64,000 nt of DNA from Chromohalobacter nigrandesensis. GTDB lineage: Bacteria; Pseudomonadota; Gammaproteobacteria; Pseudomonadales; Halomonadaceae. Of this stretch, positions 1-64,000 are shown piece by piece; position 1 is the stretch's first letter; each line of letters starts with the position of its first letter. The position numbers and the translations under genes are program-made. The stretch covers positions 1 through 64,000 of the forward strand of contig NZ_JAKGAM010000011.1 of NCBI RefSeq assembly GCF_023061285.1, in the 5' to 3' direction. The notes beneath the pieces were generated by a model. The model was not told where the DNA came from. It saw only the letters and a program-made list of their open reading frames with translations, and did not search any database.

Positions 1-136
1 GACAAGCAGTGCGGATAAATACGCCTGACTTTTACTTCCATCTTTTCATCTTCCCATCCTGCCCCTGCTCTATCACTGACACGCGTCTCTGGCTACCATC
101 CACGCATTCATTCAGGAAACGACATAGGGAAGCACC

Positions 137-757
137 ATGCGTGATGGATTCCACTTCTACGAGCCGCACCAGGGCCACGGCTTGCCCCACGACCCGTTCA
201 ACGCCATCGTCGGGCCACGCCCGATCGGCTGGGTTTCCTCCCAGGATCGCGACGGCCACCTGAACCTGGCACCTTACAGCTTCTTTAACGCCTTCAATTA
301 CACGCCGCCGATCGTCGGGTTCTCCAGCATCGGCTACAAGGACAGCGTGCGTAACATCGCTGCCACAGGCGAGTTTTGCTGGCACTTGGCGACCCGCCCG
401 CTCGCCGAACAGATGAATGCAAGCTGCGCGGCCGTCGCGCCCGAGGTGGATGAATTCGCGTTGGCCGGCCTCACGCCGCGCACTTCCCAGGTCGTTGACG
501 TACCGCACGTCGCCGAAGCGCGCGTCGCCTTCGAGTGTCGGCTGAGTCAGCTGATTCAGCTCCACTCCGCCGCTGGCGAGTCGCTCGAAACCTGGCTGGT
601 GCTGGGCGAGGTTGTCGGTGTGCACATCGACCAGTCACTGCTACATGACGGCGTCTATCAGACCGCCGAGGCGCGTCCCATCCTGCGCGGCGGCGGCCCG
701 GCCGATTACTTCGAGATCAGTGCCGAGCAGAACTTCAAGATGCACCGGCCAGGTTAA
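137..757 (+). CDS. Flavin reductase-like FMN-binding split-barrel protein
   Basis: The 206-residue product matches the flavin reductase-like / DIM6-NTAB family, which binds FMN in a split beta-barrel. The family signature is visible near residues 25-55: PRPIGWVSSQD followed by LNLAPYSFFNAFNY. There is no signal peptide or membrane segment, so it should be cytosolic. The ATG follows AGGGAAG at good spacing. It lies about 280 bp upstream of the hydroxyproline genes on the same strand, and I see no evidence that it belongs to that pathway. The substrate cannot be read from sequence; such proteins reduce flavins or act as small oxidoreductases. Family call is firm, specific function unknown. Confidence 0.8.
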   Translation: MRDGFHFYEPHQGHGLPHDPFNAIVGPRPIGWVSSQDRDGHLNLAPYSFFNAFNYTPPIVGFSSIGYKDSVRNIAATGEFCWHLATRPLAEQMNASCAAVAPEVDEFALAGLTPRTSQVVDVPHVAEARVAFECRLSQLIQLHSAAGESLETWLVLGEVVGVHIDQSLLHDGVYQTAEARPILRGGGPADYFEISAEQNFKMHRPG

Positions 758-991
758 CCACTCGCAGTGCAGTAACACCCCGGGACTCGCTCACGGCATC
801 GGCCACGGCGCAGTCCAGAATGTCATTTTCTCTTACTGGCCCCGTCCTTCCCGCCGTCGCCGGCCCACCGATGCTTTTCCTCATCGGCGTGGCGCCGGCT
901 CACGCATGCATGCACGATCCCCGGCATGTGCCTCATCACATGACCATCTTGGATGATTGTCTACGGACATGACTTCACAAAATCACTTGAA

Positions 992-1008
992 GATTGTATA
1001 AAATATAA
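992..1008 (+). promoter_or_regulatory. Candidate GntR operator upstream of hydroxyproline epimerase
   Basis: The 17-bp element GATTGTATAAAATATAA ends 29 bp before the epimerase ATG. The identical 17 bp occurs in reverse complement at 4170-4186, 37 bp before the dehydrogenase ATG. The core TTGTATA resembles the TGTATACA palindrome ahead of the local gntR. The AT-rich stretch TATAAAATATAAAA probably also contains the -10 region, which would suit repression by the FCD-type regulator. Sequence identity is observed; operator function is inferred. Confidence 0.6.
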
Positions 1009-1037
1009 AAACTAATAAGATCGAGCGAAGGTGGCTT

Positions 1038-1973
1038 ATGAAATGCGTGCACGTCATCGATTCCCACACCTCAGGTGAACCGACACGGTTGGTCATGGAG
1101 GGCATCCCCACACTTTCCGGTAGTACCATCGCCGAGAAATGCGACGACTTTCGCGACAATCACGATGCATGGCGCCGAGCCATAATGCTGGAGCCACGCG
1201 GACACGACGTGCTGGTCGGCGCGCTGTACTGCGAGCCCGAGTCCAGCGATGCCAGTTGCGGGGTCATCTTCTTCAATAACAGCGGTTATCTCGGCATGTG
1301 CGGCCACGGCACCATCGGGCTGGTGGCGTCGCTACACCACTTGGAACGCATGAAGCCGGGCTACCACAAGATCGATACCCCGGCGGGCCCCATCAACGCC
1401 ACACTTCACGACGACGGCGCCGTGACCGTTCGCAATGTCCTGTCCTACCGTCATCGTCGTCAAGTTCCTGTCGAGGTGCCGGGGTACGGCGTCGTACACG
1501 GCGACATTGCCTGGGGCGGCAACTGGTTCTTCCTGGTCAGCGATCACGGCATGACCATCGAACTCGACAACGTAAAGGCTCTTACCGACTACACCTGGGC
1601 CATTCGACAAGCTCTGGACGCACAGTCGATCACCGGGGAAAACGGCGGCGTCATCGATCACATCGAACTCTTCTGCGACGACCGCAATGCCGACAGCCGC
1701 AACTTCGTACTGTGTCCCGGAAAGGCCTACGATCGCTCGCCCTGCGGCACCGGCACCAGCGCCAAACTCGCCTGCCTTGCCGCCGACGGCAAGTTGGCGC
1801 CGGGGCAGACCTGGGTCCAGGCGAGCATCTGCGGCGGCCAGTTCGAGGCCTCCTACGAATGTGAGGGCGAGCGCATTCGTCCTTCGATCAAGGGACGCGC
1901 CTATCTCAGCGCCGACGCCACCTTGCTGATCGACGAACAGGACCCGTTCGCCTGGGGGATCACGCGTCAGTGA
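1038..1973 (+). CDS. 4-hydroxyproline 2-epimerase (proline racemase family)
   Basis: The 311-residue protein belongs to the proline racemase superfamily. Both catalytic cysteines are present: Cys88 in MCGHGTIG and Cys236 in SPCGTGTSA. This Cys/Cys pair is typical of proline racemases and 4-hydroxyproline 2-epimerases and excludes the Thr-containing trans-3-hydroxyproline dehydratases. With a D-amino-acid dehydrogenase and a DHDPS-family deaminase close by, epimerisation of trans-4-hydroxy-L-proline to cis-4-hydroxy-D-proline is the likely reaction. The ATG follows AAGGTGG. An operator-like element lies just upstream. Proline racemase activity is the alternative, but context favours hydroxyproline. 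Confidence 0.9.
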
Positions 1974-2067
1974 TACATCTTATCTCGACGATTCAGCGCC
2001 GGGCATCGCGGTGATGCCGCCGTGATGAACCACTTGCATGCAATAGACCAACCCTTGAGGAACAACG

Positions 2068-3042
2068 ATGAACGATGCCATCTTTACCGGTTGCATTCCC
2101 GCACTGATGACACCCTGCACCACCGAACGCCAACCGGATTTCGACGCCCTGGTCGCCAAGGGTCGTGAACTGATCGAGCTGGGAATGAGCGGCGTGGTGT
2201 ACTGCGGCTCCATGGGCGACTGGCCGCTGCTGAGCGAAGCGCAGCGTCAGGAAGGCGTCACACGGCTGGTCGAGGCCGGCATTCCAACCATCGTCGGTAC
2301 CGGTGCAGTCAACTCCAAGGAAGCCGTTTCCCACGCCGCTCATGCGGCCGAGGTCGGTGCTCATGGGCTGATGGTCATTCCCCGCGTGCTGTCCCGCGGC
2401 ACTTCCACCACTGCTCAGAAGGCTCACTTCTCGGCCATTCTCGACGCCGCACCCAACCTGCCGGCGGTGATCTACAACAGTCCTCATTACGGATTCGCCA
2501 CCCGTGCCGACCTGTTCTTCGAGCTCCGCGCCAAACACGCGAATCTGATCGGCTTCAAAGAGTTCGGCGGCGCCGATGACTTACGTTATGCGGCAGAGCA
2601 CATCACCTCACAGGACGATGACGTCACGCTGATGGTCGGTGTCGACACCACCGTCTATCATGGCTTCGTCAACTGCGGCGCTACCGGTGCCATCACCGGT
2701 ATCGGCAATGCCCTGCCCCGCGAAGTGCTGCACCTCGTCGCACTCAGCAAGAAAGCGGCCAAGGGCAACGTCACCGCTCGCCGCTTGGCCAAGGAGCTCG
2801 AAGAAGCGCTCGGCGTACTGTCCTCCTTCGATGAAGGTGCCGATCTGGTTCTCTATTACAAGCACCTGATGGTGCTAAACGGCGACAGCGAGTACGCGCT
2901 GCACTTCAACGAGAGCGATGTACTGAGCGACGCCCAGCGACGCTATATCGAAACGCAATACGCGCTTTTCCGTACCTGGTACGCGCAATGGTCTGCCGCC
3001 CTTGAGAGCGCCTGGGCGGCACCTGATACCTCGACGTCGTGA
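2068..3042 (+). CDS. DHDPS/NAL-family lyase, likely 1-pyrroline-4-hydroxy-2-carboxylate deaminase
   Basis: The 324-residue (beta/alpha)8-barrel aldolase-class protein has the family's Tyr136 in YNSPHYG and the Schiff-base Lys164 in GFKEFGG. In hydroxyproline pathways this family converts 1-pyrroline-4-hydroxy-2-carboxylate to 2-oxoglutarate semialdehyde with loss of ammonia. It sits 94 bp downstream of the epimerase on the same strand, with GAGGAAC before the ATG, so the two are probably co-transcribed. Another DHDPS-family activity cannot be excluded from sequence alone. The next enzyme, 2-oxoglutarate semialdehyde dehydrogenase, is not seen in this cluster. Confidence 0.85.
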   Translation: MNDAIFTGCIPALMTPCTTERQPDFDALVAKGRELIELGMSGVVYCGSMGDWPLLSEAQRQEGVTRLVEAGIPTIVGTGAVNSKEAVSHAAHAAEVGAHGLMVIPRVLSRGTSTTAQKAHFSAILDAAPNLPAVIYNSPHYGFATRADLFFELRAKHANLIGFKEFGGADDLRYAAEHITSQDDDVTLMVGVDTTVYHGFVNCGATGAITGIGNALPREVLHLVALSKKAAKGNVTARRLAKELEEALGVLSSFDEGADLVLYYKHLMVLNGDSEYALHFNESDVLSDAQRRYIETQYALFRTWYAQWSAALESAWAAPDTSTS

Positions 3043-3183
3043 GTGCCGCTTCACTGCCATGCCGGGAGGCCTGCATCGATCGGCCTCCTGGCTGCCCTTC
3101 CCAGCGTATCAAACCGAGTGCTATCGCATTGCACGGCTTGGTCGCCACGCCCCCATGTCTTCATCTTGGACATTCATTGCAGT

Positions 3184-3194
3184 TTGTATACAGT
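3184..3194 (+). promoter_or_regulatory. TGTATACA palindrome upstream of gntR
   Basis: TTGTATACAGT contains a perfect 8-bp palindrome TGTATACA (3185-3192), 34 bp before the gntR start. It shares TTGTATA with the 17-bp elements at 992-1008 and 4170-4186. FCD-type GntR proteins commonly bind palindromes with a GTATAC-like core, so this may be an autoregulatory site. Confidence 0.5.
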
Positions 3195-3226
3195 GTGCGA
3201 ATTCCAACCTTCGACAGGGGCCGGCC

Positions 3227-3898
3227 ATGGCGACTTACAAGACACGTGCGCAATTCGTCGCGGACGATCTGCGCGGGCGCATACTGGGCGGGGAATTCAA
3301 GGGCGGCACCCAGCTTCGTCAGGATGCCCTGGCCAGGGACTATGACGTCAGTCGTATTCCTGTCCGCGAAGCCCTGCTGACCCTGGAATCCGAAGGTCTG
3401 GTCGAGTTTCATGCCCACCGGGGGGCCTTCACCACCGAGCTTTCCGTGGCCAAGATTCGCGAACTGTTCGACCTGCGCGTACTGCTCGAGACCTATGTAC
3501 TGCGCCATGCTATCAACGGGCTCACCGAAGCAGACCTGAAAAAGGCCGGAGACATCCTCCGCAAGTACGATCAGGCGCTGAATTCCGGCGGCGACATAGA
3601 TAACTGGAGCGAGTACAACTTCGCCTTCCACCAGGCGCTGTATGCCCCGGCCGAGCTACCTGAAACCCTCTCCCTGATCAGCCAGTTGAACACCAAGTCC
3701 GATCGCTATATCCGCATGCAACTGGTCTATACTCAGGAAATCGAAAAAGCCGAGCAGGAGCATCACGGACTGCTTGAACTAGCCCGTCAGGGCGATGCCG
3801 ACAAGGCCTGTGAATTGTTGAAGACGCATATCCAGGAAGCCTGCGAAGGCATCGTCGCGCTTCTGGAAGAGCGCGCCAAGCAATCCGAAACATCATGA
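3227..3898 (+). CDS. GntR-family regulator, FCD subfamily
   Basis: The 223-residue product has an N-terminal winged helix (about residues 5-72, including DYDVSRIPVREALLTLE) and an all-helical FCD ligand domain (about 85-210). I chose the ATG at 3227 because it follows AGGGG with 6-nt spacing and begins with the normal family N terminus; the frame stays open upstream to a TTG without family similarity. Its place between deaminase and dehydrogenase genes suggests it controls hydroxyproline catabolism, with hydroxyproline or a pathway intermediate as effector. Three promoters in the cluster share TTGTATA-containing elements. Confidence 0.87.
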   Translation: MATYKTRAQFVADDLRGRILGGEFKGGTQLRQDALARDYDVSRIPVREALLTLESEGLVEFHAHRGAFTTELSVAKIRELFDLRVLLETYVLRHAINGLTEADLKKAGDILRKYDQALNSGGDIDNWSEYNFAFHQALYAPAELPETLSLISQLNTKSDRYIRMQLVYTQEIEKAEQEHHGLLELARQGDADKACELLKTHIQEACEGIVALLEERAKQSETS

Positions 3899-4223
3899 CC
3901 CGCACATCATAAACCGGCTCTCGCCCATCAAGCGCTCGCGTTTCTCTCCATACGACTCGAGCACCAAGCGTCGTACCTTCAACCATCACCCGGTCTGGCT
4001 CCGGCGCATCGTTACATTTTCCCTTTCACTCGTCCGAAGTACCCGCCCAAGGCATCACGGCAAGCCCTAACCGCCCCCATGTCCCGCAGTCGTCCGCCGC
4101 CGGTGCGTCATTCACGCGATACGTCACGACTTTGTTCGAATTCCGTATTGAAGCTGACAACGACATATCTTATATTTTATACAATCGACAAATACAAAAT
4201 GATCTGTCAGTTGAGGAACCTCG
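3899..4223 (+). other. 325-bp spacer between gntR and D-hydroxyproline dehydrogenase
   Basis: No convincing gene was found here. Most of the spacer is ordinary GC-rich sequence. The last 60 bp turn sharply AT-rich and hold the inverted copy of the 17-bp operator-like element, so the dehydrogenase and transporter genes appear to have their own regulated promoter. Confidence 0.6.
4170..4186 (-). promoter_or_regulatory. Inverted copy of the hydroxyproline-cluster operator
   Basis: TTATATTTTATACAATC is the exact reverse complement of the element at 992-1008. It ends 37 bp before the dehydrogenase ATG. Two identical 17-mers at matching distances from two pathway genes are unlikely by chance and suggest one regulator controls both transcription units. 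Confidence 0.6.
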
Positions 4224-5546
4224 ATGGGCTCATATGACTCGACCTCCCAAGACGAAGCCAACCATGCCGACATCATCGTCATCGGCGCCGGCGTGGTCGG
4301 TATTGCAAGTGCTCTCGCGCTGAGTCGGCAAGGCTTGCGAGTGCTGGTGGTAGACAAGCAGGCGCCAGGCATGGGGGCTTCCTTTGGCAATGCGGGACAC
4401 ATGGCCACCGAGCAAGTCTTTCCCATCGCCGACACATCGATTCTCAAACGCCTCCCGCGCATGCTGATGGACCCCATGGGACCGCTGCGCCTGGACTGGC
4501 GCCACATTCCCAAGGCACTGCCCTGGTTCACTCGATTGTTGCTGAATCTACGCCAAGCGCCCTACCAGAACAGCGTGAGCGGCATCCGCGCGCTCAACGA
4601 GGTAAGCCTAAGTGCCTGGCGCCGACTGCTTGAATCGGTCGATGGCAACCATCTACTGAAGGAAGACGGCTCTTTCATGGTCTACGAGCAGGAAAGCTCA
4701 TTGGCCAACCTGCAAGCACTGCAGTCCAGCATGGCAACGCAGGGCGTGCCGATCGAATCCTGGTCGGGAAACGCCATCCGCGACGTGGCGCCACAACTTT
4801 CCGAATCGGTTCGCGGCGGCCTGTTCTTTCCTGCGACCGGCCACGTCGTCGACCCGCTTTCGGTCATGCAACGCTTGGTGACAGCGGCCAAGTCGGAGGG
4901 CGTCACGTTCAGTCAAGACGAAGTCATCTCCGGGCGCGTCCACAGTGATGGCGTCACACTCGAGACGGCCGCCTCGGGGAAGCTGCATGGCCGCCAGGTG
5001 CTGGTAGCCTGCGGCGCCCACTCGGCACCGCTAACAGCCCGACTAACCGGCACCCGAGTGCCACTGGATACCGAGCGCGGTTATCACCTGATGCTGCCCG
5101 GAGAGCAGTCGCGTCTCCCCCTGGCGGTCACGTCACTGGAGCGTCGTTTCATCATGACGCCGATGTCGGATGGCTTGCGCTTGGCGGGCACCGTCGAATT
5201 CGCGGGTCTCGAGCGACCGCCCAACATGGAAAGGGCACGGCGATTGCACCGCTTGACCCAGGGCCTTTTCAAGACGCCACTCGATGCCTCCGAGGCAACT
5301 CCCTGGATGGGCTTTCGCCCTTCATTGCCTGATTCGTTACCCGTCATCGATAGCGCGAAAGATGGCAGAGTACTGCTGGCTTTCGGGCATCACCACCTGG
5401 GGCTTACCCAGGCCGCAGTGACAGCAGAGCTGATCGCCGGGCTGGCAATGCAAGGATCGACGGAGGCCGGCGCATCTCGACGCACTCCCCCTGCGACCGA
5501 CCAAGCACTTCCCGAGTTGACACCCTATCGGCTCGATCGCTTCTAA
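4224..5546 (+). CDS. FAD-dependent D-hydroxyproline / D-amino acid dehydrogenase
   Basis: The 440-residue DAO-family flavoprotein has the FAD-binding ADIIVIGAGVVGIASALALS near residues 16-35 and a C-terminal FGHHHLGLTQAAVTAELIAGL motif typical of DadA-like enzymes. In this setting it should oxidise cis-4-hydroxy-D-proline to 1-pyrroline-4-hydroxy-2-carboxylate, the substrate of the deaminase encoded upstream. It is a single-subunit DadA type, unlike the multi-subunit LhpBEF kind. The ATG follows GAGGAAC. It is followed 43 bp later by the NhaC-type transporter. A general D-amino acid dehydrogenase role is possible. Confidence 0.83.
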   Translation: MGSYDSTSQDEANHADIIVIGAGVVGIASALALSRQGLRVLVVDKQAPGMGASFGNAGHMATEQVFPIADTSILKRLPRMLMDPMGPLRLDWRHIPKALPWFTRLLLNLRQAPYQNSVSGIRALNEVSLSAWRRLLESVDGNHLLKEDGSFMVYEQESSLANLQALQSSMATQGVPIESWSGNAIRDVAPQLSESVRGGLFFPATGHVVDPLSVMQRLVTAAKSEGVTFSQDEVISGRVHSDGVTLETAASGKLHGRQVLVACGAHSAPLTARLTGTRVPLDTERGYHLMLPGEQSRLPLAVTSLERRFIMTPMSDGLRLAGTVEFAGLERPPNMERARRLHRLTQGLFKTPLDASEATPWMGFRPSLPDSLPVIDSAKDGRVLLAFGHHHLGLTQAAVTAELIAGLAMQGSTEAGASRRTPPATDQALPELTPYRLDRF

Positions 5547-5589
5547 ACGCACTCCCTTCAATTCAGACAACAAGACCAAAGGAGATATC

Positions 5590-7032
5590 ATGTCCTCATC
5601 CAATTCCCCTGCAAGGCTACCCAGCATGGCCGAAGTGCTGGCCGTCATGGTGGGCTTTATCGCCATCATGTTCCTCAGCATCAACGTGCTCGGCCTACCC
5701 ATTCAGCTTGCGCTGTTCGCCTCCTGGTTTCTGGTCATGGCACTTGGTCTGAAGCTCAAGATGTCCTATGCCGACATGCAGGAAGGCCTCATCGACGGGA
5801 TTCACAACGGCATGGAAGCAGTGCTGGTTCTCACCACCGTCGGCGCCCTGATCGGCACTTGGATCGCCGGGGGCATCGTACCCAGCATCATCTATTACGG
5901 GCTGACGGTGATGAACCCGCAGATATTTCTGTTCGCCGCCTTCGTGATCTGCGCCCTGACTTCGCTATCCACCGGTACCTCTTTCGGTACTGCGGGTACC
6001 GCTGGCGTCGCCATGATGGGCATCGGACATAGCTTCGGCATTCCGCTCCCGCTGGTGGCCGGCGCCGTCATCTCCGGCGCTTACGTCGGCGACAAGATGT
6101 CGCCGCTGTCCGACACCACGGTGATGACTGCCTCGCTGTGCAAGGTCAACCTGATCGACCACATCCGTTCCATGATGACGGTCAGCGCACTCGCCATTCC
6201 GATCGCATCGATTCTGTTTCTAGTCGTCGGCTTCTTTTATATCAGCGGCGATGTGGACACCTCGCGCGCCACTGTCGCTATGCAAGCACTAGAAACCAAT
6301 TTCACCATCAGCCCATGGCTACTGCTGCCGGCAGTGATCGTGATCGGGCTGCTGACCCGTCGCTACCCGGCCATTCCAGTCATCACCTTCGGCGCCGTCC
6401 TGGGCAGTATCTGCGCCTGGTGGGCCCAGGGTATCGGCCCCATCGATGCCATTCGCATCGCCTATGTGGGCAACGACATGCAGTCCGACGTGGAGTTTCT
6501 AAACACGCTGCTCAACCGTGGCGGCATCGAGTCCATGCTCAGTGTCGTGGCGTTGATCCTATTCGCCTTGGGCCTCGGCGGCTTAATGAGCCACGTGGGT
6601 ATCCTCAAGACGATCAGCAATGGCTTTTTGCGCTGGGCCAATAATCCAGGCCGTTTGACGGTCTCGACCATGCTAAGCGGGTTCTTCGGTAACTTCTTCG
6701 GTGGCGCAGCCTACGTTTCGCTGATCACCGCCAGCACCATCACCGGGAAAAATTACGACGACCAAGGCGTTGACCGGCGGGTGCTTTCGCGCAATGCCGA
6801 AGCGGGCGGCACCATCACGACTCCAATGGTGCCCTGGACCGACGGCGGTGTGTTCATGGCCACTACTCTCGGCGTCTCGACCATGTCCTACCTGCCCTTC
6901 CTCTGGTACCACATGCTGGTTATTGCGATCTCGATATTCTATGGCTACGCCAACATCGCCATCTGGAGAACCCAACCCAAGACCGAAGCACAAGGCGACG
7001 TCGACACGCAGCAGAACTTCCAATCCTCATAG
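5590..7032 (+). CDS. NhaC-family Na+/H+ antiporter-like transporter
   Basis: The 480-residue polytopic membrane protein has the NhaC family hallmarks LTSLSTGTSFGTAGTAGVA and GAYVGDKMSPLSDTT in the first half and a related repeat near FFGGAAYVSLITAS in the second. AAAGGAGATATC precedes the ATG. NhaC relatives exchange Na+ for H+ or for organic solutes. Being the last gene of the hydroxyproline unit and the only transporter in the cluster, it may import hydroxyproline coupled to Na+ instead of serving pH homeostasis. That is inference from context; the family assignment is firm. Confidence 0.85.
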   Translation: MSSSNSPARLPSMAEVLAVMVGFIAIMFLSINVLGLPIQLALFASWFLVMALGLKLKMSYADMQEGLIDGIHNGMEAVLVLTTVGALIGTWIAGGIVPSIIYYGLTVMNPQIFLFAAFVICALTSLSTGTSFGTAGTAGVAMMGIGHSFGIPLPLVAGAVISGAYVGDKMSPLSDTTVMTASLCKVNLIDHIRSMMTVSALAIPIASILFLVVGFFYISGDVDTSRATVAMQALETNFTISPWLLLPAVIVIGLLTRRYPAIPVITFGAVLGSICAWWAQGIGPIDAIRIAYVGNDMQSDVEFLNTLLNRGGIESMLSVVALILFALGLGGLMSHVGILKTISNGFLRWANNPGRLTVSTMLSGFFGNFFGGAAYVSLITASTITGKNYDDQGVDRRVLSRNAEAGGTITTPMVPWTDGGVFMATTLGVSTMSYLPFLWYHMLVIAISIFYGYANIAIWRTQPKTEAQGDVDTQQNFQSS

Positions 7033-7064
7033 CACGGCACCGATAGTTCTCTCGTCACCTGACA

Positions 7065-7089
7065 AGCCCTGCCACGCGCAGGGCTTTTT
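7065..7089 (+). terminator. Rho-independent terminator after nhaC-like gene
   Basis: AGCCCTG and CAGGGCT form a perfect 7-bp stem around a 7-nt loop, followed by a run of five T. It ends the hydroxyproline unit 33 bp after the transporter stop codon. Confidence 0.85.
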
Positions 7090-7191
7090 GGCAGGAAAAG
7101 GCGTTCCACTGCCAAACCGTTGCCTCATGAGCCACGCCCCTTGCGTGATACACTAGCGGCCACTTTCGTATTCGCAACGCAGGACACCCAC

Positions 7192-8778
7192 ATGTCCCTC
7201 GAAGACCTTCACCTGAATCTTCGCAATCTGACGCCCGAGGACTACCCGCAGCTCAAGACGCTGATGGATCGGATCTATCACGATATCGGTGGCGCCTGGC
7301 CGCAGCGCACCATCGAACGCTTGATCAGCGAATTCCCCGACGGTCAGATCGTCATCGAGGACGACGAGACCCTGGTTGGCATGGCCTTGACCGCTCGCGT
7401 CGACTACGAGGAGTTTTCCAACCCGCATCGCTATGACGATCTGATGGATCAGCGGGAGATCATTCTCAACGCCCCCGAGGGCGACGCCATGTATGGCCTG
7501 GATGTGCTGATCGATCCGGCTTATCGCGGCTACCGGCTCGGCAGGCGTCTCTACGAAGCCCGAAAGGATCTGTGCAAGTCACTGAATATGCGAGCCATTC
7601 TTGCCGGCGGAAGAATTCCCAACTATCACCAGTACGCCAGCGAAATGTCACCGGCCGAGTATCTGGATCATGTCTCGCGCAAGGAGATTCACGATCCTAT
7701 TCTGTCCTTCCAACTGGCCAACGACTTCCAGGTCAAACGGCTATTGCGAAAGTATCTGCCGGAGGACGAGAAATCCCAGGGCTACGCGACCCTGCTGGAG
7801 TGGAACAACATTCTCTTCGAGCCCGCCGAATCGGTGCTCGATACCCGCAAGACCCAGGTGCGAGTGGGCGCGGTGCAATGGCAAATGCGCGAGTTCTCCT
7901 CGGTGGAAGCGGTGCTGCAACAGGCCGAGTACTTCATCGACGCGCTGTCGGACTACCAGAGCGACTTCGCGATCTTCCCGGAGCTCTTCAACGCACCGCT
8001 GATGGGCCTGCAGGATCGTGCCGCCCAGCAGGATCAAATCGCGGCCATCCGCTTCCTGGCCGGCTTCACTGAGCACTTCAAGACCGAACTGTCGCGCATG
8101 GCGGTGTCCTACAACATCAACATCATCGCCGGTTCGATGATCGAAGAACACGACGACGGGCATCTCTACAACATCTCTTACCTCTTCCACCGCGACGGCG
8201 ACATCGAGGCGCAGGCCAAGCTGCACATCACCCCTCAGGAGCGCCGCGACTGGATCATCGAGGGCGGCGACGACTTGCGTGTCTTCGACACCGATGCCGG
8301 TCGAATCGGCATCCTGATTTGCTACGACGTCGAGTTTCCGGAGCTTTCGCGGCTACTCGCCGATCAGAGCATGGATATCCTCTTCGTGCCGTTCTGGACC
8401 GACACCAAGAACGGCTATCTGCGCGTGCGTCACTGCTCTCAGGCACGCGCCATTGAAAACGAATGCTACGTGGTATTGTGCGGCAGCGTCGGCAACGTGC
8501 CGTCGATCGAGAATATGGAGATCCAGTACGCGCAGTCCTCGGTGTTCTCACCCTCGGACTTCGCCTTCCCCCACGATGCGGTGCTGGCCGAAACCACCCC
8601 CAATACTGAGATGATCATGTTCTCGGATCTCGACCTGACGCGTCTCACGGTGGTGCGCAACGAGGGGTCGGTGACCAACTTGAAGGACCGCCGCCAGGAC
8701 CTTTTCGACCTGCGCTGGCGCGACTGGTCGTGGAAGTCGGGGGGCCGGCCATCCGGCTCGCGCCAGGAAGATACCTGA
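7192..8778 (+). CDS. GNAT acetyltransferase - carbon-nitrogen hydrolase fusion
   Basis: The 528-residue protein joins an N-terminal GNAT domain (about residues 5-200, acetyl-CoA loop RGYRLGRRL at 112-120) to a nitrilase-superfamily hydrolase (about 222-510). The hydrolase triad is visible as Glu264 in FPELF, Lys343 in QAKLH and Cys377 in LICYDVEFPE. This fused architecture is a recognised family of unknown substrate, presumably an amidase working on an N-acylated or amide compound. The ATG at 7192 was chosen because the protein then begins at the GNAT fold; an in-frame upstream extension lacks similarity and overlaps the terminator region. Cytosolic. Confidence 0.87.
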   Translation: MSLEDLHLNLRNLTPEDYPQLKTLMDRIYHDIGGAWPQRTIERLISEFPDGQIVIEDDETLVGMALTARVDYEEFSNPHRYDDLMDQREIILNAPEGDAMYGLDVLIDPAYRGYRLGRRLYEARKDLCKSLNMRAILAGGRIPNYHQYASEMSPAEYLDHVSRKEIHDPILSFQLANDFQVKRLLRKYLPEDEKSQGYATLLEWNNILFEPAESVLDTRKTQVRVGAVQWQMREFSSVEAVLQQAEYFIDALSDYQSDFAIFPELFNAPLMGLQDRAAQQDQIAAIRFLAGFTEHFKTELSRMAVSYNINIIAGSMIEEHDDGHLYNISYLFHRDGDIEAQAKLHITPQERRDWIIEGGDDLRVFDTDAGRIGILICYDVEFPELSRLLADQSMDILFVPFWTDTKNGYLRVRHCSQARAIENECYVVLCGSVGNVPSIENMEIQYAQSSVFSPSDFAFPHDAVLAETTPNTEMIMFSDLDLTRLTVVRNEGSVTNLKDRRQDLFDLRWRDWSWKSGGRPSGSRQEDT

Positions 8779-8814
8779 TCGACGCGCTAGCGGAAGACGG
8801 CGAGGAGCCCAACC

Positions 8815-9588
8815 ATGAAATGGTGGAATGCCTGGCGCGGCGAGCGCCATCCCTTCCCCGCCGAAGCCTGGGACGAAGGCCGGGCTCGAGTGCCGTTATT
8901 GATGGCGCTCCCCGAGGACGACGCCCGACGCCTCGGAGAGCGCGCCTGGGGATTCCTACGCCGCAAGCGGCTTTCGCTCTTCGACGATGAATTGTTCGAC
9001 TTGCCCGCGCGCCTGGCGCTGGTCGCCCAAGCCTGCCTGATGACGCTCTACTGGTCGGAGAGCGACGCGCGCGAGGCCTTCACCAACGTTCATGAGATTC
9101 TCGTGCTGCCGGAGGCCTTCCGCCGCAAGGTCGAGGAGATGGACGAGGCTGGCGTGGTCCACGAATATGAAGACGAGCGCGTCGGCGAAACCTGGCACCA
9201 GGGCCCCATCGTCCTCGCCCTGTCGGATATTCAGGAAAGTGGCGGCTGGGGCGGCTTCAATGTCGTCATTCACGAATTCGCCCATAAGCTGGACATGGGC
9301 AACTCGCTGGACGCCGACGGCTTTCCGCCCCTGCCGCGCGATATCGACCCGCGCGACTGGCACCGTGTATTCACGGATGTATGGAACGACCTCCAGGCGC
9401 ATCTCGAACGCGGCGAGGCCACACCCATCGACGACTACGCCGCCACGCATCCCGGCGAATGCTTCGCAGTCTGCTGCGAAGCATTCTTCACCGCCCCCGA
9501 CGTCCTTGACGACGCCTACCCCGAGCTTTACGCACTGCTGGGACGCTACTTCCGGCAGGATCCGCTGAAGCGCTACCCCGCGCACTGA
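8815..9588 (+). CDS. MtfA-like zinc peptidase (M90 family)
   Basis: The 257-residue product contains the zincin motif H153-EFAH-157 and the downstream GECFAVCCEAFF segment that supplies the third ligand, as in MtfA (DgsA anti-repressor). In E. coli MtfA is a cytosolic metallopeptidase linked to the Mlc glucose-PTS regulator, but outside enterics its partner is unknown. It starts 36 bp after the GNAT-nitrilase gene and may be co-transcribed. Its 3' end faces the DUF748 gene. Confidence 0.88.
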   Translation: MKWWNAWRGERHPFPAEAWDEGRARVPLLMALPEDDARRLGERAWGFLRRKRLSLFDDELFDLPARLALVAQACLMTLYWSESDAREAFTNVHEILVLPEAFRRKVEEMDEAGVVHEYEDERVGETWHQGPIVLALSDIQESGGWGGFNVVIHEFAHKLDMGNSLDADGFPPLPRDIDPRDWHRVFTDVWNDLQAHLERGEATPIDDYAATHPGECFAVCCEAFFTAPDVLDDAYPELYALLGRYFRQDPLKRYPAH

Positions 9589-9635
9589 GTGCTCATGAAG
9601 CCTTGGGGCCATTACGAATCAAGGCCTCAATGCGC

Positions 9636-11480
9636 TCACTGGCGGGTGCGGGCACGTTCGTAGATCTCCAAGCCGTCGCCACTCTCGCCATCTTCACCGC
9701 TCTCGTTGCTCTCGCCATCGGCGGCCGACTCGGCATCGTCCAGGTGATTGACACCACCGTTATTGACCACTTCGGAGAGGGTTTCCAGTGGCGATGACAC
9801 TAGGTTCTCGAGCGCCTCGCGGATCGCCTGACCGACAACACTGCCAAAGTCCACCGATCCAGGGTCATCAAGCGGTAAGCTCATGGGAATGTCGAGCTCA
9901 ATGGTGCCGCCATCGCTCCTCAGGACACCGACCAGCATCTTGAGCGGCAGATCGGTGGCCGAGGCATCGACCTCTTCGCCAAGCTTTAGCCGCTGCAGGA
10001 CGAGATGATTCTGAGACTCTAGACTGCCCTGCTCGAGCCGATAGTCGAGATCCAGCGTCGCCTGGCCACGCTCGACAGCATAGCCACCGAACTCGCGCAG
10101 ATAAGGATCTAAGGTCTCGAGATCGAGGCGCTCGAAGTGCAAGTTCAGGTTACCGTTCAGAGCGTCGCCGAGCGGATCGAAATCGCCCTCGATGCGCAGC
10201 GGAGAGCCATCGGCCACCTGCCCCTCGAGCGATAACTCACCATCGCCCGTCTGGTCCGAATTGAGCTGTCGCCACTCGCCATTCAGCGCCGAGAACTCGA
10301 GCTCGAACGGGCGCGGCAGGTGACGATCGCTGAAGGCCACCTCACCACGCTCGATGGTCAGGGTATCGAGTGCGTAGTGCATGCCTCCGTCTTCGGATCC
10401 ACCATCTTCGGAACCACTATCTTCAGAACCACCCTCATCAGAATCACCGCTCGATGACGGCGGGCGCCAGGCGGTGAGATTGGTACCGAGTTGTTCATCG
10501 ATCATCACATCGAGCCAGGGTGCCACAAGCGACACCCGCTCGGCACTTAGTTCAGGCTGCGCGCTGGCAAACGTCAGCCCCTCCACGGCGAAGCGTTCGG
10601 CACGGGCAATGGACTGGTCCTTCTCAGGGTCACGCATCTCGAGCCCTTCGATCGCACCCTGACCGTTGACGCGCATCCCGCCTTCATCTTCACTGGCCTG
10701 CCCCGCCCGTACGCGAATCTGCGCGCCCAGCGACCCCGCCGTGGGCTCGGCGCGAACAATGTACGCCAGATAGCCCGACAGCGTGGTCAGTGGTACCTGA
10801 TTCGCGTCGAGATCGACATCCACCGTCCACGGCGAAAAGCCCATTTCGCCATTGCCCTTCAGGGTGCCGCCGTTCCAGTCCGCCTGGCCGCTCAAGTCGA
10901 AGGGGCTCTGGGAAGTGTTGTCATAGCCGTGGAGCTTGAGATCGAGGTCTTCCAGACTCAGCGTCAGCGGCTCGTCGGGGCGTCGGTTGATCCAGTCGAG
11001 CCGGGCGTCGCTAGCGTTGAGTTGGTCGATGCGCAGCGGCATCGTCTCACCACCGCTGCCGCCATCACCGCCGAACAGTTGAACCAGGTTCCATTCACCG
11101 CTCGAGCGCCAGATCAGTTGCAGCCGCGGCGCGTTTAGATCGATCCGCTCGAAGCGCCAGCCCGATGCGAACAGCGAGTGCCAGTCGAGGGTTGCCACCA
11201 CCCGCTCGCTCGAGAAAACCGGCGTGTCGGCCTGACCTGCAATACTCACCCCGTCGAGGGTCACCTGGTGGCGCCACGGAGTAAGGGTGACGTCCTCGAT
11301 GGTCACCTGGCGACCGCTACGCTCGGCCAGCATCTGGGTGAGGCGCTTGTCGATATATGCCGGCAACGCCCACAACCAAGCGACCAGAAAGAGCAGTACC
11401 AGCACCGCGAGCACACTTAGCACCACGCCGAGGCGACGCTTGCGCGCCGGCCGTACCATGCTGCGCTCGGAATGCGGCAT
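9636..11480 (-). CDS. DUF748 AsmA-like membrane-anchored protein
   Basis: The 614-residue protein has one N-terminal transmembrane helix (about residues 16-38) and a long periplasmic region matching the DUF748/AsmA-like beta-rich family involved in envelope integrity and possibly lipid transport. A Ser/Glu/Asp/Gly linker with repeated SEDGG units is seen near residues 345-365, and the C-terminal tail is also acidic. DUF748 proteins are often longer than 900 residues, so this is a short form. The precise role is unknown. Confidence 0.8.
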   Translation of the reverse strand: MPHSERSMVRPARKRRLGVVLSVLAVLVLLFLVAWLWALPAYIDKRLTQMLAERSGRQVTIEDVTLTPWRHQVTLDGVSIAGQADTPVFSSERVVATLDWHSLFASGWRFERIDLNAPRLQLIWRSSGEWNLVQLFGGDGGSGGETMPLRIDQLNASDARLDWINRRPDEPLTLSLEDLDLKLHGYDNTSQSPFDLSGQADWNGGTLKGNGEMGFSPWTVDVDLDANQVPLTTLSGYLAYIVRAEPTAGSLGAQIRVRAGQASEDEGGMRVNGQGAIEGLEMRDPEKDQSIARAERFAVEGLTFASAQPELSAERVSLVAPWLDVMIDEQLGTNLTAWRPPSSSGDSDEGGSEDSGSEDGGSEDGGMHYALDTLTIERGEVAFSDRHLPRPFELEFSALNGEWRQLNSDQTGDGELSLEGQVADGSPLRIEGDFDPLGDALNGNLNLHFERLDLETLDPYLREFGGYAVERGQATLDLDYRLEQGSLESQNHLVLQRLKLGEEVDASATDLPLKMLVGVLRSDGGTIELDIPMSLPLDDPGSVDFGSVVGQAIREALENLVSSPLETLSEVVNNGGVNHLDDAESAADGESNESGEDGESGDGLEIYERARTRQ

Positions 11481-11746
11481 GTCGATTGTCCGTTTTGTCA
11501 GCTGATGGATGAATACTCATCAGCGTGACATCGTCAGCGTGTACTCGCCAGTCGCAAGCCATGCTAGCGGCAACGCCGGCTCATCGTTACAGTCGCTTTC
11601 GAGCATGGCGCGGCATGGATACTGCAAGAAACCAGAAAGGTATTAACCATTTCTGCGACTCATAGGATGTATCAACCATTTTGGCTCTATGTCGCATATC
11701 CATGTCGAATAGCAGCAGTAGCTCAATCACCTCCCAGGAGTGTTTC

Positions 11747-12841
11747 GTGGTCGATTTTACGCCCTCATCCTTGTTCTCCATCGAACGCCTGTCTCGATTG
11801 CACAGGGCTTTGACCGACATCAACGACGATGTCGTTCATCTAACTGCGCTTCCGGACACCGGCCTGGCGCATGATCATGTATGGATCTCCCGCGACACGG
11901 GACCCGATTGGATAGCAAGACTTCCCAAGCAGAGCCAGATGCAGCTCGATCCGGAAACCAATCTAGACTATCAAGCGAACTGCTTTCGACGCGCCGCACA
12001 AAGCGGCCATACCCCGGACCTTCACGGTATCCTGCCGATCAGTGCCGACTTTCCCCGAGGCGGCTTGCTGGTCAGTGCGATAGAGGGGCGATCGGCGCAA
12101 TTGCCGGATGATTTGCCAGCGATCGGCAAGGCGCTGGCACATCTTCATGAGGTCACTGTGCCCCCGGTCGATGCGCGTCCCCCCTTGGCCAGCCCGCGTT
12201 CGCCTTGGACGGCTATGCGCGACGAGGTGCTGGCCCAGGCCGCCTATCTTGATGACGCGCCGATTGATGAGGCAACAAGGCGGCGGCTCGACACCGAACT
12301 GACACTCTTCCACGATGATCGTGAATTGGCCGAGCGTATCGATGCCCAGCGCTGTCTGATCAGCTTCGATGCGCATCCGGGCAATTTCCTTATCACGCCC
12401 GAAGGGCAGGCGGTACTGGTCGACCTGGAGAAGTGCCGTTACGGCCACCCTGGACTGGATCTAGCCCACGCGTCGCTGTATACGTCCACGACCTGGGACC
12501 CGGCGAGTCACGCCGTGCTGGATACCGCAAGCGTAGTGGACTTCTATCGCCACTGGTGGGCGGCACGCGCTACCAGCGATGACGCGATGGACATCGAGGC
12601 CCTGGTGGCCACGCGGCGCGCCATGTGGCTATGGTCGACCACCTGGTGCGCCAAGTGGCTGACACTTCACCGTCAACAGCAAGACGCCAGCGTGCAAGGC
12701 GAGGATTGGTCCGCCGACCTGAGCGAGGACCGCTTGATTACCCACGTCGAGGATCGGGCCCGGCATTATCTCTCGGGCGCCATTGTCGAATGGGTCGGCG
12801 ACGACAACCGGCAGCTCGCCCATAGACTCGCCCTGGCGTGA
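11747..12841 (+). CDS. Phosphotransferase of the APH / choline kinase-like fold
   Basis: The 364-residue protein has an aminoglycoside-phosphotransferase-like fold: the catalytic loop LISFDAHPGNFLI (about residues 201-213) and the metal-binding VLVDLEKCRYGHPGLDLAH (about 224-242). The GTG at 11747 is preferred because AGGAG lies 6 nt before it; upstream in-frame ATGs at 11681 and 11702 have no ribosome site and add only low-complexity residues. A decayed paralogue lies at 21318-21638 behind the ynjBCD-like genes. The substrate is unknown; family members phosphorylate small alcohols such as choline or amino sugars. Confidence 0.75.
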   Translation: MVDFTPSSLFSIERLSRLHRALTDINDDVVHLTALPDTGLAHDHVWISRDTGPDWIARLPKQSQMQLDPETNLDYQANCFRRAAQSGHTPDLHGILPISADFPRGGLLVSAIEGRSAQLPDDLPAIGKALAHLHEVTVPPVDARPPLASPRSPWTAMRDEVLAQAAYLDDAPIDEATRRRLDTELTLFHDDRELAERIDAQRCLISFDAHPGNFLITPEGQAVLVDLEKCRYGHPGLDLAHASLYTSTTWDPASHAVLDTASVVDFYRHWWAARATSDDAMDIEALVATRRAMWLWSTTWCAKWLTLHRQQQDASVQGEDWSADLSEDRLITHVEDRARHYLSGAIVEWVGDDNRQLAHRLALA

Positions 12842-12887
12842 TGACTGCCTGCCAATAACGAGCTGCACACGACAATAGGCAACGGAA

Positions 12888-13418
12888 TCAGGACGTGGGC
12901 GCGGTCGCCTGTTCGGCGATATCGGCGAAGATCGTATCCAGCTTGTTGGCGATGCCTGCCAATGACTCGGCCCGGCCAGGATCGTCGATACGCGCTATAT
13001 AAGGCGCAAATATCACGCTGGGGAGCTTCCAAGCCAGCGTCGCAGTGCCGTCCTCGTTTTCGGTGATATAGAAGCGAATCGGTGCCTCGATCATCGCCGG
13101 TACGCTCAAACGCAATATATCGACCGCAAAGTCGTTGCGAAACACGCCGACCACCCGGTTACCGGGAATCTCCACACCGCGTTGGGCGGCTGCCTGGGTA
13201 GGCCCGACATCGGTAACGACACCCATGTCGTTAGCCTCTACGGCACTCTTGAGGTGATCGAGCAGCGTAGTATAGTTCTGCTGGGTGGGAATCACTCGCC
13301 AGCCATCTTGCGGCCAGTGGTCATCAGCCCATGTGACCGATGTCATCAGCATCAGCATGGCGACCAACACCAGGCGAGCCGTTACGCTGTCATGTCTTGC
13401 CTTATGATCGTCTCTCAT
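12888..13418 (-). CDS. DUF302 protein with signal peptide
   Basis: The 176-residue product begins with a Sec-type signal (hydrophobic core VLVAMLMLM, cleavage near TWA) and continues into a DUF302 domain (about 40-150). DUF302 has no established biochemical function. The ATG at 13418 overlaps the preceding DinB stop as ATGA and has GAGGTG upstream, showing translational coupling. It is the last gene of the six-gene ATP-grasp/peptide operon. A role in handling the exported peptides is speculative. Confidence 0.82.
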   Translation of the reverse strand: MRDDHKARHDSVTARLVLVAMLMLMTSVTWADDHWPQDGWRVIPTQQNYTTLLDHLKSAVEANDMGVVTDVGPTQAAAQRGVEIPGNRVVGVFRNDFAVDILRLSVPAMIEAPIRFYITENEDGTATLAWKLPSVIFAPYIARIDDPGRAESLAGIANKLDTIFADIAEQATAPTS

Positions 13419-13972
13419 GATCGCACCTCGTGGACCGGTTGGGATGTATGCTGCCAATGGCGCAGCGTCGAGGGATGCACACCGAAGGTCTGGGGTGTTT
13501 CGATACCCTGGCTGTCGGCAAGCAACGCGATGATGGCCATGTGGTGAATCGCGTGACTGGTCATAAAGGTCAACTCGCGCTCCAGGCTGGAGGTCAACGG
13601 CCAATCCTGATCACCGGCTTGGTAGCGCAGGTGGACCAGACGCGTGGACGTATCAAAGGCATCGACTTGCTCCAGGCGCTCGATCAACCGTCGCATGTGC
13701 ACCAGCGCTTTGTCAGGGTCCTGTTCCAGCTCAGGATTACGCTCGCGATATTCATAGTCCAGCGTAGTCGCCGTTGTGGTCTCTACCCAATTCAAAAAGG
13801 CCTGGTAGTGATCAAGGACATGCCGCACATGCTTGCCCACGGAGTGTCGCGCATCCACACCATGCGGCGCGGCGTATTGCTCAGGCGGCAGGCCAGCCAC
13901 GAAATCCGCCAGTTGCCACAGGGTGTCGATGGTCTCACTGAGCAAGGCATTCGACGCAGTAGTGGAAGCCAT
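13415..13972 (-). CDS. DinB-family protein
   Basis: The 185-residue four-helix-bundle protein shows the DinB metal-ligand pattern: a histidine in HVLDHYQAF and a later HAIHHMAI pair. DinB/YfiT-like proteins are metal-dependent thiol S-transferases or related hydrolases. The ATG at 13972 was chosen over an upstream start because AGGAG precedes it by 8 nt. It lies 66 bp after the second repeat peptide gene and overlaps the DUF302 start by 4 nt. In this operon it could be a tailoring or detoxifying enzyme; this is inferred from context only. Confidence 0.82.
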   Translation of the reverse strand: MASTTASNALLSETIDTLWQLADFVAGLPPEQYAAPHGVDARHSVGKHVRHVLDHYQAFLNWVETTTATTLDYEYRERNPELEQDPDKALVHMRRLIERLEQVDAFDTSTRLVHLRYQAGDQDWPLTSSLERELTFMTSHAIHHMAIIALLADSQGIETPQTFGVHPSTLRHWQHTSQPVHEVRS

Positions 13973-14038
13973 GGCAAGGACTCCTGTGCTGATAGAATTG
14001 AAAACAGGGCGCGAGATCGCGCCCTGCAATCGGCGATG

Positions 14039-14308
14039 TCAGGCGCTGCCTTCGCCTTCGCCTTCTGCTTCACCCTCGCCTTCTGCTTCACCTTCTGCTT
14101 CACCCTCGCCTTCTGCTTCACCTTCGGCATTCGCCAGCAGCGGCATATCGCTCTGCACCGTCGCGTAACCGCCGGTATCAGCAGTCGTGTCGGCAACCGC
14201 CTGAGCGGCGAGTGGCGCGGACATCAGCAGCAGCATGGGGGTCGTGTAGATCACCTGACGACTCAGGCGTCCCATCAGGCCATGACGCTTGCTTTCATGT
14301 GACATCAT
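14039..14308 (-). CDS. Small exported Glu/Gly/Ala-repeat peptide (putative precursor B)
   Basis: This 89-residue product has a basic start, a hydrophobic stretch ending LAAQA (a signal-peptidase-like AxA site near residue 37), a short linker and a tail of about 29 residues made almost only of Glu, Gly and Ala. AGGAG stands 7 nt before the ATG; a second ATG follows directly. It aligns with peptide A: LSR, then I-x-Y-x-x-P, an Ala-rich end of the hydrophobic stretch, then DT/GY. It lies between the other peptide gene and dinB in one operon. I know no named family. The tail chemistry resembles acidic tails modified by tubulin-tyrosine-ligase-like enzymes. Confidence 0.7.
   Translation of the reverse strand: MMSHESKRHGLMGRLSRQVIYTTPMLLLMSAPLAAQAVADTTADTGGYATVQSDMPLLANAEGEAEGEGEAEGEAEGEGEAEGEGEGSA
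14042..14131 (-). repeat. Tandem DNA repeat encoding the acidic tail of peptide B
   Basis: Degenerate 6- to 18-bp units such as GCTTCACCCTCGCCTTCT (plus strand) repeat across about 90 bp. They encode GEAEGE-type units, and the reading frame is kept throughout. Copy number could vary by slippage without changing the frame. Confidence 0.75.
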
Positions 14309-14375
14309 GATTGCACTCCTTTCTTGCGTAGGTGGCGATGCGATGCATCGCCGATGAAGAGGCCTCGACAAGGTA

Positions 14376-14627
14376 TCAACCGGCCTCTGGACTGGCTTCG
14401 GCTTCCGGGCTGGCTTCACCTTCCGGACTGGCTTCACCTTCCGGGCTGGCTTCACCTTCCGCGCCAGCCTCGGCCGAGGCGAACATGTAATAACCGCTAG
14501 GCGTCGCCACATCGGAGTAGATGGCGTAGGCAGCGGAAGCACCGACCACGATGGCAAACGCCGGAACGCTGTAGGCGATCCCCCGCGAGAGCGAGTCGAG
14601 CAAGGTGCGACGCGAATTCTGGTTCAT
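14376..14627 (-). CDS. Small exported SPEGEA-repeat peptide (putative precursor A)
   Basis: This 83-residue product begins with SRRTLL, close to the twin-arginine export motif. A hydrophobic segment (about 19-35) ends in SAAYA, an AxA-like cleavage site. After the YSDVATPSGYYMF linker comes a tail of SPEGEA-type hexapeptide repeats (residues 52-83). AAGGAG precedes the ATG. It is paralogous to peptide B in leader layout but uses Ser-Pro-Glu units. It follows the DoxX gene by 38 bp in the same operon. No known family was recognised; a precursor peptide for the upstream ATP-grasp/PqqD protein is the best hypothesis. Confidence 0.7.
   Translation of the reverse strand: MNQNSRRTLLDSLSRGIAYSVPAFAIVVGASAAYAIYSDVATPSGYYMFASAEAGAEGEASPEGEASPEGEASPEAEASPEAG
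14389..14462 (-). repeat. 18-bp tandem repeats encoding the SPEGEA tail
   Basis: About four units close to GGGCTGGCTTCACCTTCC (plus strand) lie head to tail, each encoding six residues of peptide A. Unit differences are mostly single bases. The 18-bp period keeps frame and allows copy-number change by recombination. Confidence 0.8.
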
Positions 14628-14665
14628 AGCAAGATCTCCTTAGGGGGCTAGGGCGCCATCATGAG

Positions 14666-15094
14666 TCAGGTATTATTGCCCTTGGCCATCAGGTACAGGG
14701 CGACCAGGAGCAACGTGACCTGGAACATCATGCCGCCGAGCGGATGGGTCGGCGTGGCCATGAAGTGCCACTGGCCCCAGTGCTCCATGAAGATGGCGCC
14801 CAGCAGGATCGGCATCACCAACAGGCCGCCAAGGCGGGTCGCGGCGTCACCAAGTCGCTCGGCCATTACGCCGCCGAGCAAGATCAGGGCACCGGTGGCA
14901 ATCTCGCCCAGCGCGACCGCCAGGGCGATGATCAACGGCAGATTCATGATCTGGGCAAAGCCCTGTAGGCCGCTGCCCGCGAACTTGTCGATCCCTGTAT
15001 ACAGGAAGACGCTGGCCATGGCGGCGCGCAGCAGCCAATGCGCCCAGGACGCCTGAGTAAGGGTCTGAGAGGATTTCCGTGGTGAGTCTGTCAT
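14666..15094 (-). CDS. DoxX-family membrane protein
   Basis: The 142-residue product has four predicted membrane helices and DoxX features: LLRAAMASVFLYTGIDKF at the start and ALGEIATGALILLGG in the middle. The ATG at 15094 has AGGAG 9 nt upstream; a TTG at 15100 would be too close to it. DoxX proteins are quinone- or redox-linked membrane proteins and recur in ribosomal-peptide operons such as bufferin-type clusters. Here it lies between the ATP-grasp gene and the two repeat peptides, so a role in peptide export or redox maturation is plausible but unproven. Confidence 0.85.
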   Translation of the reverse strand: MTDSPRKSSQTLTQASWAHWLLRAAMASVFLYTGIDKFAGSGLQGFAQIMNLPLIIALAVALGEIATGALILLGGVMAERLGDAATRLGGLLVMPILLGAIFMEHWGQWHFMATPTHPLGGMMFQVTLLLVALYLMAKGNNT

Positions 15095-15154
15095 GAGCAA
15101 GCTCTCCTGATAGTGACGACGTGCGCCGACGATGAATTCACAGTGGCGATCGTT

Positions 15155-17500
15155 TCACTGCTCGATCGGCAAGGCTTTGTGCCTGTTATCTTCAAAGGGC
15201 TTTGTTTCCCATCCCGGGATATCGCTGGACAGCGAGAACATCGGTAGCTCGATAAGCAGATCGAGCAAGGCAGCGACGTCATCGCCACGCGAAGGCGCAC
15301 GGTCGGCACGCCGACAGGCCGGCAGCAACGCCGCGAGAAGTGTCAGTGGTGCAGGCTGCGCCGTGTCGTCATCGTATTTCGTCGCGCCGACGATCCTCAG
15401 GGTGGCCGGCGACGGCGACGGCGTGGCCGCGAGTCGTCCTCCTTCCAAGGCCAGCGGCAATCCGAGCGCGCTGGCCTGCCCGGGCACCTGACGCTGCCAG
15501 GCCAGGCCCCGTACCAGGCTATAACCGGTGGCTTCGGCCTCCTCACGCAGCGTCAGCCAGGCATCGTCGGCGACGGCCACCAAGACGGCTTCCTCAGGCG
15601 CTTCTGGGTGAACCAGCAGCGCGGCGTCGATCATCAGCTGTTGCTCGTCGAGCGTCCGCCGTGCGAGCCGGTCGACCAGGCAAGGACCGAGTTCGGCGAG
15701 CCCCAGATGAGAAGCCAACAAGATGTCGTCAAGCATGATGCGGTAGCCGCCGGACTCGCCAATCAGTCTCAAGCGGGGCAATGTACGGCCCTGCTCGGCA
15801 TCCAGTAGCGTCAGAGCGCCCGCCAGGCGGTCGAGAGCCGGGGCGCTATCGGTATGCAACGCCCAGGTGTGCTCGGCCAGGGAGAAGCCGAGCGGCGTCG
15901 ATGCCGCGCTCGGTGAGGCATCCCGTGCCGCTGTATCGGGCGCCTGACGAGATGTTTGTCGATACTCATCTGCGTTTACCGGTGCTTGCTGCAGAAACCC
16001 CTGGCGGCACCAGTCGGCCAGGCAATGCCAGACATGCCCTTCCAGCGCATCGCGATCGGGCGGCGCATGTCCGGCCTGGCTGGCGTCGAACAATCGCTCG
16101 ACGATGCTGCTGGGTGTCTCACCCTCGCTAGCCAGCAGCCAGATCAGGGCGGCGCTGTCATTGAGCAGGCACATATCACCACGGCGCGTGTCGTACAGTG
16201 CCAGGCGGTCGTCGTCGATCAGTTCGCAGACATCTCCGCGCTGCAGGCGTGGCTCAGGCAGCGGAGATGCTGTCAACGCCTTTGCCAGGTGCCAATCCAG
16301 ACGACTCGGCCAGGTAAAAAACGCCAGGTGATCGACGGGGTCGGCACTCGGATAGAGACGCAGGAAATCGCCGGCACGGGCCAGTTCACGTCGGGTATCG
16401 TCAAGCAGTGCCCGTGGAGAAGCATCGCTGGCCGCAGGAACCTCCTGACCATCGAGATCCACCAGTGAGACCATGTCCTCGACCAGTTGCCGCTTGATGG
16501 ACTCTTCGAGTATCCCGCCACTTTCGGGACCCGCACAGACCCCGAGCGACGGACTCAGGTTGCATTCCAGGACCCAGGGCTTGAGATCGGCATCGATCAG
16601 GCAATCGATGCCCAGCAGTTCATAACCACCGCGCGCATCGACGCCTTCGTCATCACATCGTTGCCGGAAGGTATCCAGGGCCGCTATGACCGTCAGCGTC
16701 AGTTGGTCGTGAAGACGCGCGAACAAGGCGTCGTCGTCATGCCCCTGCTCACGTAGCCAGGCACGATAGCGTTCCAGGTCAATGAACTCGACGGGGACCT
16801 CGGCATCCGTATTACGGGTATTGATGTCAGGGTTAGTCAGCTGACTGAACAGGTTGGCGGTATCGTCGCGATCGTAGGGCGCCGAGGCAAGCTTGGCGAA
16901 TCCCTGGCGAAAAACATACAGGCGTAAGGGATCGAGCGACGCCAGCAGGACATACAGGCGCAAGACATATTTATGGCCGCGAATGGTATGCGGATCATCG
17001 AGGTATTCCTGAACCAGCCAGTGAGCCTGGCGAGGCGCCTCGGCGACATCGTCGAGCAGGCGAATGCCCTTGCCCTTGGAGGCATTGCTGGGCTTGAGAA
17101 TCCAGCGCTGTTCAGGATCAGCCAACGCCGTCTCCTGCAACGCATGATAATCATCGGGCATGAGGTAGGAGCGGGGGAAAAAGTCAAGCCGCGCGACCTG
17201 TGGAGAGTTGGCACCGAAACGTACGCTCATTCGCTCGCGAAGCGCTGCCAGCGATTGGTACAGACGACTTTTCAGCGTCAGTGCATTGTTGCCGGGCAGA
17301 TGATTGAACTTGCATGTTGGCGAAAGCTTGCGGAATTGCACTCTATCGGGTGTCCCGGTGTACCAGCCGGCCTGCCAGTCCTCGGCATCGCCGGCGCACC
17401 AGCCGCGTGCCTCGAGTGCCTCGCGGAAGAAGCGATCCTGCTCATCGGCACGCTTGCCCCCCAACCAATAACGACGCGCCCGCGACGATTGTATGGCCAT
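15155..17500 (-). CDS. TTL-like ATP-grasp / PqqD-like / HprK-like fusion protein
   Basis: The 781-residue protein has three parts. Residues about 60-345 resemble tubulin-tyrosine-ligase ATP-grasp enzymes: LPGNNALTLKSRLYQSL, WILKPSNASKGKGIRLL, QEYLDDPHTIRGHKYVLRLY, the LTNPDINTRN loop and LLGIDCLIDADLKPWVLECN with metal/ATP ligands. Residues about 425-505 look like a PqqD-type peptide-binding (RRE) domain, with YDTRRGDMCLLNDSAALIW. Residues about 535-781 resemble HprK-related domains but lack a visible P-loop. ATP-grasp plus RRE implies ATP-driven ligation of an amino acid or similar group to a ribosomal peptide. First gene of the operon with the two acidic repeat peptides, which are the obvious substrates. 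Start at ATG 17500 after CGGAG. Confidence 0.82.
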   Translation of the reverse strand: MAIQSSRARRYWLGGKRADEQDRFFREALEARGWCAGDAEDWQAGWYTGTPDRVQFRKLSPTCKFNHLPGNNALTLKSRLYQSLAALRERMSVRFGANSPQVARLDFFPRSYLMPDDYHALQETALADPEQRWILKPSNASKGKGIRLLDDVAEAPRQAHWLVQEYLDDPHTIRGHKYVLRLYVLLASLDPLRLYVFRQGFAKLASAPYDRDDTANLFSQLTNPDINTRNTDAEVPVEFIDLERYRAWLREQGHDDDALFARLHDQLTLTVIAALDTFRQRCDDEGVDARGGYELLGIDCLIDADLKPWVLECNLSPSLGVCAGPESGGILEESIKRQLVEDMVSLVDLDGQEVPAASDASPRALLDDTRRELARAGDFLRLYPSADPVDHLAFFTWPSRLDWHLAKALTASPLPEPRLQRGDVCELIDDDRLALYDTRRGDMCLLNDSAALIWLLASEGETPSSIVERLFDASQAGHAPPDRDALEGHVWHCLADWCRQGFLQQAPVNADEYRQTSRQAPDTAARDASPSAASTPLGFSLAEHTWALHTDSAPALDRLAGALTLLDAEQGRTLPRLRLIGESGGYRIMLDDILLASHLGLAELGPCLVDRLARRTLDEQQLMIDAALLVHPEAPEEAVLVAVADDAWLTLREEAEATGYSLVRGLAWQRQVPGQASALGLPLALEGGRLAATPSPSPATLRIVGATKYDDDTAQPAPLTLLAALLPACRRADRAPSRGDDVAALLDLLIELPMFSLSSDIPGWETKPFEDNRHKALPIEQ

Positions 17501-17751
17501 TTGCTCCGCTCCCGATGGATATTGTTGATTTCTAGTTTATGTGTCGGGAGTGGGGAGACATCCTTACAGGCTTTCACGTATTTTTCGCGAGTGAGGAAAC
17601 GAGCCGTCGCCGAAACCGACAATAGGCGATCCAATGACAGACGTCTTAGTCAGTGCACGATGTAAGGACTGTGCGATGTAAGAAACGCCAGCGCATGACG
17701 ACCAAGTGGCGAGGCCATATAAGGCACAAATGGAAGGGAGAAACGGACCGC
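17501..17751. promoter_or_regulatory. Divergent promoter region, ATP-grasp operon and ynjB-like gene
   Basis: This 251-bp spacer must contain both promoters. A direct repeat CGATGTAAG occurs at 17658-17666 and 17674-17682, 16 bp apart, which could be a regulator site. No riboswitch-like thiamine box was recognised despite the transporter type downstream. Confidence 0.4.
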
Positions 17752-18957
17752 ATGAGAGATATTCGACGCTGGCTGATAGCGGCGCTGGCACTCTTGCCGA
17801 CGCTGGGTCACGCCTACGAGTTGTCCGACTGGGAATCGGTAACCCAGGCTGCCCGGGGGCAGACCGTGTACTGGAACGCTTGGGGCGGTGACCCGCGTAC
17901 CAATGCCTATATCGATTGGGTGGCCGACCGGGTCGAGCAGCGCTACGGCATCGATCTGGAGCATGTCAAAGTAGGCGATACCGCCGAGGCCGTGACCCGC
18001 GTCGTGGCAGAGAAAGCGGCCGGCAACGAGGCTCAAGGCGCGGTCGATTTGATCTGGCTCAACGGCGAGAATTTCGCTGCAATGAAAGGCAATGAGTTGC
18101 TCTATGGTCCCTGGGCCAAACAACTGCCCAACTTCTCACTTACCGCACCCAAGCAGCATCCCGAGGTGCGCGAGGACTTCACGCTACCGGTCAATGGCTA
18201 TGAATCTCCCTGGGGCCGCGCGCAGGTCACCTTCTATTACGACAGCACGCGTGTCGATGAGCCGCCGCGCAGCATGCCCGCACTGCTCGACTGGGCCAAG
18301 GCACATCCAGGTCGCTTCACCTATCCCCAATCCCCGGCCTTTTTGGGTACGACTTTTCTAAAGCAGGCGCTGCTGGCATTGACCGAGCAGTCCGAGGCAC
18401 TCTATGAACCCGTCGACGAGGCGGATTTCGAGGCCGTCACCGCGCCGCTGTGGGAGTATCTGGATCGCTTGCACCCTTCTCTATGGCGCGAGGGCAAGAA
18501 CTTTCCCGCAGGGGGGCCGCAAATGCGCCAGCTCATGGGTGACGGCGCGTTGAGCCTGGCATTCACATTCACGCCCTCGGCACCGGCCGCCGCTGTGCTC
18601 GATCATCAACTGCCGCCGACTACGCGCAGCTATATACTCGACAACGGTACACTGGGTAACGTGCATTTCGTCGCCATTCCCTACAATGCCCAACACAAGG
18701 CCGGCGCGTTGACGGTCGCCAACTTCCTGCTGTCGCCCGAGGCTCAGGCCCGCAAGCAGGACCTCTCGATGTGGGGCGATGCCACGGTGCTGGACATGTC
18801 GCAGTTGAATGCATCACAGCAGGAGGCATTTGAACGCGATGGGCGGACGGCCGACAGCCTGCCGCCGCAGTCGCTGGGTGAAACATTGCGCGAACCCCAT
18901 CCTTCCTGGATTGAACCGCTAGAGCAGGCCTGGCGGCAGCGTTACGGCGCCCAATGA
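17752..18957 (+). CDS. ynjB: ABC transporter periplasmic binding protein, YnjB-like
   Basis: The 401-residue protein begins with a Sec signal peptide (MRDIRRWLIAALALL..., cleavage near GHA) and continues as a type 2 solute-binding protein. Length, the VYWNAWGGDPRTNAYIDWVA region and gene order match YnjB of the E. coli ynjBCD system, whose ligand is not firmly known (thiamine-like compounds have been proposed). The ATG at 17752 starts the signal peptide and lies after AAGGGAG; the longer frame upstream is not needed. Its stop overlaps the permease start by 4 nt. The ligand cannot be told from sequence. Confidence 0.85.
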   Translation: MRDIRRWLIAALALLPTLGHAYELSDWESVTQAARGQTVYWNAWGGDPRTNAYIDWVADRVEQRYGIDLEHVKVGDTAEAVTRVVAEKAAGNEAQGAVDLIWLNGENFAAMKGNELLYGPWAKQLPNFSLTAPKQHPEVREDFTLPVNGYESPWGRAQVTFYYDSTRVDEPPRSMPALLDWAKAHPGRFTYPQSPAFLGTTFLKQALLALTEQSEALYEPVDEADFEAVTAPLWEYLDRLHPSLWREGKNFPAGGPQMRQLMGDGALSLAFTFTPSAPAAAVLDHQLPPTTRSYILDNGTLGNVHFVAIPYNAQHKAGALTVANFLLSPEAQARKQDLSMWGDATVLDMSQLNASQQEAFERDGRTADSLPPQSLGETLREPHPSWIEPLEQAWRQRYGAQ

Positions 18958-20666
18958 GTCGAGCGACGAGTTATCGGTTTACTATCGGCGTGTTGCCCTG
19001 GCTGACCATCGCGTTGCTCAGCCTCCCCGTGGTCAGCGGCGTGCTGGGTGCCATGGCGCCCGCCTTCGGTTACTTGCCCGTACTGGGCGGCGATAGCCTG
19101 ACATTGGCGCCCTGGCGACAGCTTCTCGAGGTGCCGGGCCTTGTCGACATGGCGCGACTCAGCTTCGTCACCGGCTTGGCCAGCGCGGCACTCTCGCTAG
19201 GTCTCGTGGTGCTCTTCTTGGGAAGCTTCCTGCATACCGCCCTGTATCGACGCATACAGCGCTGGTTATCGCCGCTGTTAGCGGTGCCCCACGCAGCGGC
19301 GGCGATTGGCCTGGCATTTCTGCTGGCACCATCGGGGTGGGTGGCGCGGGGCCTCTCACCGTGGGCAACCGGTTGGCAATATCCACCGGATTTTGCATTT
19401 CCCGGCGACCCTTGGGGGCTATCGCTGATTTTGGGTCTGGTCATCAAGGAAGTGCCCTTCTTGCTGCTGATGAGCCTGGCGGCGTTAGTGCAGTGCCAGG
19501 CTCACGAGCGCCTGAAAGTGGCCCGAAGCCTGGGTTATCGTCCCTTGACGGCATTTCTCAAGGTGGCCATGCCCGGGCTCTATCCCTTGCTGCGTTTGCC
19601 CATCTACGCGGTGATTGCCTTCGCTACCTCGACGGTGGATGTCGCCATGATCCTGGGACCTTCGACACCGTCCACGCTGGCAGTCTCGGTAGTCGGTTGG
19701 CTCAATGATCCCTCGCTATCGATGCGCTTCATGGCCTCGGCAGGGGCAATGTTGCAAATGCTGCTAACCCTGGCGGCATTGTTGACCTGGTGGTTGCTGG
19801 AGCGGCTGGTGGCGCTCGTGAGCCAGAGTTGGTGGCGAGATGGGCGTCGTCAATGTGGCGAGCGGTGGCTAGGCGGCATGGCGCTGACGGCGATGCGTCT
19901 GGTATTGGGCTTGATGGTGGCAGGTCTGGCCGGGCTAGCATTGTGGTCGGTGGCGGGCTACTGGCCGTTTCCCCATTTTCTGCCGTGGCCGCCGACCGCA
20001 CACAATTGGCAGGCGGCGGCGGACGATCTGGTCGCCCCAGTGTGGCAATCGCTGAGTGTCGCGTTTGCCGCCACTCTGCTGTCGGTGGTGCTGGTACTGG
20101 GTTCGCTGGAAGCGGAAACCCTGAAGCAGCGACCGCTACGGCCCTGGGCGCAAGTGGTTCTGTACCTGCCGCTGCTGGTGCCGCCAGTGGCGTTCCTGTT
20201 CGGCCTGGTCATGATGCAAGCGCAATTCGGCATCCGCCCGGGCATGGCGGCGGTCATCGCGGGCCATGCGGTGTTCGTATTGCCTTATGTCTTTCTGTCG
20301 CTGGCAGAAAGCTATCGGCGCCTGGACCCGCGCTGGAGCCAGCAGGCGCGTAGCCTCGGCGCCGGGCCATGGCGGGTTTTCCTGCGCGTGCGTCTACCGC
20401 TGCTGTTGGCGCCGATCCTGACAGCGGCGGCGGTGGGATTCGCGGTGAGTATCGGCCAGTATCTACCTACCGTGCTGATGGGCGCCGGGCGCGTGGCGAC
20501 GGTGACGACCGAAGCGGTCAGCCTGGCCAGTGGCGGCGACCGGCGACTCACCGCCATCTTCGCCCTGGCGCAATTGCTGTTGCCAGCGCTGGGGTTCCTG
20601 CTGGCGATGCTCGTGCCGCGATACCTGTTTCGACGGCGGCAGGGGTTGCTGCCACGTGCTGATTGA
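18954..20666 (+). CDS. ynjC: Fused two-domain ABC permease, YnjC-like
   Basis: The 570-residue membrane protein contains two tandem BPD-type permease domains (first about 60-280, second about 350-560), each with an EAA-like loop: LKVARSLGYRPLTAFLKVAMPG and SQQARSLGAGPWRVFLRVRLP. Fused permeases of this kind occur in YnjC and ThiP. ATGA overlap with the binding-protein gene shows translational coupling. It would form the channel of the importer with two copies of the YnjD-like ATPase. Confidence 0.87.
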   Translation: MSRATSYRFTIGVLPWLTIALLSLPVVSGVLGAMAPAFGYLPVLGGDSLTLAPWRQLLEVPGLVDMARLSFVTGLASAALSLGLVVLFLGSFLHTALYRRIQRWLSPLLAVPHAAAAIGLAFLLAPSGWVARGLSPWATGWQYPPDFAFPGDPWGLSLILGLVIKEVPFLLLMSLAALVQCQAHERLKVARSLGYRPLTAFLKVAMPGLYPLLRLPIYAVIAFATSTVDVAMILGPSTPSTLAVSVVGWLNDPSLSMRFMASAGAMLQMLLTLAALLTWWLLERLVALVSQSWWRDGRRQCGERWLGGMALTAMRLVLGLMVAGLAGLALWSVAGYWPFPHFLPWPPTAHNWQAAADDLVAPVWQSLSVAFAATLLSVVLVLGSLEAETLKQRPLRPWAQVVLYLPLLVPPVAFLFGLVMMQAQFGIRPGMAAVIAGHAVFVLPYVFLSLAESYRRLDPRWSQQARSLGAGPWRVFLRVRLPLLLAPILTAAAVGFAVSIGQYLPTVLMGAGRVATVTTEAVSLASGGDRRLTAIFALAQLLLPALGFLLAMLVPRYLFRRRQGLLPRAD

Positions 20667-20682
20667 AGGAAGGAGCAACACC

Positions 20683-21321
20683 ATGGCGTCATTGATTCTC
20701 GACGACATTGTCATTGAACAGGACCAACGCCCCTTGCTGAGCCTGGATACCACGGTCGCGCCTGGAGACGTGGTCACCGTCATGGGTCCCTCCGGCGTCG
20801 GCAAGTCCACCTTGCTGGCCTTCATAGCAGGTTTCTTGAGCCCCGCCTTCACGCCCCGAGGGCGCATTCTGCTCGGCGAGACACGCCTCGATACCTTGCC
20901 TGCGGAGCAGCGTCACGTCGGGCTGTTGTTCCAGGATCCGCTGCTTTTCCCGCATCTCGATGTCGAGGGCAACCTCGCCTTCGGCATGGTACGCGAAGGC
21001 AGCCGACGACAACGCCGCGAGCGAATTCATGAGGCGCTGACATCGGTCGGACTGGAGGCATTCGCCAAGCGCGACCCCGCAACGCTCTCCGGCGGCCAAA
21101 AGGCACGGGTTGCCCTATTGCGGGTATTGCTGTCACAGCCGCGCGCTATCCTGCTCGACGAGCCTTTTTCCAAGCTGGACGCCGAACGTCGCGACGAGAT
21201 TCGTCACTGGGTCTTCGAACGCGTGCGTCACTACCGACTGCCCACGCTTATGGTCACTCACGACGAGGCCGATGCCAGGGCGGCGGGTGGGCGCACCATC
21301 ACGCTGGGTGACACCCCATGA
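20683..21321 (+). CDS. ynjD: ABC transporter ATPase, YnjD-like
   Basis: The 212-residue ATPase shows Walker A (GPSGVGKSTLL), Q-loop (LLFQDPLLFPHL), signature LSGGQKARVALLR and Walker B (AILLDEPFSKLDAE). Length and order match YnjD. The ATG at 20683 follows GAAGGAAGGAG; the frame upstream overlaps the permease and is a shadow. Its stop overlaps the start of the decayed phosphotransferase gene (ATGA). Confidence 0.88.
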   Translation: MASLILDDIVIEQDQRPLLSLDTTVAPGDVVTVMGPSGVGKSTLLAFIAGFLSPAFTPRGRILLGETRLDTLPAEQRHVGLLFQDPLLFPHLDVEGNLAFGMVREGSRRQRRERIHEALTSVGLEAFAKRDPATLSGGQKARVALLRVLLSQPRAILLDEPFSKLDAERRDEIRHWVFERVRHYRLPTLMVTHDEADARAAGGRTITLGDTP

Positions 21322-21638
21322 GGCCGCTTCACGAACTGCTTAGCGGCCCTATACCGAACGACACCCCTTTGCTCCTGGAAGAAAATACCAAGCTCCTCGA
21401 GTGCCTGGCATCGGCACTCGTGGCATCTGACCGGTTCGACGGGGTGAAGGACATGCAGCCGATGGCCGACACCGGCCTGGCGGTGCTGGTCGACCTAGAG
21501 AAGTGCCGTTACGGCCTGCCCGGCTTCGACCTGGCCCATGCCAGCCTCTAACCTCGACGACCTGGGATCTGGTCAGTCGCCACCATCGTGAAGGTGCAAC
21601 ACGAATTCCGCGCGCTCGAGACGGCACTCACCGACTAA
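21318..21638 (+). pseudogene. Remnant of a phosphotransferase gene
   Basis: The frame opens with an ATGA overlap to the ATPase, as in an intact coupled gene, but after about 50 residues jumps straight to AVLVDLEKCRYGLPGFDLAH, the C-terminal metal-binding motif of the phosphotransferase at 11747-12841, and then stops at 21551. Beyond the stop, similarity to the intact paralogue continues in another frame (CGACGACCTGGGATCTGG against CCACGACCTGGGACCCGG). The catalytic loop region is missing. This is an internally deleted, frameshifted paralogue that once belonged to the transporter operon. Confidence 0.78.
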
Positions 21639-21709
21639 TGATAATCGATCGAGGACAAGACTCGAACGCGCTCAGGGATCACTTCGACTTCTAATGCGGA
21701 AACATCACC

Positions 21710-22399
21710 ATGGCCGAGACAGGACTAAGTCTGATCGTTGTGACCCTCAACGAGGCCGATATCATCGATGAAACCCTGGGTCGATTGCAGGGGCTCCGAC
21801 AGGCTGGCAGCGAATTGATAATCGTCGACGGCGGCAGCCAGGATGACACTCTCACCCGCGCCACACCGCTGGCCTCCCGGGTGATCCAGAGTCCACCAGG
21901 CCGGGCGCGGCAGATGAACGCCGGCGCCGATGCCGCGCGAGGAAACCACCTGGTGTTCCTGCATGCCGATACCCAACTGCCGCCGCATGCCGACTGGCTG
22001 GTCATCAACGCCCTGTCGCGAGATCACCGCTGGGGGCGTTTCGATATCCGGCTCCAGGGTCGCCACCCGATGCTGGGGGTGATCGCCTTTGCCATGAACC
22101 ATCGATCGCGGCTGACCGGTATTGCCAGCGGCGACCAGACGCTGTTCATGACCCGCGAGGCCTTCGACACGGCCGACGGTTTTCCCGATCAGCCATTGAT
22201 GGAGGACATCGAGATGTCACGACGCTTAAAACGGCTTTCTGCGCCCGCCTGCCTGCGCGAAAAGGTGACCAGTTCGGGCAGGCGTTGGGATCGAGACGGT
22301 GCCTGGACGACGATACGGCTGATGTGGCGGCTGCGCTTTCGTTATTGGCGCGGCGAGTCGCCGGAAACCCTGGCAAGGGAGTATCGCCATGTGCGCTGA
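21710..22399 (+). CDS. GT2-type glycosyltransferase, TIGR04283-like
   Basis: The 229-residue GT-A-fold protein starts LSLIVVTLNEADIIDETL and carries VDGGSQDDT and HADTQLPP, the nucleotide-sugar and metal-binding elements of the TIGR04283 family. No membrane helix is evident. Family members are often paired with a TIGR04282 protein, as here. Acceptor and donor are unknown. It overlaps the next gene by 11 bp. Confidence 0.85.
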   Translation: MAETGLSLIVVTLNEADIIDETLGRLQGLRQAGSELIIVDGGSQDDTLTRATPLASRVIQSPPGRARQMNAGADAARGNHLVFLHADTQLPPHADWLVINALSRDHRWGRFDIRLQGRHPMLGVIAFAMNHRSRLTGIASGDQTLFMTREAFDTADGFPDQPLMEDIEMSRRLKRLSAPACLREKVTSSGRRWDRDGAWTTIRLMWRLRFRYWRGESPETLAREYRHVR

Positions 22400-22904
22400 T
22401 ACGCCCGGCGACTTTCCGCTGGCAATACTGGCCAAGGCCCCGTTACCCGGCAAGGCCAAGACACGACTAATACCGGCACTCGGGACACAGGGAGCGGCGC
22501 AACTGCAGGAACGCCTGGTACGCCATACGCTATCCATTGCGCTGGCGGCCACCACGGCTCGGCGCATCGTCCTGTGGACAGCGCTCGATCACGCCCATCC
22601 GCTTTTTCGGGAACTGGCCGAGCGTCACGACATCGAGTGTCGCGCCCAGCCGGAGGGGAGTCTCGGCGACCGCATGCATTACGCTTTCCTCGAAATGGAC
22701 GAGCCGGGGCTACTGATCGGCAGCGACTGTCCGGCACTCACTCCCGCCCTATTGAAGCGCTGCCACCGCGTCCTGGCGGATCATGAAGTGGTCCTGCTGC
22801 CGGCGGAAGACGGGGGCTATGCACTCATCGGCCTTCGCGAACCAGACAGCCAGCTCTTCTGGGGCTGTTGCCGGTCGCGCAGAAATCCTACTACGGCACA
22901 GTGA
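22389..22904 (+). CDS. DUF2064 / TIGR04282 transferase, C-terminally damaged
   Basis: The 171-residue product matches the TIGR04282 (DUF2064) nucleotidyl/glycosyltransferase-like family: AKAPLPGKAKTRLIPALG at the start, LIGSDCPALTP and LLPAEDGGYALIGL later. After DSQLFWG the sequence changes to CCRSRRNPTTAQ and stops, where relatives continue for some 30 residues. A deletion or frameshift has probably removed the C terminus, so activity is doubtful. It could be annotated as a pseudogene. Confidence 0.72.
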   Translation: MCADTPGDFPLAILAKAPLPGKAKTRLIPALGTQGAAQLQERLVRHTLSIALAATTARRIVLWTALDHAHPLFRELAERHDIECRAQPEGSLGDRMHYAFLEMDEPGLLIGSDCPALTPALLKRCHRVLADHEVVLLPAEDGGYALIGLREPDSQLFWGCCRSRRNPTTAQ

Positions 22905-22939
22905 ATTTCCTGTAAGGATATCGACCCAGGACACGACTC

Positions 22940-23614
22940 ATGCGTATGAAAATCAGACTGACAAACAAGGTAGTATGGGCGTGCAGCTTGACGCTCGGGA
23001 TACAGACAGCTTGGGCATCCGATGTCGAATTTTCAGCCCGCGACATGGCCGCCTGGTCGACGCGCGCTTTTGAAGGAGAGACGCGTTATTCGATAGTCCA
23101 GGATGACGGCGTCGAGGTGCTTCAAGCAAATGCGCAAGGCCAGGCCTCTGCCAAGTATCTGGAACGCGAGATCGATCTGCGCAAGACACCGTACCTGCAC
23201 TGGTGCTGGAAGGTGGATACCCGCTACTCGGGACTCGATGAGCGCACTCAGGCCGGCGATGACTACCCTGCCCGATTCTATATCGCGCGCAAGACGGGCT
23301 TTCTTCCGTGGCAGGTGCAATCCGTCAACTATGTATGGTCATCCAACCAATCTGTCGGCGCCAGTTGGGAGAATGCCTTCACGGATCGTGCCATGCTGCT
23401 GGCCCTGCAAGGTGAGCAGTCGCCACTCGGCGAATGGCGAGCGGAAGTCCGCGATGTCGGTGGCGATTTCGAGGCACTTTTCGGTGAGTCGGTCACCAGT
23501 ATCGATGGCGTCGCCTTGATGAGCGACGGCGACAACGCAGGCGGCCATGCCACCGCCTGGTATTACGCCGCTGGCTTTTCCGATTCGCCGGCTCCTCCCG
23601 ACTGCCCGGACTGA
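22940..23614 (+). CDS. DUF3047 protein with signal peptide
   Basis: The 224-residue product has a signal peptide ending near QTAWA and a DUF3047 domain recognised by YLHWCWKVDT, DDYPARFYIARK and the C-terminal VDGVALMSDGDNAGG-like segment (here IDGVALMSDGDNAGG). The domain is probably a periplasmic beta-sandwich of unknown function. AGGACACGACTC precedes the ATG. It precedes the glutaredoxin-like gene by 16 bp. Confidence 0.85.
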   Translation: MRMKIRLTNKVVWACSLTLGIQTAWASDVEFSARDMAAWSTRAFEGETRYSIVQDDGVEVLQANAQGQASAKYLEREIDLRKTPYLHWCWKVDTRYSGLDERTQAGDDYPARFYIARKTGFLPWQVQSVNYVWSSNQSVGASWENAFTDRAMLLALQGEQSPLGEWRAEVRDVGGDFEALFGESVTSIDGVALMSDGDNAGGHATAWYYAAGFSDSPAPPDCPD

Positions 23615-23630
23615 TACCAGGAGATCCATC

Positions 23631-23975
23631 ATGTGGCATCTTATTTCGCGACTGATGAAAAGCGAGGCAACCGCTATCGAACGCACGGCGCAAGCGCAGC
23701 AGGAAGTTGACCGACAAGCCCAATACCTCGCGCTCTATCACTTCGAGGGGTGCCCTTTCTGCACCAGAGTGCGACGCGTCCTGCAGAGGCTGAATGTCGA
23801 ACTTGCCTTGCACGATATCAACAGGGATCCCGAGGCGAGACAGGCGCTGATCACTGGCGGCGGAAAGAAGACCGTCCCCTGCTTACGCATCGAACGCGAT
23901 GGAGCGATCACCTGGCTTTACGAATCCCGCGATATCATCGATTACTTGGAAAAAAGATTCGCCGCGATAAAGTGA
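23631..23975 (+). CDS. Glutaredoxin-like protein with CPFC motif
   Basis: The 114-residue product has a short N-terminal helical extension and then a glutaredoxin / GST-N-type thioredoxin fold with C41-PF-C44, a TVPCL cis-proline segment and ESRDIIDYLEKRF. The ATG at 23631 has AGGAGA upstream; the open frame before it overlaps DUF3047. It probably acts in the cytosol as a glutathione-dependent redox protein. Confidence 0.85.
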   Translation: MWHLISRLMKSEATAIERTAQAQQEVDRQAQYLALYHFEGCPFCTRVRRVLQRLNVELALHDINRDPEARQALITGGGKKTVPCLRIERDGAITWLYESRDIIDYLEKRFAAIK

Positions 23976-24033
23976 ATCGCGTATCGGCCTTCAAGACAGA
24001 GATACTACAGCCTTGAACACTTTGCTTCTCTGG

Positions 24034-24060
24034 ACGCTGTGACATAAAAAAGATAGCGTG
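24034..24060 (+). promoter_or_regulatory. Candidate ECF-type promoter element of the sigma factor gene
   Basis: ACGCTGTGACATAAAAAAGA lies 65-90 bp before the sigma gene. Nearly the same block, ACGCTGCGACATAAAATAGA, lies at 26626-26645 before the AhpD-like gene. A second similar block follows in both (GGTCGAGCCGGCGTTTT and CGTTGAGCGGCGGTTTT) but at different spacing. GTGACATAAA is plausible as an ECF -35 element, suggesting an autoregulated regulon. Confidence 0.5.
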
Positions 24061-24124
24061 CCCAATGGTCGAGCCGGCGTTTTATTGCCATGATAAGCGA
24101 TGATCATCGACCGGGAGATTCAGC

Positions 24125-24739
24125 ATGGCGTCATGGCCCGATTCGTCACAAAGCGACACCTCAAAGCCATCTGCTGAACGCCAGCGCCGCCTGGCGGCAG
24201 TGCGTCCGCGTCTGCTTGCCTTCGCGCGTTTGCAGCTTCGCGATGCCTCTGAAGCGGATGACGTCGTCCAGGAGGCGCTGATTACCGCCGTCGAGAAAAA
24301 CGCTCGCTTCGAAGGAAAATCCGGCTACGAAACCTGGGTATTCGGCATTCTAAAAAACAAGATCCTGGATGCACTGCGAGCCCAGAAGCGCCATGGGAAA
24401 TGGCAACCCTGGTCCGACGACGGCGTCGAGGCAGCCATCGAGCAGCAATTTCAAAGTTCGGGAAGATGGACGGATGTTGCACGCCCCAGCAGTTGGGGCG
24501 ATCCTGAAAAAACGTTATTCAGCGAGCGCTTCTGGCAGGTATTCGATAGCTGCATGATTGCACTCCCCGATAACATCGCCAGGATTTTCACCATGCGTGA
24601 ACTCATGGGACTTTCTACACATCAGATATGCGAGGAAGCCGGAATCAAGGAAAATAACTGCTGGGTCATCCTTCATCGCGGCAGGCTTTTATTGAGAGCA
24701 TGTCTGGAGAAAGGATGGCTATCGGAGGCCAATAAATGA
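24125..24739 (+). CDS. ECF-type sigma-70 family factor
   Basis: The 204-residue protein has sigma region 2 (about 30-95, with DASEADDVVQEALITAVEK) and region 4 (about 140-195, LPDNIARIFTMRELMGLST and the recognition helix). No region 1 or 3 is present, so it is an ECF factor. GGGAGATTCAGC precedes the ATG. The next gene, overlapping by 4 nt, encodes a zf-HC2 protein, the usual anti-sigma partner. A matching upstream element before the AhpD-like gene suggests a target. Confidence 0.88.
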   Translation: MASWPDSSQSDTSKPSAERQRRLAAVRPRLLAFARLQLRDASEADDVVQEALITAVEKNARFEGKSGYETWVFGILKNKILDALRAQKRHGKWQPWSDDGVEAAIEQQFQSSGRWTDVARPSSWGDPEKTLFSERFWQVFDSCMIALPDNIARIFTMRELMGLSTHQICEEAGIKENNCWVILHRGRLLLRACLEKGWLSEANK

Positions 24740-24954
24740 GAATGGTGATGTGTCGCGAAGCCACGCGTCTCATGTCGAAGAATCTTGATGCACCGCTTGG
24801 CTTTCAGGAACGAATGTCGTTGAAATTTCATCTGGCCATGTGCGGTGCCTGCAGGAAATGTAACCAACAATTCCAGTTGATTCATGATGCAGGAAAAGCA
24901 TTCGAAGCAAAGGAATCGTCACCGCCATTCGACACGGACGATCAGACGACATGA
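24736..24954 (+). CDS. Small zf-HC2 anti-sigma factor
   Basis: The 72-residue product has a Cys6...His32-x3-Cys36-x2-Cys39 zinc-finger pattern (HLAMCGAC) typical of ZAS anti-sigma factors. There is no transmembrane helix, so it would act in the cytosol, perhaps sensing redox or metal through the zinc site. Starts and stops overlap both neighbours by 4 nt. Confidence 0.82.
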   Translation: MRMVMCREATRLMSKNLDAPLGFQERMSLKFHLAMCGACRKCNQQFQLIHDAGKAFEAKESSPPFDTDDQTT

Positions 24955-25853
24955 CGCTGCATGAAAGCGATGACATGCTTGCCGGTGATCCTCTGACGGC
25001 ATTATTGCAGCCCGTTTTCATGGGTAGTGATTTCCACCATGCCGCCAAGCAATGCGGCGACTGGTTTCTGTCTCACGAACATGCGATAGCCCCGAGCTTC
25101 CACCTGGTCACCGAAGGCCGATGCCGACTCACCTGGCACGATGGAGGTGAAGAAAGCCTGCAGGAAGGAGACCTCGTATTCTTTCCCGGCGATACGCCGC
25201 ATCGTCTTGCGCCAGAGTACGTATCTGGCTCCGAGTCGCAGCAAATAGTCTCGCTGAGTAGCACGACGACCGGTGTCGGATTGATCTGCGGACATTTCCG
25301 CTTTCTGCACGATGTGCCGCCGGCCTGGTTCAATGTACTACCGCGTAGCGTGATCATTTCTCGGCAAGCGCGTGGATGTGCCTTCGACAATGTTGTCGAA
25401 GCACTCGCCGAGGAGATGTCCGAGACGCAAGCAATTGGCCATGCATTGACCACGAACGCCCTGGCCAATGTGCTATTGACCCTGATTCTTCGGCATTGCC
25501 TGGAAACGGCATTGCTGGAAACACGCACCTTGAGGGCGTATCTGGATCCGCCGGTGAGAAAAGCCCTCAAGCGATTGCATGAAGCGCCGCAGCGTGACTG
25601 GACGCTTCAAGAACTGGCACATGAGGTAGGGCTCTCCCGTTCGAGCTTCAGCGAACGCTTTCACCACATCGTGGGCACGACTGTTGCTCGTTACCAGGGG
25701 CAATTACGCATGATGCTGGCCGACCAGGCCCTTGCCAATGGTGAGAGCATCGTCGGCGCCATGTTGGCCAGCGGTTATCGCTCGGAATCCACTTTCCGCA
25801 AGGCCTATAAAAGAATCAGAGGCATACCGCCGGCACGGATCAAGACGCTGTAA
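24951..25853 (+). CDS. AraC-family regulator with cupin sensor domain
   Basis: The 300-residue protein has an N-terminal cupin_6-like domain (about 10-185; EGDLVFFPGDTPHRL) and a C-terminal AraC double HTH (about 200-300; WTLQELAHEVGLSRSSFSERF and MLASGYRSESTFRKAYKR). Its start overlaps the anti-sigma stop by 4 nt, so it is co-expressed with the sigma unit. Target unknown. Confidence 0.86.
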   Translation: MTLHESDDMLAGDPLTALLQPVFMGSDFHHAAKQCGDWFLSHEHAIAPSFHLVTEGRCRLTWHDGGEESLQEGDLVFFPGDTPHRLAPEYVSGSESQQIVSLSSTTTGVGLICGHFRFLHDVPPAWFNVLPRSVIISRQARGCAFDNVVEALAEEMSETQAIGHALTTNALANVLLTLILRHCLETALLETRTLRAYLDPPVRKALKRLHEAPQRDWTLQELAHEVGLSRSSFSERFHHIVGTTVARYQGQLRMMLADQALANGESIVGAMLASGYRSESTFRKAYKRIRGIPPARIKTL

Positions 25854-25867
25854 CATACTGCCTTACG

Positions 25868-26539
25868 TCACATCGGGGATACGTCCGCGATCAATTGCCG
25901 ACTCAACCCAGTGAGTGAGTCGTCTTGCCAATCGGGCTGAAACAGTTGCGGGTCGATGACCTTTCCGGGACGCGCGATGAAACCTGTCTTGCAGCCCGCG
26001 CTGGCGGCACCGATCAGATCCCACCCATGGGCTGCAATCATGACCAGTTCGCGAGTCGACACTTGCCAGTGGTCAGCGACGTATTGATAGGCGGGCTGGC
26101 CCGGCTTGTAGGAGGCTATCGAGTCGATACTGAGAATGACGTCGAAGGCCGCGTCAAGCTCGGCATGCGCCAACTGATGCTGCACTGCCTTGAGAGTGCC
26201 GTTGGTCAGTGCCGTCAGCCGATATCCCTTGGCACGTAGCTCGGCAAGAGCAGGCGCGACATCGGGATGCGCCGGGAGCGTCGTCAGCATGTCGATAAGT
26301 TGCCCTTGACGGGCTTCGCTTATCTCGACGCCATGTCGCCAACCAGTCTGACGCAAGGCACTCTTGGCCAATTGCCCAAAGGGGTGGTAGCGGCCCGCCA
26401 GCGTTGCCGTCATCCAGGTCTCCTCCAGGGTCAGAAACCACTCGACGCGCACCGCTGCCTCCCCAAAGACCTCTTCGAAAAACGGTGCCAGCGCAGCCGT
26501 ATCGAGCAAGGTCTCATTGACATCGAATACTAAGATCAT
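25868..26539 (-). CDS. Haloacid dehalogenase type II (HAD hydrolase)
   Basis: The 223-residue HAD protein has nucleophile Asp6 in FDVNETLLD, motif II in LTALTNGT, motif III Lys in SYKPGQPAY and an acidic/His loop AAHGWDLIGAASAG. It fits type II L-2-haloacid dehalogenases. The ATG at 26539 follows AAGGA; the longer frame adds residues before the first strand without need. Transcription converges on the AraC gene. Substrate may be a haloacid or another small acid. Confidence 0.85.
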   Translation of the reverse strand: MILVFDVNETLLDTAALAPFFEEVFGEAAVRVEWFLTLEETWMTATLAGRYHPFGQLAKSALRQTGWRHGVEISEARQGQLIDMLTTLPAHPDVAPALAELRAKGYRLTALTNGTLKAVQHQLAHAELDAAFDVILSIDSIASYKPGQPAYQYVADHWQVSTRELVMIAAHGWDLIGAASAGCKTGFIARPGKVIDPQLFQPDWQDDSLTGLSRQLIADVSPM

Positions 26540-26625
26540 AGGAATTCCTTTCTGAACTATTGATTGAGTACTTTCCACTCAAGCATTTCCAGGCGTACCA
26601 GACAGCCACTTTTTCCTGATTTTGT

Positions 26626-26651
26626 ACGCTGCGACATAAAATAGAGACGTT
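26626..26651 (+). promoter_or_regulatory. Second copy of the sigma-factor-type upstream element
   Basis: ACGCTGCGACATAAAATAGA matches the block before the ECF sigma gene with two substitutions over 20 bp. It lies about 72-97 bp before the AhpD-like start. The following GTTGAGCGGCGGTTTT also resembles the sigma upstream region. Confidence 0.5.
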
Positions 26652-26722
26652 GAGCGGCGGTTTTCAGGTTGTTTGCCTACTAGGCTAAGAGATGTAAACG
26701 CTGACCACAGAAGGAGAAGCTC

Positions 26723-27280
26723 ATGACAGAATTCACCTTGCATACGGTCGACAGCGCGCCCCAGGAAGCCAAGGCGCGCCTCGAAGGGGCACAGCAGAAG
26801 ATGGGGTTCTTGCCCAATCTGTTCGCCAAGATGGCCGAGGCACCGGCGCTGTTGGAAGCCTATCAGACGCTCGACGAGATCTACTCGCGGACCAGCCTTA
26901 CCCCGGCACAGCAGCAGGTGGCGCTGCTCGCCATCAGCTCAGTCAACGGATGTAAGTTCTGTGTAGCGGCGCATACCGGAGGCGCACAGGCCGCCAAGGT
27001 ACCCGAAGGTGACATCGAGAAACTTCGTGAGCTCCAGAACCCCGACGATCCCAAGCTCAATGCCGTGGCACGCTTCGCCAAGCACCTCGTCCAAGCGCGC
27101 GGCTGGGCGAAGGACGACGAAGTCAAGGCCTTCCTGGAAGCCGGTTTCGAGAAGCAGCAGTTACTCGAACTAGTGATCGCCGTCAGCCTCAAGACGCTGT
27201 CCAACTACACCAACCATATCGCCGGTACACCACTCAACGAGGAACTCAAGTCTCTCGAGTGGCAGGATCCGCGTGATTGA
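26723..27280 (+). CDS. AhpD-like / carboxymuconolactone decarboxylase-family protein
   Basis: The 185-residue all-helical protein carries C77-KF-C80 and His84, the redox-active centre of AhpD-like peroxidase proteins. YciW/PA-type relatives reduce peroxides. AAGGAGAAGC precedes the ATG. It shares an upstream element with the ECF sigma gene, so it may be a sigma target, fitting an oxidative-stress role. Confidence 0.87.
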   Translation: MTEFTLHTVDSAPQEAKARLEGAQQKMGFLPNLFAKMAEAPALLEAYQTLDEIYSRTSLTPAQQQVALLAISSVNGCKFCVAAHTGGAQAAKVPEGDIEKLRELQNPDDPKLNAVARFAKHLVQARGWAKDDEVKAFLEAGFEKQQLLELVIAVSLKTLSNYTNHIAGTPLNEELKSLEWQDPRD

Positions 27281-27320
27281 TGTGAGCGCAGAACGTTAGA
27301 TGCACCGTGCGAGCGTAGTG

Positions 27321-27354
27321 GGCGATATGCCGGTTTCGGTATATCGCCTTTTTT
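27321..27354 (+). terminator. Rho-independent terminator after AhpD-like gene
   Basis: GGCGATATGCCG pairs with CGGTATATCGCC (one G-T pair) around a GTTT loop, followed by six T. It lies 41 bp after the stop codon. Confidence 0.92.
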
Positions 27355-27546
27355 CATGGTCGCGATGGTAGTGACGTGTAAGGATCACACTACAATCTCG
27401 ACTCATTAAGCGATCGTTTGGCATTCGGCCATGACATCTGGATGCACGAAGGCAACAACCTGCCAGGCCACCTGCTGTCAGGTCCGACTAACAAGCCACT
27501 TACTACGTCAATGTCCGCTGACCAACGTGGATAAAAGGGGGACGGT

Positions 27547-29727
27547 TTGAAACATTACCGCATACTGATTCTGGCTGTCGTCCTGGTGGCGATCGTGGCG
27601 TTCTTCGTGGGCGGCGTTGACGATTACCTGACGCTCGAGTCCATCAAGGCGCTGCAAACACGGTTCGATCAATGGTTCGCGGCGTCTCCCTGGCTGGTCG
27701 CTGGCGGCTTTTTTCTCATCTATGTGCTAATCGCCGCCCTCTCGCTGCCCGGCGCGACATTGCTGACCTTGCTCGGCGGCGCGTTATTCGGGCTGGGCTG
27801 GGGATTCTTGATCATCTCCTTCGCGAGCAGCATTGGCGCTACGCTGGCCTTTCTCGTCTCCCGCATCTTGTTCAGGTCCGCAGTAGAGCATCGCTTTGCT
27901 CGATATCTGGACACGATCAATAAGGGCATTGAGCGTGACGGCGCCTTGTATCTGTTCAGTCTGCGACTGGTGCCGCTTTTCCCGTTTTTCGTCATTAACC
28001 TGGTGATGGGACTGACTCGGCTGCGTACCTGGGTGTTCTATATTGCCAGCCAGATCGGCATGATTCCCGGCACGCTGGTCTATGTGAACGCCGGCCAGCA
28101 GCTCGGCGAGCTGCAGTCGCTGGGTGGCGTCGTCTCACCGTCGTTGCTGCTGTCCTTCGCCCTTTTGGGAGTCTTTCCGCTAATCGCGCGCTGGGTCGTC
28201 GACTGGCTGCAGCGCCGCAAGCGCTACCGGGGATACGCCAAACCCCGGCACTTCGATTACGACATCCTGGTGGTCGGCGGCGGCTCGGCGGGCCTGGTTA
28301 CCAGTTACATCGCCAGCGCGGTACGCGCCCGGGTCGCGCTCGTCGAGAGTGGCGCCATGGGCGGCGACTGCCTCAATACCGGCTGCGTGCCCTCAAAGGC
28401 GCTGATTCGCGCCGCACGCGCCGCCCAGAATATTCGCGACGCCGAGCACCTAGGCGTGCATGCCGGGGAACCGCGTGTCGACTTCGGCGCGGTCATGGGC
28501 CATGTACGGCGTGTCATCGAGGAGGTGGCACCCCACGACAGCGAGGAGCGTTATACCGGCCTGGGCGTCGACGTTCAACGCGGCACGGCACGGCTGATAT
28601 CTCCCTGGGCCGTCGAAGTCGACGGCAAGCAACTCACGGCCCGGCATATCGTCATCGCCACCGGCGCCACACCCAAGGTACCGTCGATCCCCGGCATCGA
28701 GCAGATCGACGTACTGACCTCCGAAAACCTATGGACGTTGACCGAGCAACCGCAGCGCCTGGTGATACTGGGCGGCGGCGCTATCGGTTGCGAGCTCGGC
28801 CAGAGTTTCGCCCGCCTGGGCAGCCAGGTGACGCTGGTCGAGGGCGCCGGGCAATTGCTGGGGCGCGAGGATGACGAAGTCGGCGATCTCGTCACCCACC
28901 GACTCGTCGCCGAAGGCGTCGACGTCATGACAAGCACAAAGGCGATCGCAGTGAGCGTCGAGGACGGCGAAAAACATCTCCTCGTCGAGAAGACCGGCGG
29001 TGGGCAAACACACATTCCCTTCGACCGCCTGTTGGTCAGCGTCGGGCGCCAGGCCAACGTCACAGGGCTCGGACTGGAAGAACTGGGGGTGGAAACCCGC
29101 GACAACGGCACCCTGGAAGTCAACGAGCAGCTCCAAACCAAGCTACCCAATATCTGGGCCTGCGGCGATGTCGTCGGTCCCTATCAATTGACACACGCCG
29201 CCGCACATCAGGCCTGGCACGCTGCCGTCAACGCACTGTTCGGCGAGTTCAAGCGCTTCAAGGTCGACTACCGCATCATGCCCGCGGTGACGTACCTGCA
29301 GCCCGAAGTGGCGCGGGTGGGGCTCAATGAGCGCGAGGCCACCGCCCAGGGCATCGCCTATGAGGTGACCCGTTATGAGATGGCCGAAAGCGATCGGGCG
29401 ATCGCCGAGCGCGCCACTGCCGGCTTCGTCAAGATTCTCACCGTGCCGGGCAAGGATCGTATCCTGGGCGCAACCCTGGTCGGCGAGAACGCCGGCGAAT
29501 GGCTGGCGGAGTTGACGCTGGCGATGAAACACAATATCGGGCTCAACAAACTGCTGGGGACGATTCATCCCTATCCGACACTCTCGGAAGCCACCAAGGG
29601 TGCCGCCGGCGCCTGGAAAAACGCCCATAAGCCCGAGCGGGTGCTCGACTGGTTAGGGCGTTATTTTCGTTGGCGGCGTGGAGAGCGTCGCCGGGATCGC
29701 CATGGCGCCCATTCATCGCGCTCGTGA
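27547..29727 (+). CDS. VTT membrane domain fused to FAD-NAD(P) disulfide oxidoreductase
   Basis: The 726-residue protein has an N-terminal TVP38/TMEM64 (VTT/SNARE-associated) membrane domain (about 1-225, LSLPGATLLTLLGGALFG) and a mercuric-reductase/lipoamide-dehydrogenase-like flavoprotein (about 237-700) with VVGGGSAGL, redox GGDCLNTGCVPSK, NAD-site ILGGGAIGCELGQ and C-terminal HPYPTLSE. The start is a TTG preceded by AGGGGG; no in-frame ATG lies near. The fusion tethers a disulfide reductase to the inner membrane, perhaps to pass electrons across it. Fused forms are known in proteobacteria; substrate unknown. Confidence 0.85.
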   Translation: MKHYRILILAVVLVAIVAFFVGGVDDYLTLESIKALQTRFDQWFAASPWLVAGGFFLIYVLIAALSLPGATLLTLLGGALFGLGWGFLIISFASSIGATLAFLVSRILFRSAVEHRFARYLDTINKGIERDGALYLFSLRLVPLFPFFVINLVMGLTRLRTWVFYIASQIGMIPGTLVYVNAGQQLGELQSLGGVVSPSLLLSFALLGVFPLIARWVVDWLQRRKRYRGYAKPRHFDYDILVVGGGSAGLVTSYIASAVRARVALVESGAMGGDCLNTGCVPSKALIRAARAAQNIRDAEHLGVHAGEPRVDFGAVMGHVRRVIEEVAPHDSEERYTGLGVDVQRGTARLISPWAVEVDGKQLTARHIVIATGATPKVPSIPGIEQIDVLTSENLWTLTEQPQRLVILGGGAIGCELGQSFARLGSQVTLVEGAGQLLGREDDEVGDLVTHRLVAEGVDVMTSTKAIAVSVEDGEKHLLVEKTGGGQTHIPFDRLLVSVGRQANVTGLGLEELGVETRDNGTLEVNEQLQTKLPNIWACGDVVGPYQLTHAAAHQAWHAAVNALFGEFKRFKVDYRIMPAVTYLQPEVARVGLNEREATAQGIAYEVTRYEMAESDRAIAERATAGFVKILTVPGKDRILGATLVGENAGEWLAELTLAMKHNIGLNKLLGTIHPYPTLSEATKGAAGAWKNAHKPERVLDWLGRYFRWRRGERRRDRHGAHSSRS

Positions 29728-30030
29728 TCGTCAGAGAGGAGAGACAATGCTGGACAGTCTTGCCAACCGGCCTGGAAACGCCCCTGAGAATGATGGCCCA
29801 AGGCGTGATTTCGATGGAGCTAAGACCGGATCAGTAATGGCCTGATGGAAGGGACTGAAAGCTAGTCTCTCGACATTCTGGGCGGTTCATTTTCGGATCA
29901 TCAACTCGGACTACGATAGGCACCGTGAATAGAAGTGTTCCTCACCGTTGGTGAGAGATGAAAGATGCAAGGCCAAGCCGGCCATCGCTCGATTCTTCAT
30001 CGATAATTTCCACGTTAGGATTGAACGGTC
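29728..30030 (+). other. 303-bp spacer with possible decayed small gene
   Basis: A 32-codon frame starts at ATG 29748 with an excellent AGAGGAGAGACA ribosome site and ends at 29846. One frame over, LETPLRMMAQGVISMEL reads like real protein, suggesting a frameshifted remnant. A small hairpin CTCACC-GTT-GGTGAG lies at 29941-29955. No intact gene was recognised. Confidence 0.35.
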
Positions 30031-31362
30031 ATGCCTTTATCGAAATCCGTGTTTTTTTCCGCTTCGTTGATATTGCCGAGTTTTCTGGCGCATGCTGCGA
30101 ATGCAGATCAGCTCCCCGTGCAGGTGCAGTTCCCGCCGCTGACCATGCAGGAAGCGCCTAGAGGTGGCGCTCATCCCGTTGGTGGACCGGCCCATATCTT
30201 CATCGACAACGCCAACGCGCTGCTCGGCGCTCTGGATCTGGAGCTTGTCTATCACGTGACCGACAAGGTCCCAGACTCTGATCGCGAGACCGTCCAACCC
30301 AAGCTAGTCTCGATTCCCGAGGATTTCGCCAACCTGTACGAGGCAGTTGCGGCGGGTCCTGATGCCGGCGGTCTGGCCGCCGCAATCGGTCTGCCTATTT
30401 CCAACGGCCTCGAATCCGGTCAGCTCCTCGTTGCTGGTATGCCTTTTGGCCTTCATCCATCGGAGTTTGCCTCCTGGCTGATCAGCGGTGGTGGCCTGGA
30501 ACTGGAGCAGGATATCTACAATGAGGCTTTCGATAACAATCTCGTTGTCGTGCCCATCGCCCTCACCTCGGGGCAGGAAGCGGGCTTCTTCCCCGAGCCG
30601 CTACCCACCAGCATGACCGAAATGTGTCAGCAGCCTTGGCTTGCGCGCTGGCCGGCGCCTGCCTCTGCCATCTGGCAGCAGGCCTGTCAGACGGCAGGAG
30701 TAGAAACGACGAACATTGGCGCTGAAACGCTCTGCGCGGACCCATCAGCGGCCTGTCCTTCGGAGGGCAATCCTGTCAAGCATGATATCAACACCCTGAC
30801 ATTTGGTGGCTTCCAGCCGGGTCGCCTGCCGCAGCAGCTGCGTCAGCTCGATCAGGTTGATGCCTACGAGCTGAATCTACCTTATACCGGCGTTCTGATG
30901 ATGAAGCGTGCGCTGGGCCTTGAGAACGAGTCCAACGATACCGTGGATCTTTCACCCATCATCGAAAAGGCACCTTATTTCTATCTTAACGCATGGCATC
31001 AGCCGCTTTCCTATATTGAGCTTCTGGTGAATCGTCAGGTATGGGACAACCTGAGTGAAGCGCAGCGCGTAGCGATCCGTACCAGCGGGCAGGCGTCAAT
31101 GCTGGAGACTCTCGCCGTGGGGCTGGAAGCTCAGGGCGAGGCGATCGAGATTTTGAAGCGCAACGGCGCTGAGGTGAATGAGTGGCCGGTCGAGCTGCTC
31201 AAACCTCTGCAGGAGGCCACAATGCCTTATCTTGAAGGCCGCGCCGAGGCCAATAGTGCCGAGGGCGATGATTCCTATCGCCGGATTCTTGATCACATGC
31301 ACAGCTATCAGGAAGAGCGTCAAATCTATTTTAACGCCGCAGACGCGCCACGAACCTTCTAA
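30031..31362 (+). CDS. TRAP-type (DctP-like) periplasmic binding protein, orphan
   Basis: The 443-residue protein starts with a signal peptide (cleavage near AHAANA) and matches DctP-type extracytoplasmic receptors, most clearly in the segment NAWHQPLSYIELLVNRQVWD and the following NLSEAQRVAIRTSG. No DctQ or DctM membrane genes follow; the next genes encode a response regulator and a sensor kinase. At 443 residues it is longer than usual (about 330), with a Cys-containing insert near 215-255. It may deliver ligand to the sensor kinase or serve a transporter encoded elsewhere. Confidence 0.8.
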   Translation: MPLSKSVFFSASLILPSFLAHAANADQLPVQVQFPPLTMQEAPRGGAHPVGGPAHIFIDNANALLGALDLELVYHVTDKVPDSDRETVQPKLVSIPEDFANLYEAVAAGPDAGGLAAAIGLPISNGLESGQLLVAGMPFGLHPSEFASWLISGGGLELEQDIYNEAFDNNLVVVPIALTSGQEAGFFPEPLPTSMTEMCQQPWLARWPAPASAIWQQACQTAGVETTNIGAETLCADPSAACPSEGNPVKHDINTLTFGGFQPGRLPQQLRQLDQVDAYELNLPYTGVLMMKRALGLENESNDTVDLSPIIEKAPYFYLNAWHQPLSYIELLVNRQVWDNLSEAQRVAIRTSGQASMLETLAVGLEAQGEAIEILKRNGAEVNEWPVELLKPLQEATMPYLEGRAEANSAEGDDSYRRILDHMHSYQEERQIYFNAADAPRTF

Positions 31363-31468
31363 TAGATACCCTGCCTATCGTTTGCCGGATAATTTCAGTT
31401 CGCGGACGACATCTCGGCTGTCACTATCGACGTGACAGGTTCTGGTGTAATGAATCGTGGGGAGAGGG

Positions 31469-32164
31469 ATGCGCGTACTACTCGTCGAGGACGACCCACC
31501 GGTGGCGGCCGGCGTCGAAGCGGGACTAGCGCTGAGCGACTTCGTCGTCGATATCGTGACCACGCTGGACGATGCACGCGGGGCGCTGGCCGCGATCGAC
31601 TACGATGCCGTGGTGCTCGATCGCCGTCTTCCCGATGGCGATGGTCTGACGCTGCTGCAACAGTGGCGTCGCGCTGGCGTTGCCACGCCGGTACTGATGC
31701 TGACGGCAAGAGATGCCGTTGCCAGTCGTGTCGAAGGGCTTCAGAGCGGAGCCGACGATTATCTGGTCAAACCTTTCGATCTGGATGAGTTGACGGCAAG
31801 GCTGCAGGCGCTGCTGCGCCGCAGCGCCGGCCAGGTCGACCACTTTCTTCGTCATGGGCGCCTGGCGCTGGACCCCGTGGCTCGCATTGCAACACTGGAT
31901 GGCGCGCCGGTAGTGCTGGTGCGCCGCGAGCTGATGCTGCTGGAGGCGCTGATTCGGGCGCGTGGGCGAATTTTAAGTGCCGATCAGCTCAAGGATCGTC
32001 TCTACAGCATCGATGATGAAATCGAGAGCAATGCCCTCAACGTGCATATCTATCAGTTGCGACGCAAGCTGGGGCGCGAGGCCATCGAGACCATCCGGGG
32101 CGTCGGCTACCGACTCGGCGCACTTCCCGTCGATGGGTCACATTCCGGTAGCACGCCCTCATGA
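31469..32164 (+). CDS. OmpR-family response regulator, TctD-like
   Basis: The 231-residue protein has a receiver domain with phosphoacceptor Asp51 in VVLDRRLPDGDG and Lys in VKPFDLDEL, followed by a winged-helix DNA-binding domain (about 125-222). The ATG at 31469 follows GGGGAGAGGG. The stop overlaps the kinase start as ATGA. Resembles TctD/QseB. Binding-protein gene upstream suggests it regulates uptake of an organic acid. Confidence 0.88.
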   Translation: MRVLLVEDDPPVAAGVEAGLALSDFVVDIVTTLDDARGALAAIDYDAVVLDRRLPDGDGLTLLQQWRRAGVATPVLMLTARDAVASRVEGLQSGADDYLVKPFDLDELTARLQALLRRSAGQVDHFLRHGRLALDPVARIATLDGAPVVLVRRELMLLEALIRARGRILSADQLKDRLYSIDDEIESNALNVHIYQLRRKLGREAIETIRGVGYRLGALPVDGSHSGSTPS

Positions 32165-33465
32165 GTCTGCGGCTGCGGCTCGTCGCCACGCTCGGAATCA
32201 CGCTGATGCTGCTGTGGGGACTCACGGCGGCGTGGTCGATGCGCGATCTCTCGACCCAGCTCGATCGTTCTCTGGATCAGCGTTTGGCACAGTCAGCGCG
32301 AATGGTGGCCGGCCTGCTCGATCGCGTGCCGGCGTCGGCCTGGAACGGGGAAGCGGGCGAGATCTCGACAATACCGCCACTCAAGGGTATCGCCTGCCGC
32401 GTATCGTCATTGCGCGGGCAGGTGGTAGCGGGCACGCACCCGGAAATGAACGATGTTCTCGCGGTCGATGACGAAGGCTATCACTATCGCGATTACGACG
32501 GTCAGCGCTGGCGCGTCTACACCCTGGTCGACGATGACAAGCGAATCACCGTGGCTGATCGCCTGCGGGAGCGGGCGGCGCTGCTGGACCAGGTGCGCCG
32601 TGCGGCGTTCTATCCGTTTCTGCTCGCGTCGATCGGCAGCCTGATCGCTCTGTGGTGGGGCGTAACGCGGGGGCTGTCGCCACTGTCGAGGTTACAGCGG
32701 CGCCTGATGTCACGCGATCACGACGATCTCTCTGCCCTGCCTATCCGCAGCTTGCCGGGGGAAATCCGCCCACTGATAGATGGTTTCAACATCCTGCTTG
32801 CGCGTACCCGGCGGATGCTGGCGCTGGAGCAGCGCTTTACCGACGATGCCGCGCATGAGCTGCGCACGCCGTTGACCGCGATTCGTACCCATCTTCAGAT
32901 TGCGCGACGCGTCAACGGCGATCCCCGCCGGGAAGCGATGCAGCAGGCGGAGGCGGGGGTCGAGCGGCTGACAAAGACGCTCGACCAGTTGCTGTTACTG
33001 GCACGCATGGAGAGCGACGAGATCACGCGGGGGAGTGTCAACCCCACGCGGCTGGGCGAGGCCCTAGAGGCCGCAATGGTGGAAACCGGCAGTCGCGATC
33101 GATGCCACTGGCACGCCTCGGTCGAGCGGCTTCACGTCGCGTTGTCCAGAGAGCTGCTGGTGATCGCGCTGCGCAACCTGCTCGAGAACGCCATGCGTCA
33201 CGGTTCGCCCGACACCTTGATCGAGATCGAGGCGCACGAGACGAATGGCATGGCCGTGATCGATCTCGTCAACCAGGGCGAGACCATCCCGCCCGAGCAG
33301 ATCGCCCGCCTGACGGAGCGCTTTCACCGCGGCAATCATCCGCAGGGCAGCGGTCTGGGACTCTCCATCGTCGAGGCGATCGCCACCCGGGCCGGCGGGA
33401 GCGTGCGGCTCGCCTCCGGCGACGGTATCGGGCTGCGGGTCACGCTGTCGCTGCCTTTGGCCTGA
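32161..33465 (+). CDS. Sensor histidine kinase, TctE-like
   Basis: The 434-residue membrane kinase has TM helices near 5-27 and 148-168 flanking a periplasmic sensor domain of about 120 residues, then an H-box with His232 in DDAAHELRTPLTAIR and an ATPase domain (N-box NLLENAMRH, G-box GSGLGLSIV). Architecture matches TctE-like kinases that sense tricarboxylates, often with a periplasmic binding protein. The upstream orphan DctP protein is a candidate co-sensor. Confidence 0.87.
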   Translation: MSLRLRLVATLGITLMLLWGLTAAWSMRDLSTQLDRSLDQRLAQSARMVAGLLDRVPASAWNGEAGEISTIPPLKGIACRVSSLRGQVVAGTHPEMNDVLAVDDEGYHYRDYDGQRWRVYTLVDDDKRITVADRLRERAALLDQVRRAAFYPFLLASIGSLIALWWGVTRGLSPLSRLQRRLMSRDHDDLSALPIRSLPGEIRPLIDGFNILLARTRRMLALEQRFTDDAAHELRTPLTAIRTHLQIARRVNGDPRREAMQQAEAGVERLTKTLDQLLLLARMESDEITRGSVNPTRLGEALEAAMVETGSRDRCHWHASVERLHVALSRELLVIALRNLLENAMRHGSPDTLIEIEAHETNGMAVIDLVNQGETIPPEQIARLTERFHRGNHPQGSGLGLSIVEAIATRAGGSVRLASGDGIGLRVTLSLPLA

Positions 33466-33511
33466 TTCGCCAGGGGGCGGATGAGCAAGCAGGATAAGGA
33501 GGTGAGAAAAC

Positions 33512-33768
33512 TCAGGGCGAATCGCTTCCCATAATGGACCGAAGCTGAGTCGGCCTGGGGGCGCCCATGGTCTTGCGTACATTATCGTCTTCGTCCTGAT
33601 GGATAATTGCGGGGGTGGCATGAAGCTGGGCGCTGCGCGTCACCTGCGTGTTATCGGCGACCCACTGCTCGCTTTGATCGGTTCCCTCGCTGTCCGGCAT
33701 GGCACCGGTGCGATAATGCCCGGCGATCGCAGCACTCGGATCGTCGGCGCACGCGGCGGCTGAACGTC
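33512..33768 (-). pseudogene. C-terminal remnant of dsbG-like gene
   Basis: Reading the minus strand without a start codon gives CADDPSAAIAGHYRTGAMPD, then NTQVTRSAQLHATPAIIHQD and GAPRPTQLRSIMG. This fits the last 80 or so residues of DsbC/DsbG-type disulfide isomerases, including the cis-proline ATPAI segment. The N-terminal dimerisation region and CxxC active site are absent, and the fragment abuts the end of the dehalogenase gene. A rearrangement junction probably lies near 33770-33785. Confidence 0.65.
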
Positions 33769-33779
33769 TGTCGTTGAGC

Positions 33780-34460
33780 TCAACTCCCCAGGCGGCTGGC
33801 GAGTTCGTCGAGATCGCTCACCGTCATGTCGGGCTCGTCGCCCCAGGGGTCGAAGGGCGCTTCGGCGCTGCGCCGCACCCAGGTCGCGTGCAAGCCGGCG
33901 TATTTGGCCCCGATGATGTCGAAGGGATTGCTGGAAATCAGCCAAGTATCGGCGGCGCTCGACTCGGTGCATTGGCGCAAATAGGCATACACGGCGGGGT
34001 CGGGCTTGAAGCGTTTGATGTCGTCGACGCTGACGATGGCATCGAAACGCTCGCGAATGCCCGCCTGGGCCAGCAACCCCGTCACGGCCTCCCGGGTGCC
34101 GTTGGAAAACGCCACGCAGCGCATGCCGGCATTGCTCAGGCGCGCCAGCCCTTCGGCGACATCGGAAAACGCCGGCAGCCGCCCGTAAAGCGCCATCAAC
34201 CGGTCCTTGGCGATTTCCGAAAGTTGACTGCCCATGGCGCGGTCGGTGAACTCCAGCGCATCACGCGTACAATCGGCGAAGCTGGCATAGGCGCCCATCA
34301 GCGAGCGGCGGAAGGCAAATTCAAGCTGCTTATCCCGCCAACGCTGCGAAAAAGGCAACGCCATCTCGGCATCGCCCAGTTCCACGCTCAATGCCTCCAC
34401 CACGCCGTGGGTGTCGATCAAGGTGCCATAGACATCGAAAGCCAATACACGCTTGTTCAT
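33780..34460 (-). CDS. Haloacid dehalogenase type II (second copy)
   Basis: The 226-residue HAD enzyme has the canonical type II nucleophile Asp9 in FDVYGTLIDTHG, VAFSNGT, RFKPDPAVY and the SSNPFDIIGAKYAG loop. It should hydrolyse (S)-2-haloacids to (R)-2-hydroxyacids. It differs from the copy at 25868-26539 (DVNET, AAHGWD), so the two are not recent duplicates. Confidence 0.87.
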   Translation of the reverse strand: MNKRVLAFDVYGTLIDTHGVVEALSVELGDAEMALPFSQRWRDKQLEFAFRRSLMGAYASFADCTRDALEFTDRAMGSQLSEIAKDRLMALYGRLPAFSDVAEGLARLSNAGMRCVAFSNGTREAVTGLLAQAGIRERFDAIVSVDDIKRFKPDPAVYAYLRQCTESSAADTWLISSNPFDIIGAKYAGLHATWVRRSAEAPFDPWGDEPDMTVSDLDELASRLGS

Positions 34461-34660
34461 ATGTCGTCCTTATCACGCTTTTCTAAGTGGATGGCGGGTA
34501 GTCCCAAGCTCTCTCAGACTGGTCGTTTTTGTGGGTCACGACAAGCGGATTCAAGCCCACAAACATGACAGCGCGGCCGCATCGACGCACAATGGAGAAC
34601 AATACGCTGACAGACGCTGTCGGCATGCACGGACCCGGTCAACGAGGCGACGAATTTCCC

Positions 34661-35608
34661 ATGGCATTCAAGGTATACGTAGACGGTCAGGAAGGCACCA
34701 CTGGGCTGCGGCTGCTGGATTATCTCGAAGCACGCAGCGACATCGAACTGCTGCGCATCGACAGCGACAAGCGCAAGGATGCCGCCGAGCGCGCACGTCT
34801 GCTCAATGCCGCTGATGTAGCCTTTCTATGCCTGCCCGATGCCGCTTCTCGCGAGGCCGCAGCGCTACTCGACAATCCCCAAACCTGCCTGATCGACGCC
34901 AGCACGGCTTTTCGCACCGATGCCGAGTGGACCTACGGCCTACCCGAACTGGCGCCGGGCCAGCGTGACGCCATTCGCGCCAGCAAGCGCATCGCCAATC
35001 CGGGCTGCCACGCCAGCGCCTTCATCATGCTCACGCGGCCGCTGGTCGACGCCGGCCTGCTGCCTGCGGACACGCCGCTGGCAGCGCATTCGATCACCGG
35101 CTACAGCGGCGGCGGCAAGAAGCTGATCGCCGAGTACGAGGCCGGCCACGACGACCGTCTGGCCGCGCCACGTCCCTACGCCATGGGACTGACTCACAAG
35201 CACCTCCCGGAGATGCGCGTGCACGCTGGGCTCGAGCGGGCACCGGTCTTCCAGCCAATCGTCGGCCCCTTTCTCAAGGGCCTCTCGGTGACGATTCCTC
35301 TGCATATCGACCAGCTTAGTCCCGGGGCCACGGCCGAGGCACTTCGCGAGGCCTACGCCGCCCACTATGCGGGCGAGACCTTCGTTCGCGTCATGCCCCT
35401 CGAAGACCCGACCAATCTCGATGGCGGCTTCTTCGAGGTACAGGGCTGCAACGACACCAATCGGGTCGACCTGTTCGTGTTCGGCAACCATGAGCAGGTC
35501 TCCCTCGTCGCCCGGCTGGATAACCTCGGCAAAGGGGCGGCCGGTGCCGCCGTGCAGAGCATGAACTTGCATCTCGGCGTGGACGAGGCCAGTGGCCTGT
35601 CGGCGTAA
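34661..35608 (+). CDS. argC: N-acetyl-gamma-glutamyl-phosphate reductase, type 2
   Basis: The 315-residue protein matches the short AGPR type 2 family of arginine synthesis, reducing N-acetylglutamyl phosphate to the semialdehyde. [12 protein letters not shown] forms the NADP site, and catalytic Cys116 lies in NPGCHASAF. The ATG at 34661 gives the family length (about 310); longer in-frame starts upstream lack similarity and the ribosome site is weak. It stands alone, not in an arg operon. Confidence 0.88.
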
Positions 35609-35624
35609 GCGCGACGCTTTCCCC

Positions 35625-35654
35625 GATCACCGCACGCCTCGCCGTGCGGTGATC
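35625..35654. terminator. Bidirectional hairpin between argC and DUF4396 genes
   Basis: GATCACCGCACG and CGTGCGGTGATC form a perfect 12-bp inverted repeat around a 6-nt loop between convergent genes. T runs on either side are short, but position and stability make a shared terminator likely. Confidence 0.75.
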
Positions 35655-35661
35655 GCGCCAT

Positions 35662-36363
35662 TTACATGGCGTGCTTGATGCCGCGATCGATCAATATCCA
35701 GTTGGCGGGATAGGACGTCGCGAAGCCGATCAGCATGGCGATCTGCATCATGAACCAGAAGGTCACCGAGAAGGCGTTCATCTCGCCCATCCAGCCGTGG
35801 ATGGCGATTAGCATCCAGACGTACATGCCGGCCTGAAAGGCGATCAACGAGAACGTATCCGCCTTGATGGCATCGATCAGGGCTTTACGCGGACCGCTAT
35901 CGCTCATGCCGCGAATCGGCAAGTATTGAAACAATATGCCGAAGAGATACGCCCCGATGAAGGCCAGCACGAAGTGTCCTAATACCGCCGATCCAAGCAG
36001 GGCAAATCCGGTCAGCGTCGCCAGCGGCGCGGTGACGACATCGCCTGCGGTGCAACCGCCTCCGCAGTGCGTGGCAGAGACGAACACCCCCTGCCACTTG
36101 GGCTTGTCATCATGATGGTGGTAAGCATGACCATGCTCATGACCTTCACCATGATTATGCTGACTCTCATGACCAGCCTCAGGCGCGGCGCGGCCCATGC
36201 GCGCATACGCCCACCAGCCGAACACCGGCATATAAAGCCCAGTAATCGGCCAGGTCACGTTCATGATCGCCATGGGCTGCGGACGTTTGGCCACATCCAA
36301 TGCAATAGCCAATGCCGTGGCCACGCCCAAGGCGATGAATAGCCAGGAAACGAGGGTCAACAT
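35662..36363 (-). CDS. DUF4396 membrane protein with His-rich loop
   Basis: The 233-residue product has about six hydrophobic helices and a His-rich cytosolic or periplasmic loop (GHEHGHAYHHHDD near residue 95). ATHCGGGCTAGD follows the loop and is typical of DUF4396. The ATG at 36363 has AAGGAG upstream. Histidines plus a CxxxC pair suggest metal (Cu, Ni or Zn) binding, but no function is established. Confidence 0.82.
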   Translation of the reverse strand: MLTLVSWLFIALGVATALAIALDVAKRPQPMAIMNVTWPITGLYMPVFGWWAYARMGRAAPEAGHESQHNHGEGHEHGHAYHHHDDKPKWQGVFVSATHCGGGCTAGDVVTAPLATLTGFALLGSAVLGHFVLAFIGAYLFGILFQYLPIRGMSDSGPRKALIDAIKADTFSLIAFQAGMYVWMLIAIHGWMGEMNAFSVTFWFMMQIAMLIGFATSYPANWILIDRGIKHAM

Positions 36364-36431
36364 GCGACAACTCCTTGTCCGCGTTGAAATAGCGATTCGC
36401 CTCCTAGGTATAGGGAAGGATCGCGCCTGAC

Positions 36432-37433
36432 TCAAACTTGGCCCTGCCCACAGGTTGGCGAACGCGAAATGGGCTCACGACTCGCCGTGATACCAGCGGG
36501 GCGTAATCCCCCGGGAGCACAACGCCAGACGATGCCACCCGCGACCCCCACGCAGACCATGCCCAGCACGGTGGGCATATCAGGCGTCGCATCGAATAGC
36601 CACCAGCTCCATACCGCCGCGAAGATGAGATAGGCATAGTCGAACACGCCGATCAGTGCGGCCGGGGCCGCTTGATAGGCCTTGGCCACCGTGCTGCTGG
36701 CCAGCACGAAGAGTACCGCCAGTCCCGCCAGCAGCCACCAGGTATCGGCTGGAAGCGAACGCCAAGGCGCCGTCAGGAAGCTCGGTGTGGCGCCACCCAC
36801 CGGCAGTGGCCCCTGCAGCAGCATCCACAGACAGCCCGCCGCGCCCAAACATAGAAAGCCCAGATTCATCGCCCCGGAAAGCACCAGCGGCGCCTCGTCA
36901 CGGCAATGAACACGCGTCACCACGCAGGCCAGGGCATAGCACACCGCTGCCAGCAGCGGCAGTAACACCGTGGGCTCGAAATGCGTCGTTCCCGGGCGCA
37001 GGATCAACACCACGCCGGCGAATCCCAGAGCGATTCCCCACCAGCCGCCCGCCGATAGCCGTTCGCCAGCCCACCAGGAGGCGAACAGGGCAATGAACAG
37101 CGGCGAGGTGTACAGCGCCACCGCCGCCATGGACAGCGTCAACGTCGGTAACGCGGCATAAAAAGCCAGCCACATGGCCATCAACAAGCCGGTTCTCACC
37201 AGCACCCAGCGACGGCGCAGCGCCCACCCCAGGCGCACCACGCCGCGACGCCCAAGTACCAACCCCAAGAGCGGCGACGCTAACAGCGCACGCAGCACGT
37301 ACAACTGCCAAATACCCACATCATCGCTGATATACTTAACCAGAGCGTCGGACATCGAGAGACAGAAAACCGAGACGACGATACAACCGATGCCTGGCCA
37401 TGCCGAGGCTTGCGACACAATGATTGGCTTCAT
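36432..37433 (-). CDS. EamA/DMT-family exporter
   Basis: The 333-residue protein has about ten transmembrane helices and two EamA repeats, with DALVKYISDDVGIWQLYVLR in the first. DMT-family proteins export amino acids, nucleobases or other metabolites. It is divergent from a LysR gene 104 bp away, which is likely its regulator. Substrate unknown. Confidence 0.87.
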   Translation of the reverse strand: MKPIIVSQASAWPGIGCIVVSVFCLSMSDALVKYISDDVGIWQLYVLRALLASPLLGLVLGRRGVVRLGWALRRRWVLVRTGLLMAMWLAFYAALPTLTLSMAAVALYTSPLFIALFASWWAGERLSAGGWWGIALGFAGVVLILRPGTTHFEPTVLLPLLAAVCYALACVVTRVHCRDEAPLVLSGAMNLGFLCLGAAGCLWMLLQGPLPVGGATPSFLTAPWRSLPADTWWLLAGLAVLFVLASSTVAKAYQAAPAALIGVFDYAYLIFAAVWSWWLFDATPDMPTVLGMVCVGVAGGIVWRCAPGGLRPAGITASREPISRSPTCGQGQV

Positions 37434-37537
37434 GAACGTTCTCCCTGAGCAAGAAGCCGCTCAAGGGTGGGCCCCTCAGGCAGGCGCGACAAACGAGTTA
37501 TACGTCACTTTCCATGAGCTGTGATTATGAATCGCAT

Positions 37538-38467
37538 ATGAACCGACTAGGCAAAGCCCTGCCCCCACTCGCCAGCCTGATGCCCTTCGAGGCTGCCGCT
37601 CGCCTGGAAAGCTTCTCGCGTGCCGCCGAGGAATTGCATCTCACCCAGGCCGCCGTCAGCCGCCAGATTCGCGCCCTGGAAGACAACCTCGGCGTGGCGC
37701 TATTCGAGCGTCGTAACCGGGGCGTCTTCCTTACCGCTGCCGGCCGCGAGTTTGGGCGCACAGTGAGTACCGCGCTGGAAAGCGTCGCAACGCATGCCAA
37801 TACCTTGCGCGAGGAAGTGCATGACGGCGTGGTGGTGCTGTTCTGCCAGCTCTGCGAAGCCTTCTACTGGGTCATGCCACGCCTCGCCGCGTTCAACCGG
37901 CGGCATCCGGAAATCGAGGTCCGCCTGGTCACATCGACGCGCCCGGTGGTCGAGAATCACGACTATTTCGACGTCGCGCTACAGACCAGCGGGCGCCCCA
38001 GCGGCAGCCACACGCTGTCCTTCACCGCATCCGACGAGATCTTTCCGATTTGCAGTCCCGACTATCTCGCCGCACAGTACCACCCCATCACGCTGGCGAA
38101 TCTCGCCAAGCACCGTTTGCTTCACCACAGGGCCGATGTACCGGACTGGTTCGAATGGGATAGTTGGCTACGCGCCATGGGGAATTCCGTACCCACCCTG
38201 GGCAACGGCATGGTTTTCGATAGCTATCCGTTGGTCCTGCAATCAGCGCTTGCCGGGCACGGTATCGCCTTGGGCTGGCGACGCACGGCCGAGCGTCTGG
38301 TACAAAACGGCCAACTCGTGCGACCGGTCGATGCGTCGCTGCCGCTCAGCGACGCGCTCTCGGTGTATACACGTCAAGGCGCTCAATCACGGGGGGAGAC
38401 GCTGGCACTGCTGGACTGGCTGCAGCACGAATTTCACGCCGATCATGGCGGTGAAGCAGCATTTTGA
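37538..38467 (+). CDS. LysR-family regulator, GcvA-like
   Basis: The 309-residue protein has an N-terminal winged HTH (PFEAAARLESFSRAAEELHLTQAAVSRQIRALE) and a LysR substrate domain (about 95-300). GcvA-like relatives start about ten residues before PPL, so the ATG at 37538 is favoured over 37514. It is divergent from the EamA exporter and probably controls it. Confidence 0.85.
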   Translation: MNRLGKALPPLASLMPFEAAARLESFSRAAEELHLTQAAVSRQIRALEDNLGVALFERRNRGVFLTAAGREFGRTVSTALESVATHANTLREEVHDGVVVLFCQLCEAFYWVMPRLAAFNRRHPEIEVRLVTSTRPVVENHDYFDVALQTSGRPSGSHTLSFTASDEIFPICSPDYLAAQYHPITLANLAKHRLLHHRADVPDWFEWDSWLRAMGNSVPTLGNGMVFDSYPLVLQSALAGHGIALGWRRTAERLVQNGQLVRPVDASLPLSDALSVYTRQGAQSRGETLALLDWLQHEFHADHGGEAAF

Positions 38468-38476
38468 AGGTGGGTA

Positions 38477-39079
38477 TCACAACAAGGCGTAAGCTACGCC
38501 GCCGACCGTCCCTCCGGTGAGGATCAGCGCCAGCAGCGCCCAGAGACCGTCGTTGGCCATCAACGACAAGCCGAACATCATCAGGGCCAGACCCGCGCCA
38601 TTGGCTGAGAAAGGCACCACCTCCATCAGCGGCATCGCCAGAGCAATGAAGAAACAGAAAAGCGCCACGAGATAGGTACCGGCGCGCTGGGTCAGCCAAA
38701 CCAGGCGTGGTTTCAACAAACGGTCGATGGCCCGCGCCGGCTTGCGCATCCAGGCCACGGCCTTGTCCAGCTTGGCGCGGGAGACCGAGCGCTTCAAAAG
38801 CCAGCGCGGCAGCCAGAACGTACGGCGCCCGATCAGCAACTGCCCCGCCACCAGCAGCACCAATATCGCCATCAACGTGGGCACGCCGGGAATATCCCCC
38901 ACCAACGGCAACAGCGTGATCACCCCCGGCACCAGCAGCAAGGTACCAAACGAGCCTTGTCCTACCGCCGTCAGCATATCGCCAAGCTGGACACGCTCAT
39001 CATCGCGACGGTGCACCTGCCCGATGCGTTCGAGCAAGTGATCCAATCCCGCGAGTTCCTGTTGCTGCCTCTCCGCCAT
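38477..39079 (-). CDS. ExoD-family membrane protein
   Basis: The 200-residue protein has several hydrophobic helices and matches ExoD, first linked to exopolysaccharide synthesis and alkaline tolerance in rhizobia. Typical segments are SFGTLLLVPGVITLLPLVG and IPGVPTLMAILVLLVAGQLL. The ATG at 39079 follows AGGAAG; the frame before it is unlike the family. Its stop is 9 bp from the convergent LysR gene. Confidence 0.86.
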   Translation of the reverse strand: MAERQQQELAGLDHLLERIGQVHRRDDERVQLGDMLTAVGQGSFGTLLLVPGVITLLPLVGDIPGVPTLMAILVLLVAGQLLIGRRTFWLPRWLLKRSVSRAKLDKAVAWMRKPARAIDRLLKPRLVWLTQRAGTYLVALFCFFIALAMPLMEVVPFSANGAGLALMMFGLSLMANDGLWALLALILTGGTVGGVAYALL

Positions 39080-39274
39080 GCGTGCTTCCTGCCTTTCATG
39101 AACCGAGCTTGCAGCGTAGCAGGACGCGCACGGCCTGCCGAGACGGAGATCTTCCTGGGGACGCCCCTTCTTACTCGAGAAAAGAACAAGATGCGCAATA
39201 TCGTTCAAGTCCAGACGTCCATAACACGCTAAAGTGACATTGCCACGGCGCTACTGGGGCGTAAGGAGGGGAAT

Positions 39275-40105
39275 ATGCAATCCACAAGCCGTTTCAGGTT
39301 CATGAAAAGCCAGCATGTCGCTGACATAACGGCATTGCATGCCACAATGAACGATTTCCAGTACGACCGACATGCACATGAAGAATATGCATTAGGTGTC
39401 ACCCTCGCAGGCCGTCAGGACTTTTTCAGCAGTGGTGAGTTTCATCGCAGCCCACCGGGTAGCGTCATCACGCTGCATCCCGATGAAGTTCATGACGGCC
39501 ACGCAGGCGGAAATGCCGCTCTCGATTACATCATGCTTTATATCCACCCCGCAGAATTCGACCCGCTTCTAGCCAATGCTGCGGACGTCCAATGTCTCAA
39601 GAACACTCGGCTGGCACCGACCTTGATGAAAGACATTTCTCTGCGCAATGAAATACTCACCTTCTCAAGAATGATCAAGGAACAAAAAGCGAGCCGGATC
39701 GAGCATGAATATGCTCTTTATCGTATTGCGGCACATCTCATCAAGCGACTGGGAAGCTTCGCCCCCAATAACGCTGTTAGCCGAACAGACTCGTTGTTGC
39801 AGTTGGCGAAGGATTATATCCACGAAAATGCCAAGTGCGACATTACCCTTGATGACATCAGTCAGGCTGCAAATCTCTCGAAGTATCACTTCTTGCGATT
39901 ATTTCGCACCCAATACGGCATTACGCCGCATCAATATGTACTGAATTGTCGTATCAATGCCGCGAGGCATCATCTGGAAAAAGGCGAAAGCGTCATGGAA
40001 GCCGCACTATCCTGCGGTTTTGCGGATATCAGCCATTTCAACCGACGATTCAAACGTATTTATGGCATGACGCCTCGCCAATACCAAGCGCACACCACTA
40101 TCTGA
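39275..40105 (+). CDS. AraC-family regulator with cupin domain
   Basis: The 276-residue protein has an N-terminal AraC_binding cupin (YDRHAHEEYALGVTLAG) and a C-terminal double HTH (ITLDDISQAANLSKYHFLRLF and MEAALSCGFADISHFNRRFKR). AAGGAGGGGAAT precedes the ATG. The LysE-type exporter follows by 16 bp, a common pairing in which the regulator senses the exported solute. Slightly AT-richer than its neighbours. Confidence 0.87.
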   Translation: MQSTSRFRFMKSQHVADITALHATMNDFQYDRHAHEEYALGVTLAGRQDFFSSGEFHRSPPGSVITLHPDEVHDGHAGGNAALDYIMLYIHPAEFDPLLANAADVQCLKNTRLAPTLMKDISLRNEILTFSRMIKEQKASRIEHEYALYRIAAHLIKRLGSFAPNNAVSRTDSLLQLAKDYIHENAKCDITLDDISQAANLSKYHFLRLFRTQYGITPHQYVLNCRINAARHHLEKGESVMEAALSCGFADISHFNRRFKRIYGMTPRQYQAHTTI

Positions 40106-40121
40106 ACATGTGAGAAACTAA

Positions 40122-40730
40122 ATGTTAGCACTACTGACATATGCCATAAGCGTGATGTACACGCCTGGGCCTGTGAATCTGCTTGGTCTGAACGCCGGAA
40201 TAAACGGCCAAACCAAGACATCGAGTGGATTCTATATTGGTGTCGGTACAGCGATGTTCCTAATGCTACTGCTATTAGGCTGGCTTGGGAGCGTTCTCAT
40301 CCAAGGGAAACTACTCTGGGCCCTAAGTGCCCTTGGCACGCTTTACATCCTTTACCTGTCGATCAAGATAGCCAGCTCCACTCCCTATAAGAGGGATATG
40401 GAGGCCAGGTTTCGTCCCTTGCAATTCAAGGAAGGGCTGTTGATGCAATTACTCAACCCCAAAGGCATCGTCGCCACGCTACCTATCGCAACCATCCAGC
40501 TTCCCGCAATGCATATAGAAGGGCCACACCTCATCATGATGGCGCTTCTCATCGGCGTCCTGGCTGCTGGAGCGCCGGGGAGCTACGCATTATTGGGTGG
40601 CGCGATGGGCAAAGCCATTCATGATCACGCCTTACTGCGCTTCATCAATATCATCTTGGCTCTTCTTTTGGCTTTTACGGGCTTGATCATCGGGTATGAA
40701 TACGTCGTCTTGCCGCTTATCGATTCGTAG
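40122..40730 (+). CDS. LysE-family amino acid exporter
   Basis: The 202-residue membrane protein has about six helices and the family opening MYTPGPVNLLGLNAG plus LLMQLLNPKGIVATLP. LysE/RhtB proteins export amino acids. Co-transcribed with the AraC regulator. Substrate unknown. Confidence 0.87.
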   Translation: MLALLTYAISVMYTPGPVNLLGLNAGINGQTKTSSGFYIGVGTAMFLMLLLLGWLGSVLIQGKLLWALSALGTLYILYLSIKIASSTPYKRDMEARFRPLQFKEGLLMQLLNPKGIVATLPIATIQLPAMHIEGPHLIMMALLIGVLAAGAPGSYALLGGAMGKAIHDHALLRFINIILALLLAFTGLIIGYEYVVLPLIDS

Positions 40731-40810
40731 CGTTAACTTGGACTTGCCTTTCCCAAGCACCAATTCCTGAGCGCGGCAATGCGGGCTGGGCGTATTGCCT
40801 AGATATCCTC

Positions 40811-42361
40811 TTACGTCGTCTCCGGCGTCAATTGCTGGCGATGCAGCGTATTGCCGGCGGCGTCCATCAGACTCACGGTCAACGCTTCGCTCTCGCCGTC
40901 GAGATCGATCTGGCCGAAGAATTGATAGCCTCGAGATGGCGGCAAATTCGACTCGCCTTTCGGCGGGGCTTTTTGAAAGACCACCTCAGGGCCGAAGGTC
41001 GTATCCAGCTCGCCGGGGCCAAAGGTGCCCGCATGCAGCGGACCGCTGACGAATTCCCAGAAGGGCGTGAATTCCTGGAAACTGGCCCGCTCGGGTGAGT
41101 AGTGATGCGCCGCCGTGTAATGCACGTCCGCCGTCAGCCATACCACGTTTTTCACATTGTCATCGCGGATCGCCCGCAAGAGTCTGGCGATTTCGAGTTC
41201 GCGCCCCAACGCCCCGCCCGCATCGCCATTGGCGATGGCTTCATACGCGTCACCATCGCTGACGACCAGGCCGATGGGCATATCCGCAGCGATGATCTTC
41301 CACGTCGCCGTGGACTCTTTCAGCGAACGTTGCAGCCAGGCGAACTGGTCCTCGCCGAGAAACGCCGTTTGTGCAGAGCGCTCGGTTTGCCGGTTGCGAC
41401 TGTTGGCGCCGCGATAGGTGCGCATATCGAGCATGAAAACTTCCAGCGACGGCCCATATGCAAACCGCCGATGAATACGCTCTGGCGATGTCGGCAGTTG
41501 GCGTAGCGGCGTGTGTTCGAGAAAGGCCTGGCGAGCCCGAGCCGCCAGCAACGCCACATTTTTCTCAGTGTAGCGCTCGTCCTCGAGCCACTCACCGGGA
41601 TACCAGTTGTTGGTCGTCTCGTGATCGTCCCATTGGGCGAGCATGGGCACTTCGGCATTGAAGCGCCGCAGGTTGGCATCAAGAAAGTTGTAGGTATGCT
41701 GGCCGCGAAACTCATCGAGCGTTTCCGCCACCTTGCGCTTGGCCGGGGTGACCAGATTGTGCCAGGTATCGCCGTTAGCCAGCGCCACGCGCTCTTCCAG
41801 AGGGCCGTCGGCGTAGACGGTATCGCCGGAGTGAATGAAGAAATCGGGGCGCTGACGGCGCATGGTGTCGTAGATCGTCATGCCGCCACGTGATTCATCG
41901 ATGCCCCAGCCTTGCCCGACCGTATCGCCCGACCACACGAAGCGCACGTCGCGCGTCTCGGACGGAGGCAAGCGTAAACGCCCTTTGACGGGCTCGCTCA
42001 AGGCATGCGGGTCGTCCAATGCGGCGAAACGTACACGGTAGTGCAGCGTCTCGGTATCGCCGAGCCCCGCGACATCAAGCTTGCCGATCAACCCGCTGCT
42101 GGGCAGCACCTCGGGGCCACGCACTTGGCGGACACCACGAAACGCGGGATTGTCGGCCACTTCAACGAGCATCCGCGCGGGACGATCGCTGCGCGACCAG
42201 AGCATCGTGCGGTCGCTCAGCATGTCACCGCTCATCACTCCCGAGGTCACTTGCGGGCGCCGTGACTCGGCCAACACGATCGACGGCGCCACCGACGCTG
42301 CGCCTAATGCCGCGCCAGCCTTGACGCCCCATCCCAATACATCACGGCGGGAATATCGCAT
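40811..42361 (-). CDS. phoD: PhoD-like alkaline phosphatase, Tat-exported
   Basis: The 516-residue protein starts MRYSRRDVLGWGVKAG, a twin-arginine signal ending near IVLA. PhoD motifs follow: FIHSGDTVYADG, QWDDHETTNNW and LTADVHYTAAHHYSPE, which bind Fe3+/Ca2+. It should hydrolyse phosphomonoesters or diesters in the periplasm under phosphate limitation. ATG 42361 with GGAGAG upstream is preferred over a GTG at 42391. Confidence 0.89.
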   Translation of the reverse strand: MRYSRRDVLGWGVKAGAALGAASVAPSIVLAESRRPQVTSGVMSGDMLSDRTMLWSRSDRPARMLVEVADNPAFRGVRQVRGPEVLPSSGLIGKLDVAGLGDTETLHYRVRFAALDDPHALSEPVKGRLRLPPSETRDVRFVWSGDTVGQGWGIDESRGGMTIYDTMRRQRPDFFIHSGDTVYADGPLEERVALANGDTWHNLVTPAKRKVAETLDEFRGQHTYNFLDANLRRFNAEVPMLAQWDDHETTNNWYPGEWLEDERYTEKNVALLAARARQAFLEHTPLRQLPTSPERIHRRFAYGPSLEVFMLDMRTYRGANSRNRQTERSAQTAFLGEDQFAWLQRSLKESTATWKIIAADMPIGLVVSDGDAYEAIANGDAGGALGRELEIARLLRAIRDDNVKNVVWLTADVHYTAAHHYSPERASFQEFTPFWEFVSGPLHAGTFGPGELDTTFGPEVVFQKAPPKGESNLPPSRGYQFFGQIDLDGESEALTVSLMDAAGNTLHRQQLTPETT

Positions 42362-42480
42362 CGCCAACTCTCCACTGAGTCCCTGATTCACTCAGCATCT
42401 CGAGCACGCATGACGACGATGTGGCAACCGCATGACGATTGAATGGCACGACACGTCAGGGCGCACCAGTACCTCGATGT

Positions 42481-43440
42481 TCAGGCTTTCAGCCGCTGCA
42501 AAGCGTAATCGGCAATCGCCGTGTCCTGCACGCCGGTGCCGGTGAGATCGCACACGGTGATGCCAGCGCCAGAGAGACGCAGCGTCAGACTGCTATCGAT
42601 CACCTGGCCGAGCTCGAACACCTTGAACGGCACATTGGCCACCGCCTCGCCGGATTTGACGAAGGCCTTGAGTTCGCCGTTGTGCTCACTTTGCGCACGG
42701 GTATCGCAGACGAAGGCATCGGCGCGCGTCATCACGCTATCGTCGAGCTCGCGCTTGTCCGGGCTGTCGGAGCCCATCGCCGTGACGTGCACCCCCTCGG
42801 GGAGGTCGGCGGCTTCGAGAATCGGCTGTTGCGACGGCGTCGCGGTGACGATGATATCCGCTTCACGACACGCCGCGTGGACATCATCGTGAACGTTGAC
42901 CGTCAGGTCGCGCTGGCGCAGCCGCTCGGCATAGGACTCGGCGGCTTCGCGCCGACGCGCCCAGACATCGACGGTGTCGATATCGCGCACCAGACGCAGG
43001 GCATCGATCTGCAGCTCGGCCTGTTCGCCGGCGCCGAGGACCGTCACGCGACGGCTGTTTTCACGCGCCAGATACTTGGAAGCCAAGGCTCCGGCGAGTG
43101 CCGTGCGCACCGCCGTCAGATAGCCCTCATCGAAGAGCACGGCATCCACCAGCCCGGTGCGGGCCGAGAACATCATCATCAGGCCGTTGAGACTAGGTAA
43201 CCCCTGCTTGGGATTGTCGAAGAATCCCGAACTCACCTTGATGGCAAAGCGCTCGAAACCGCGAATGTGAGCGGTTTTGACGTCGACCTCGCCATTGGCC
43301 TCCTCGATGGCCATCGACAGGATCGGGGGCTGCACGGCCTCGCCACGCCCCAGGGCCGCGAATCCCGCTTCGATGACAGCCAGGGCGTCCGTATCCAGTT
43401 GAACGGCGGCTTCGATTGCGTCGCGTTGATGGAGCTGCAT
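42481..43440 (-). CDS. eutC: Ornithine cyclodeaminase-family protein, EutC
   Basis: The 319-residue protein belongs to the ornithine cyclodeaminase / mu-crystallin family, with the NAD site VTVLGAGEQAELQ and KVSSGFFDNPKQGLPSLNG. Next to eutB and doeCD it fits EutC of hydroxyectoine utilisation, proposed to help turn the hydroxylated diaminobutyrate intermediate into a common ectoine-pathway compound. The ATG at 43440 has GGAGG at 5 nt. It ends the doeC-doeD-eutB-eutC unit. Confidence 0.85.
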   Translation of the reverse strand: MQLHQRDAIEAAVQLDTDALAVIEAGFAALGRGEAVQPPILSMAIEEANGEVDVKTAHIRGFERFAIKVSSGFFDNPKQGLPSLNGLMMMFSARTGLVDAVLFDEGYLTAVRTALAGALASKYLARENSRRVTVLGAGEQAELQIDALRLVRDIDTVDVWARRREAAESYAERLRQRDLTVNVHDDVHAACREADIIVTATPSQQPILEAADLPEGVHVTAMGSDSPDKRELDDSVMTRADAFVCDTRAQSEHNGELKAFVKSGEAVANVPFKVFELGQVIDSSLTLRLSGAGITVCDLTGTGVQDTAIADYALQRLKA

Positions 43441-43480
43441 GACGTCCTCCAGACGAAGAGAGAAGAAGGGAAAAGAGGAT

Positions 43481-44476
43481 TCAGGCTCCCGCCAATGCCC
43501 GGGCGCGGTCAAACGTTTCCAGCGCCACGCCGTTCCCGGAGACGATCAATGCCACCCGCTGGCCCCGGATATCGAGACCATGTTCGTCGAGCGCCGCCAA
43601 CCCCACGGTCGCTGCGCCTTCGACCAGCATTTTCTCGGTGTCGAGCAAGTCGACCATGGCCCTGGCGATGGCGGATTCCGAGACCTGGTAATGGTCATCC
43701 ATCACCTCGCGCACCAGCGCGAAGGTGCAGCGATTGTCCAGCCCAATGCCGCCGCCCAGCGAATCACCGAGACTCTCGACCTCCGCCACATTGACCGGAT
43801 GCCCGGCCTGAAGGCTTTCCCACATCGCCGCACCCTGAGAGAGGCTGATGCCAGTCACCTGCGTCGCCGGACGAATCGCCTTGACCGCTGCGCCGATGCC
43901 GCCCAACAAACCGCCGCCGGAAAGCCCGACGAGCACCCGGTCGAGCGCGGGCTGATCCTCCATCAACTCGAGTCCGATGGTGCCCTGCCCGCTCACGATC
44001 AGCGGATCGTCGAAAGGCGGGATCGCCGTCATGCCCGAAGTCACCAGCCGCTCGACCTCGTCGAAGGCATCGTCCTGGCTCTCACCGACTCGCCGCACCT
44101 CAGCGCCCAAGGCCTCGATAGCTGCGGCCTTGTTGTCGGGCACCAGTCGCGACAGACAGATGACGGCGGGAATCCCCAACTGGTGCGCGGCGTGGGCCAC
44201 GGCCCGACCATGATTGCCCGTCGAGGCCGTGGTCACGCCGTGCGCCAAGGCCTCGCGTCCGTCACGTTCGATCAGCGCAGCGATCATGTTGGTCGCGCCG
44301 CGCAACTTGAACGCTCCCGTCGGCTGGTGGGTTTCCAGCTTAAGGAACACGTCGGCCTCGAAGCGCCGCGACAACGCCGGCGAACGCACCAGCGGCGTGC
44401 GCGCGACCTGCCCTTGCAGGCGGGCACGGGCGGCATAGATCAAGGCCAGCGTCACATCATTACTGGGTTGCTTCAT
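43481..44476 (-). CDS. eutB: Threonine dehydratase-like PLP enzyme, EutB
   Basis: The 331-residue fold-type II PLP enzyme has its Schiff-base lysine at Lys57 in PTGAFKLRGA and the phosphate loop SGGGLLGGIG. It lacks a C-terminal ACT domain, unlike biosynthetic threonine deaminase. Its place in the ectoine gene set points to EutB, thought to act on hydroxyectoine-derived hydroxy-diaminobutyrate. A catabolic threonine/serine dehydratase role is the alternative. Confidence 0.86.
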   Translation of the reverse strand: MKQPSNDVTLALIYAARARLQGQVARTPLVRSPALSRRFEADVFLKLETHQPTGAFKLRGATNMIAALIERDGREALAHGVTTASTGNHGRAVAHAAHQLGIPAVICLSRLVPDNKAAAIEALGAEVRRVGESQDDAFDEVERLVTSGMTAIPPFDDPLIVSGQGTIGLELMEDQPALDRVLVGLSGGGLLGGIGAAVKAIRPATQVTGISLSQGAAMWESLQAGHPVNVAEVESLGDSLGGGIGLDNRCTFALVREVMDDHYQVSESAIARAMVDLLDTEKMLVEGAATVGLAALDEHGLDIRGQRVALIVSGNGVALETFDRARALAGA

Positions 44477-44492
44477 ACGCGATAACCATCCA

Positions 44493-45899
44493 TCAAGCCT
44501 TCAAGTCTCCCGAGCGAGACAACTCGTCGGTCACCTTGTCGACGGCACGCTTGGCGCGGGCGACGATGTCGTCGACTTCATCGCGAGTCGTCACCAATGG
44601 CGGCGCGAAGCCGAGAATGTCACCTTGCGGCATGGCGCGTGCGATCAGGTTCTCGCTCAACGCGGCGGCACTTACGCGCGGCCCGACCTTGAGTGCCGGG
44701 TCGAAGAACGCCCGTCGTGCCGGATCGGGCGAGAATTCCAGTGCCGCCAGCATGCCCACGCCACGCACGTTGCCCACCAGCGGATGCTCGCCGAATGTCT
44801 GCAGCATTTGCTGCTGCAGATAGGCACCCGTCTCGGCGGCGTTGGCGGTCAGCCCTTCGCGCTCGATGATGGCCAGGTTGGCAAGCCCTGCAGCGCAGCC
44901 CAGCGCATGGCCCGAATAGGTCCAACCATGGCCGATGGGGCCGTATTCACCGGCGCCCTGTTCCAGCACCTGCCACACGCGATCGCCGACGATGACGCCG
45001 GAAAGCGGCTGATAGGCGCTGGTCAGGCCCTTGGCGATGGTGATCAGGTCGGGCTGGATAGCGTAGTGATGACTGCCGAAATCGGTGCCGATGCGCCCGA
45101 AGCCACACACCACTTCATCGGCAATCAGCAGCACATCGTACTTGTTCAACACCGCCTGGATCGCCTCCCAGTAGCCCTCGGGCGGCGGCACGATACCGCC
45201 AGTGCCCAGCACCGGCTCGCCGATGAAAGCCGCCACGGTGTCCGGGCCTTCGGCGAGGATCATCTCCTCGAGCTTGGCCGCGCAGTGGCGAGAAAACTCA
45301 CGCTCGCTCATGCTCTCCTGTTCGGCGGCTCGATGGTAGTAGTACGGCGCCTCGGTGTGCAGGATACAGTCGATGGGCAGATCGAAATGATCGTGAAACG
45401 CCTTGAGCCCGGTCAACGAACCCGAGGCGATCCCCGAGCCGTGATAGCCGCGCTGCCGCGAGATCACTTTCTTCTTCTGCGGCCGACCCAGCACGTTATT
45501 GTAGTAGCGCACGATCTTGAGCTGCGTCTCGTTGGCGTCACTGCCCGACATGCCGTAGTAAACCTTGGACATGCCCGGTCCTGCCAACTCGAGAATCTTC
45601 TCGGAAAGCTGTATCTGCGGCTCGTTCGAATGGCCGACATAGGTGTGGTAGTAAGACAGCTCCAGCGCCTGGTGATAGATCGCCTCGGCGACTTCGGTGC
45701 GACCGTAACCGATATTGACGCAATAAAGTCCGGCGAAACCGTCGATGAACTCGCGGCCATCCTTGTCGACGATATTGATGCCCTGACCGCCGGTGACCAC
45801 CCGACCCGGCACATCGCCATGCGCGAAATCGCGCAGATGCGTGGAGGCATGAAAAGTAACCTTGCGATCGCGATCGATCAGGTCCTGGTGCTGGCTCAT
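44493..45899 (-). CDS. doeD: Diaminobutyrate transaminase of ectoine degradation, DoeD
   Basis: The 468-residue class III aminotransferase has the PLP lysine at Lys290 in ITIAKGLTSAYQP and DEVVCGFGR before it. In Halomonas elongata DoeD converts L-2,4-diaminobutyrate to aspartate semialdehyde. The ATG at 45899 has GGGAG at 7 nt; the longer frame adds unrelated residues. EutB follows after 16 bp. The 126-bp spacer upstream of it contains five tandem 7-bp repeats. Confidence 0.9.
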   Translation of the reverse strand: MSQHQDLIDRDRKVTFHASTHLRDFAHGDVPGRVVTGGQGINIVDKDGREFIDGFAGLYCVNIGYGRTEVAEAIYHQALELSYYHTYVGHSNEPQIQLSEKILELAGPGMSKVYYGMSGSDANETQLKIVRYYNNVLGRPQKKKVISRQRGYHGSGIASGSLTGLKAFHDHFDLPIDCILHTEAPYYYHRAAEQESMSEREFSRHCAAKLEEMILAEGPDTVAAFIGEPVLGTGGIVPPPEGYWEAIQAVLNKYDVLLIADEVVCGFGRIGTDFGSHHYAIQPDLITIAKGLTSAYQPLSGVIVGDRVWQVLEQGAGEYGPIGHGWTYSGHALGCAAGLANLAIIEREGLTANAAETGAYLQQQMLQTFGEHPLVGNVRGVGMLAALEFSPDPARRAFFDPALKVGPRVSAAALSENLIARAMPQGDILGFAPPLVTTRDEVDDIVARAKRAVDKVTDELSRSGDLKA

Positions 45900-45981
45900 A
45901 TGATTCTCCCGTAACTGTCTCGGCTCACGCCGATAAAACCGAACGTCAAACACGACTTATTAAGCCACGAACACTTCGTTC

Positions 45982-46016
45982 GCTCGTGGCTCGTGGCTCG
46001 TGGCTCGTGGCTCGTG
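45982..46016 (+). repeat. Five perfect 7-bp tandem repeats GCTCGTG
   Basis: GCTCGTG is repeated exactly five times between doeD and doeC, next to an inverted partner (GCCACGAA at 45964-45971). A 7-bp unit allows slippage that would change spacer length. It could affect mRNA folding between the two cistrons. Confidence 0.9.
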
Positions 46017-46025
46017 GCCAGGAGC

Positions 46026-47495
46026 CTAGCTCCCGGACACGGAGCCCAAGGCCCCCAGACAATAAAACTTGGTCTCCAGATATTCCTCTATGCCGGCGGT
46101 GCCGCCCTCACGACCCAGACCAGACTGCTTGACGCCACCGAAGGGCACCGGCGGGCCGGTCATCTTCACCGAGTTGATCGCCACCATGCCGTACTCCAAA
46201 GCACGCAGCAGCTTCCAGATGCGGCGGATATCGTGGGTATAGACATAGGCCGCCAAGCCGTACTCGGTATCGTTGGCCAGCTTGATGACCTCATCGTCAT
46301 CCTTGTAGGCAGTCACTCCCGCTACCGGCGAGAAGCTCTCCTCGCGCCAGGCCTTCATGTAGGGCGTCACGCCAGTGAGCAACGTGGGCATGAAGAAATT
46401 GGGCCCCGGCGCCATAGACTGGTCGCCATGTACCAGCGTCGCGCCGCGCGAAATGGCGTCATCGACGATACTCGACGCTTTCTCCACCGCCTGCTGATGA
46501 ATCAGCGGTCCGATATCGATATTGGTCACCAGGCCGTTGCCGACCTTGAGCGTTTCCATGCAGGCAACGAACTGCTCGACGAACTCGTCATGGATCGACT
46601 CGTGCACCAGGATCCGGTTGGCGGCCAGGCAATCCTGCCCACCGGTCTGGAACTTGGCGGCCACCGCAGCGCGCGCGGCCTCGGCAGGCTCCATATCGGG
46701 GCCGACGATGAACGGCGCGTTGCCGCCCAACTCCAGCGAGACACGCTTGACGCTATTGGCAGACTGCTCCAGCAATAACCGCCCGACGCGGGTGGAGCCG
46801 GTGAACGACAGCGCCTTGACGCGTTCTTCTTCGCACAACAGCTTGGACACCTCGGCGGGCTCACCCAGCACCACGTTGAAGACCCCGGCGGGGATCTCGG
46901 CACGCTCGGCGAGTTCCGCCAGCGCCAGAGCCGAGAACGGCGTCTCGTCGGCCGGCTTGACGATGACCGTACAACCGGCAGCCAACGCGGCACCGGCCTT
47001 GCGCGTGATCATCGCCAGCGGGAAGTTCCAGGGCGTGATCAATGCCGCCACACCCACCGGCTCCTTGAGAGAGCCTAGAGCGGCGTTGGGGATATGACTG
47101 GGAATGGTCTGCCCGAAGGTGCGCTTGCCCTCTTCGGCGAACCATTTGATGAAGCTGGCACCGTATTCGATCTCGCCGCGAGCGTCGGGCAACGGCTTGC
47201 CCTGCTCGCGCGTCATGATGACCGCCAGATCTTCGCGATGCTCGATCAGCAGGTCATACCACGCCTGCAGACGCTCGGCGCGCTCATCGGCACGCAGCGC
47301 CCGCCACTGGGCGAAGGCGGTATCCGCAGCATCCACCGCCTCCCGCAATTGCGGAGCCTCGAGCCAGGGAATGTGTCCCAGCACCTCGCCCGTGGCGGGA
47401 TCGACGACCGCTTGTTCGCGACCGCCGTCGCCGTGGGTCCATTTACCGTCGATATAAGCGTACTGACGCAATAGACGCGGATCGTTGAGTTTCAT
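46026..47495 (-). CDS. doeC: Aspartate-semialdehyde dehydrogenase of ectoine degradation, DoeC
   Basis: The 489-residue ALDH has catalytic Cys289 in TGGQDCLAANR, Glu255 in SLELGGNAP and Asn157 in TPWNFP. It resembles succinate-semialdehyde dehydrogenases; next to doeD it fits DoeC, oxidising aspartate semialdehyde to aspartate. GGGAGAGG lies 6 nt before the ATG, and a terminator-like hairpin directly precedes that ribosome site. Confidence 0.88.
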   Translation of the reverse strand: MKLNDPRLLRQYAYIDGKWTHGDGGREQAVVDPATGEVLGHIPWLEAPQLREAVDAADTAFAQWRALRADERAERLQAWYDLLIEHREDLAVIMTREQGKPLPDARGEIEYGASFIKWFAEEGKRTFGQTIPSHIPNAALGSLKEPVGVAALITPWNFPLAMITRKAGAALAAGCTVIVKPADETPFSALALAELAERAEIPAGVFNVVLGEPAEVSKLLCEEERVKALSFTGSTRVGRLLLEQSANSVKRVSLELGGNAPFIVGPDMEPAEAARAAVAAKFQTGGQDCLAANRILVHESIHDEFVEQFVACMETLKVGNGLVTNIDIGPLIHQQAVEKASSIVDDAISRGATLVHGDQSMAPGPNFFMPTLLTGVTPYMKAWREESFSPVAGVTAYKDDDEVIKLANDTEYGLAAYVYTHDIRRIWKLLRALEYGMVAINSVKMTGPPVPFGGVKQSGLGREGGTAGIEEYLETKFYCLGALGSVSGS

Positions 47496-47509
47496 GTGCT
47501 GCCTCTCCC

Positions 47510-47550
47510 AAAAAACGAACCGGGCCTAGATTTAAAGACATTGGGCCCGG
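47510..47550 (-). terminator. Terminator-like hairpin directly before doeC (possible attenuator)
   Basis: On the minus strand CCGGGCC and GGCCCGG form a perfect 7-bp stem around 17 nt, followed by TTCG and six T. The T run abuts the doeC ribosome site, leaving no room for a promoter after it. It may end transcription from the universal stress gene or act as an attenuator controlling read-through into doeCD-eutBC. Confidence 0.65.
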
Positions 47551-47688
47551 ACAGGTCATGGCGGATGGCGTTCATCCGATATGCATAGGATAAAGCAGCA
47601 CAAGGCAGGGGAGTTTTTGTTCGACGGGGCGGGCGATATCGGTTTTTTTCGAGTCACGCTCCAGTAAAGGCGTTTTTTTCTGCGTTTG

Positions 47689-47718
47689 CCCGCCGCCGCG
47701 AGCAGGGGCGGCGGCGGG
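47689..47718. other. GC-rich hairpin downstream of universal stress gene
   Basis: CCCGCCGCCGC and GCGGCGGCGGG form a perfect 11-bp inverted repeat with an 8-nt loop, 12 bp after the stress-protein stop. No T run follows on the minus strand, so it is not a classical intrinsic terminator; it may protect the 3' end of the mRNA. Confidence 0.55.
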
Positions 47719-47729
47719 TGTGATGCGTC

Positions 47730-48563
47730 TCAACGCAACACGAGCATGGCACACGGCGAATTCAGCAGCATCTCCGTCGTGGTACTACCTACCAGCCAAT
47801 GGCGAAGACGCGAGTGTCCATACGCGCCCATGACCATCATGTCGACGTCATTATCGAGCGCATGCTGTTTCAACGCCTCAGTCGTGTTGTTGGCTTTTGT
47901 CAAATGGGTTCTGACCGGCACATGACCGTCTTCCAGGGTGTTCCTGGCCCATTCCATTTGTTCACGATGCTCATCGGTGTCACCGCCGATCATGACGACA
48001 TCACACTCGATGCCATTGAGCAGCGGGCTTTCGGCCACCATCCGCACGCCCTTGACCGTGCTCACGCTGCCATCGAATGCCAGCATGATGCGTCGCGGCT
48101 GCGTGAAGGTTTGCTGAACGACAAGAACCGGATGGCGTACCACCCGAATCACCTGCTCAAGACGACTGCCGAGATGGCCGTTGAGGGAGGTATCGCCACG
48201 CTTGCCGATGACCATCATCCTCATTTCATCATCCAGCCCCTCAAGAATATCGATCAGATTCCCTTCCCGGATGCGACTATTGGCATCTGCTACGGAATGA
48301 TCCTCGAGACGCGTCATAGCTTCCTTCATGATTTGCTGAGCATGCTCATGCATCAGCTCGATACGCTGTTTATCCAGCGTATCCATTTTCTCGCGTAGCG
48401 CATCCTCCTTATTCGTCTTGGGCGATTGAGTACGCTCCTTCTCGATCACGTTCAATAATGTCGAAGGCACTGCCAGGCGATTGCTCGCCCATGCCGTCGC
48501 ATCACATACGGACTCAATAAACGGAGACCTGCCACCTACACAAGAGAATATTTGTCGTGTCAT
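47730..48563 (-). CDS. Tandem universal stress protein
   Basis: The 277-residue protein contains two UspA-type domains. The first is less conserved (CDATAWASNRLAVPSTLLNV); the second ends with MMVMGAYGHSRLRHWLVGSTT, the nucleotide-binding glycine motif. A helical insert (about 60-100) lies in the first. Full length from ATG 48563 is needed for the first fold. Such proteins occur next to solute transporters in halophiles (TeaD is one), but here the neighbours are doeC and an MFS gene. Confidence 0.83.
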   Translation of the reverse strand: MTRQIFSCVGGRSPFIESVCDATAWASNRLAVPSTLLNVIEKERTQSPKTNKEDALREKMDTLDKQRIELMHEHAQQIMKEAMTRLEDHSVADANSRIREGNLIDILEGLDDEMRMMVIGKRGDTSLNGHLGSRLEQVIRVVRHPVLVVQQTFTQPRRIMLAFDGSVSTVKGVRMVAESPLLNGIECDVVMIGGDTDEHREQMEWARNTLEDGHVPVRTHLTKANNTTEALKQHALDNDVDMMVMGAYGHSRLRHWLVGSTTTEMLLNSPCAMLVLR

Positions 48564-48640
48564 GAGATCATTACCCCACTATTCATTGCTGCATCCATAT
48601 ATCACCAATCGAACCGATTCCGTTAGATCGCGACACACCC

Positions 48641-49999
48641 TCAATACGAACCTTTATTATCACTTTCATTTCGTTGAGAAATCGTTTCCTGCATATTTCT
48701 CAACAATGAAATTTGTTCACGGCTATCGGAGTATTGTTGACGGCGCACCTCATCCAATTGATTGGCGAGCGTATCGACACGCTCTTGCAAACGAGCATTG
48801 GATGCCGAAATTTCGCTCAAGGCATGCTTCGAACTGCTGCGAGCCAGCCACTTCTTTAGCCCCGAGAAGTGCAAGCCACGCTCGACAAACATAAGGATGG
48901 CAACGAAAACCAGCGCCAGTGCCATGGCGGAGTATGAATAATAAACGCTACCATTACCAAAGACTTGCGATATTTCGTCCAGCACGATGGGAGAGAGGAA
49001 CTGCCCTAGATAGATACTACTGACCAGAATGGCCGTGGCCATCGACCTTGCCGCCCCGGTGGTGATCTTGGTGGCGCCGTCGAAAATGACCGGCACGGTA
49101 CTACCATAGCCGAAGCCCAATATCAATACGCCCAGACCAAGCAGCACGATATACTGATTCAAAAATGCGATCAGTACAAAGCCGACTGCCATATAAACGA
49201 CTTGCAGTGGCACGAAGAACGACTTGAGCACACGCCGGAAGAAAGCGACCGACATACCGCCCGCGAACCCGCCGACAGAACAAATCGCGATAATGATGCC
49301 ATTGACGACCGTATTCGTGATATCGATCTCGCTCAAGAACAGCGACATATTGGAAGGAATGCCGAAGAAGACGACGAATGTCAGTATCATGTAGATGGCA
49401 AGCAGAAATACACGGGCGTCAAAATTGCTTTCTTCGGCTTCGCCTTCAGCTGACTTGGCTGGTGCCTTTCTAGGCAGGAAAAAGAAAACGAGTACAAGCG
49501 CCAGAATAGCCAAACCATACGCCAGGAAAGAATAACGCCAGCCTTGTGCTGCCAGAAAACCGGACACGACGATGGCGATGATGCCCCCCATGTTCGTGGC
49601 GGCACTTTGAAGACCCAGCGTCCGAGTGCGCTCTTCACCTTCATAATAGTCGGAAATAAGCGTGATCGATAGCGGGATCATCAAACCTATAGAGATACCC
49701 AGAACGACACGCGTGGCCAGCATGAACAACATGCTATCGGAAAGCGACCCGCCAATCCCGCCAATGAGATAGAGAATCAGCGATACAATTAAAATATCTT
49801 TCTTGGGTATATAGCGCACCAGATATCCGGAAATAAAGGAAAACGGCACGACAAGCCCTGCGTGCAGCGATGTTAGCAAGCTAATCTGGAAGGAGCTCGC
49901 GTTGGGGAAAGCCGCCGCAATCGATGCAATGGCAGGTGCAATCATGGCACCTGCCATTACAGTGATCAACGACACCGATAATATTGCGTATTTTAGCAC
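48641..49999 (-). CDS. MFS transporter with C-terminal coiled coil
   Basis: The 452-residue protein has twelve predicted membrane helices and MFS signatures (SGYLVRYIPKKDILIVSL after TM2). An unusual cytosolic tail of some 60 residues (about 393-452) has heptad spacing (LQERVDTLANQLDEVRRQQ), suggesting self-association. GTG start with GGAGATTCG upstream. The gene is clearly AT-richer than its surroundings, a sign of transfer. Substrate unknown. Confidence 0.83.
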   Translation of the reverse strand: MLKYAILSVSLITVMAGAMIAPAIASIAAAFPNASSFQISLLTSLHAGLVVPFSFISGYLVRYIPKKDILIVSLILYLIGGIGGSLSDSMLFMLATRVVLGISIGLMIPLSITLISDYYEGEERTRTLGLQSAATNMGGIIAIVVSGFLAAQGWRYSFLAYGLAILALVLVFFFLPRKAPAKSAEGEAEESNFDARVFLLAIYMILTFVVFFGIPSNMSLFLSEIDITNTVVNGIIIAICSVGGFAGGMSVAFFRRVLKSFFVPLQVVYMAVGFVLIAFLNQYIVLLGLGVLILGFGYGSTVPVIFDGATKITTGAARSMATAILVSSIYLGQFLSPIVLDEISQVFGNGSVYYSYSAMALALVFVAILMFVERGLHFSGLKKWLARSSSKHALSEISASNARLQERVDTLANQLDEVRRQQYSDSREQISLLRNMQETISQRNESDNKGSY

Positions 50000-50305
50000 C
50001 GACGAATCTCCGTTTACTTAATTAAATCGCCAATGACGACTAAAAAGTAAAGATAAGACCCGGAGTTTTCAGGGGAGTATCCGTACTACGAGGAAATTCG
50101 CTAGACAAACAACATTCAAGCAGTGAGCATTGCACCCACGCTATCAATTTCATCAAGCGAATTTGACGAAAGTATTATACCATCTAACAAAGCTTATTGC
50201 CAAGCGGGAAGCTAATTAAAGCGAACCTTTACGACCACTTTACAATGACTTCCCGGGCTTCGCTTGAGGTATGCCACGCATGCGCTTGAAGTGGCATCTT
50301 ACGCA
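50000..50305. other. AT-rich 306-bp spacer upstream of the MFS gene
   Basis: I see no gene here. The base composition matches the MFS gene and not the GC-rich neighbours, so the gene and its upstream region probably arrived together. It must contain the MFS promoter; no clear -35/-10 pair stands out. Confidence 0.5.
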
Positions 50306-50962
50306 TCAAACATCGTGACGCGGCAGCAAATGCAACTTGCGCAGGCGCTCATGGGCGTCTAGATACTCCTCGGCGGGCACCGCGCGGTACACATCCTCAC
50401 GGGCGACATGCTTCACCAGCACGCGACGCTCACCGGCGGAACAGCTCGCACCCTTACCATGCAGGGTCACGACAACATCGGAGTCACTTTCCAGCGTCGC
50501 CTGACAGTGTCCTTCGCTGTCGCTGGCCTCGCGCACGACAACGGTTTCGCCCAGCAACCAGCGCGGCGACGCCCGGCGCGAATGGTGGAAACGCCGCGCC
50601 AGTGTATGACACGCGGCAACACTCGGTGACGCCGCCAATGCGAAGGCCGCCCAGATGGCCAGAAAGCCCAGTGGCAACCGCAGCAGGCCCAGCGGTGACC
50701 ATTGCAATACTAGGCTCAGCGCGAACGCGATGGGCGTAGCAGTGACGATCAAGGCGCTCAGCGCGAATGACGCCGGTACCCCCGCAAAGCCCAGAGAAAT
50801 CAAGGTGCTCGCTAGATGATCGTCACGCAGGCTGTCATGGTCGAAGCACGAGACGCGTATCACGCGCAGCCCGACCAGCAGCCAATAGACGGCCACCAAT
50901 GCCAGCAAAGCGAGGAAAAAAGCGAATGGAAACCCCAATGCAGTCTGGATGAAGAGCTCCAT
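50306..50962 (-). CDS. YqiJ-like inner membrane protein with OB-like C-terminal domain
   Basis: The 218-residue protein has three or four N-terminal membrane helices (about 8-28, 60-85, 90-115) and a soluble C-terminal beta-rich domain (about 135-200, LLGETVVVREASDSEGHCQA). The layout fits YqiJ/NfeD-like proteins, which usually pair with flotillin-type YqiK. No flotillin gene is adjacent. GGGAGGTG precedes the ATG. Similarity is modest. Confidence 0.6.
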   Translation of the reverse strand: MELFIQTALGFPFAFFLALLALVAVYWLLVGLRVIRVSCFDHDSLRDDHLASTLISLGFAGVPASFALSALIVTATPIAFALSLVLQWSPLGLLRLPLGFLAIWAAFALAASPSVAACHTLARRFHHSRRASPRWLLGETVVVREASDSEGHCQATLESDSDVVVTLHGKGASCSAGERRVLVKHVAREDVYRAVPAEEYLDAHERLRKLHLLPRHDV

Positions 50963-51156
50963 GACAGCACCTCCCGGGCGATCCCGTTGAGTTGAGCGGC
51001 GTGCCCCCTGAGTGCAGGAGGGGCGTTAAAGGCGTCGTCCGAATGTTTTGTGTAATGCCAACTTATGTGGCGACGCTTATGTAGTATTTAACAGCATAGC
51101 GTTGGAACGCCGGTTATGCGTCTCAACTTTGGTCGTAAGGCTCGATCGCCAGCGCC

Positions 51157-53571
51157 TCAGGCGATTCGCTGGTTCGGCTCCAGACGCACCGCGACCGCCT
51201 TGGAGGTTGGCGTATCGGTGCCCACACCGACGCTTTCCAACGGCACTAGCGCATTGGTTTCGGGATAGTAGGCGGCGGCACACCCTTCGGGTGTCGCGTA
51301 GTCGACGATCCTGAATCCCGGGGCGCGGCGGGGCTCGCCCTCGTGATCGAGCCCCACCAGGTCGACCCACTGGCCGCTTTCGAGCCCCAGCCGCGTGAGA
51401 TCGGCGGGATTGACGAACACTACCCGCCGCTGGCCCTTGACGCCGCGATAGCGATCGTCGTAACCGTACACGGTGGTGTTGTACTGATCGTGGCTGCGCA
51501 GCGTCTGCAGTGTCAGCCAGCCATCGTCGCGGCGTGCGTGCAGGCGTTGATGCATCACCGCCGTGGGTAGCGGTGCGGCACAGAACGTCGCCCGCCCGGA
51601 TGACGTATTGAAGCGGCGTTGGCTGGCGGCGTTTTCCAGCCAAAAGCCACCTGCCTGCCCCAGACGCGCATTGAAATCCTCGAAACCGGGAATGACGGCC
51701 TCGATCTCATCGCGAATGCGGTCGTAATCGGCCACCAGCGCGGCCCAATCGACCATGCCCGTGTCGATCCCTCGACGCGGCAGTACCCGTGCCAGCGTGG
51801 CCTCGGCAATCCCCGCAATGATCGCCGGCTCCGAGCGCAGCCATTCGGAGGCCGGTGCATGAATGCCGGCACTGCCGTGCACCATCGACATCGAGTCCTC
51901 GACGCTGACCTGCTGCGACGCGCCCGCCTCGCCCTGGCGATCGATCTCAGTGCGCCCCAGACACGGCAGGATCAACGCATCACCACCGGTGATCAGGTGG
52001 CTACGGTTGAGCTTGGTGCTGATCTGCACATTGAGCCCCAGACGCCGAAAGACGCGCTCGGTGCGGTGGCTATCCGGCGTGGCCCGGGTGAAGTTTCCTC
52101 CCAGCCCAATGAAAACATCGGCCTCGCCCAACTCCAGCGCGCGGATGGCACCCACGGTGTTGTGCCCTGGCGTACGCGGCATGACTACGCCGTAACGACT
52201 TTCCAAGGCGTCGATCAGTCCCGCAGGCGCCGTCTCGTCGATACCCATGGTGCGGTCCCCCTGTACGTTGGAGTGACCACGCACCGGACACGGCCCCGCA
52301 CCGGGGCGCCCGATATGGCCACCTAACAACAGCAGATTGACCAGCTCACGAACGGTGTCCACCGAATGCTCGTGCTGGGTGATTCCCATCGCCCAGGTGA
52401 TGATCATGCGCTCGGCGCGAGCGACGATGTCGGCCACCTCCTCGATCTGCGTGCGTGACAAGCCGGCCTGATCCTCGATCTCCGCCCACGGCGTGTCTTC
52501 GACTCGCGCCCGCCACTCTTCATAACCAGCAGTATGCGACTCGATGAAGGCCCGATCCGGCTTGAAATGACCTTGTTCTTCGAGCGCGAACAACGTCTTG
52601 GCGATGCCGCGTACCGCCGCCATGTCACCGCCCATCTTGGGTTGATAATAATGCGAGGAAATACGGTGACTGCCGTGTGTAAGCATCTCGCGCTTATTCT
52701 GGGGATCGGCGAAACGCTCCAGGCCGCGTTCCTTGAGCGGGTTGAAGCTGACGATACGCGCGCCTCGCTCCGCCGCACGCCGCAAGTCACCGAGCATCCG
52801 GGGATGATTGGTGCCAGGGTTCTGGCCGAACACGAGGATGGTATCGGCGTGTTCGAAATCCTCCAGTTGAACGGTGCCCTTCCCAACACCGAGACTAGCC
52901 TGCATGCCCACGCCACTGGCCTCATGGCACATGTTCGAGCAATCGGGAAAATTGTTGGTGCCGTAGAGGCGCACGAACAACTGATACAGATAGGCCGCTT
53001 CGTTGCTGGCGCGCCCCGAGGTATAGAAAAGTGCGCGGTCGGGATCGGGCAGTGCCGCCAAGCGTTCGGCGATCAGCGCGAAGGCCGCCTCCCAGTCGAT
53101 GGGAACATAACGGTCGCTGGCCGCATCGTAGCGCATGGGCTCGGTGAGTCGGCCCTGGTCCTCGAGGCGGAAGTCATCCCATCCGCGCAGCTCGCTCAGC
53201 GTGTGGCGCTCGAAAAAACGCCGCGTGACGCGCTTCTTGGTGCTTTCCCAGGCCACTGCCTTGACGCCGTTCTCGCAGAACTCGAATGACGAGCCGTGCA
53301 GCGGATCGCCCCACGCGCACCCCGGGCAATCGAAACCATGCGGCTGGTTAGTGGACAGCAATGCCCGCGCGCCCTTGAGTGGCGCCTGGCTACGCTTGAG
53401 GTGGCGCCCCACGCTTTGCATCGCGCCCCAGCCACCTGCCGGGCCGGTGTAGGATTCGATACTCGGCACGCGCGTCAGGGTCGCGTCCGCCTCGGGGAGA
53501 CGCTCCGCCGTTTCGCTTGCGGAAGACGCCTCGCGGTCGTCGGATAACGGAGTCTGGTGATGGGAAGCCAT
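51157..53571 (-). CDS. FdhF/YdeP-family molybdopterin oxidoreductase
   Basis: The 804-residue protein matches the FdhF/YdeP branch of formate-dehydrogenase-like molybdoenzymes. Cys82, Cys85 and Cys99 (DCPGCAWGDP...FC) likely bind an iron-sulfur cluster; VFGQNPGTNHPRML and GHSNVQGDRTMG contact the molybdopterin. No Tat signal, so cytosolic. YdeP-type enzymes have uncertain substrates (E. coli YdeP aids acid resistance). fdhD lies 93 bp upstream on the same strand, supporting a formate-type reaction or at least need for cofactor sulfuration. Confidence 0.87.
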   Translation of the reverse strand: MASHHQTPLSDDREASSASETAERLPEADATLTRVPSIESYTGPAGGWGAMQSVGRHLKRSQAPLKGARALLSTNQPHGFDCPGCAWGDPLHGSSFEFCENGVKAVAWESTKKRVTRRFFERHTLSELRGWDDFRLEDQGRLTEPMRYDAASDRYVPIDWEAAFALIAERLAALPDPDRALFYTSGRASNEAAYLYQLFVRLYGTNNFPDCSNMCHEASGVGMQASLGVGKGTVQLEDFEHADTILVFGQNPGTNHPRMLGDLRRAAERGARIVSFNPLKERGLERFADPQNKREMLTHGSHRISSHYYQPKMGGDMAAVRGIAKTLFALEEQGHFKPDRAFIESHTAGYEEWRARVEDTPWAEIEDQAGLSRTQIEEVADIVARAERMIITWAMGITQHEHSVDTVRELVNLLLLGGHIGRPGAGPCPVRGHSNVQGDRTMGIDETAPAGLIDALESRYGVVMPRTPGHNTVGAIRALELGEADVFIGLGGNFTRATPDSHRTERVFRRLGLNVQISTKLNRSHLITGGDALILPCLGRTEIDRQGEAGASQQVSVEDSMSMVHGSAGIHAPASEWLRSEPAIIAGIAEATLARVLPRRGIDTGMVDWAALVADYDRIRDEIEAVIPGFEDFNARLGQAGGFWLENAASQRRFNTSSGRATFCAAPLPTAVMHQRLHARRDDGWLTLQTLRSHDQYNTTVYGYDDRYRGVKGQRRVVFVNPADLTRLGLESGQWVDLVGLDHEGEPRRAPGFRIVDYATPEGCAAAYYPETNALVPLESVGVGTDTPTSKAVAVRLEPNQRIA

Positions 53572-53664
53572 GGCACCCTCGATGACGTAGTGGGTAAAAA
53601 TAGAGGAAAATGACGCGATGAACGTGGTGAATACCCGGGAAGCGGAGCGGGCAGAACTCGAAGG

Positions 53665-54444
53665 CTATGCCGCGCCACTCAAGCGTTCGAGATGTCGGCC
53701 ACGATGACAACAGATCAGGTTGAGATCGCAGGCACGTGCGATTTCTACCGCCAGGGCAGAGGGCAATGACAGCGTGGCCAGGGTGGCGATACCGGCACGT
53801 ACGGTCTTCTGCACCAGTTCCATGCTACAGCGACTGGAAAGCAACACCGCCGCCGGCATCTCACCACGGGACAATGCCTCGCCGATGATACGATCCAGGG
53901 CATTGTGGCGTCCGATATCCACGCCGCGCGCCAGCACCTCGCCATCGCCGTCGAGGGCCAGCGCCATATGCAGCCCGGCGCGGGCGCGACGCTGTAGACT
54001 CTCCACGCCACGCATCAAGGCTTCGGGCGCCAGAGGTACGCACGCCGGCAAACGTCTCAGGCCCTGCATCAACTGCGATTCCTCGGCCACACCACAGGCG
54101 CCGCAACTCGACACCGAGGCCCCGGCGCGTTGCAGACCAGCGGCGCGCGCTTCGGTCTGCGACGAAACCGTCAACCGCACCAACAGCCCATGACGCAGCC
54201 GCGACAGTTGAATGTCCTCGACCTGCTCGGCGCGCTCGATCCAGCCCGCAGTGAAAGCATGCCCCAGCGCCAGCGGTTCGAGGGCTTCGGGCGTCGCCAA
54301 CAACGTCACCATGGCGGTATCGTTGAGCGACAGGGTCAGCGGCTGCTCCTGCGGGCCATCGAGCGTCCGCAAGGGCCGGTCGCGCTGATCGTCATAGCGC
54401 GATGCGGCGGTAAATGAATGCGGTATCACTACTTCTGACGGCAT
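53665..54444 (-). CDS. fdhD: Formate dehydrogenase sulfurtransferase FdhD
   Basis: The 259-residue protein has the conserved SSCGACG (Cys114 and Cys117) that carries sulfur to the Mo-bisPGD cofactor. LALGHAFTAGWI and DIGRHNALDRIIG are typical. The ATG at 54444 gives normal family length; a GTG at 54477 is an alternative. It precedes the YdeP-like gene and probably matures it. Confidence 0.88.
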   Translation of the reverse strand: MPSEVVIPHSFTAASRYDDQRDRPLRTLDGPQEQPLTLSLNDTAMVTLLATPEALEPLALGHAFTAGWIERAEQVEDIQLSRLRHGLLVRLTVSSQTEARAAGLQRAGASVSSCGACGVAEESQLMQGLRRLPACVPLAPEALMRGVESLQRRARAGLHMALALDGDGEVLARGVDIGRHNALDRIIGEALSRGEMPAAVLLSSRCSMELVQKTVRAGIATLATLSLPSALAVEIARACDLNLICCHRGRHLERLSGAA

Positions 54445-54647
54445 ATAAAGGTCCAAACGGGAAATCAAATAACCCACATCCCCGGAAAAACGCTATACAG
54501 CGTCCTCATGCGGGCTTGCTCAAGGCAATCGCTCCACGGCCATCCGCGGGTCTTGAAAGGCGTTCTCACGACTACCCTAGCGCGCCGACCGCCTTCAGAC
54601 CAATCGAGCTAAGCGATGCCTCGATAGAGCAGCTCGATCAAACCGAG

Positions 54648-55532
54648 CTAGGAAGCGGCCTGCCACAGATCGAGTACTGCTTGCAGGCGTTTTCCACGCG
54701 GCATCCCCTGTCGCCATAGCAAGCCCACGCGATCGCCCGCGTCGGGAAGGCGGCGTGCCACGAGAGCCGACGTGCCATCGCCCTCCTGAAGCCAATAGCG
54801 GCGTATGAATTGCTCGGGCAGGATCGAGACGCCCAGTCCTGCCAGCAGCCACTCTCCAAGGGCAGCGGTGGCATCGGTTTCAAGAACGGGCAACAACGAC
54901 AAGCCATGGGCCGCCAGACGCGCCTCAAGCAAGTGGCGTTGATGCATTTCCGGAGTCAGCAGACACAGTGGGTACTCGGCGAGCTGCGCCCACTGCGGCG
55001 CTTCGGGCAAGGCAAAGTGCTCAGGGGACGCCACCAAGGCGGGATGCTCATCGAACAAACGACGATGCGCGAACCCCGCCATTGCCGGCGCATCCAGATA
55101 GCCAATACCTAGATCGAGACCGCCATCCTCCAGGCCCTGCGCCAACATGGGGGTGGCGAGTTCACGCACGCGCAGCACAAGCCCGGGATGCGCGGCACGC
55201 AACGACGGTAACAAGGCAGTGAGCGCGTTCAGTGCAGTGGGGATCACGCCCAGCGTTAGACGGCCGACCAGCGGCGCATGCGGTGCCAAGTCACCGCGCA
55301 GGGCCTCGAATTCACCGAGTATGCGACGGGCATGCGCCAGTACACGCTCCCCCTCGGTGGTGAATCCTTCGAAACGATGGCCCCGACGAATCAACGGTGT
55401 GGCCAGTTCTTCCTCGAGTTGGCGCAAGCGCGCCGAGAGGGTCGGCTGAGTCACGTGGCATGCCCTGGCGGCGCGTCCGAAATGGCGTTCACGCGCCAGG
55501 GCACATAAAAACGCGAGCTGACGATGATCCAT
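54648..55532 (-). CDS. LysR-family regulator next to fdhD and doeX
   Basis: The 294-residue protein has an HTH (HFGRAARACHVTQPTLSARLRQLE) and an OxyR-type effector domain, without the redox cysteines of OxyR. It starts 6 bp after doeX ends, so it could be co-transcribed with doeABX, yet it lies just before fdhD and resembles regulators found with formate dehydrogenase genes. Which it controls is unresolved. Confidence 0.84.
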   Translation of the reverse strand: MDHRQLAFLCALARERHFGRAARACHVTQPTLSARLRQLEEELATPLIRRGHRFEGFTTEGERVLAHARRILGEFEALRGDLAPHAPLVGRLTLGVIPTALNALTALLPSLRAAHPGLVLRVRELATPMLAQGLEDGGLDLGIGYLDAPAMAGFAHRRLFDEHPALVASPEHFALPEAPQWAQLAEYPLCLLTPEMHQRHLLEARLAAHGLSLLPVLETDATAALGEWLLAGLGVSILPEQFIRRYWLQEGDGTSALVARRLPDAGDRVGLLWRQGMPRGKRLQAVLDLWQAAS

Positions 55533-55538
55533 GACCCG

Positions 55539-56015
55539 CTACGAGACCTCGTCGTGTAAGTCCAACGATGGCGTGGTGCGTTTCACGGTCTTGGTGACGA
55601 TATAGGTGAAATAGCGCTCGATCCCCAGGCCGTCCATCAGCCAGGCATCGATCGTGCGCTGGTAGGCATCGATGGAGTCGGTTTCGAACTTGACCAGATA
55701 ATCGACGCCGCCGCCCACCGCGACGCATTCGGTCACCTCCGGCGTCTCGGCGACGGCTTTCTCGAAACGTGCGAAACTCGCCGCCTGATGGGTCGCCAGC
55801 TCGATCTGCACCCAAACCGGCGTGCGCTTGACTACCATCGCGGGATCGATCCGGGCGCCATAGCCTTCGATGACGCCGGCTTTTTCCAGGCGCCGCACAC
55901 GCTCCCAGCAAGGGCTGACAGAGAGGTTGATCGCCTCGGCCAGTTTCGACTTGGTGATGCGCCCATCGCGCGACAGGATGTCGAGAATCTTGAGGTCGTA
56001 GCGGTCGAGTTTCAT
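55539..56015 (-). CDS. doeX: Lrp/AsnC regulator of ectoine degradation, DoeX
   Basis: The 158-residue protein has an N-terminal AsnC HTH (DLKILDILSRDGRITKSKLA) and a C-terminal RAM ligand domain (about 70-150). Its position after doeA and doeB matches DoeX of Halomonas elongata. It lies 19 bp after doeB on the same strand. Confidence 0.9.
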   Translation of the reverse strand: MKLDRYDLKILDILSRDGRITKSKLAEAINLSVSPCWERVRRLEKAGVIEGYGARIDPAMVVKRTPVWVQIELATHQAASFARFEKAVAETPEVTECVAVGGGVDYLVKFETDSIDAYQRTIDAWLMDGLGIERYFTYIVTKTVKRTTPSLDLHDEVS

Positions 56016-56034
56016 GTGGTGTGCCGGCCCATCC

Positions 56035-57051
56035 TCAACGCTCGAGACTATCGACGACTTCCGCGATCACCGCAATCGTATCGCCCATGTTCACCTGCGC
56101 CGGAAAACGCCGCGCCACCAGCACGCCATCGCGCTGAGCATGATAGACGACTGGCTCGCTACCGGTGCGCGTCATGTCGTAGATCCGCGCGATCACATCA
56201 CCGCGCCGCACCGTCTCGCCCAGCGCGAAGCTCAACTCAAGCAGGCCGCTATGCTCGCTCTGCACGTAGCAAGAGGCATCGGGCATGTCCACGTACACCT
56301 GCTGGCCGGCCGGAGACTCCAGTTGCCCTTCGATCATCCCGTAGTGAATCAGGAAATTGCGTACGCCACGTTCGGCGATGGCCATGCGTTCCGGCGTCGT
56401 GGTGCCGCCGCCGCCCAATTCGGTGGTCACGAAGGTCTTGCCCTGGGATTCCACGGCTGTGTCGTAGAGCTGGGTAGCGTCGAGCTCGAACATCATCATC
56501 GCCACCGGTGCGCCAAAGGCCACCGCGCCGGCCAGGCTTTGCGCTTCCTGGGTAGAATCGTCGAGACGGTGCGCCGCAGCGAAGGGCAGAATATCCAGCG
56601 TGCGGCCACCGGAATGCAGATCCAGCGCCACGTCGCACATCGGTACCAGTTCACGCGTGAAGTAATCGGCGATCTGCTCGGTGACGCCACCGTTCGGGTC
56701 GCCGGGAAAGCTGCGATTGAGATTGCCGCCATCCAGTCCTGAGGTGCGCTTGCCGGCAGTAGCGGCGGGCACGTTCATGATCGGCACGATGATCACGCGG
56801 CCGCGCACATCCTCGGCGCGCAGCGTGTTGCTGAGCTTGAGAAGCGCGGTAATGCCTTCGTATTCATCGCCGTGGTTGCCGGCGGTGAGCAGCGCCGTGG
56901 GCCCCGCGCCGTTGTTGATCACGGTGATGGGAATCATCACCGCCCCCCAGGCCGATTCATCGGTGGAGATGGGCAGCTTGAGAAAACCGTGCTGAATACC
57001 GTCGGCATCGAAATCGACGGTGGGTGACACCGGGCTGGGTCGCTTGCTCAT
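56035..57051 (-). CDS. doeB: N-acetyl-diaminobutyrate deacetylase DoeB
   Basis: The 338-residue protein belongs to the AstE/aspartoacylase zinc family. His60 and Glu63 in NHGDEYEG, and DLHSGG further on, bind zinc. DoeB releases acetate from N-alpha-acetyl-L-2,4-diaminobutyrate to give diaminobutyrate. GGAGAACATGAT precedes the ATG. It lies 31 bp after doeA. Confidence 0.92.
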   Translation of the reverse strand: MSKRPSPVSPTVDFDADGIQHGFLKLPISTDESAWGAVMIPITVINNGAGPTALLTAGNHGDEYEGITALLKLSNTLRAEDVRGRVIIVPIMNVPAATAGKRTSGLDGGNLNRSFPGDPNGGVTEQIADYFTRELVPMCDVALDLHSGGRTLDILPFAAAHRLDDSTQEAQSLAGAVAFGAPVAMMMFELDATQLYDTAVESQGKTFVTTELGGGGTTTPERMAIAERGVRNFLIHYGMIEGQLESPAGQQVYVDMPDASCYVQSEHSGLLELSFALGETVRRGDVIARIYDMTRTGSEPVVYHAQRDGVLVARRFPAQVNMGDTIAVIAEVVDSLER

Positions 57052-57082
57052 ATCATGTTCTCCTCGTCTCGCGTCCCACGGC

Positions 57083-58282
57083 TCAGCACACGAATAGCTG
57101 ACGTGGAAAGTTGGCCAGCGTCTCGCAGCCAGTCTCGGTAATCAGAATGCTTTCGGTGATCTCCAGGCCCCAATCGTCCTCCCAGAGACCCGGCATGAAA
57201 TGAAACGTCATCCCCGGCTCGAGAATGGTGTCGTCGGAAGGGCGCAGGCTGATATTACGCTCGCCCCAGTCCGGCGGGTAGCTGATGCCGATGGAATAAC
57301 CGCAGCGCGCACCGCCACGATCAAAACCATACTTGTCCATCGCCGCGCCCAGTGCCATGGCGATATCGGCGGCACGGTTGCCCGGCTTGGCCACCGCCAG
57401 GCCATTGTCGATACCCTCGAGCAATGCCGACTCGGCGCGCAGGAACTGACTCGGCGGCGTGCCCAGATACACCGTGCGCGACAGCGGCGCGTGATAGCGA
57501 CGATACACCCCGGCGATCTCGAAGAAGGTACCCTCGCCTTCACGAAACGGGGTATCGTCCCAGGTCAGGTGCGGCGCAGCGGCGTCTTCGCCGGTCGGCA
57601 ACATGGGCACGATGGCCGGATAGTCGCCGCCGAAGACACGCCCTTGCGGATCGGTCCAGCCCTCGATGCCCACGCGGTAGATCTCGGAGACAACCTTGCT
57701 CTTGGGCACCCCGGGCTGAATGATCTCGAGGATACGCGAATGCATGCCCTCGACGATTCGCGCCGCGATGCGCATGTACTCGACTTCCTGCGGCGACTTG
57801 ATGATCCGGCACCAATTGACCAGCGAATTGGCATCCGCGAAACGCGCGTGCGGCAATTCGCGCACGAGGCTCAAATACGCCTTGGCAGAAAAGTAGTAGT
57901 TATCCATCTCCATGCCGATGGTACCCTCGTGCCAACCACGATCCGGCAGGATCGACTGCGCCAGGTACTCCATGGGATGCATATCGGGATTTTGAACGTA
58001 ATAATCCGGGTAATAGGTAATGTTGTCCGGATGGATCCAACAGGTGCGTAGTGCCCCATTGGCATCCATGCGACGCCCATACCAGACCGGCTCGCCTTCC
58101 AGACCGAGCAGAACGCACTGATGCACATAGAAAGACCAACCATCGTATCCCGTCAACCACGCCATATTGGATGGATCGCTGACAATCAGGACGTCGATCC
58201 CTCGATGGGCCATGGCCGAACGCACCTTGTGCAGCCGGCTGGCGTATTCCTCACGAGTGAAAGGCAGGGAAACCTCAGACAT
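57083..58282 (-). CDS. doeA: Ectoine hydrolase DoeA
   Basis: The 399-residue protein is of the M24 creatinase/prolidase-like family. N-terminal residues 10-150 form the creatinase-N domain; the pita-bread domain follows, with GIEGWTDPQG and HFMPGLWEDDWGLEITESILI. It opens the ectoine ring to N-acetyl-diaminobutyrate. The ATG at 58282 gives the usual DoeA length (about 399); the frame continues upstream into the regulatory region. Divergent from the enuR-like gene. Confidence 0.92.
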   Translation of the reverse strand: MSEVSLPFTREEYASRLHKVRSAMAHRGIDVLIVSDPSNMAWLTGYDGWSFYVHQCVLLGLEGEPVWYGRRMDANGALRTCWIHPDNITYYPDYYVQNPDMHPMEYLAQSILPDRGWHEGTIGMEMDNYYFSAKAYLSLVRELPHARFADANSLVNWCRIIKSPQEVEYMRIAARIVEGMHSRILEIIQPGVPKSKVVSEIYRVGIEGWTDPQGRVFGGDYPAIVPMLPTGEDAAAPHLTWDDTPFREGEGTFFEIAGVYRRYHAPLSRTVYLGTPPSQFLRAESALLEGIDNGLAVAKPGNRAADIAMALGAAMDKYGFDRGGARCGYSIGISYPPDWGERNISLRPSDDTILEPGMTFHFMPGLWEDDWGLEITESILITETGCETLANFPRQLFVC

Positions 58283-58361
58283 GGCACCACTCGCCCGACA
58301 GAATTGCTCATCCCTGATCTCCCGGACGGGAGGCAGGACCCTGCATTCGATGAAATAAATC

Positions 58362-58392
58362 GTACTGATACAAGGAAGGAAGAAATCAGTAC
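58362..58392. promoter_or_regulatory. Inverted repeat in the doeA-enuR intergenic region
   Basis: GTACTGAT and ATCAGTAC form a perfect 8-bp inverted repeat with 15 bp between the arms, so their centres are 23 bp (about two helical turns) apart. It lies about 73-110 bp from both divergent start codons. This geometry fits a dimeric MocR/GntR regulator, and EnuR is the obvious binder. ACAATTGT (58391-58398) is a second short palindrome overlapping its end. Confidence 0.65.
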
Positions 58393-58464
58393 AATTGTCG
58401 ATCAATGCGTTGCCAACGATAGTAGCATTCACGCGCTGCTTACCGTCAAAGGCTTTATTGTGTC

Positions 58465-59868
58465 ATGACAATTGACCTGACACCCTATCTCCCGTCTCAT
58501 GGGCCCAAGTATCTGGCTATCGCTCGAGCACTTGCCGAGGCTATTCGCCAGGGCGAGCTCACGCCCGGCACACGTCTGCCGCCACACCGCTGCCTTGCCG
58601 AGACATTGGCGGTAAGCGTGCAAACCGTCTCGCGGGCCTACGCCCAGGCGGAAAAGATGGGCCTGGTGCAGGCCCGCGTGGGTAGCGGCACCTGGATCAA
58701 CGCGCTCGACGACGGCCAGGAGGCCGAATATCTACGCAGTGCCAACATGGACACGGACGCCTCTCCCGTGGATCTTTCCATCGCGCATCCGATCTGTCCG
58801 CCCGGGCATCATCTGCGCTTTCGCGAAACGCTACGCGACGTGGCGGATAGCGCGCATCCCGATGTCATCGATGCCTGCCGCCCCATCGCGGGGCTGCTCC
58901 ATCAACGCGAGCGCGCCAGCCAATGGCTGCATGACACGCTCGGTGTGCCCGGCACGCCCGATGACCGAGTGCTGTGCAACGGCGCCGCACACGGTGTGAT
59001 GCTGGCCATCGCCACGCTGGTCCAGCATGGCGACGTGGTATTGACCGAAGCGCTGACCGACCACGGCTTGATCGCCTTGTCACGCACGCTGGGCTTGCAA
59101 CTGCGCGGCGTGGCCATCGACGAACAAGGGGTGATTCCCGATGCCCTCGACGCCGCGTGCCGACGTTACCGACCGCGTGCCGTGTGCCTGACGCCTACCC
59201 AGCTCAACCCTACCGGCGCGACCATGGACAACGCACGCCGCGATGCCGTGGCCGAGGTACTGGCACGACACGGCACCTGGCTGATCGAGGACGACGTTCA
59301 TGCCCTGCTCGAGCCCCCGGGATTGAGCCCACTGGCCGCACGTCTGCCACGTCAGAGCTTCCATGTCACCAGCCTGACCAAGGCCACCGTCTCGGGGCTA
59401 CGCGCTGGCTATCTCAGCGTGCCACGCGGGCAATTGCATCACACCCTGCCCCGGTTGCGCGCCACCAGTTGGATGGCCACGCCACTGGTCTTCGAGATCG
59501 CCGATCGCTGGCTGGCCGATGGCACCGTCGACGCCCTGGCCAGCGAGCAACGGCAACTGCTCGCCGAGCGCCAACAACTGACCCGGACACGCCTCGTGGG
59601 GCACGCCATGGCCTCGCGCCCCACTGGCATGCATCTCTGGCTCGCCCTGCCCGGGGCATGGCGTGCGGAAGAACTGCAACAACAGGCGCTTCAGGAAGGC
59701 TTGGCAATTTCCACGGCGCAGTCATTCATGGTCGATCAGGGACCACCACCTCGGCGTATTCGCTTGAGCCTGGGTGGCGAAAACGACCTCGAACGCTTCG
59801 ATCAGGGATTGACGATTCTCGGGCGTTTGCTCGGCGAAGCACCGCCACCGATGCTACAAATCGTATAG
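58465..59868 (+). CDS. enuR: MocR/GntR regulator with aminotransferase domain, EnuR-like
   Basis: The 467-residue protein has an N-terminal GntR winged helix (about 10-80, CLAETLAVSVQTVSRAYAQ) and a fold-type I aminotransferase domain (about 105-460) with PLP lysine Lys306 in VTSLTKATVSG. EnuR proteins bind PLP and sense ectoine-derived diaminobutyrate compounds to relieve repression of ectoine catabolism. Divergence from doeA supports the name. Its own substrate range is inferred. Confidence 0.86.
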   Translation: MTIDLTPYLPSHGPKYLAIARALAEAIRQGELTPGTRLPPHRCLAETLAVSVQTVSRAYAQAEKMGLVQARVGSGTWINALDDGQEAEYLRSANMDTDASPVDLSIAHPICPPGHHLRFRETLRDVADSAHPDVIDACRPIAGLLHQRERASQWLHDTLGVPGTPDDRVLCNGAAHGVMLAIATLVQHGDVVLTEALTDHGLIALSRTLGLQLRGVAIDEQGVIPDALDAACRRYRPRAVCLTPTQLNPTGATMDNARRDAVAEVLARHGTWLIEDDVHALLEPPGLSPLAARLPRQSFHVTSLTKATVSGLRAGYLSVPRGQLHHTLPRLRATSWMATPLVFEIADRWLADGTVDALASEQRQLLAERQQLTRTRLVGHAMASRPTGMHLWLALPGAWRAEELQQQALQEGLAISTAQSFMVDQGPPPRRIRLSLGGENDLERFDQGLTILGRLLGEAPPPMLQIV

Positions 59869-59928
59869 CGCGATGGGCGCGCAGCAACGCCGCCCCTCAT
59901 TCATCATCCACCACCTCATGAGGATCTC

Positions 59929-60861
59929 ATGCGCATTTTGATCCATGCCGACGACGCCGCGCTCTGGAAAGACAGGCTCGCTTCGCGTTTACCCTCGGCG
60001 GAGTTCGCCATCAGTGGCGAAACGAGCGATTTCCAGGCTGACTACCTCGCGGCATGGAAGCCGCCAGCGTCACTGTTCGAGGCCCAGACAGCGCTCAAGG
60101 GCATCGTCAATCTCGGCGCCGGCGTGGATGCGTTGCTCAACAACCCCGCACTGCCCCGCGACATCCCCATCGTCAAGCTGCGCGATGCCGGCATGGGCGA
60201 GCTGATCGCCGACTACGTGCGCTATGGCGTGCTGCATTTTCAACGCGACTTCGACCGTTACCGCCGCCAGCAGCATCACGCCACCTGGCGCGAACATGCG
60301 CTCACGTCCAAGCACGAATGGGGCATCGGCATTCTTGGGCTGGGCGCCATCGGCCGCCATGTCGCCCACCAGCTCGCCGATGACGGCTATCCCGTGCATG
60401 GCTGGAGTCGCTCGCCCAAGACCCTCAGAGACATCACCTGCCACCATGGTGACGCTGGCCTCCAGGCACTGCTCGGCAAGGTCCGCACTCTGGTCACGCT
60501 GCTACCCGATACGCCCGCCACCCGCGGGATCATCGACCGCGACGCCCTGGCCGCGTTACCCGACGGCGCCAGCCTGATCAATCCCGGACGCGGCACGCTG
60601 ATCGACGAGTCCGCGTTGCTCGAGGCATTGGGTAACGGCGAAGAGGAAAACGGCCGACTGCGCGGTGCGCTGCTCGATGCCTTTCCCACCGAGCCGCTAC
60701 CCGACGACAGCCCGCTATGGCCGCATCCACGCCTATGGATCACCCCGCACATGGCCGGCCCGACCCCCATCGACGAAGCCGCCGACCAGGTCGCCAAGGC
60801 CCTCACCGCCATGCACGCCGGCGAAGCCATCGACACCGTCGACCCCAAGGCCGGTTACTGA
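59929..60861 (+). CDS. ghrA: Glyoxylate/hydroxypyruvate reductase A-like dehydrogenase
   Basis: The 310-residue D-2-hydroxyacid dehydrogenase has the Rossmann motif GILGLGAIGRHVA and the catalytic His in WITPHMAG. The short catalytic domain and length match GhrA, reducing glyoxylate and hydroxypyruvate with NADPH. GAGGATCTC precedes the ATG. Its last 7 bp overlap the end of the convergent ugpC gene. Confidence 0.86.
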   Translation: MRILIHADDAALWKDRLASRLPSAEFAISGETSDFQADYLAAWKPPASLFEAQTALKGIVNLGAGVDALLNNPALPRDIPIVKLRDAGMGELIADYVRYGVLHFQRDFDRYRRQQHHATWREHALTSKHEWGIGILGLGAIGRHVAHQLADDGYPVHGWSRSPKTLRDITCHHGDAGLQALLGKVRTLVTLLPDTPATRGIIDRDALAALPDGASLINPGRGTLIDESALLEALGNGEEENGRLRGALLDAFPTEPLPDDSPLWPHPRLWITPHMAGPTPIDEAADQVAKALTAMHAGEAIDTVDPKAGY

Positions 60862-61973
60862 CAGGCCTGGGCCTTGGCAGCGGCTCCCTCGGTCATAGAA
60901 ACGCGTCTCCCGTCGGCGTCGAAGACATGGCAATCCGCCAGGGAGAATGTGAGTGACAAACGCTGCCCCTCGTGGGCAGCGTGCGCACCATCCAGACGCA
61001 CGACCAGCCATTCCTCGAGCCCGGACAAGCGTGTATAGGCCAGCATATCCGCCCCCAACGGCTCGAGCATCTCGACCGTGACGTCCAGGACCGCTGCCGT
61101 ATCCGGTCGGGATGCGGCCTCGACGAGATGTTCCGGGCGAACCCCCAGATTCGTCACTCGCCCCTCGGGCATTGCAACCGGCAATGCCAGCGCTAGCTGC
61201 GTGCCATTGGGTAACACCACGCCATCGCGATGCACCGTCACGGGCAGGAAATTCATTGCCGGCGAGCCTAGAAAGCTCGCCACGAAAAGTGTCGCGGGTT
61301 GTTCATAAAGCGCCATCGGGGTACCGCATTGCTCGACACGCCCGGCGTTCATCACCACCAGACGGTCCGCCAGGGTCATCGCCTCTACCTGATCGTGCGT
61401 CACATAGACCGACGTCACGCCAAGCCGCTTCTGAAGACGCCGGATTTCCAATCGCATCTGCACACGCAGTTTGGCATCGAGGTTGGAGAGTGGTTCGTCG
61501 AATAGAAAGACTTGCGGCTCACGCACGATCGCTCGGCCCATCGCGACACGCTGGCGTTGTCCACCGGATAGCTGCCGTGGGCGTCGCTCGAGTAACTCGC
61601 TGAGCCCCAACAATTCGGCGGTGGCCGCCACACGACGGCGGATCTCGTCCTTGGGCATGCCACGATTTTTCAGCGCATAGCCCATGTTCCCGGCCACGCT
61701 CATGTGCGGGTAGAGCGCATAGTTCTGGAAGACCATGGCGATATCGCGTTCGGCAGGCTCCAGTTCGTTGACGCGCCGGCCGTTGATCGTGAGCTCTCCG
61801 TCACTGATCGCTTCCAGTCCCGCCAATGTACGCAACAAGGTCGACTTGCCACATCCCGAGGGCCCCACCACGACGATCAATTCCCCGTCGACAACGTCCA
61901 GGTCGATATCATGCAACGCGGTGATGCCATTGGGATAGCGTTTGCGAATGCCGTTGAGTCGTAAAGTCGCCAT
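60855..61973 (-). CDS. ugpC: Glycerol-3-phosphate ABC transporter ATPase UgpC
   Basis: The 372-residue ATPase has Walker A GPSGCGKSTLL, signature LSGGQRQRVAMGRAI, Walker B VFLFDEPLSNLDAK and a C-terminal MalK-like TOBE/regulatory domain (about 240-365). Order ugpB-A-E-C identifies it as the motor of sn-glycerol-3-phosphate import. Confidence 0.9.
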   Translation of the reverse strand: MATLRLNGIRKRYPNGITALHDIDLDVVDGELIVVVGPSGCGKSTLLRTLAGLEAISDGELTINGRRVNELEPAERDIAMVFQNYALYPHMSVAGNMGYALKNRGMPKDEIRRRVAATAELLGLSELLERRPRQLSGGQRQRVAMGRAIVREPQVFLFDEPLSNLDAKLRVQMRLEIRRLQKRLGVTSVYVTHDQVEAMTLADRLVVMNAGRVEQCGTPMALYEQPATLFVASFLGSPAMNFLPVTVHRDGVVLPNGTQLALALPVAMPEGRVTNLGVRPEHLVEAASRPDTAAVLDVTVEMLEPLGADMLAYTRLSGLEEWLVVRLDGAHAAHEGQRLSLTFSLADCHVFDADGRRVSMTEGAAAKAQACQ

Positions 61974-62013
61974 ATCGGATCACTCATTGAGCCACGGCCA
62001 GCACCGGGCACGC

Positions 62014-62859
62014 TTATTTTTCGCTGTCGACCAGCCCTTTCACGAAGTAACGCTGCATCAGCAGGATGACCGCGATAGGCGGCAACATGGCCAATACCGC
62101 CGTGGCAGTGACATCCTGCCAGGGCACGAGACCGTCGGCACTGGTCAACAAGCGCTTGAGACTGACCACGATGGTCAGATAATCGGCATCGTTGGTGATC
62201 AACAACGGCCATAGATACTGATTCCAGCCATACAGGAACATGATCACGAACAATGCCGCGAGGTTGGTCTTCGAAAGCGGTAGCAGGATGTCGCGCAGAA
62301 AACGCCAGGGGCCGGCGCCATCGATACGCGCCGCCTCGACCAATTCAGGCGGAATGGTGAGATAGAACTGACGCAGCAGAAACGTCGCGGTGGCGCTGGC
62401 GATCAACGGCAGGATCAGCCCCGCGTAGCTATCCAGCAGCCCCAGGTCGGCGACCACTTCGAACGTCGGCAGAATGCGCACCTCCACCGGCAACATCAGG
62501 GTTATGAAGATCAACCAGAAACATAGCCGTCGACAGGGAAACGCGAAGAAGACGATGGCATAAGCGGCAAGCACCGAGATCGCGATCTTGCCGATGGCGA
62601 TGCCCAACGCCATGAGCGTCGAGTTGATGAGCAGGGTCAGCACATCGGTTCCCAGGCCGCCGACCGAACCGTCGAGCAGATGCCGATAATTGTCCCAGCC
62701 CGCCTCGCCGAACCATAACGGTGCCGTCTGTGAGTAAAGTTCGCCCGGCGTATGGGTACTCGCCGTGAAGGCCAGCCACACCGGCAGCAGAAACAGCAGG
62801 CAACACAGCACCAGCAGCGCATGGCTCAACCTGTCCAACCCGGGACGACGATAATGCAT
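62014..62859 (-). CDS. ugpE: Glycerol-3-phosphate ABC permease UgpE
   Basis: The 281-residue membrane protein has about six helices and the EAA loop EAARIDGAGPWRFLRDILLP. It starts at ATG 62859, whose A is shared with the ugpA stop (TGATG), showing coupling; the much longer open frame upstream runs through ugpA out of frame and is not real. It pairs with UgpA. Confidence 0.91.
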   Translation of the reverse strand: MHYRRPGLDRLSHALLVLCCLLFLLPVWLAFTASTHTPGELYSQTAPLWFGEAGWDNYRHLLDGSVGGLGTDVLTLLINSTLMALGIAIGKIAISVLAAYAIVFFAFPCRRLCFWLIFITLMLPVEVRILPTFEVVADLGLLDSYAGLILPLIASATATFLLRQFYLTIPPELVEAARIDGAGPWRFLRDILLPLSKTNLAALFVIMFLYGWNQYLWPLLITNDADYLTIVVSLKRLLTSADGLVPWQDVTATAVLAMLPPIAVILLMQRYFVKGLVDSEK

Positions 62860-63737
62860 CAGTACTGCACCTTTCTTTCCAAGTAGCGGAACTGAAACCA
62901 TGTCAGGCCGCCGACCAGAGCCATCAGCAACACCGACTGAGCGGCGCTGGCCCCCATATCCTGACCGACGAAGCCATCCTGATAGACCTTGTAAACCAGT
63001 GTCGTGGTCGCGCCGCCGGGACCGCCGGACGTCACCGTGTCGATGGTGCCGAAGGTCTCGAAGAAGGCGTAGACACTGTTCATGACCAGCAAGAAGAACG
63101 CGGTCGGCGACAACAGCGGAAAGGTGATGGTCCAGAAACGTCGCCACGGGCCCGCACGGTCGATGGCCGCCGCCTCCAGCAGACTCTTGGGTAGCGCCTG
63201 CAACGCGGCGAGGAAGAACACGAAGTTGTAGCTCATCTGCTTCCACACCGAGGCCATGATCACCAGGGCCAAGGCCTGAACGCCATTGAGCTTGTGGTCC
63301 CACCCGATGCCGATATTGCCCAGCAAACCACTGATCAGCCCCAACGTCGGATCGAACAGGAACAGCCACAGCACGCCCGCCACCGCCGGCGCGACCGCAT
63401 AGGGCCATACCAACAGTGTGCGGTAGATGCGCGCACCGCGTATGACCCGGTCCGCCATGACCGCCAGGAGTAACGCGATGCTCATCGCACCGAGCGCCAC
63501 CGCCAGCGAAAAGATCAGCGTGGTGCCGAGTGCCTGATAATACGCCTTGTCGCTCAATACGGCCTGGAAGTTGGCAAACCCGGCGAACTCCCGGGACAAA
63601 CCAAAGGCATCCTCGACATAGAAGGCTTGCTCGATGGCTTGCAATGCCGGCCAGAAGAAAAAGACCAGAACGATGCCTAGCTGCGGCGCCATCAATATCC
63701 AGGGCGTGAGGCGATGGCGCTGAAACGGCGCACTCAT
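62859..63737 (-). CDS. ugpA: Glycerol-3-phosphate ABC permease UgpA
   Basis: The 292-residue membrane protein has about six helices; the N-terminal [20 protein letters not shown] and the EAA loop [20 protein letters not shown] are typical. The ATG at 63737 follows GAGGAATGCC; an ATG 15 bp upstream has no spacing for that site. Overlaps ugpE by 1 nt. Confidence 0.9.
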
Positions 63738-63789
63738 GGCATTCCTCGGCATCTCGATGAGGACGATTTGCCTCCATGCTCAAACACAA

Positions 63790-63808
63790 GCGCCCGGCGA
63801 CCGGGCGC
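63790..63808. other. Hairpin in the ugpB-ugpA spacer
   Basis: GCGCCCGG and CCGGGCGC form a perfect 8-bp inverted repeat with a 3-nt loop between ugpB and ugpA. TTGTGTTTG follows on the minus strand. Such hairpins after a binding-protein gene often cause partial termination or stabilise its mRNA, giving more binding protein than permease. Confidence 0.55.
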
Positions 63809-63831
63809 CGTTATTCTCAAGTTGGAAGGCT

Positions 63832-64000
63832 TCACTGATGGGCGCTCTCGAACTTTTCCAAGAGTGCGTTGCCACGCGAGGCGGCTTCATCGAGCCCCTC
63901 CTGCCCCCCTACGTCACCCGAGAATATCTCTTCGAGCTCGCCGTTGATGACATCGCGAATCTGCACCATGTTGCCCAACCGCAATCCCTTGGAATTCTCG
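63832..64000 (-). CDS. ugpB: Glycerol-3-phosphate binding protein UgpB, 3' part only
   Basis: The frame runs off the window edge. Translation gives RLGNMVQIRDVINGELEEIF and ends LEKFESAHQ, matching the C terminus of UgpB periplasmic binding proteins. About 55 codons are present; the signal peptide and most of the ligand domain lie beyond the window. Confidence 0.85.
   Translation of the reverse strand, partial: ENSKGLRLGNMVQIRDVINGELEEIFSGDVGGQEGLDEAASRGNALLEKFESAHQ

Follow-up and report, generated by a model that had tools for sequence, protein, structure and literature searches.

A TTLL-like enzyme and putatively exported Glu-rich proteins suggest an unrecognised protein-tagging system in salt-loving bacteria

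The 64,000-nucleotide stretch of Chromohalobacter nigrandesensis DNA analysed here (the window) encodes a 781-amino-acid protein that includes a full TTLL-type domain, judged by sequence, core fold and checked active-site residues. Together with the Glu-rich, putatively exported proteins that accompany it, this enzyme suggests a protein-tagging system of salt-loving bacteria that has gone unrecognised. The interpretation that we lean towards, at slightly better than even chances, is that an RRE guides the attachment of amino acids, probably glutamate, to Glu side chains in exported peptides and cytochromes within an envelope-stress regulon.

The enzyme gene heads a run of six ORFs (12888-17500), all on the minus strand. 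In order, these encode the TTLL-RRE-HprK-like fusion (15155-17500), a DoxX-family membrane protein of 142 residues (14666-15094; Pfam DoxX, 3.6e-07), peptide A (83 residues, 14376-14627), peptide B (89 residues, 14039-14308), a DinB-family accessory protein (13415-13972; Pfam DinB, 9.8e-08) and a DUF302 accessory protein (12888-13418; Pfam DUF302, 7.1e-05, 23.0 bits, which equals the cut-off). The preliminary description had given this gene order, spacers of 38-67 bp and one ATGA overlap; the coordinates agree, with spacers of 60, 38, 67 and 66 bp and 4 bp shared by the DinB and DUF302 genes. A terminator-like hairpin on the same strand (14027-14004; 10-pair stem, T-rich tail) separates peptide B from DinB, so DinB and DUF302 may be transcribed less. 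The region holds five terminator-like sites against 2.9 in shuffles, and the stem of this one is by far the longest. An anti-phage defence role was rejected because the six proteins had no PADLOC match at E 0.001, and plasmid carriage because a tblastn search of a plasmid collection gave no match; viral contigs likewise had no match to six patterns drawn from the window enzyme itself.

The ligase domain spans residues 6-395 (16316-17485, minus strand), and the fusion protein matches Pfam TTL at 2.6e-50 (171.8 bits, cut-off 20.1). An AF2 model of the whole protein (pLDDT 86.7, pTM 0.85) superposes on TTLL6 (6vzv_A) with Z 43.2 and rmsd 2.2 over 364 of 404 residues (VIA-align), and Foldseek matches it to 6vzq_C (E 7.5e-29, TMt 0.81). 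By Z score, the polyglutamylase TTLL6 (43) comes nearer to this fold than does tubulin tyrosine ligase (about 31), and the nearest structures are the glutamylases TTLL6, TTLL11 and TTLL7, whose fold is shared over 310-372 residues. These results bear out the TTL-type ATP-grasp assignment made earlier. K136, Q164, K177, R181, D299, E312 and N314 are the same as in TTLL6 and invariant in 58/58 homologues, which reach down to 38% identity (alignment A2, for which 59 of 69 full-length frames were kept after a 90% identity cut and the partial row L095 was excluded; alignment A4 has 54 rows). Altered letters are visible in the engineered TTLL6 chain when it is aligned with the enzyme. Position 142, the counterpart of TTLL6 Gln180, is Lys in 54 homologues and Arg in four; at this place TTLL initiases have Arg. 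Unlike TTLL6, TTLL7 and TTLL11, the window enzyme is bacterial and carries an RRE and an HprK-like domain in the same chain; exported peptides and cytochromes, rather than tubulin, are its candidate substrates, its activity being predicted.

Behind the ligase domain, residues 417-505 (15986-16252, minus strand) are predicted to form a PqqD-type RiPP recognition element. Since the Pfam PqqD match (3.7e-04) falls below its cut-off, a separate model of the C-terminal half was built as a structure test (pLDDT 87.3). The predicted segment has the three-strand, three-helix winged fold and aligns with the TbiB1-leader complex (5v1u_C) over 82 residues (Z 13.3, rmsd 1.2; VIA-align), and the top six Foldseek matches of this half are leader-bound lasso B1 proteins. 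A methyltransferase (8hkr) scores Z 10.2 on this region, between lasso RREs (13) and PqqD (9.3), so this winged fold also occurs outside RREs. The PqqD fold proposed earlier at residues 425-505 is thus placed by structure prediction at 417-505. Of the HprK-like tail that had also been proposed, a likeness to PEPCK and HPr kinase stands on moderate evidence, but the P-loop is missing. Residues 525-777 (15170-15928, minus strand) align with PEPCK entries over about 230-245 residues at Z 8-9 and an rmsd of about 5 (VIA-align). HPr kinase 1knx is matched by Foldseek with probability 0.89 but E 0.11, and the absence of HPr kinase from the best 50 VIA-align matches listed for the C-terminal half is uninformative. 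The motif GxxxxGK[ST] occurs in the HprK-like part of 0/58 proteins.

Both peptides have the features of leader-bearing acidic proteins, as the preliminary description had it. Peptide A has an SRR n-region, the leader motif YSVPAF and a Glu/Ala/Gly/Ser/Pro tail with four Ser; peptide B has YTTPML and a Glu/Gly/Ala tail, with 13 Glu in its final 29 residues. Neither contains Cys. They are regarded as real genes because homologues adjoin or neighbour the enzyme in dozens of genomes. Peptide A of the window fails the strict Glu-rich filter used for the named loci. Across the family, 66 of 79 distinct leaders contain YxxPx[LVIFAM], compared with 10 of 574 control ORFs; in the remaining 13 leaders, His, Ser, Gln, Pro, Val or Cys stands in place of Tyr. 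The leaders look like export signals. A hydrophobic run is present in 76/79 (controls, 157/574) and a basic pair in 78/79 (controls, 174/574), while a loose A-x-A pattern, found in 79/79, is uninformative alone because 395/574 controls fit it too; all three occur jointly in 43/574 controls.

A Glu-rich segment of 23-78 residues is common to the three substrate types (A, B and cytochrome) and can be internal: in 13 of the 79 leader proteins it lies between the leader and a SoxA/TsdA-like cytochrome c domain. This arrangement argues for side-chain modification and against the multi-core precursors proposed earlier, an idea further weakened by the variable length of the Glu/Gly/Ala stretches, in which no regular repeat unit or cleavage site was seen. 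The Glu-rich part looks instead like a polyacid segment awaiting decoration.

A leader-bearing, Glu/Gly/Ala-rich ORF is present in the enzyme locus of 62 of 64 named relatives (three of these with the cytochrome type only). Regular loss of nearby peptides among the enzyme's relatives, which would have spoken against the preliminary description, was thus not seen, and the loci show the RiPP pathway feature of a short gene-encoded precursor near the modifying enzyme. Among 201 genomes of the family, 45 carry both enzyme and leader, none the enzyme only, one the leader only and 155 neither, counts that are not independent events because the genomes are related and the genes mostly linked. Enzyme matches were initially found in 48; a 201-residue fragment (G021, E 2e-92) and two weak matches (G078 and G179, E above 1e-4) were set aside, as were leader rows at E 1.5e-4 or worse (G019, G029, G089 and G139). 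G021 has no leader match and, if scored enzyme-positive, would be the one enzyme-only genome. The leader-only genome, G118, has an intact leader-bearing cytochrome and no enzyme found in the genome; in G170 both are present though unlinked, and in loci L047, L095 and L097 the enzyme frame is in two or three pieces beside an intact peptide. Partner genes at E 0.01 in 67 loci are DinB-like (63), DUF302 (33) and DoxX (10), the last occurring with peptide-A-type genes. Leader, Glu-rich segment and enzyme are therefore co-inherited, with DoxX, DUF302 and cytochrome variably present.

At higher ranks, profile A1 matched 8 of 369 genomes of the class (the window's own, G355, G466, G561, G394 and partial matches in G305, G405 and G488), and profile A2 matched 12 of 390 of the order (five belonging to the window's family, G687, G1224, G1246 with the TTL part only, and four weak). 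Pfam TTL matched 48 of 398 in the phylum, 43 over the cut-off, with E better than 1e-8 only in G000, G047, G687 and G871. Outside the window's family, proteins matching both the TTLL and the RRE part were found in G355, G466, G561, G687, G1224 and a Marinobacter persicus record (L080); the scan of named records under-samples distant enzymes, as it used two patterns typical of Halomonas-type enzymes.

A pattern search of the window located three ECF-type promoter sites where 0.07 were expected. The operon promoter (TGTAAGG-N15-CGAC; 17543-17568, minus strand) lies just upstream of the enzyme gene, and a looser form is present there in 52/69 relatives; the motif is missing from 17/69 upstream regions, including several Vreelandella loci, the Marinobacter-like loci and G355, G466 and G561. 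The second site (22911-22937, plus strand) precedes a DUF3047 gene ending at 23614 (3.8e-51), whose listed start is 2 bases behind the site, so that translation may in fact begin at the following Met. It is followed on the plus strand by a glutaredoxin-like gene (23547-23975; Pfam Glutaredoxin 6e-15, GST_N_3 9.4e-16) and a TIGR02943-family ECF sigma factor (24125-24739; NCBIfam 2.2e-64), the candidate regulator, which has a family member near the enzyme in 44/68 loci. The third site (27377-27402, plus strand) precedes an FAD disulfide oxidoreductase gene (27547-29727). The candidate regulon members are stress genes.

From these data we propose that the PqqD/RRE domain would bind the leaders of peptides A and B through YxxP, as its fold and the motif imply. 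With ATP, the TTLL domain would then attach amino acids, most likely glutamate, to glutamate side chains of the Glu-rich segment. Tubulin tails, the TTLL substrates on which this analogy draws, are acidic and Glu/Gly-rich, and the Glu-rich stretches of the putatively exported proteins resemble them. Lys142 in place of Gln180 may permit branches to be started on unmodified glutamates, beyond mere lengthening. The leader would double as an export signal and take the tagged products outside the cytoplasm, where DoxX and other members of the ECF-sigma-controlled oxidative/thiol-stress regulon are expected to work; in relatives the same Glu-rich segment is also carried by the SoxA/TsdA-like cytochrome c. 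Speculatively, metal chelation by the polyanionic product is one possible role, and adjustment of the contacts that the exported proteins make is another.

Several known systems share parts of this arrangement. Lasso RREs read a [Y/W]xxPx[L/V/I/F/A] leader motif, according to passages of PMC13381572, and the lasso B1 proteins TbiB1 and TfuB1 have the RRE fold and YxxPx[L/V/I/F/A] leaders in common with the window; its RRE, however, is fused to a TTLL ligase, and no cyclase or B2 protease family is matched among the six operon genes. The same source describes LPP/HPr-rel-A systems with an RRE plus HprK-like module, YxxP leaders and one to three precursors per cluster. The window has this module and these leaders, but its kinase-like part lacks the P-loop and is preceded by a fused TTLL ligase. 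A PqqD-HprK fusion with a visible P-loop (G394; PqqD 1.6e-13, HprK_rel_A 1.4e-26) adjoins a short peptide whose leader is similar. Bufferins, MNIO-modified RiPPs with signal-peptide leaders, a DoxX partner, sigma-factor genes and a cytochrome fusion (passages of PMC12452194), resemble the window in its signal-peptide-like leaders, DoxX and sigma-factor gene, and its relatives in the cytochrome fusion; they differ in that peptides A and B have no Cys, and neither MNIO nor DUF2063 is matched among the six genes. RimK, an ATP-grasp ligase, attaches several glutamates to its protein target (PMC4431377, in part), whereas the window enzyme has a TTL-type domain, proposed RRE guidance and putatively exported substrates. 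Literature searches found no paper joining tubulin-tyrosine ligase with PqqD and ATP-grasp, or with Halomonas, and no description of a TTLL-RRE/acidic peptide system; term searches found 'tubulin' in neither the RRE-Finder paper (PMC7470986) nor a structure-based RRE paper (PMC12710340).

The same architecture could serve another donor or site, namely glycine, another amino acid, a small amine or extension of the C-terminus. TTLL relatives do differ in donor, some adding glycine (TTLL3, TTLL8 and TTLL10 are glycylases in the passages of PMC12340829 consulted), and many peptide tails finish in Gly, Ala or Thr. We nevertheless consider this unlikely, because the nearest structures are glutamylases, and the internal Glu-rich segments of the cytochrome fusions disfavour C-terminal addition as the shared reaction. 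Graspetides, which also pair an ATP-grasp enzyme with Glu-containing ribosomal peptides, would have Glu linked to Lys/Ser/Thr in lactam or lactone rings, a known product of their ATP-grasp enzymes (PMC8939145, in part, in which the terms 'tubulin' and 'TTL' were absent). The Glu-rich segment contains one or more of K, S, T, C, Y, N and R in 8/9 A-type and 35/57 B-type proteins, and the tail of the window's peptide A has four Ser. The ligase, however, is of the TTLL type, and 22/57 B-type, 7/13 cytochrome-type and 1/9 A-type segments have none of these residues; rings therefore cannot be the shared reaction, and this account is improbable. We give an equally poor chance to a ligase target elsewhere (a small molecule, the enzyme itself or another protein), with the acidic peptides as RRE-bound adaptors or acidic chaperones of DoxX or cytochrome: entry of the Glu-rich tail into the active site is a prediction and segment length varies from 23 to 78 residues, but it is leader, segment and enzyme that are co-inherited while DoxX, DUF302 and cytochrome vary. 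An ordinary metal/redox-stress operon with a vestigial RiPP enzyme and plain secreted acidic proteins would fit the lost P-loop, the gene broken in three named loci and the stress genes of the regulon, but is very improbable, as invariant TTLL active-site residues over 58 proteins are not expected of a vestigial enzyme.

Glutamate ligation onto Glu side chains thus remains our preferred reading. Its fullest form, a bacterial 'tubulin code' in which an RRE-steered TTLL adds glutamates to exported peptides and c-type cytochromes at segments resembling tubulin tails, with an envelope-stress sigma factor in control, is put forward tentatively, at somewhat less than even chances. If it is true, ribosomal peptides would gain a new class of modification and TTLL enzymes a prokaryotic setting, one where the conserved substrate is a Glu/Gly-rich tail rather than tubulin. 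TTLL-type ligases would join the RiPP toolbox, with a testable rule that a single leader motif, YxxP, recruits a single enzyme to both peptides and a folded-domain protein. How TTLL enzymes select acidic tails and lengthen them could also be studied in a small, genetically simple setting, and a protein tag would be tied to a SoxA/TsdA-like cytochrome as well as to redox or metal stress in the periplasm.

Six genes lie head to tail on the minus strand of the window at 12888-17500, encoding, in order, a 781-aa protein (15155-17500), DoxX, the acidic proteins A (14376-14627) and B (14039-14308), DinB and DUF302. Gaps of 60, 38, 67 and 66 bp and a single ATGA overlap agree with the gene arrangement in the preliminary description, and a terminator-like hairpin separates the peptide B and DinB genes. 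The genome carrying the window is 3.64 Mb, and the named relatives belong to Halomonas, Vreelandella, Billgrantia, Chromohalobacter and similar genera, all Halomonadaceae, plus one Marinobacter.

Based on its sequence, modeled fold and predicted active site, the 781-aa protein is a member of the TTLL family, consistent with its initial description as a TTL-type enzyme. The Pfam TTL domain spans residues 63-345 (2.6e-50), and the best sequence matches among solved structures are the polyglutamylases TTLL6 (7.3e-34), TTLL7 and TTLL11, with tubulin tyrosine ligase behind. An AlphaFold2 model built from 58 homologues (mean pLDDT 86.7, pTM 0.85) matches TTLL6 (Foldseek E 7.5e-29, TMt 0.81), which superposes on model residues 6-395 (VIA-align Z 43.2, rmsd 2.2, 364 residues); tubulin tyrosine ligase gives a Z of about 31. 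The seven active-site residues inspected in the alignment (K136, Q164, K177, R181, D299, E312 and N314) are the same in TTLL6 and unchanged in 58/58 homologues. The elongase selectivity of TTLL6 is attributed primarily to Gln180 (PMC12366701); the matching position in the homologues is Lys (54/58) or Arg (4/58), preceded by Ser or Ala, and all 58 carry Leu where the two TTLL6 chains compared have His or Ile. The basic residue in place of Gln180 points to an enzyme that would start branches rather than perform pure elongation. In another genome (G871, L139:7045-9672) a TTL domain shares one 875-aa frame with a 2OG-Fe(II) oxygenase and a GlcNAc-type glycosyltransferase.

Since the Pfam PqqD match of the enzyme falls under cut-off, residues 404-781 were modeled alone (pLDDT 87.3). 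Residues 417-505 fit lasso-peptide B1 proteins whose structures include a bound leader (5v1u_C, Z 13.3, rmsd 1.2, 82 residues; 6jx3_B, Z 13.3) as well as PqqD (5sxy, Z 9.3), so that the PqqD-type fold proposed at the outset is recovered in the model; a methyltransferase (8hkr, Z 10.2) also fits this region. The stretch from about residue 525 to 777 is similar in fold to HprK/PEPCK kinases, again as anticipated (PEPCK, Z 8-9, rmsd about 5; HPr kinase, Foldseek probability 0.89 but E 0.11), and profile comparison aligns residues about 430-616 with a PqqD-HprK fusion of genome G394 (probability 96.9, E 1.6e-10). A P-loop is absent from 58/58 enzyme homologues. Together, the RRE fold, the HprK/PEPCK likeness and the missing P-loop suggest that the enzyme combines a TTLL ligase with an RRE-HprK module like those of HPr-rel-A/LPP systems, the kinase part of which has lost its nucleotide site. 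At L105:453-3065 the G394 fusion, which has a visible P-loop, is accompanied by an NTP_transf_5 protein; the same locus encodes a 71-aa peptide with a leader (RRAFLKK...YTPPAMM) resembling those of peptides A and B, and the G394 TTL gene, on a separate contig from the fusion, is without an RRE.

Candidate substrates were sought in 69 sources (64 named loci from relatives, the window itself and four more loci; together 1.235 Mb) as ORFs with a 24-residue stretch containing ≥7 Glu and ≥21 Glu/Gly/Ala/Asp. Such Glu-rich ORFs occur in 62/64 named loci, bearing out the suggestion that acidic peptides accompany the enzyme in relatives; none was found in L091, where the contig stops in the enzyme gene, or in L100, which holds only an enzyme fragment. 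All ORFs retrieved have a leader (by a loose pattern; by eye in L097), and peptide A of the window, with Ser/Pro in its tail, misses the strict cut. The 79 distinct leader-bearing proteins comprise 57 like peptide B (B-type), 9 like peptide A (A-type) and 13 with a cytochrome c motif behind the Glu-rich segment. The cytochrome type is the sole Glu-rich ORF in L046, L080 and L092, in the first and last of these nearly 5 kb from the enzyme. All four cytochromes tested (L056, L080, L083 and L138) match SoxA-TsdA_cyt-c above cut-off. SoxA/TsdA-like c-type cytochromes with the same kind of leader and a Glu-rich segment ahead of the haem domain are encoded at L056:7031-7837, L061:6963-7808, L064:7091-7825, L046:15267-16034, L092:15263-16048, L080:10959-11645 and L138:4595-5491, among others.

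The Glu-rich segments (Glu 36-43%, Ala 25-35%, Gly 15-24%) resemble tubulin C-terminal tails. A basic n-region is present in 78/79 leaders (174/574 control ORFs) and a hydrophobic stretch in 76/79 (157/574), and the leaders therefore look like export signals. The motif YxxPx[LVIFAM] occurs in 66/79 leaders compared to 10/574 other ORFs from the same loci; lasso RREs read the leader motif [Y/W]xxPx[L/V/I/F/A] (PMC13381572).

Among 201 family genomes, 45 have both enzyme and leader, none has the enzyme alone, one (G118) has the leader alone and 155 have neither; these counts leave out an enzyme fragment in G021 along with weak matches, two to the enzyme and four to the leader, and because the genomes are related, the co-occurrences are not independent events. 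Leader matches number two in 40 of the 45 genomes, one in three and three in two. Genome G170 has the enzyme on one contig and a B-type peptide with DinB on another, with both kept. The leader gene of G118 (L195, about 9790-10540, plus strand) is an intact cytochrome-type frame; a search for the TTLL-RRE gene in this genome found none, and G118 has possibly lost the enzyme. The enzyme reads in pieces in L047, L095 and L097. In Halomonas jincaotanensis (L009/L047) a single in-frame stop codon (TAG) interrupts the enzyme gene, although the adjoining peptide gene is intact. In Aidingimonas halophila (L100/L197, genome G021) only the first about 200 enzyme residues are left, downstream of an ECF-type promoter match; a Glu-rich peptide was looked for there and not found, suggesting decay of the system as a whole.

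Partner genes detected at E 0.01 are DinB-like (63/67 loci), DUF302 (33/67) and DoxX (10/67). Frequent neighbors of the enzyme include an ECF sigma factor family (44/68 loci) and a rhodanese family (34/68; e.g., L082:6753-7739); the distant genomes G561 and G1224, too, have a rhodanese no more than about 6 kb away from the enzyme. In mycobacteria, DoxX is part of a membrane redox complex together with a sulfurtransferase (cited in PMC7907618).

The sequence TGTAAGG-N15-CGAC stands upstream of the enzyme gene in the window. A looser form occurs in 52/69 upstream regions of enzyme genes (spacer 15 in 46) and is missing from the other 17/69. With spacers of 15-18, the pattern occurs 97 times in the 64 named loci versus 3 times in one shuffled control, and at least 41 of the 97 sit at the enzyme gene start. 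Three copies are present in the window (0.07 expected): one before the enzyme operon, one (22911-22937) preceding a DUF3047 gene, then a glutaredoxin-like gene and an ECF sigma gene (24125-24739; TIGR02943, 2.2e-64), and one (27377-27402) preceding a FAD disulfide oxidoreductase gene (27547-29727). The whole genome has 8 sites with spacer 15-16 versus 2 for the reversed pattern; one is directly upstream of an OsmC peroxiredoxin gene (L177), and others are in or near genes without evident link. Control of a DoxX gene cluster by an ECF sigma factor is described for both H. influenzae and Neisseria, and the H. influenzae system responds to hypochlorite (PMC7907618, PMC3240639). The promoter-linked genes and this parallel suggest that the operon is probably set in envelope oxidative or thiol stress.

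The domain architecture, conserved active site, leader family, co-inheritance and promoter are established computationally. In the mechanism we propose, the RRE would bind the leader, the ligase would join glutamate to Glu side chains, the leader-bearing products would be exported and the system would have a role in stress. The donor may instead be glycine or another. Ring formation in the peptides could be accommodated by the 8/9 A-type and 35/57 B-type segments with at least one ring partner, but any such partner is absent in 22/57 B-type and 7/13 cytochrome-type segments, which disfavors rings as the shared reaction. The Glu-rich segment is internal, ahead of the cytochrome c motif, in 13/79 proteins, which speaks against a shared reaction at the C-terminus and also against the multi-core precursors originally envisaged.

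Glutamate addition to Glu side chains would work much as TTLL enzymes modify tubulin tails, with substrates steered by leaders as in lasso or LPP precursors and in a genetic setting similar to that described for bufferins (PMC12452194). The features tested set the system apart from graspetides, bufferins and HPr-rel-A/LPP systems, and a description of it was not found in literature searches or in term searches of RRE and graspetide papers. The proposed reaction is of a known sort, RRE-guided peptide modification, here with a TTLL ligase, and there is a fair chance that it would constitute a new class of modification once the chemistry is shown.
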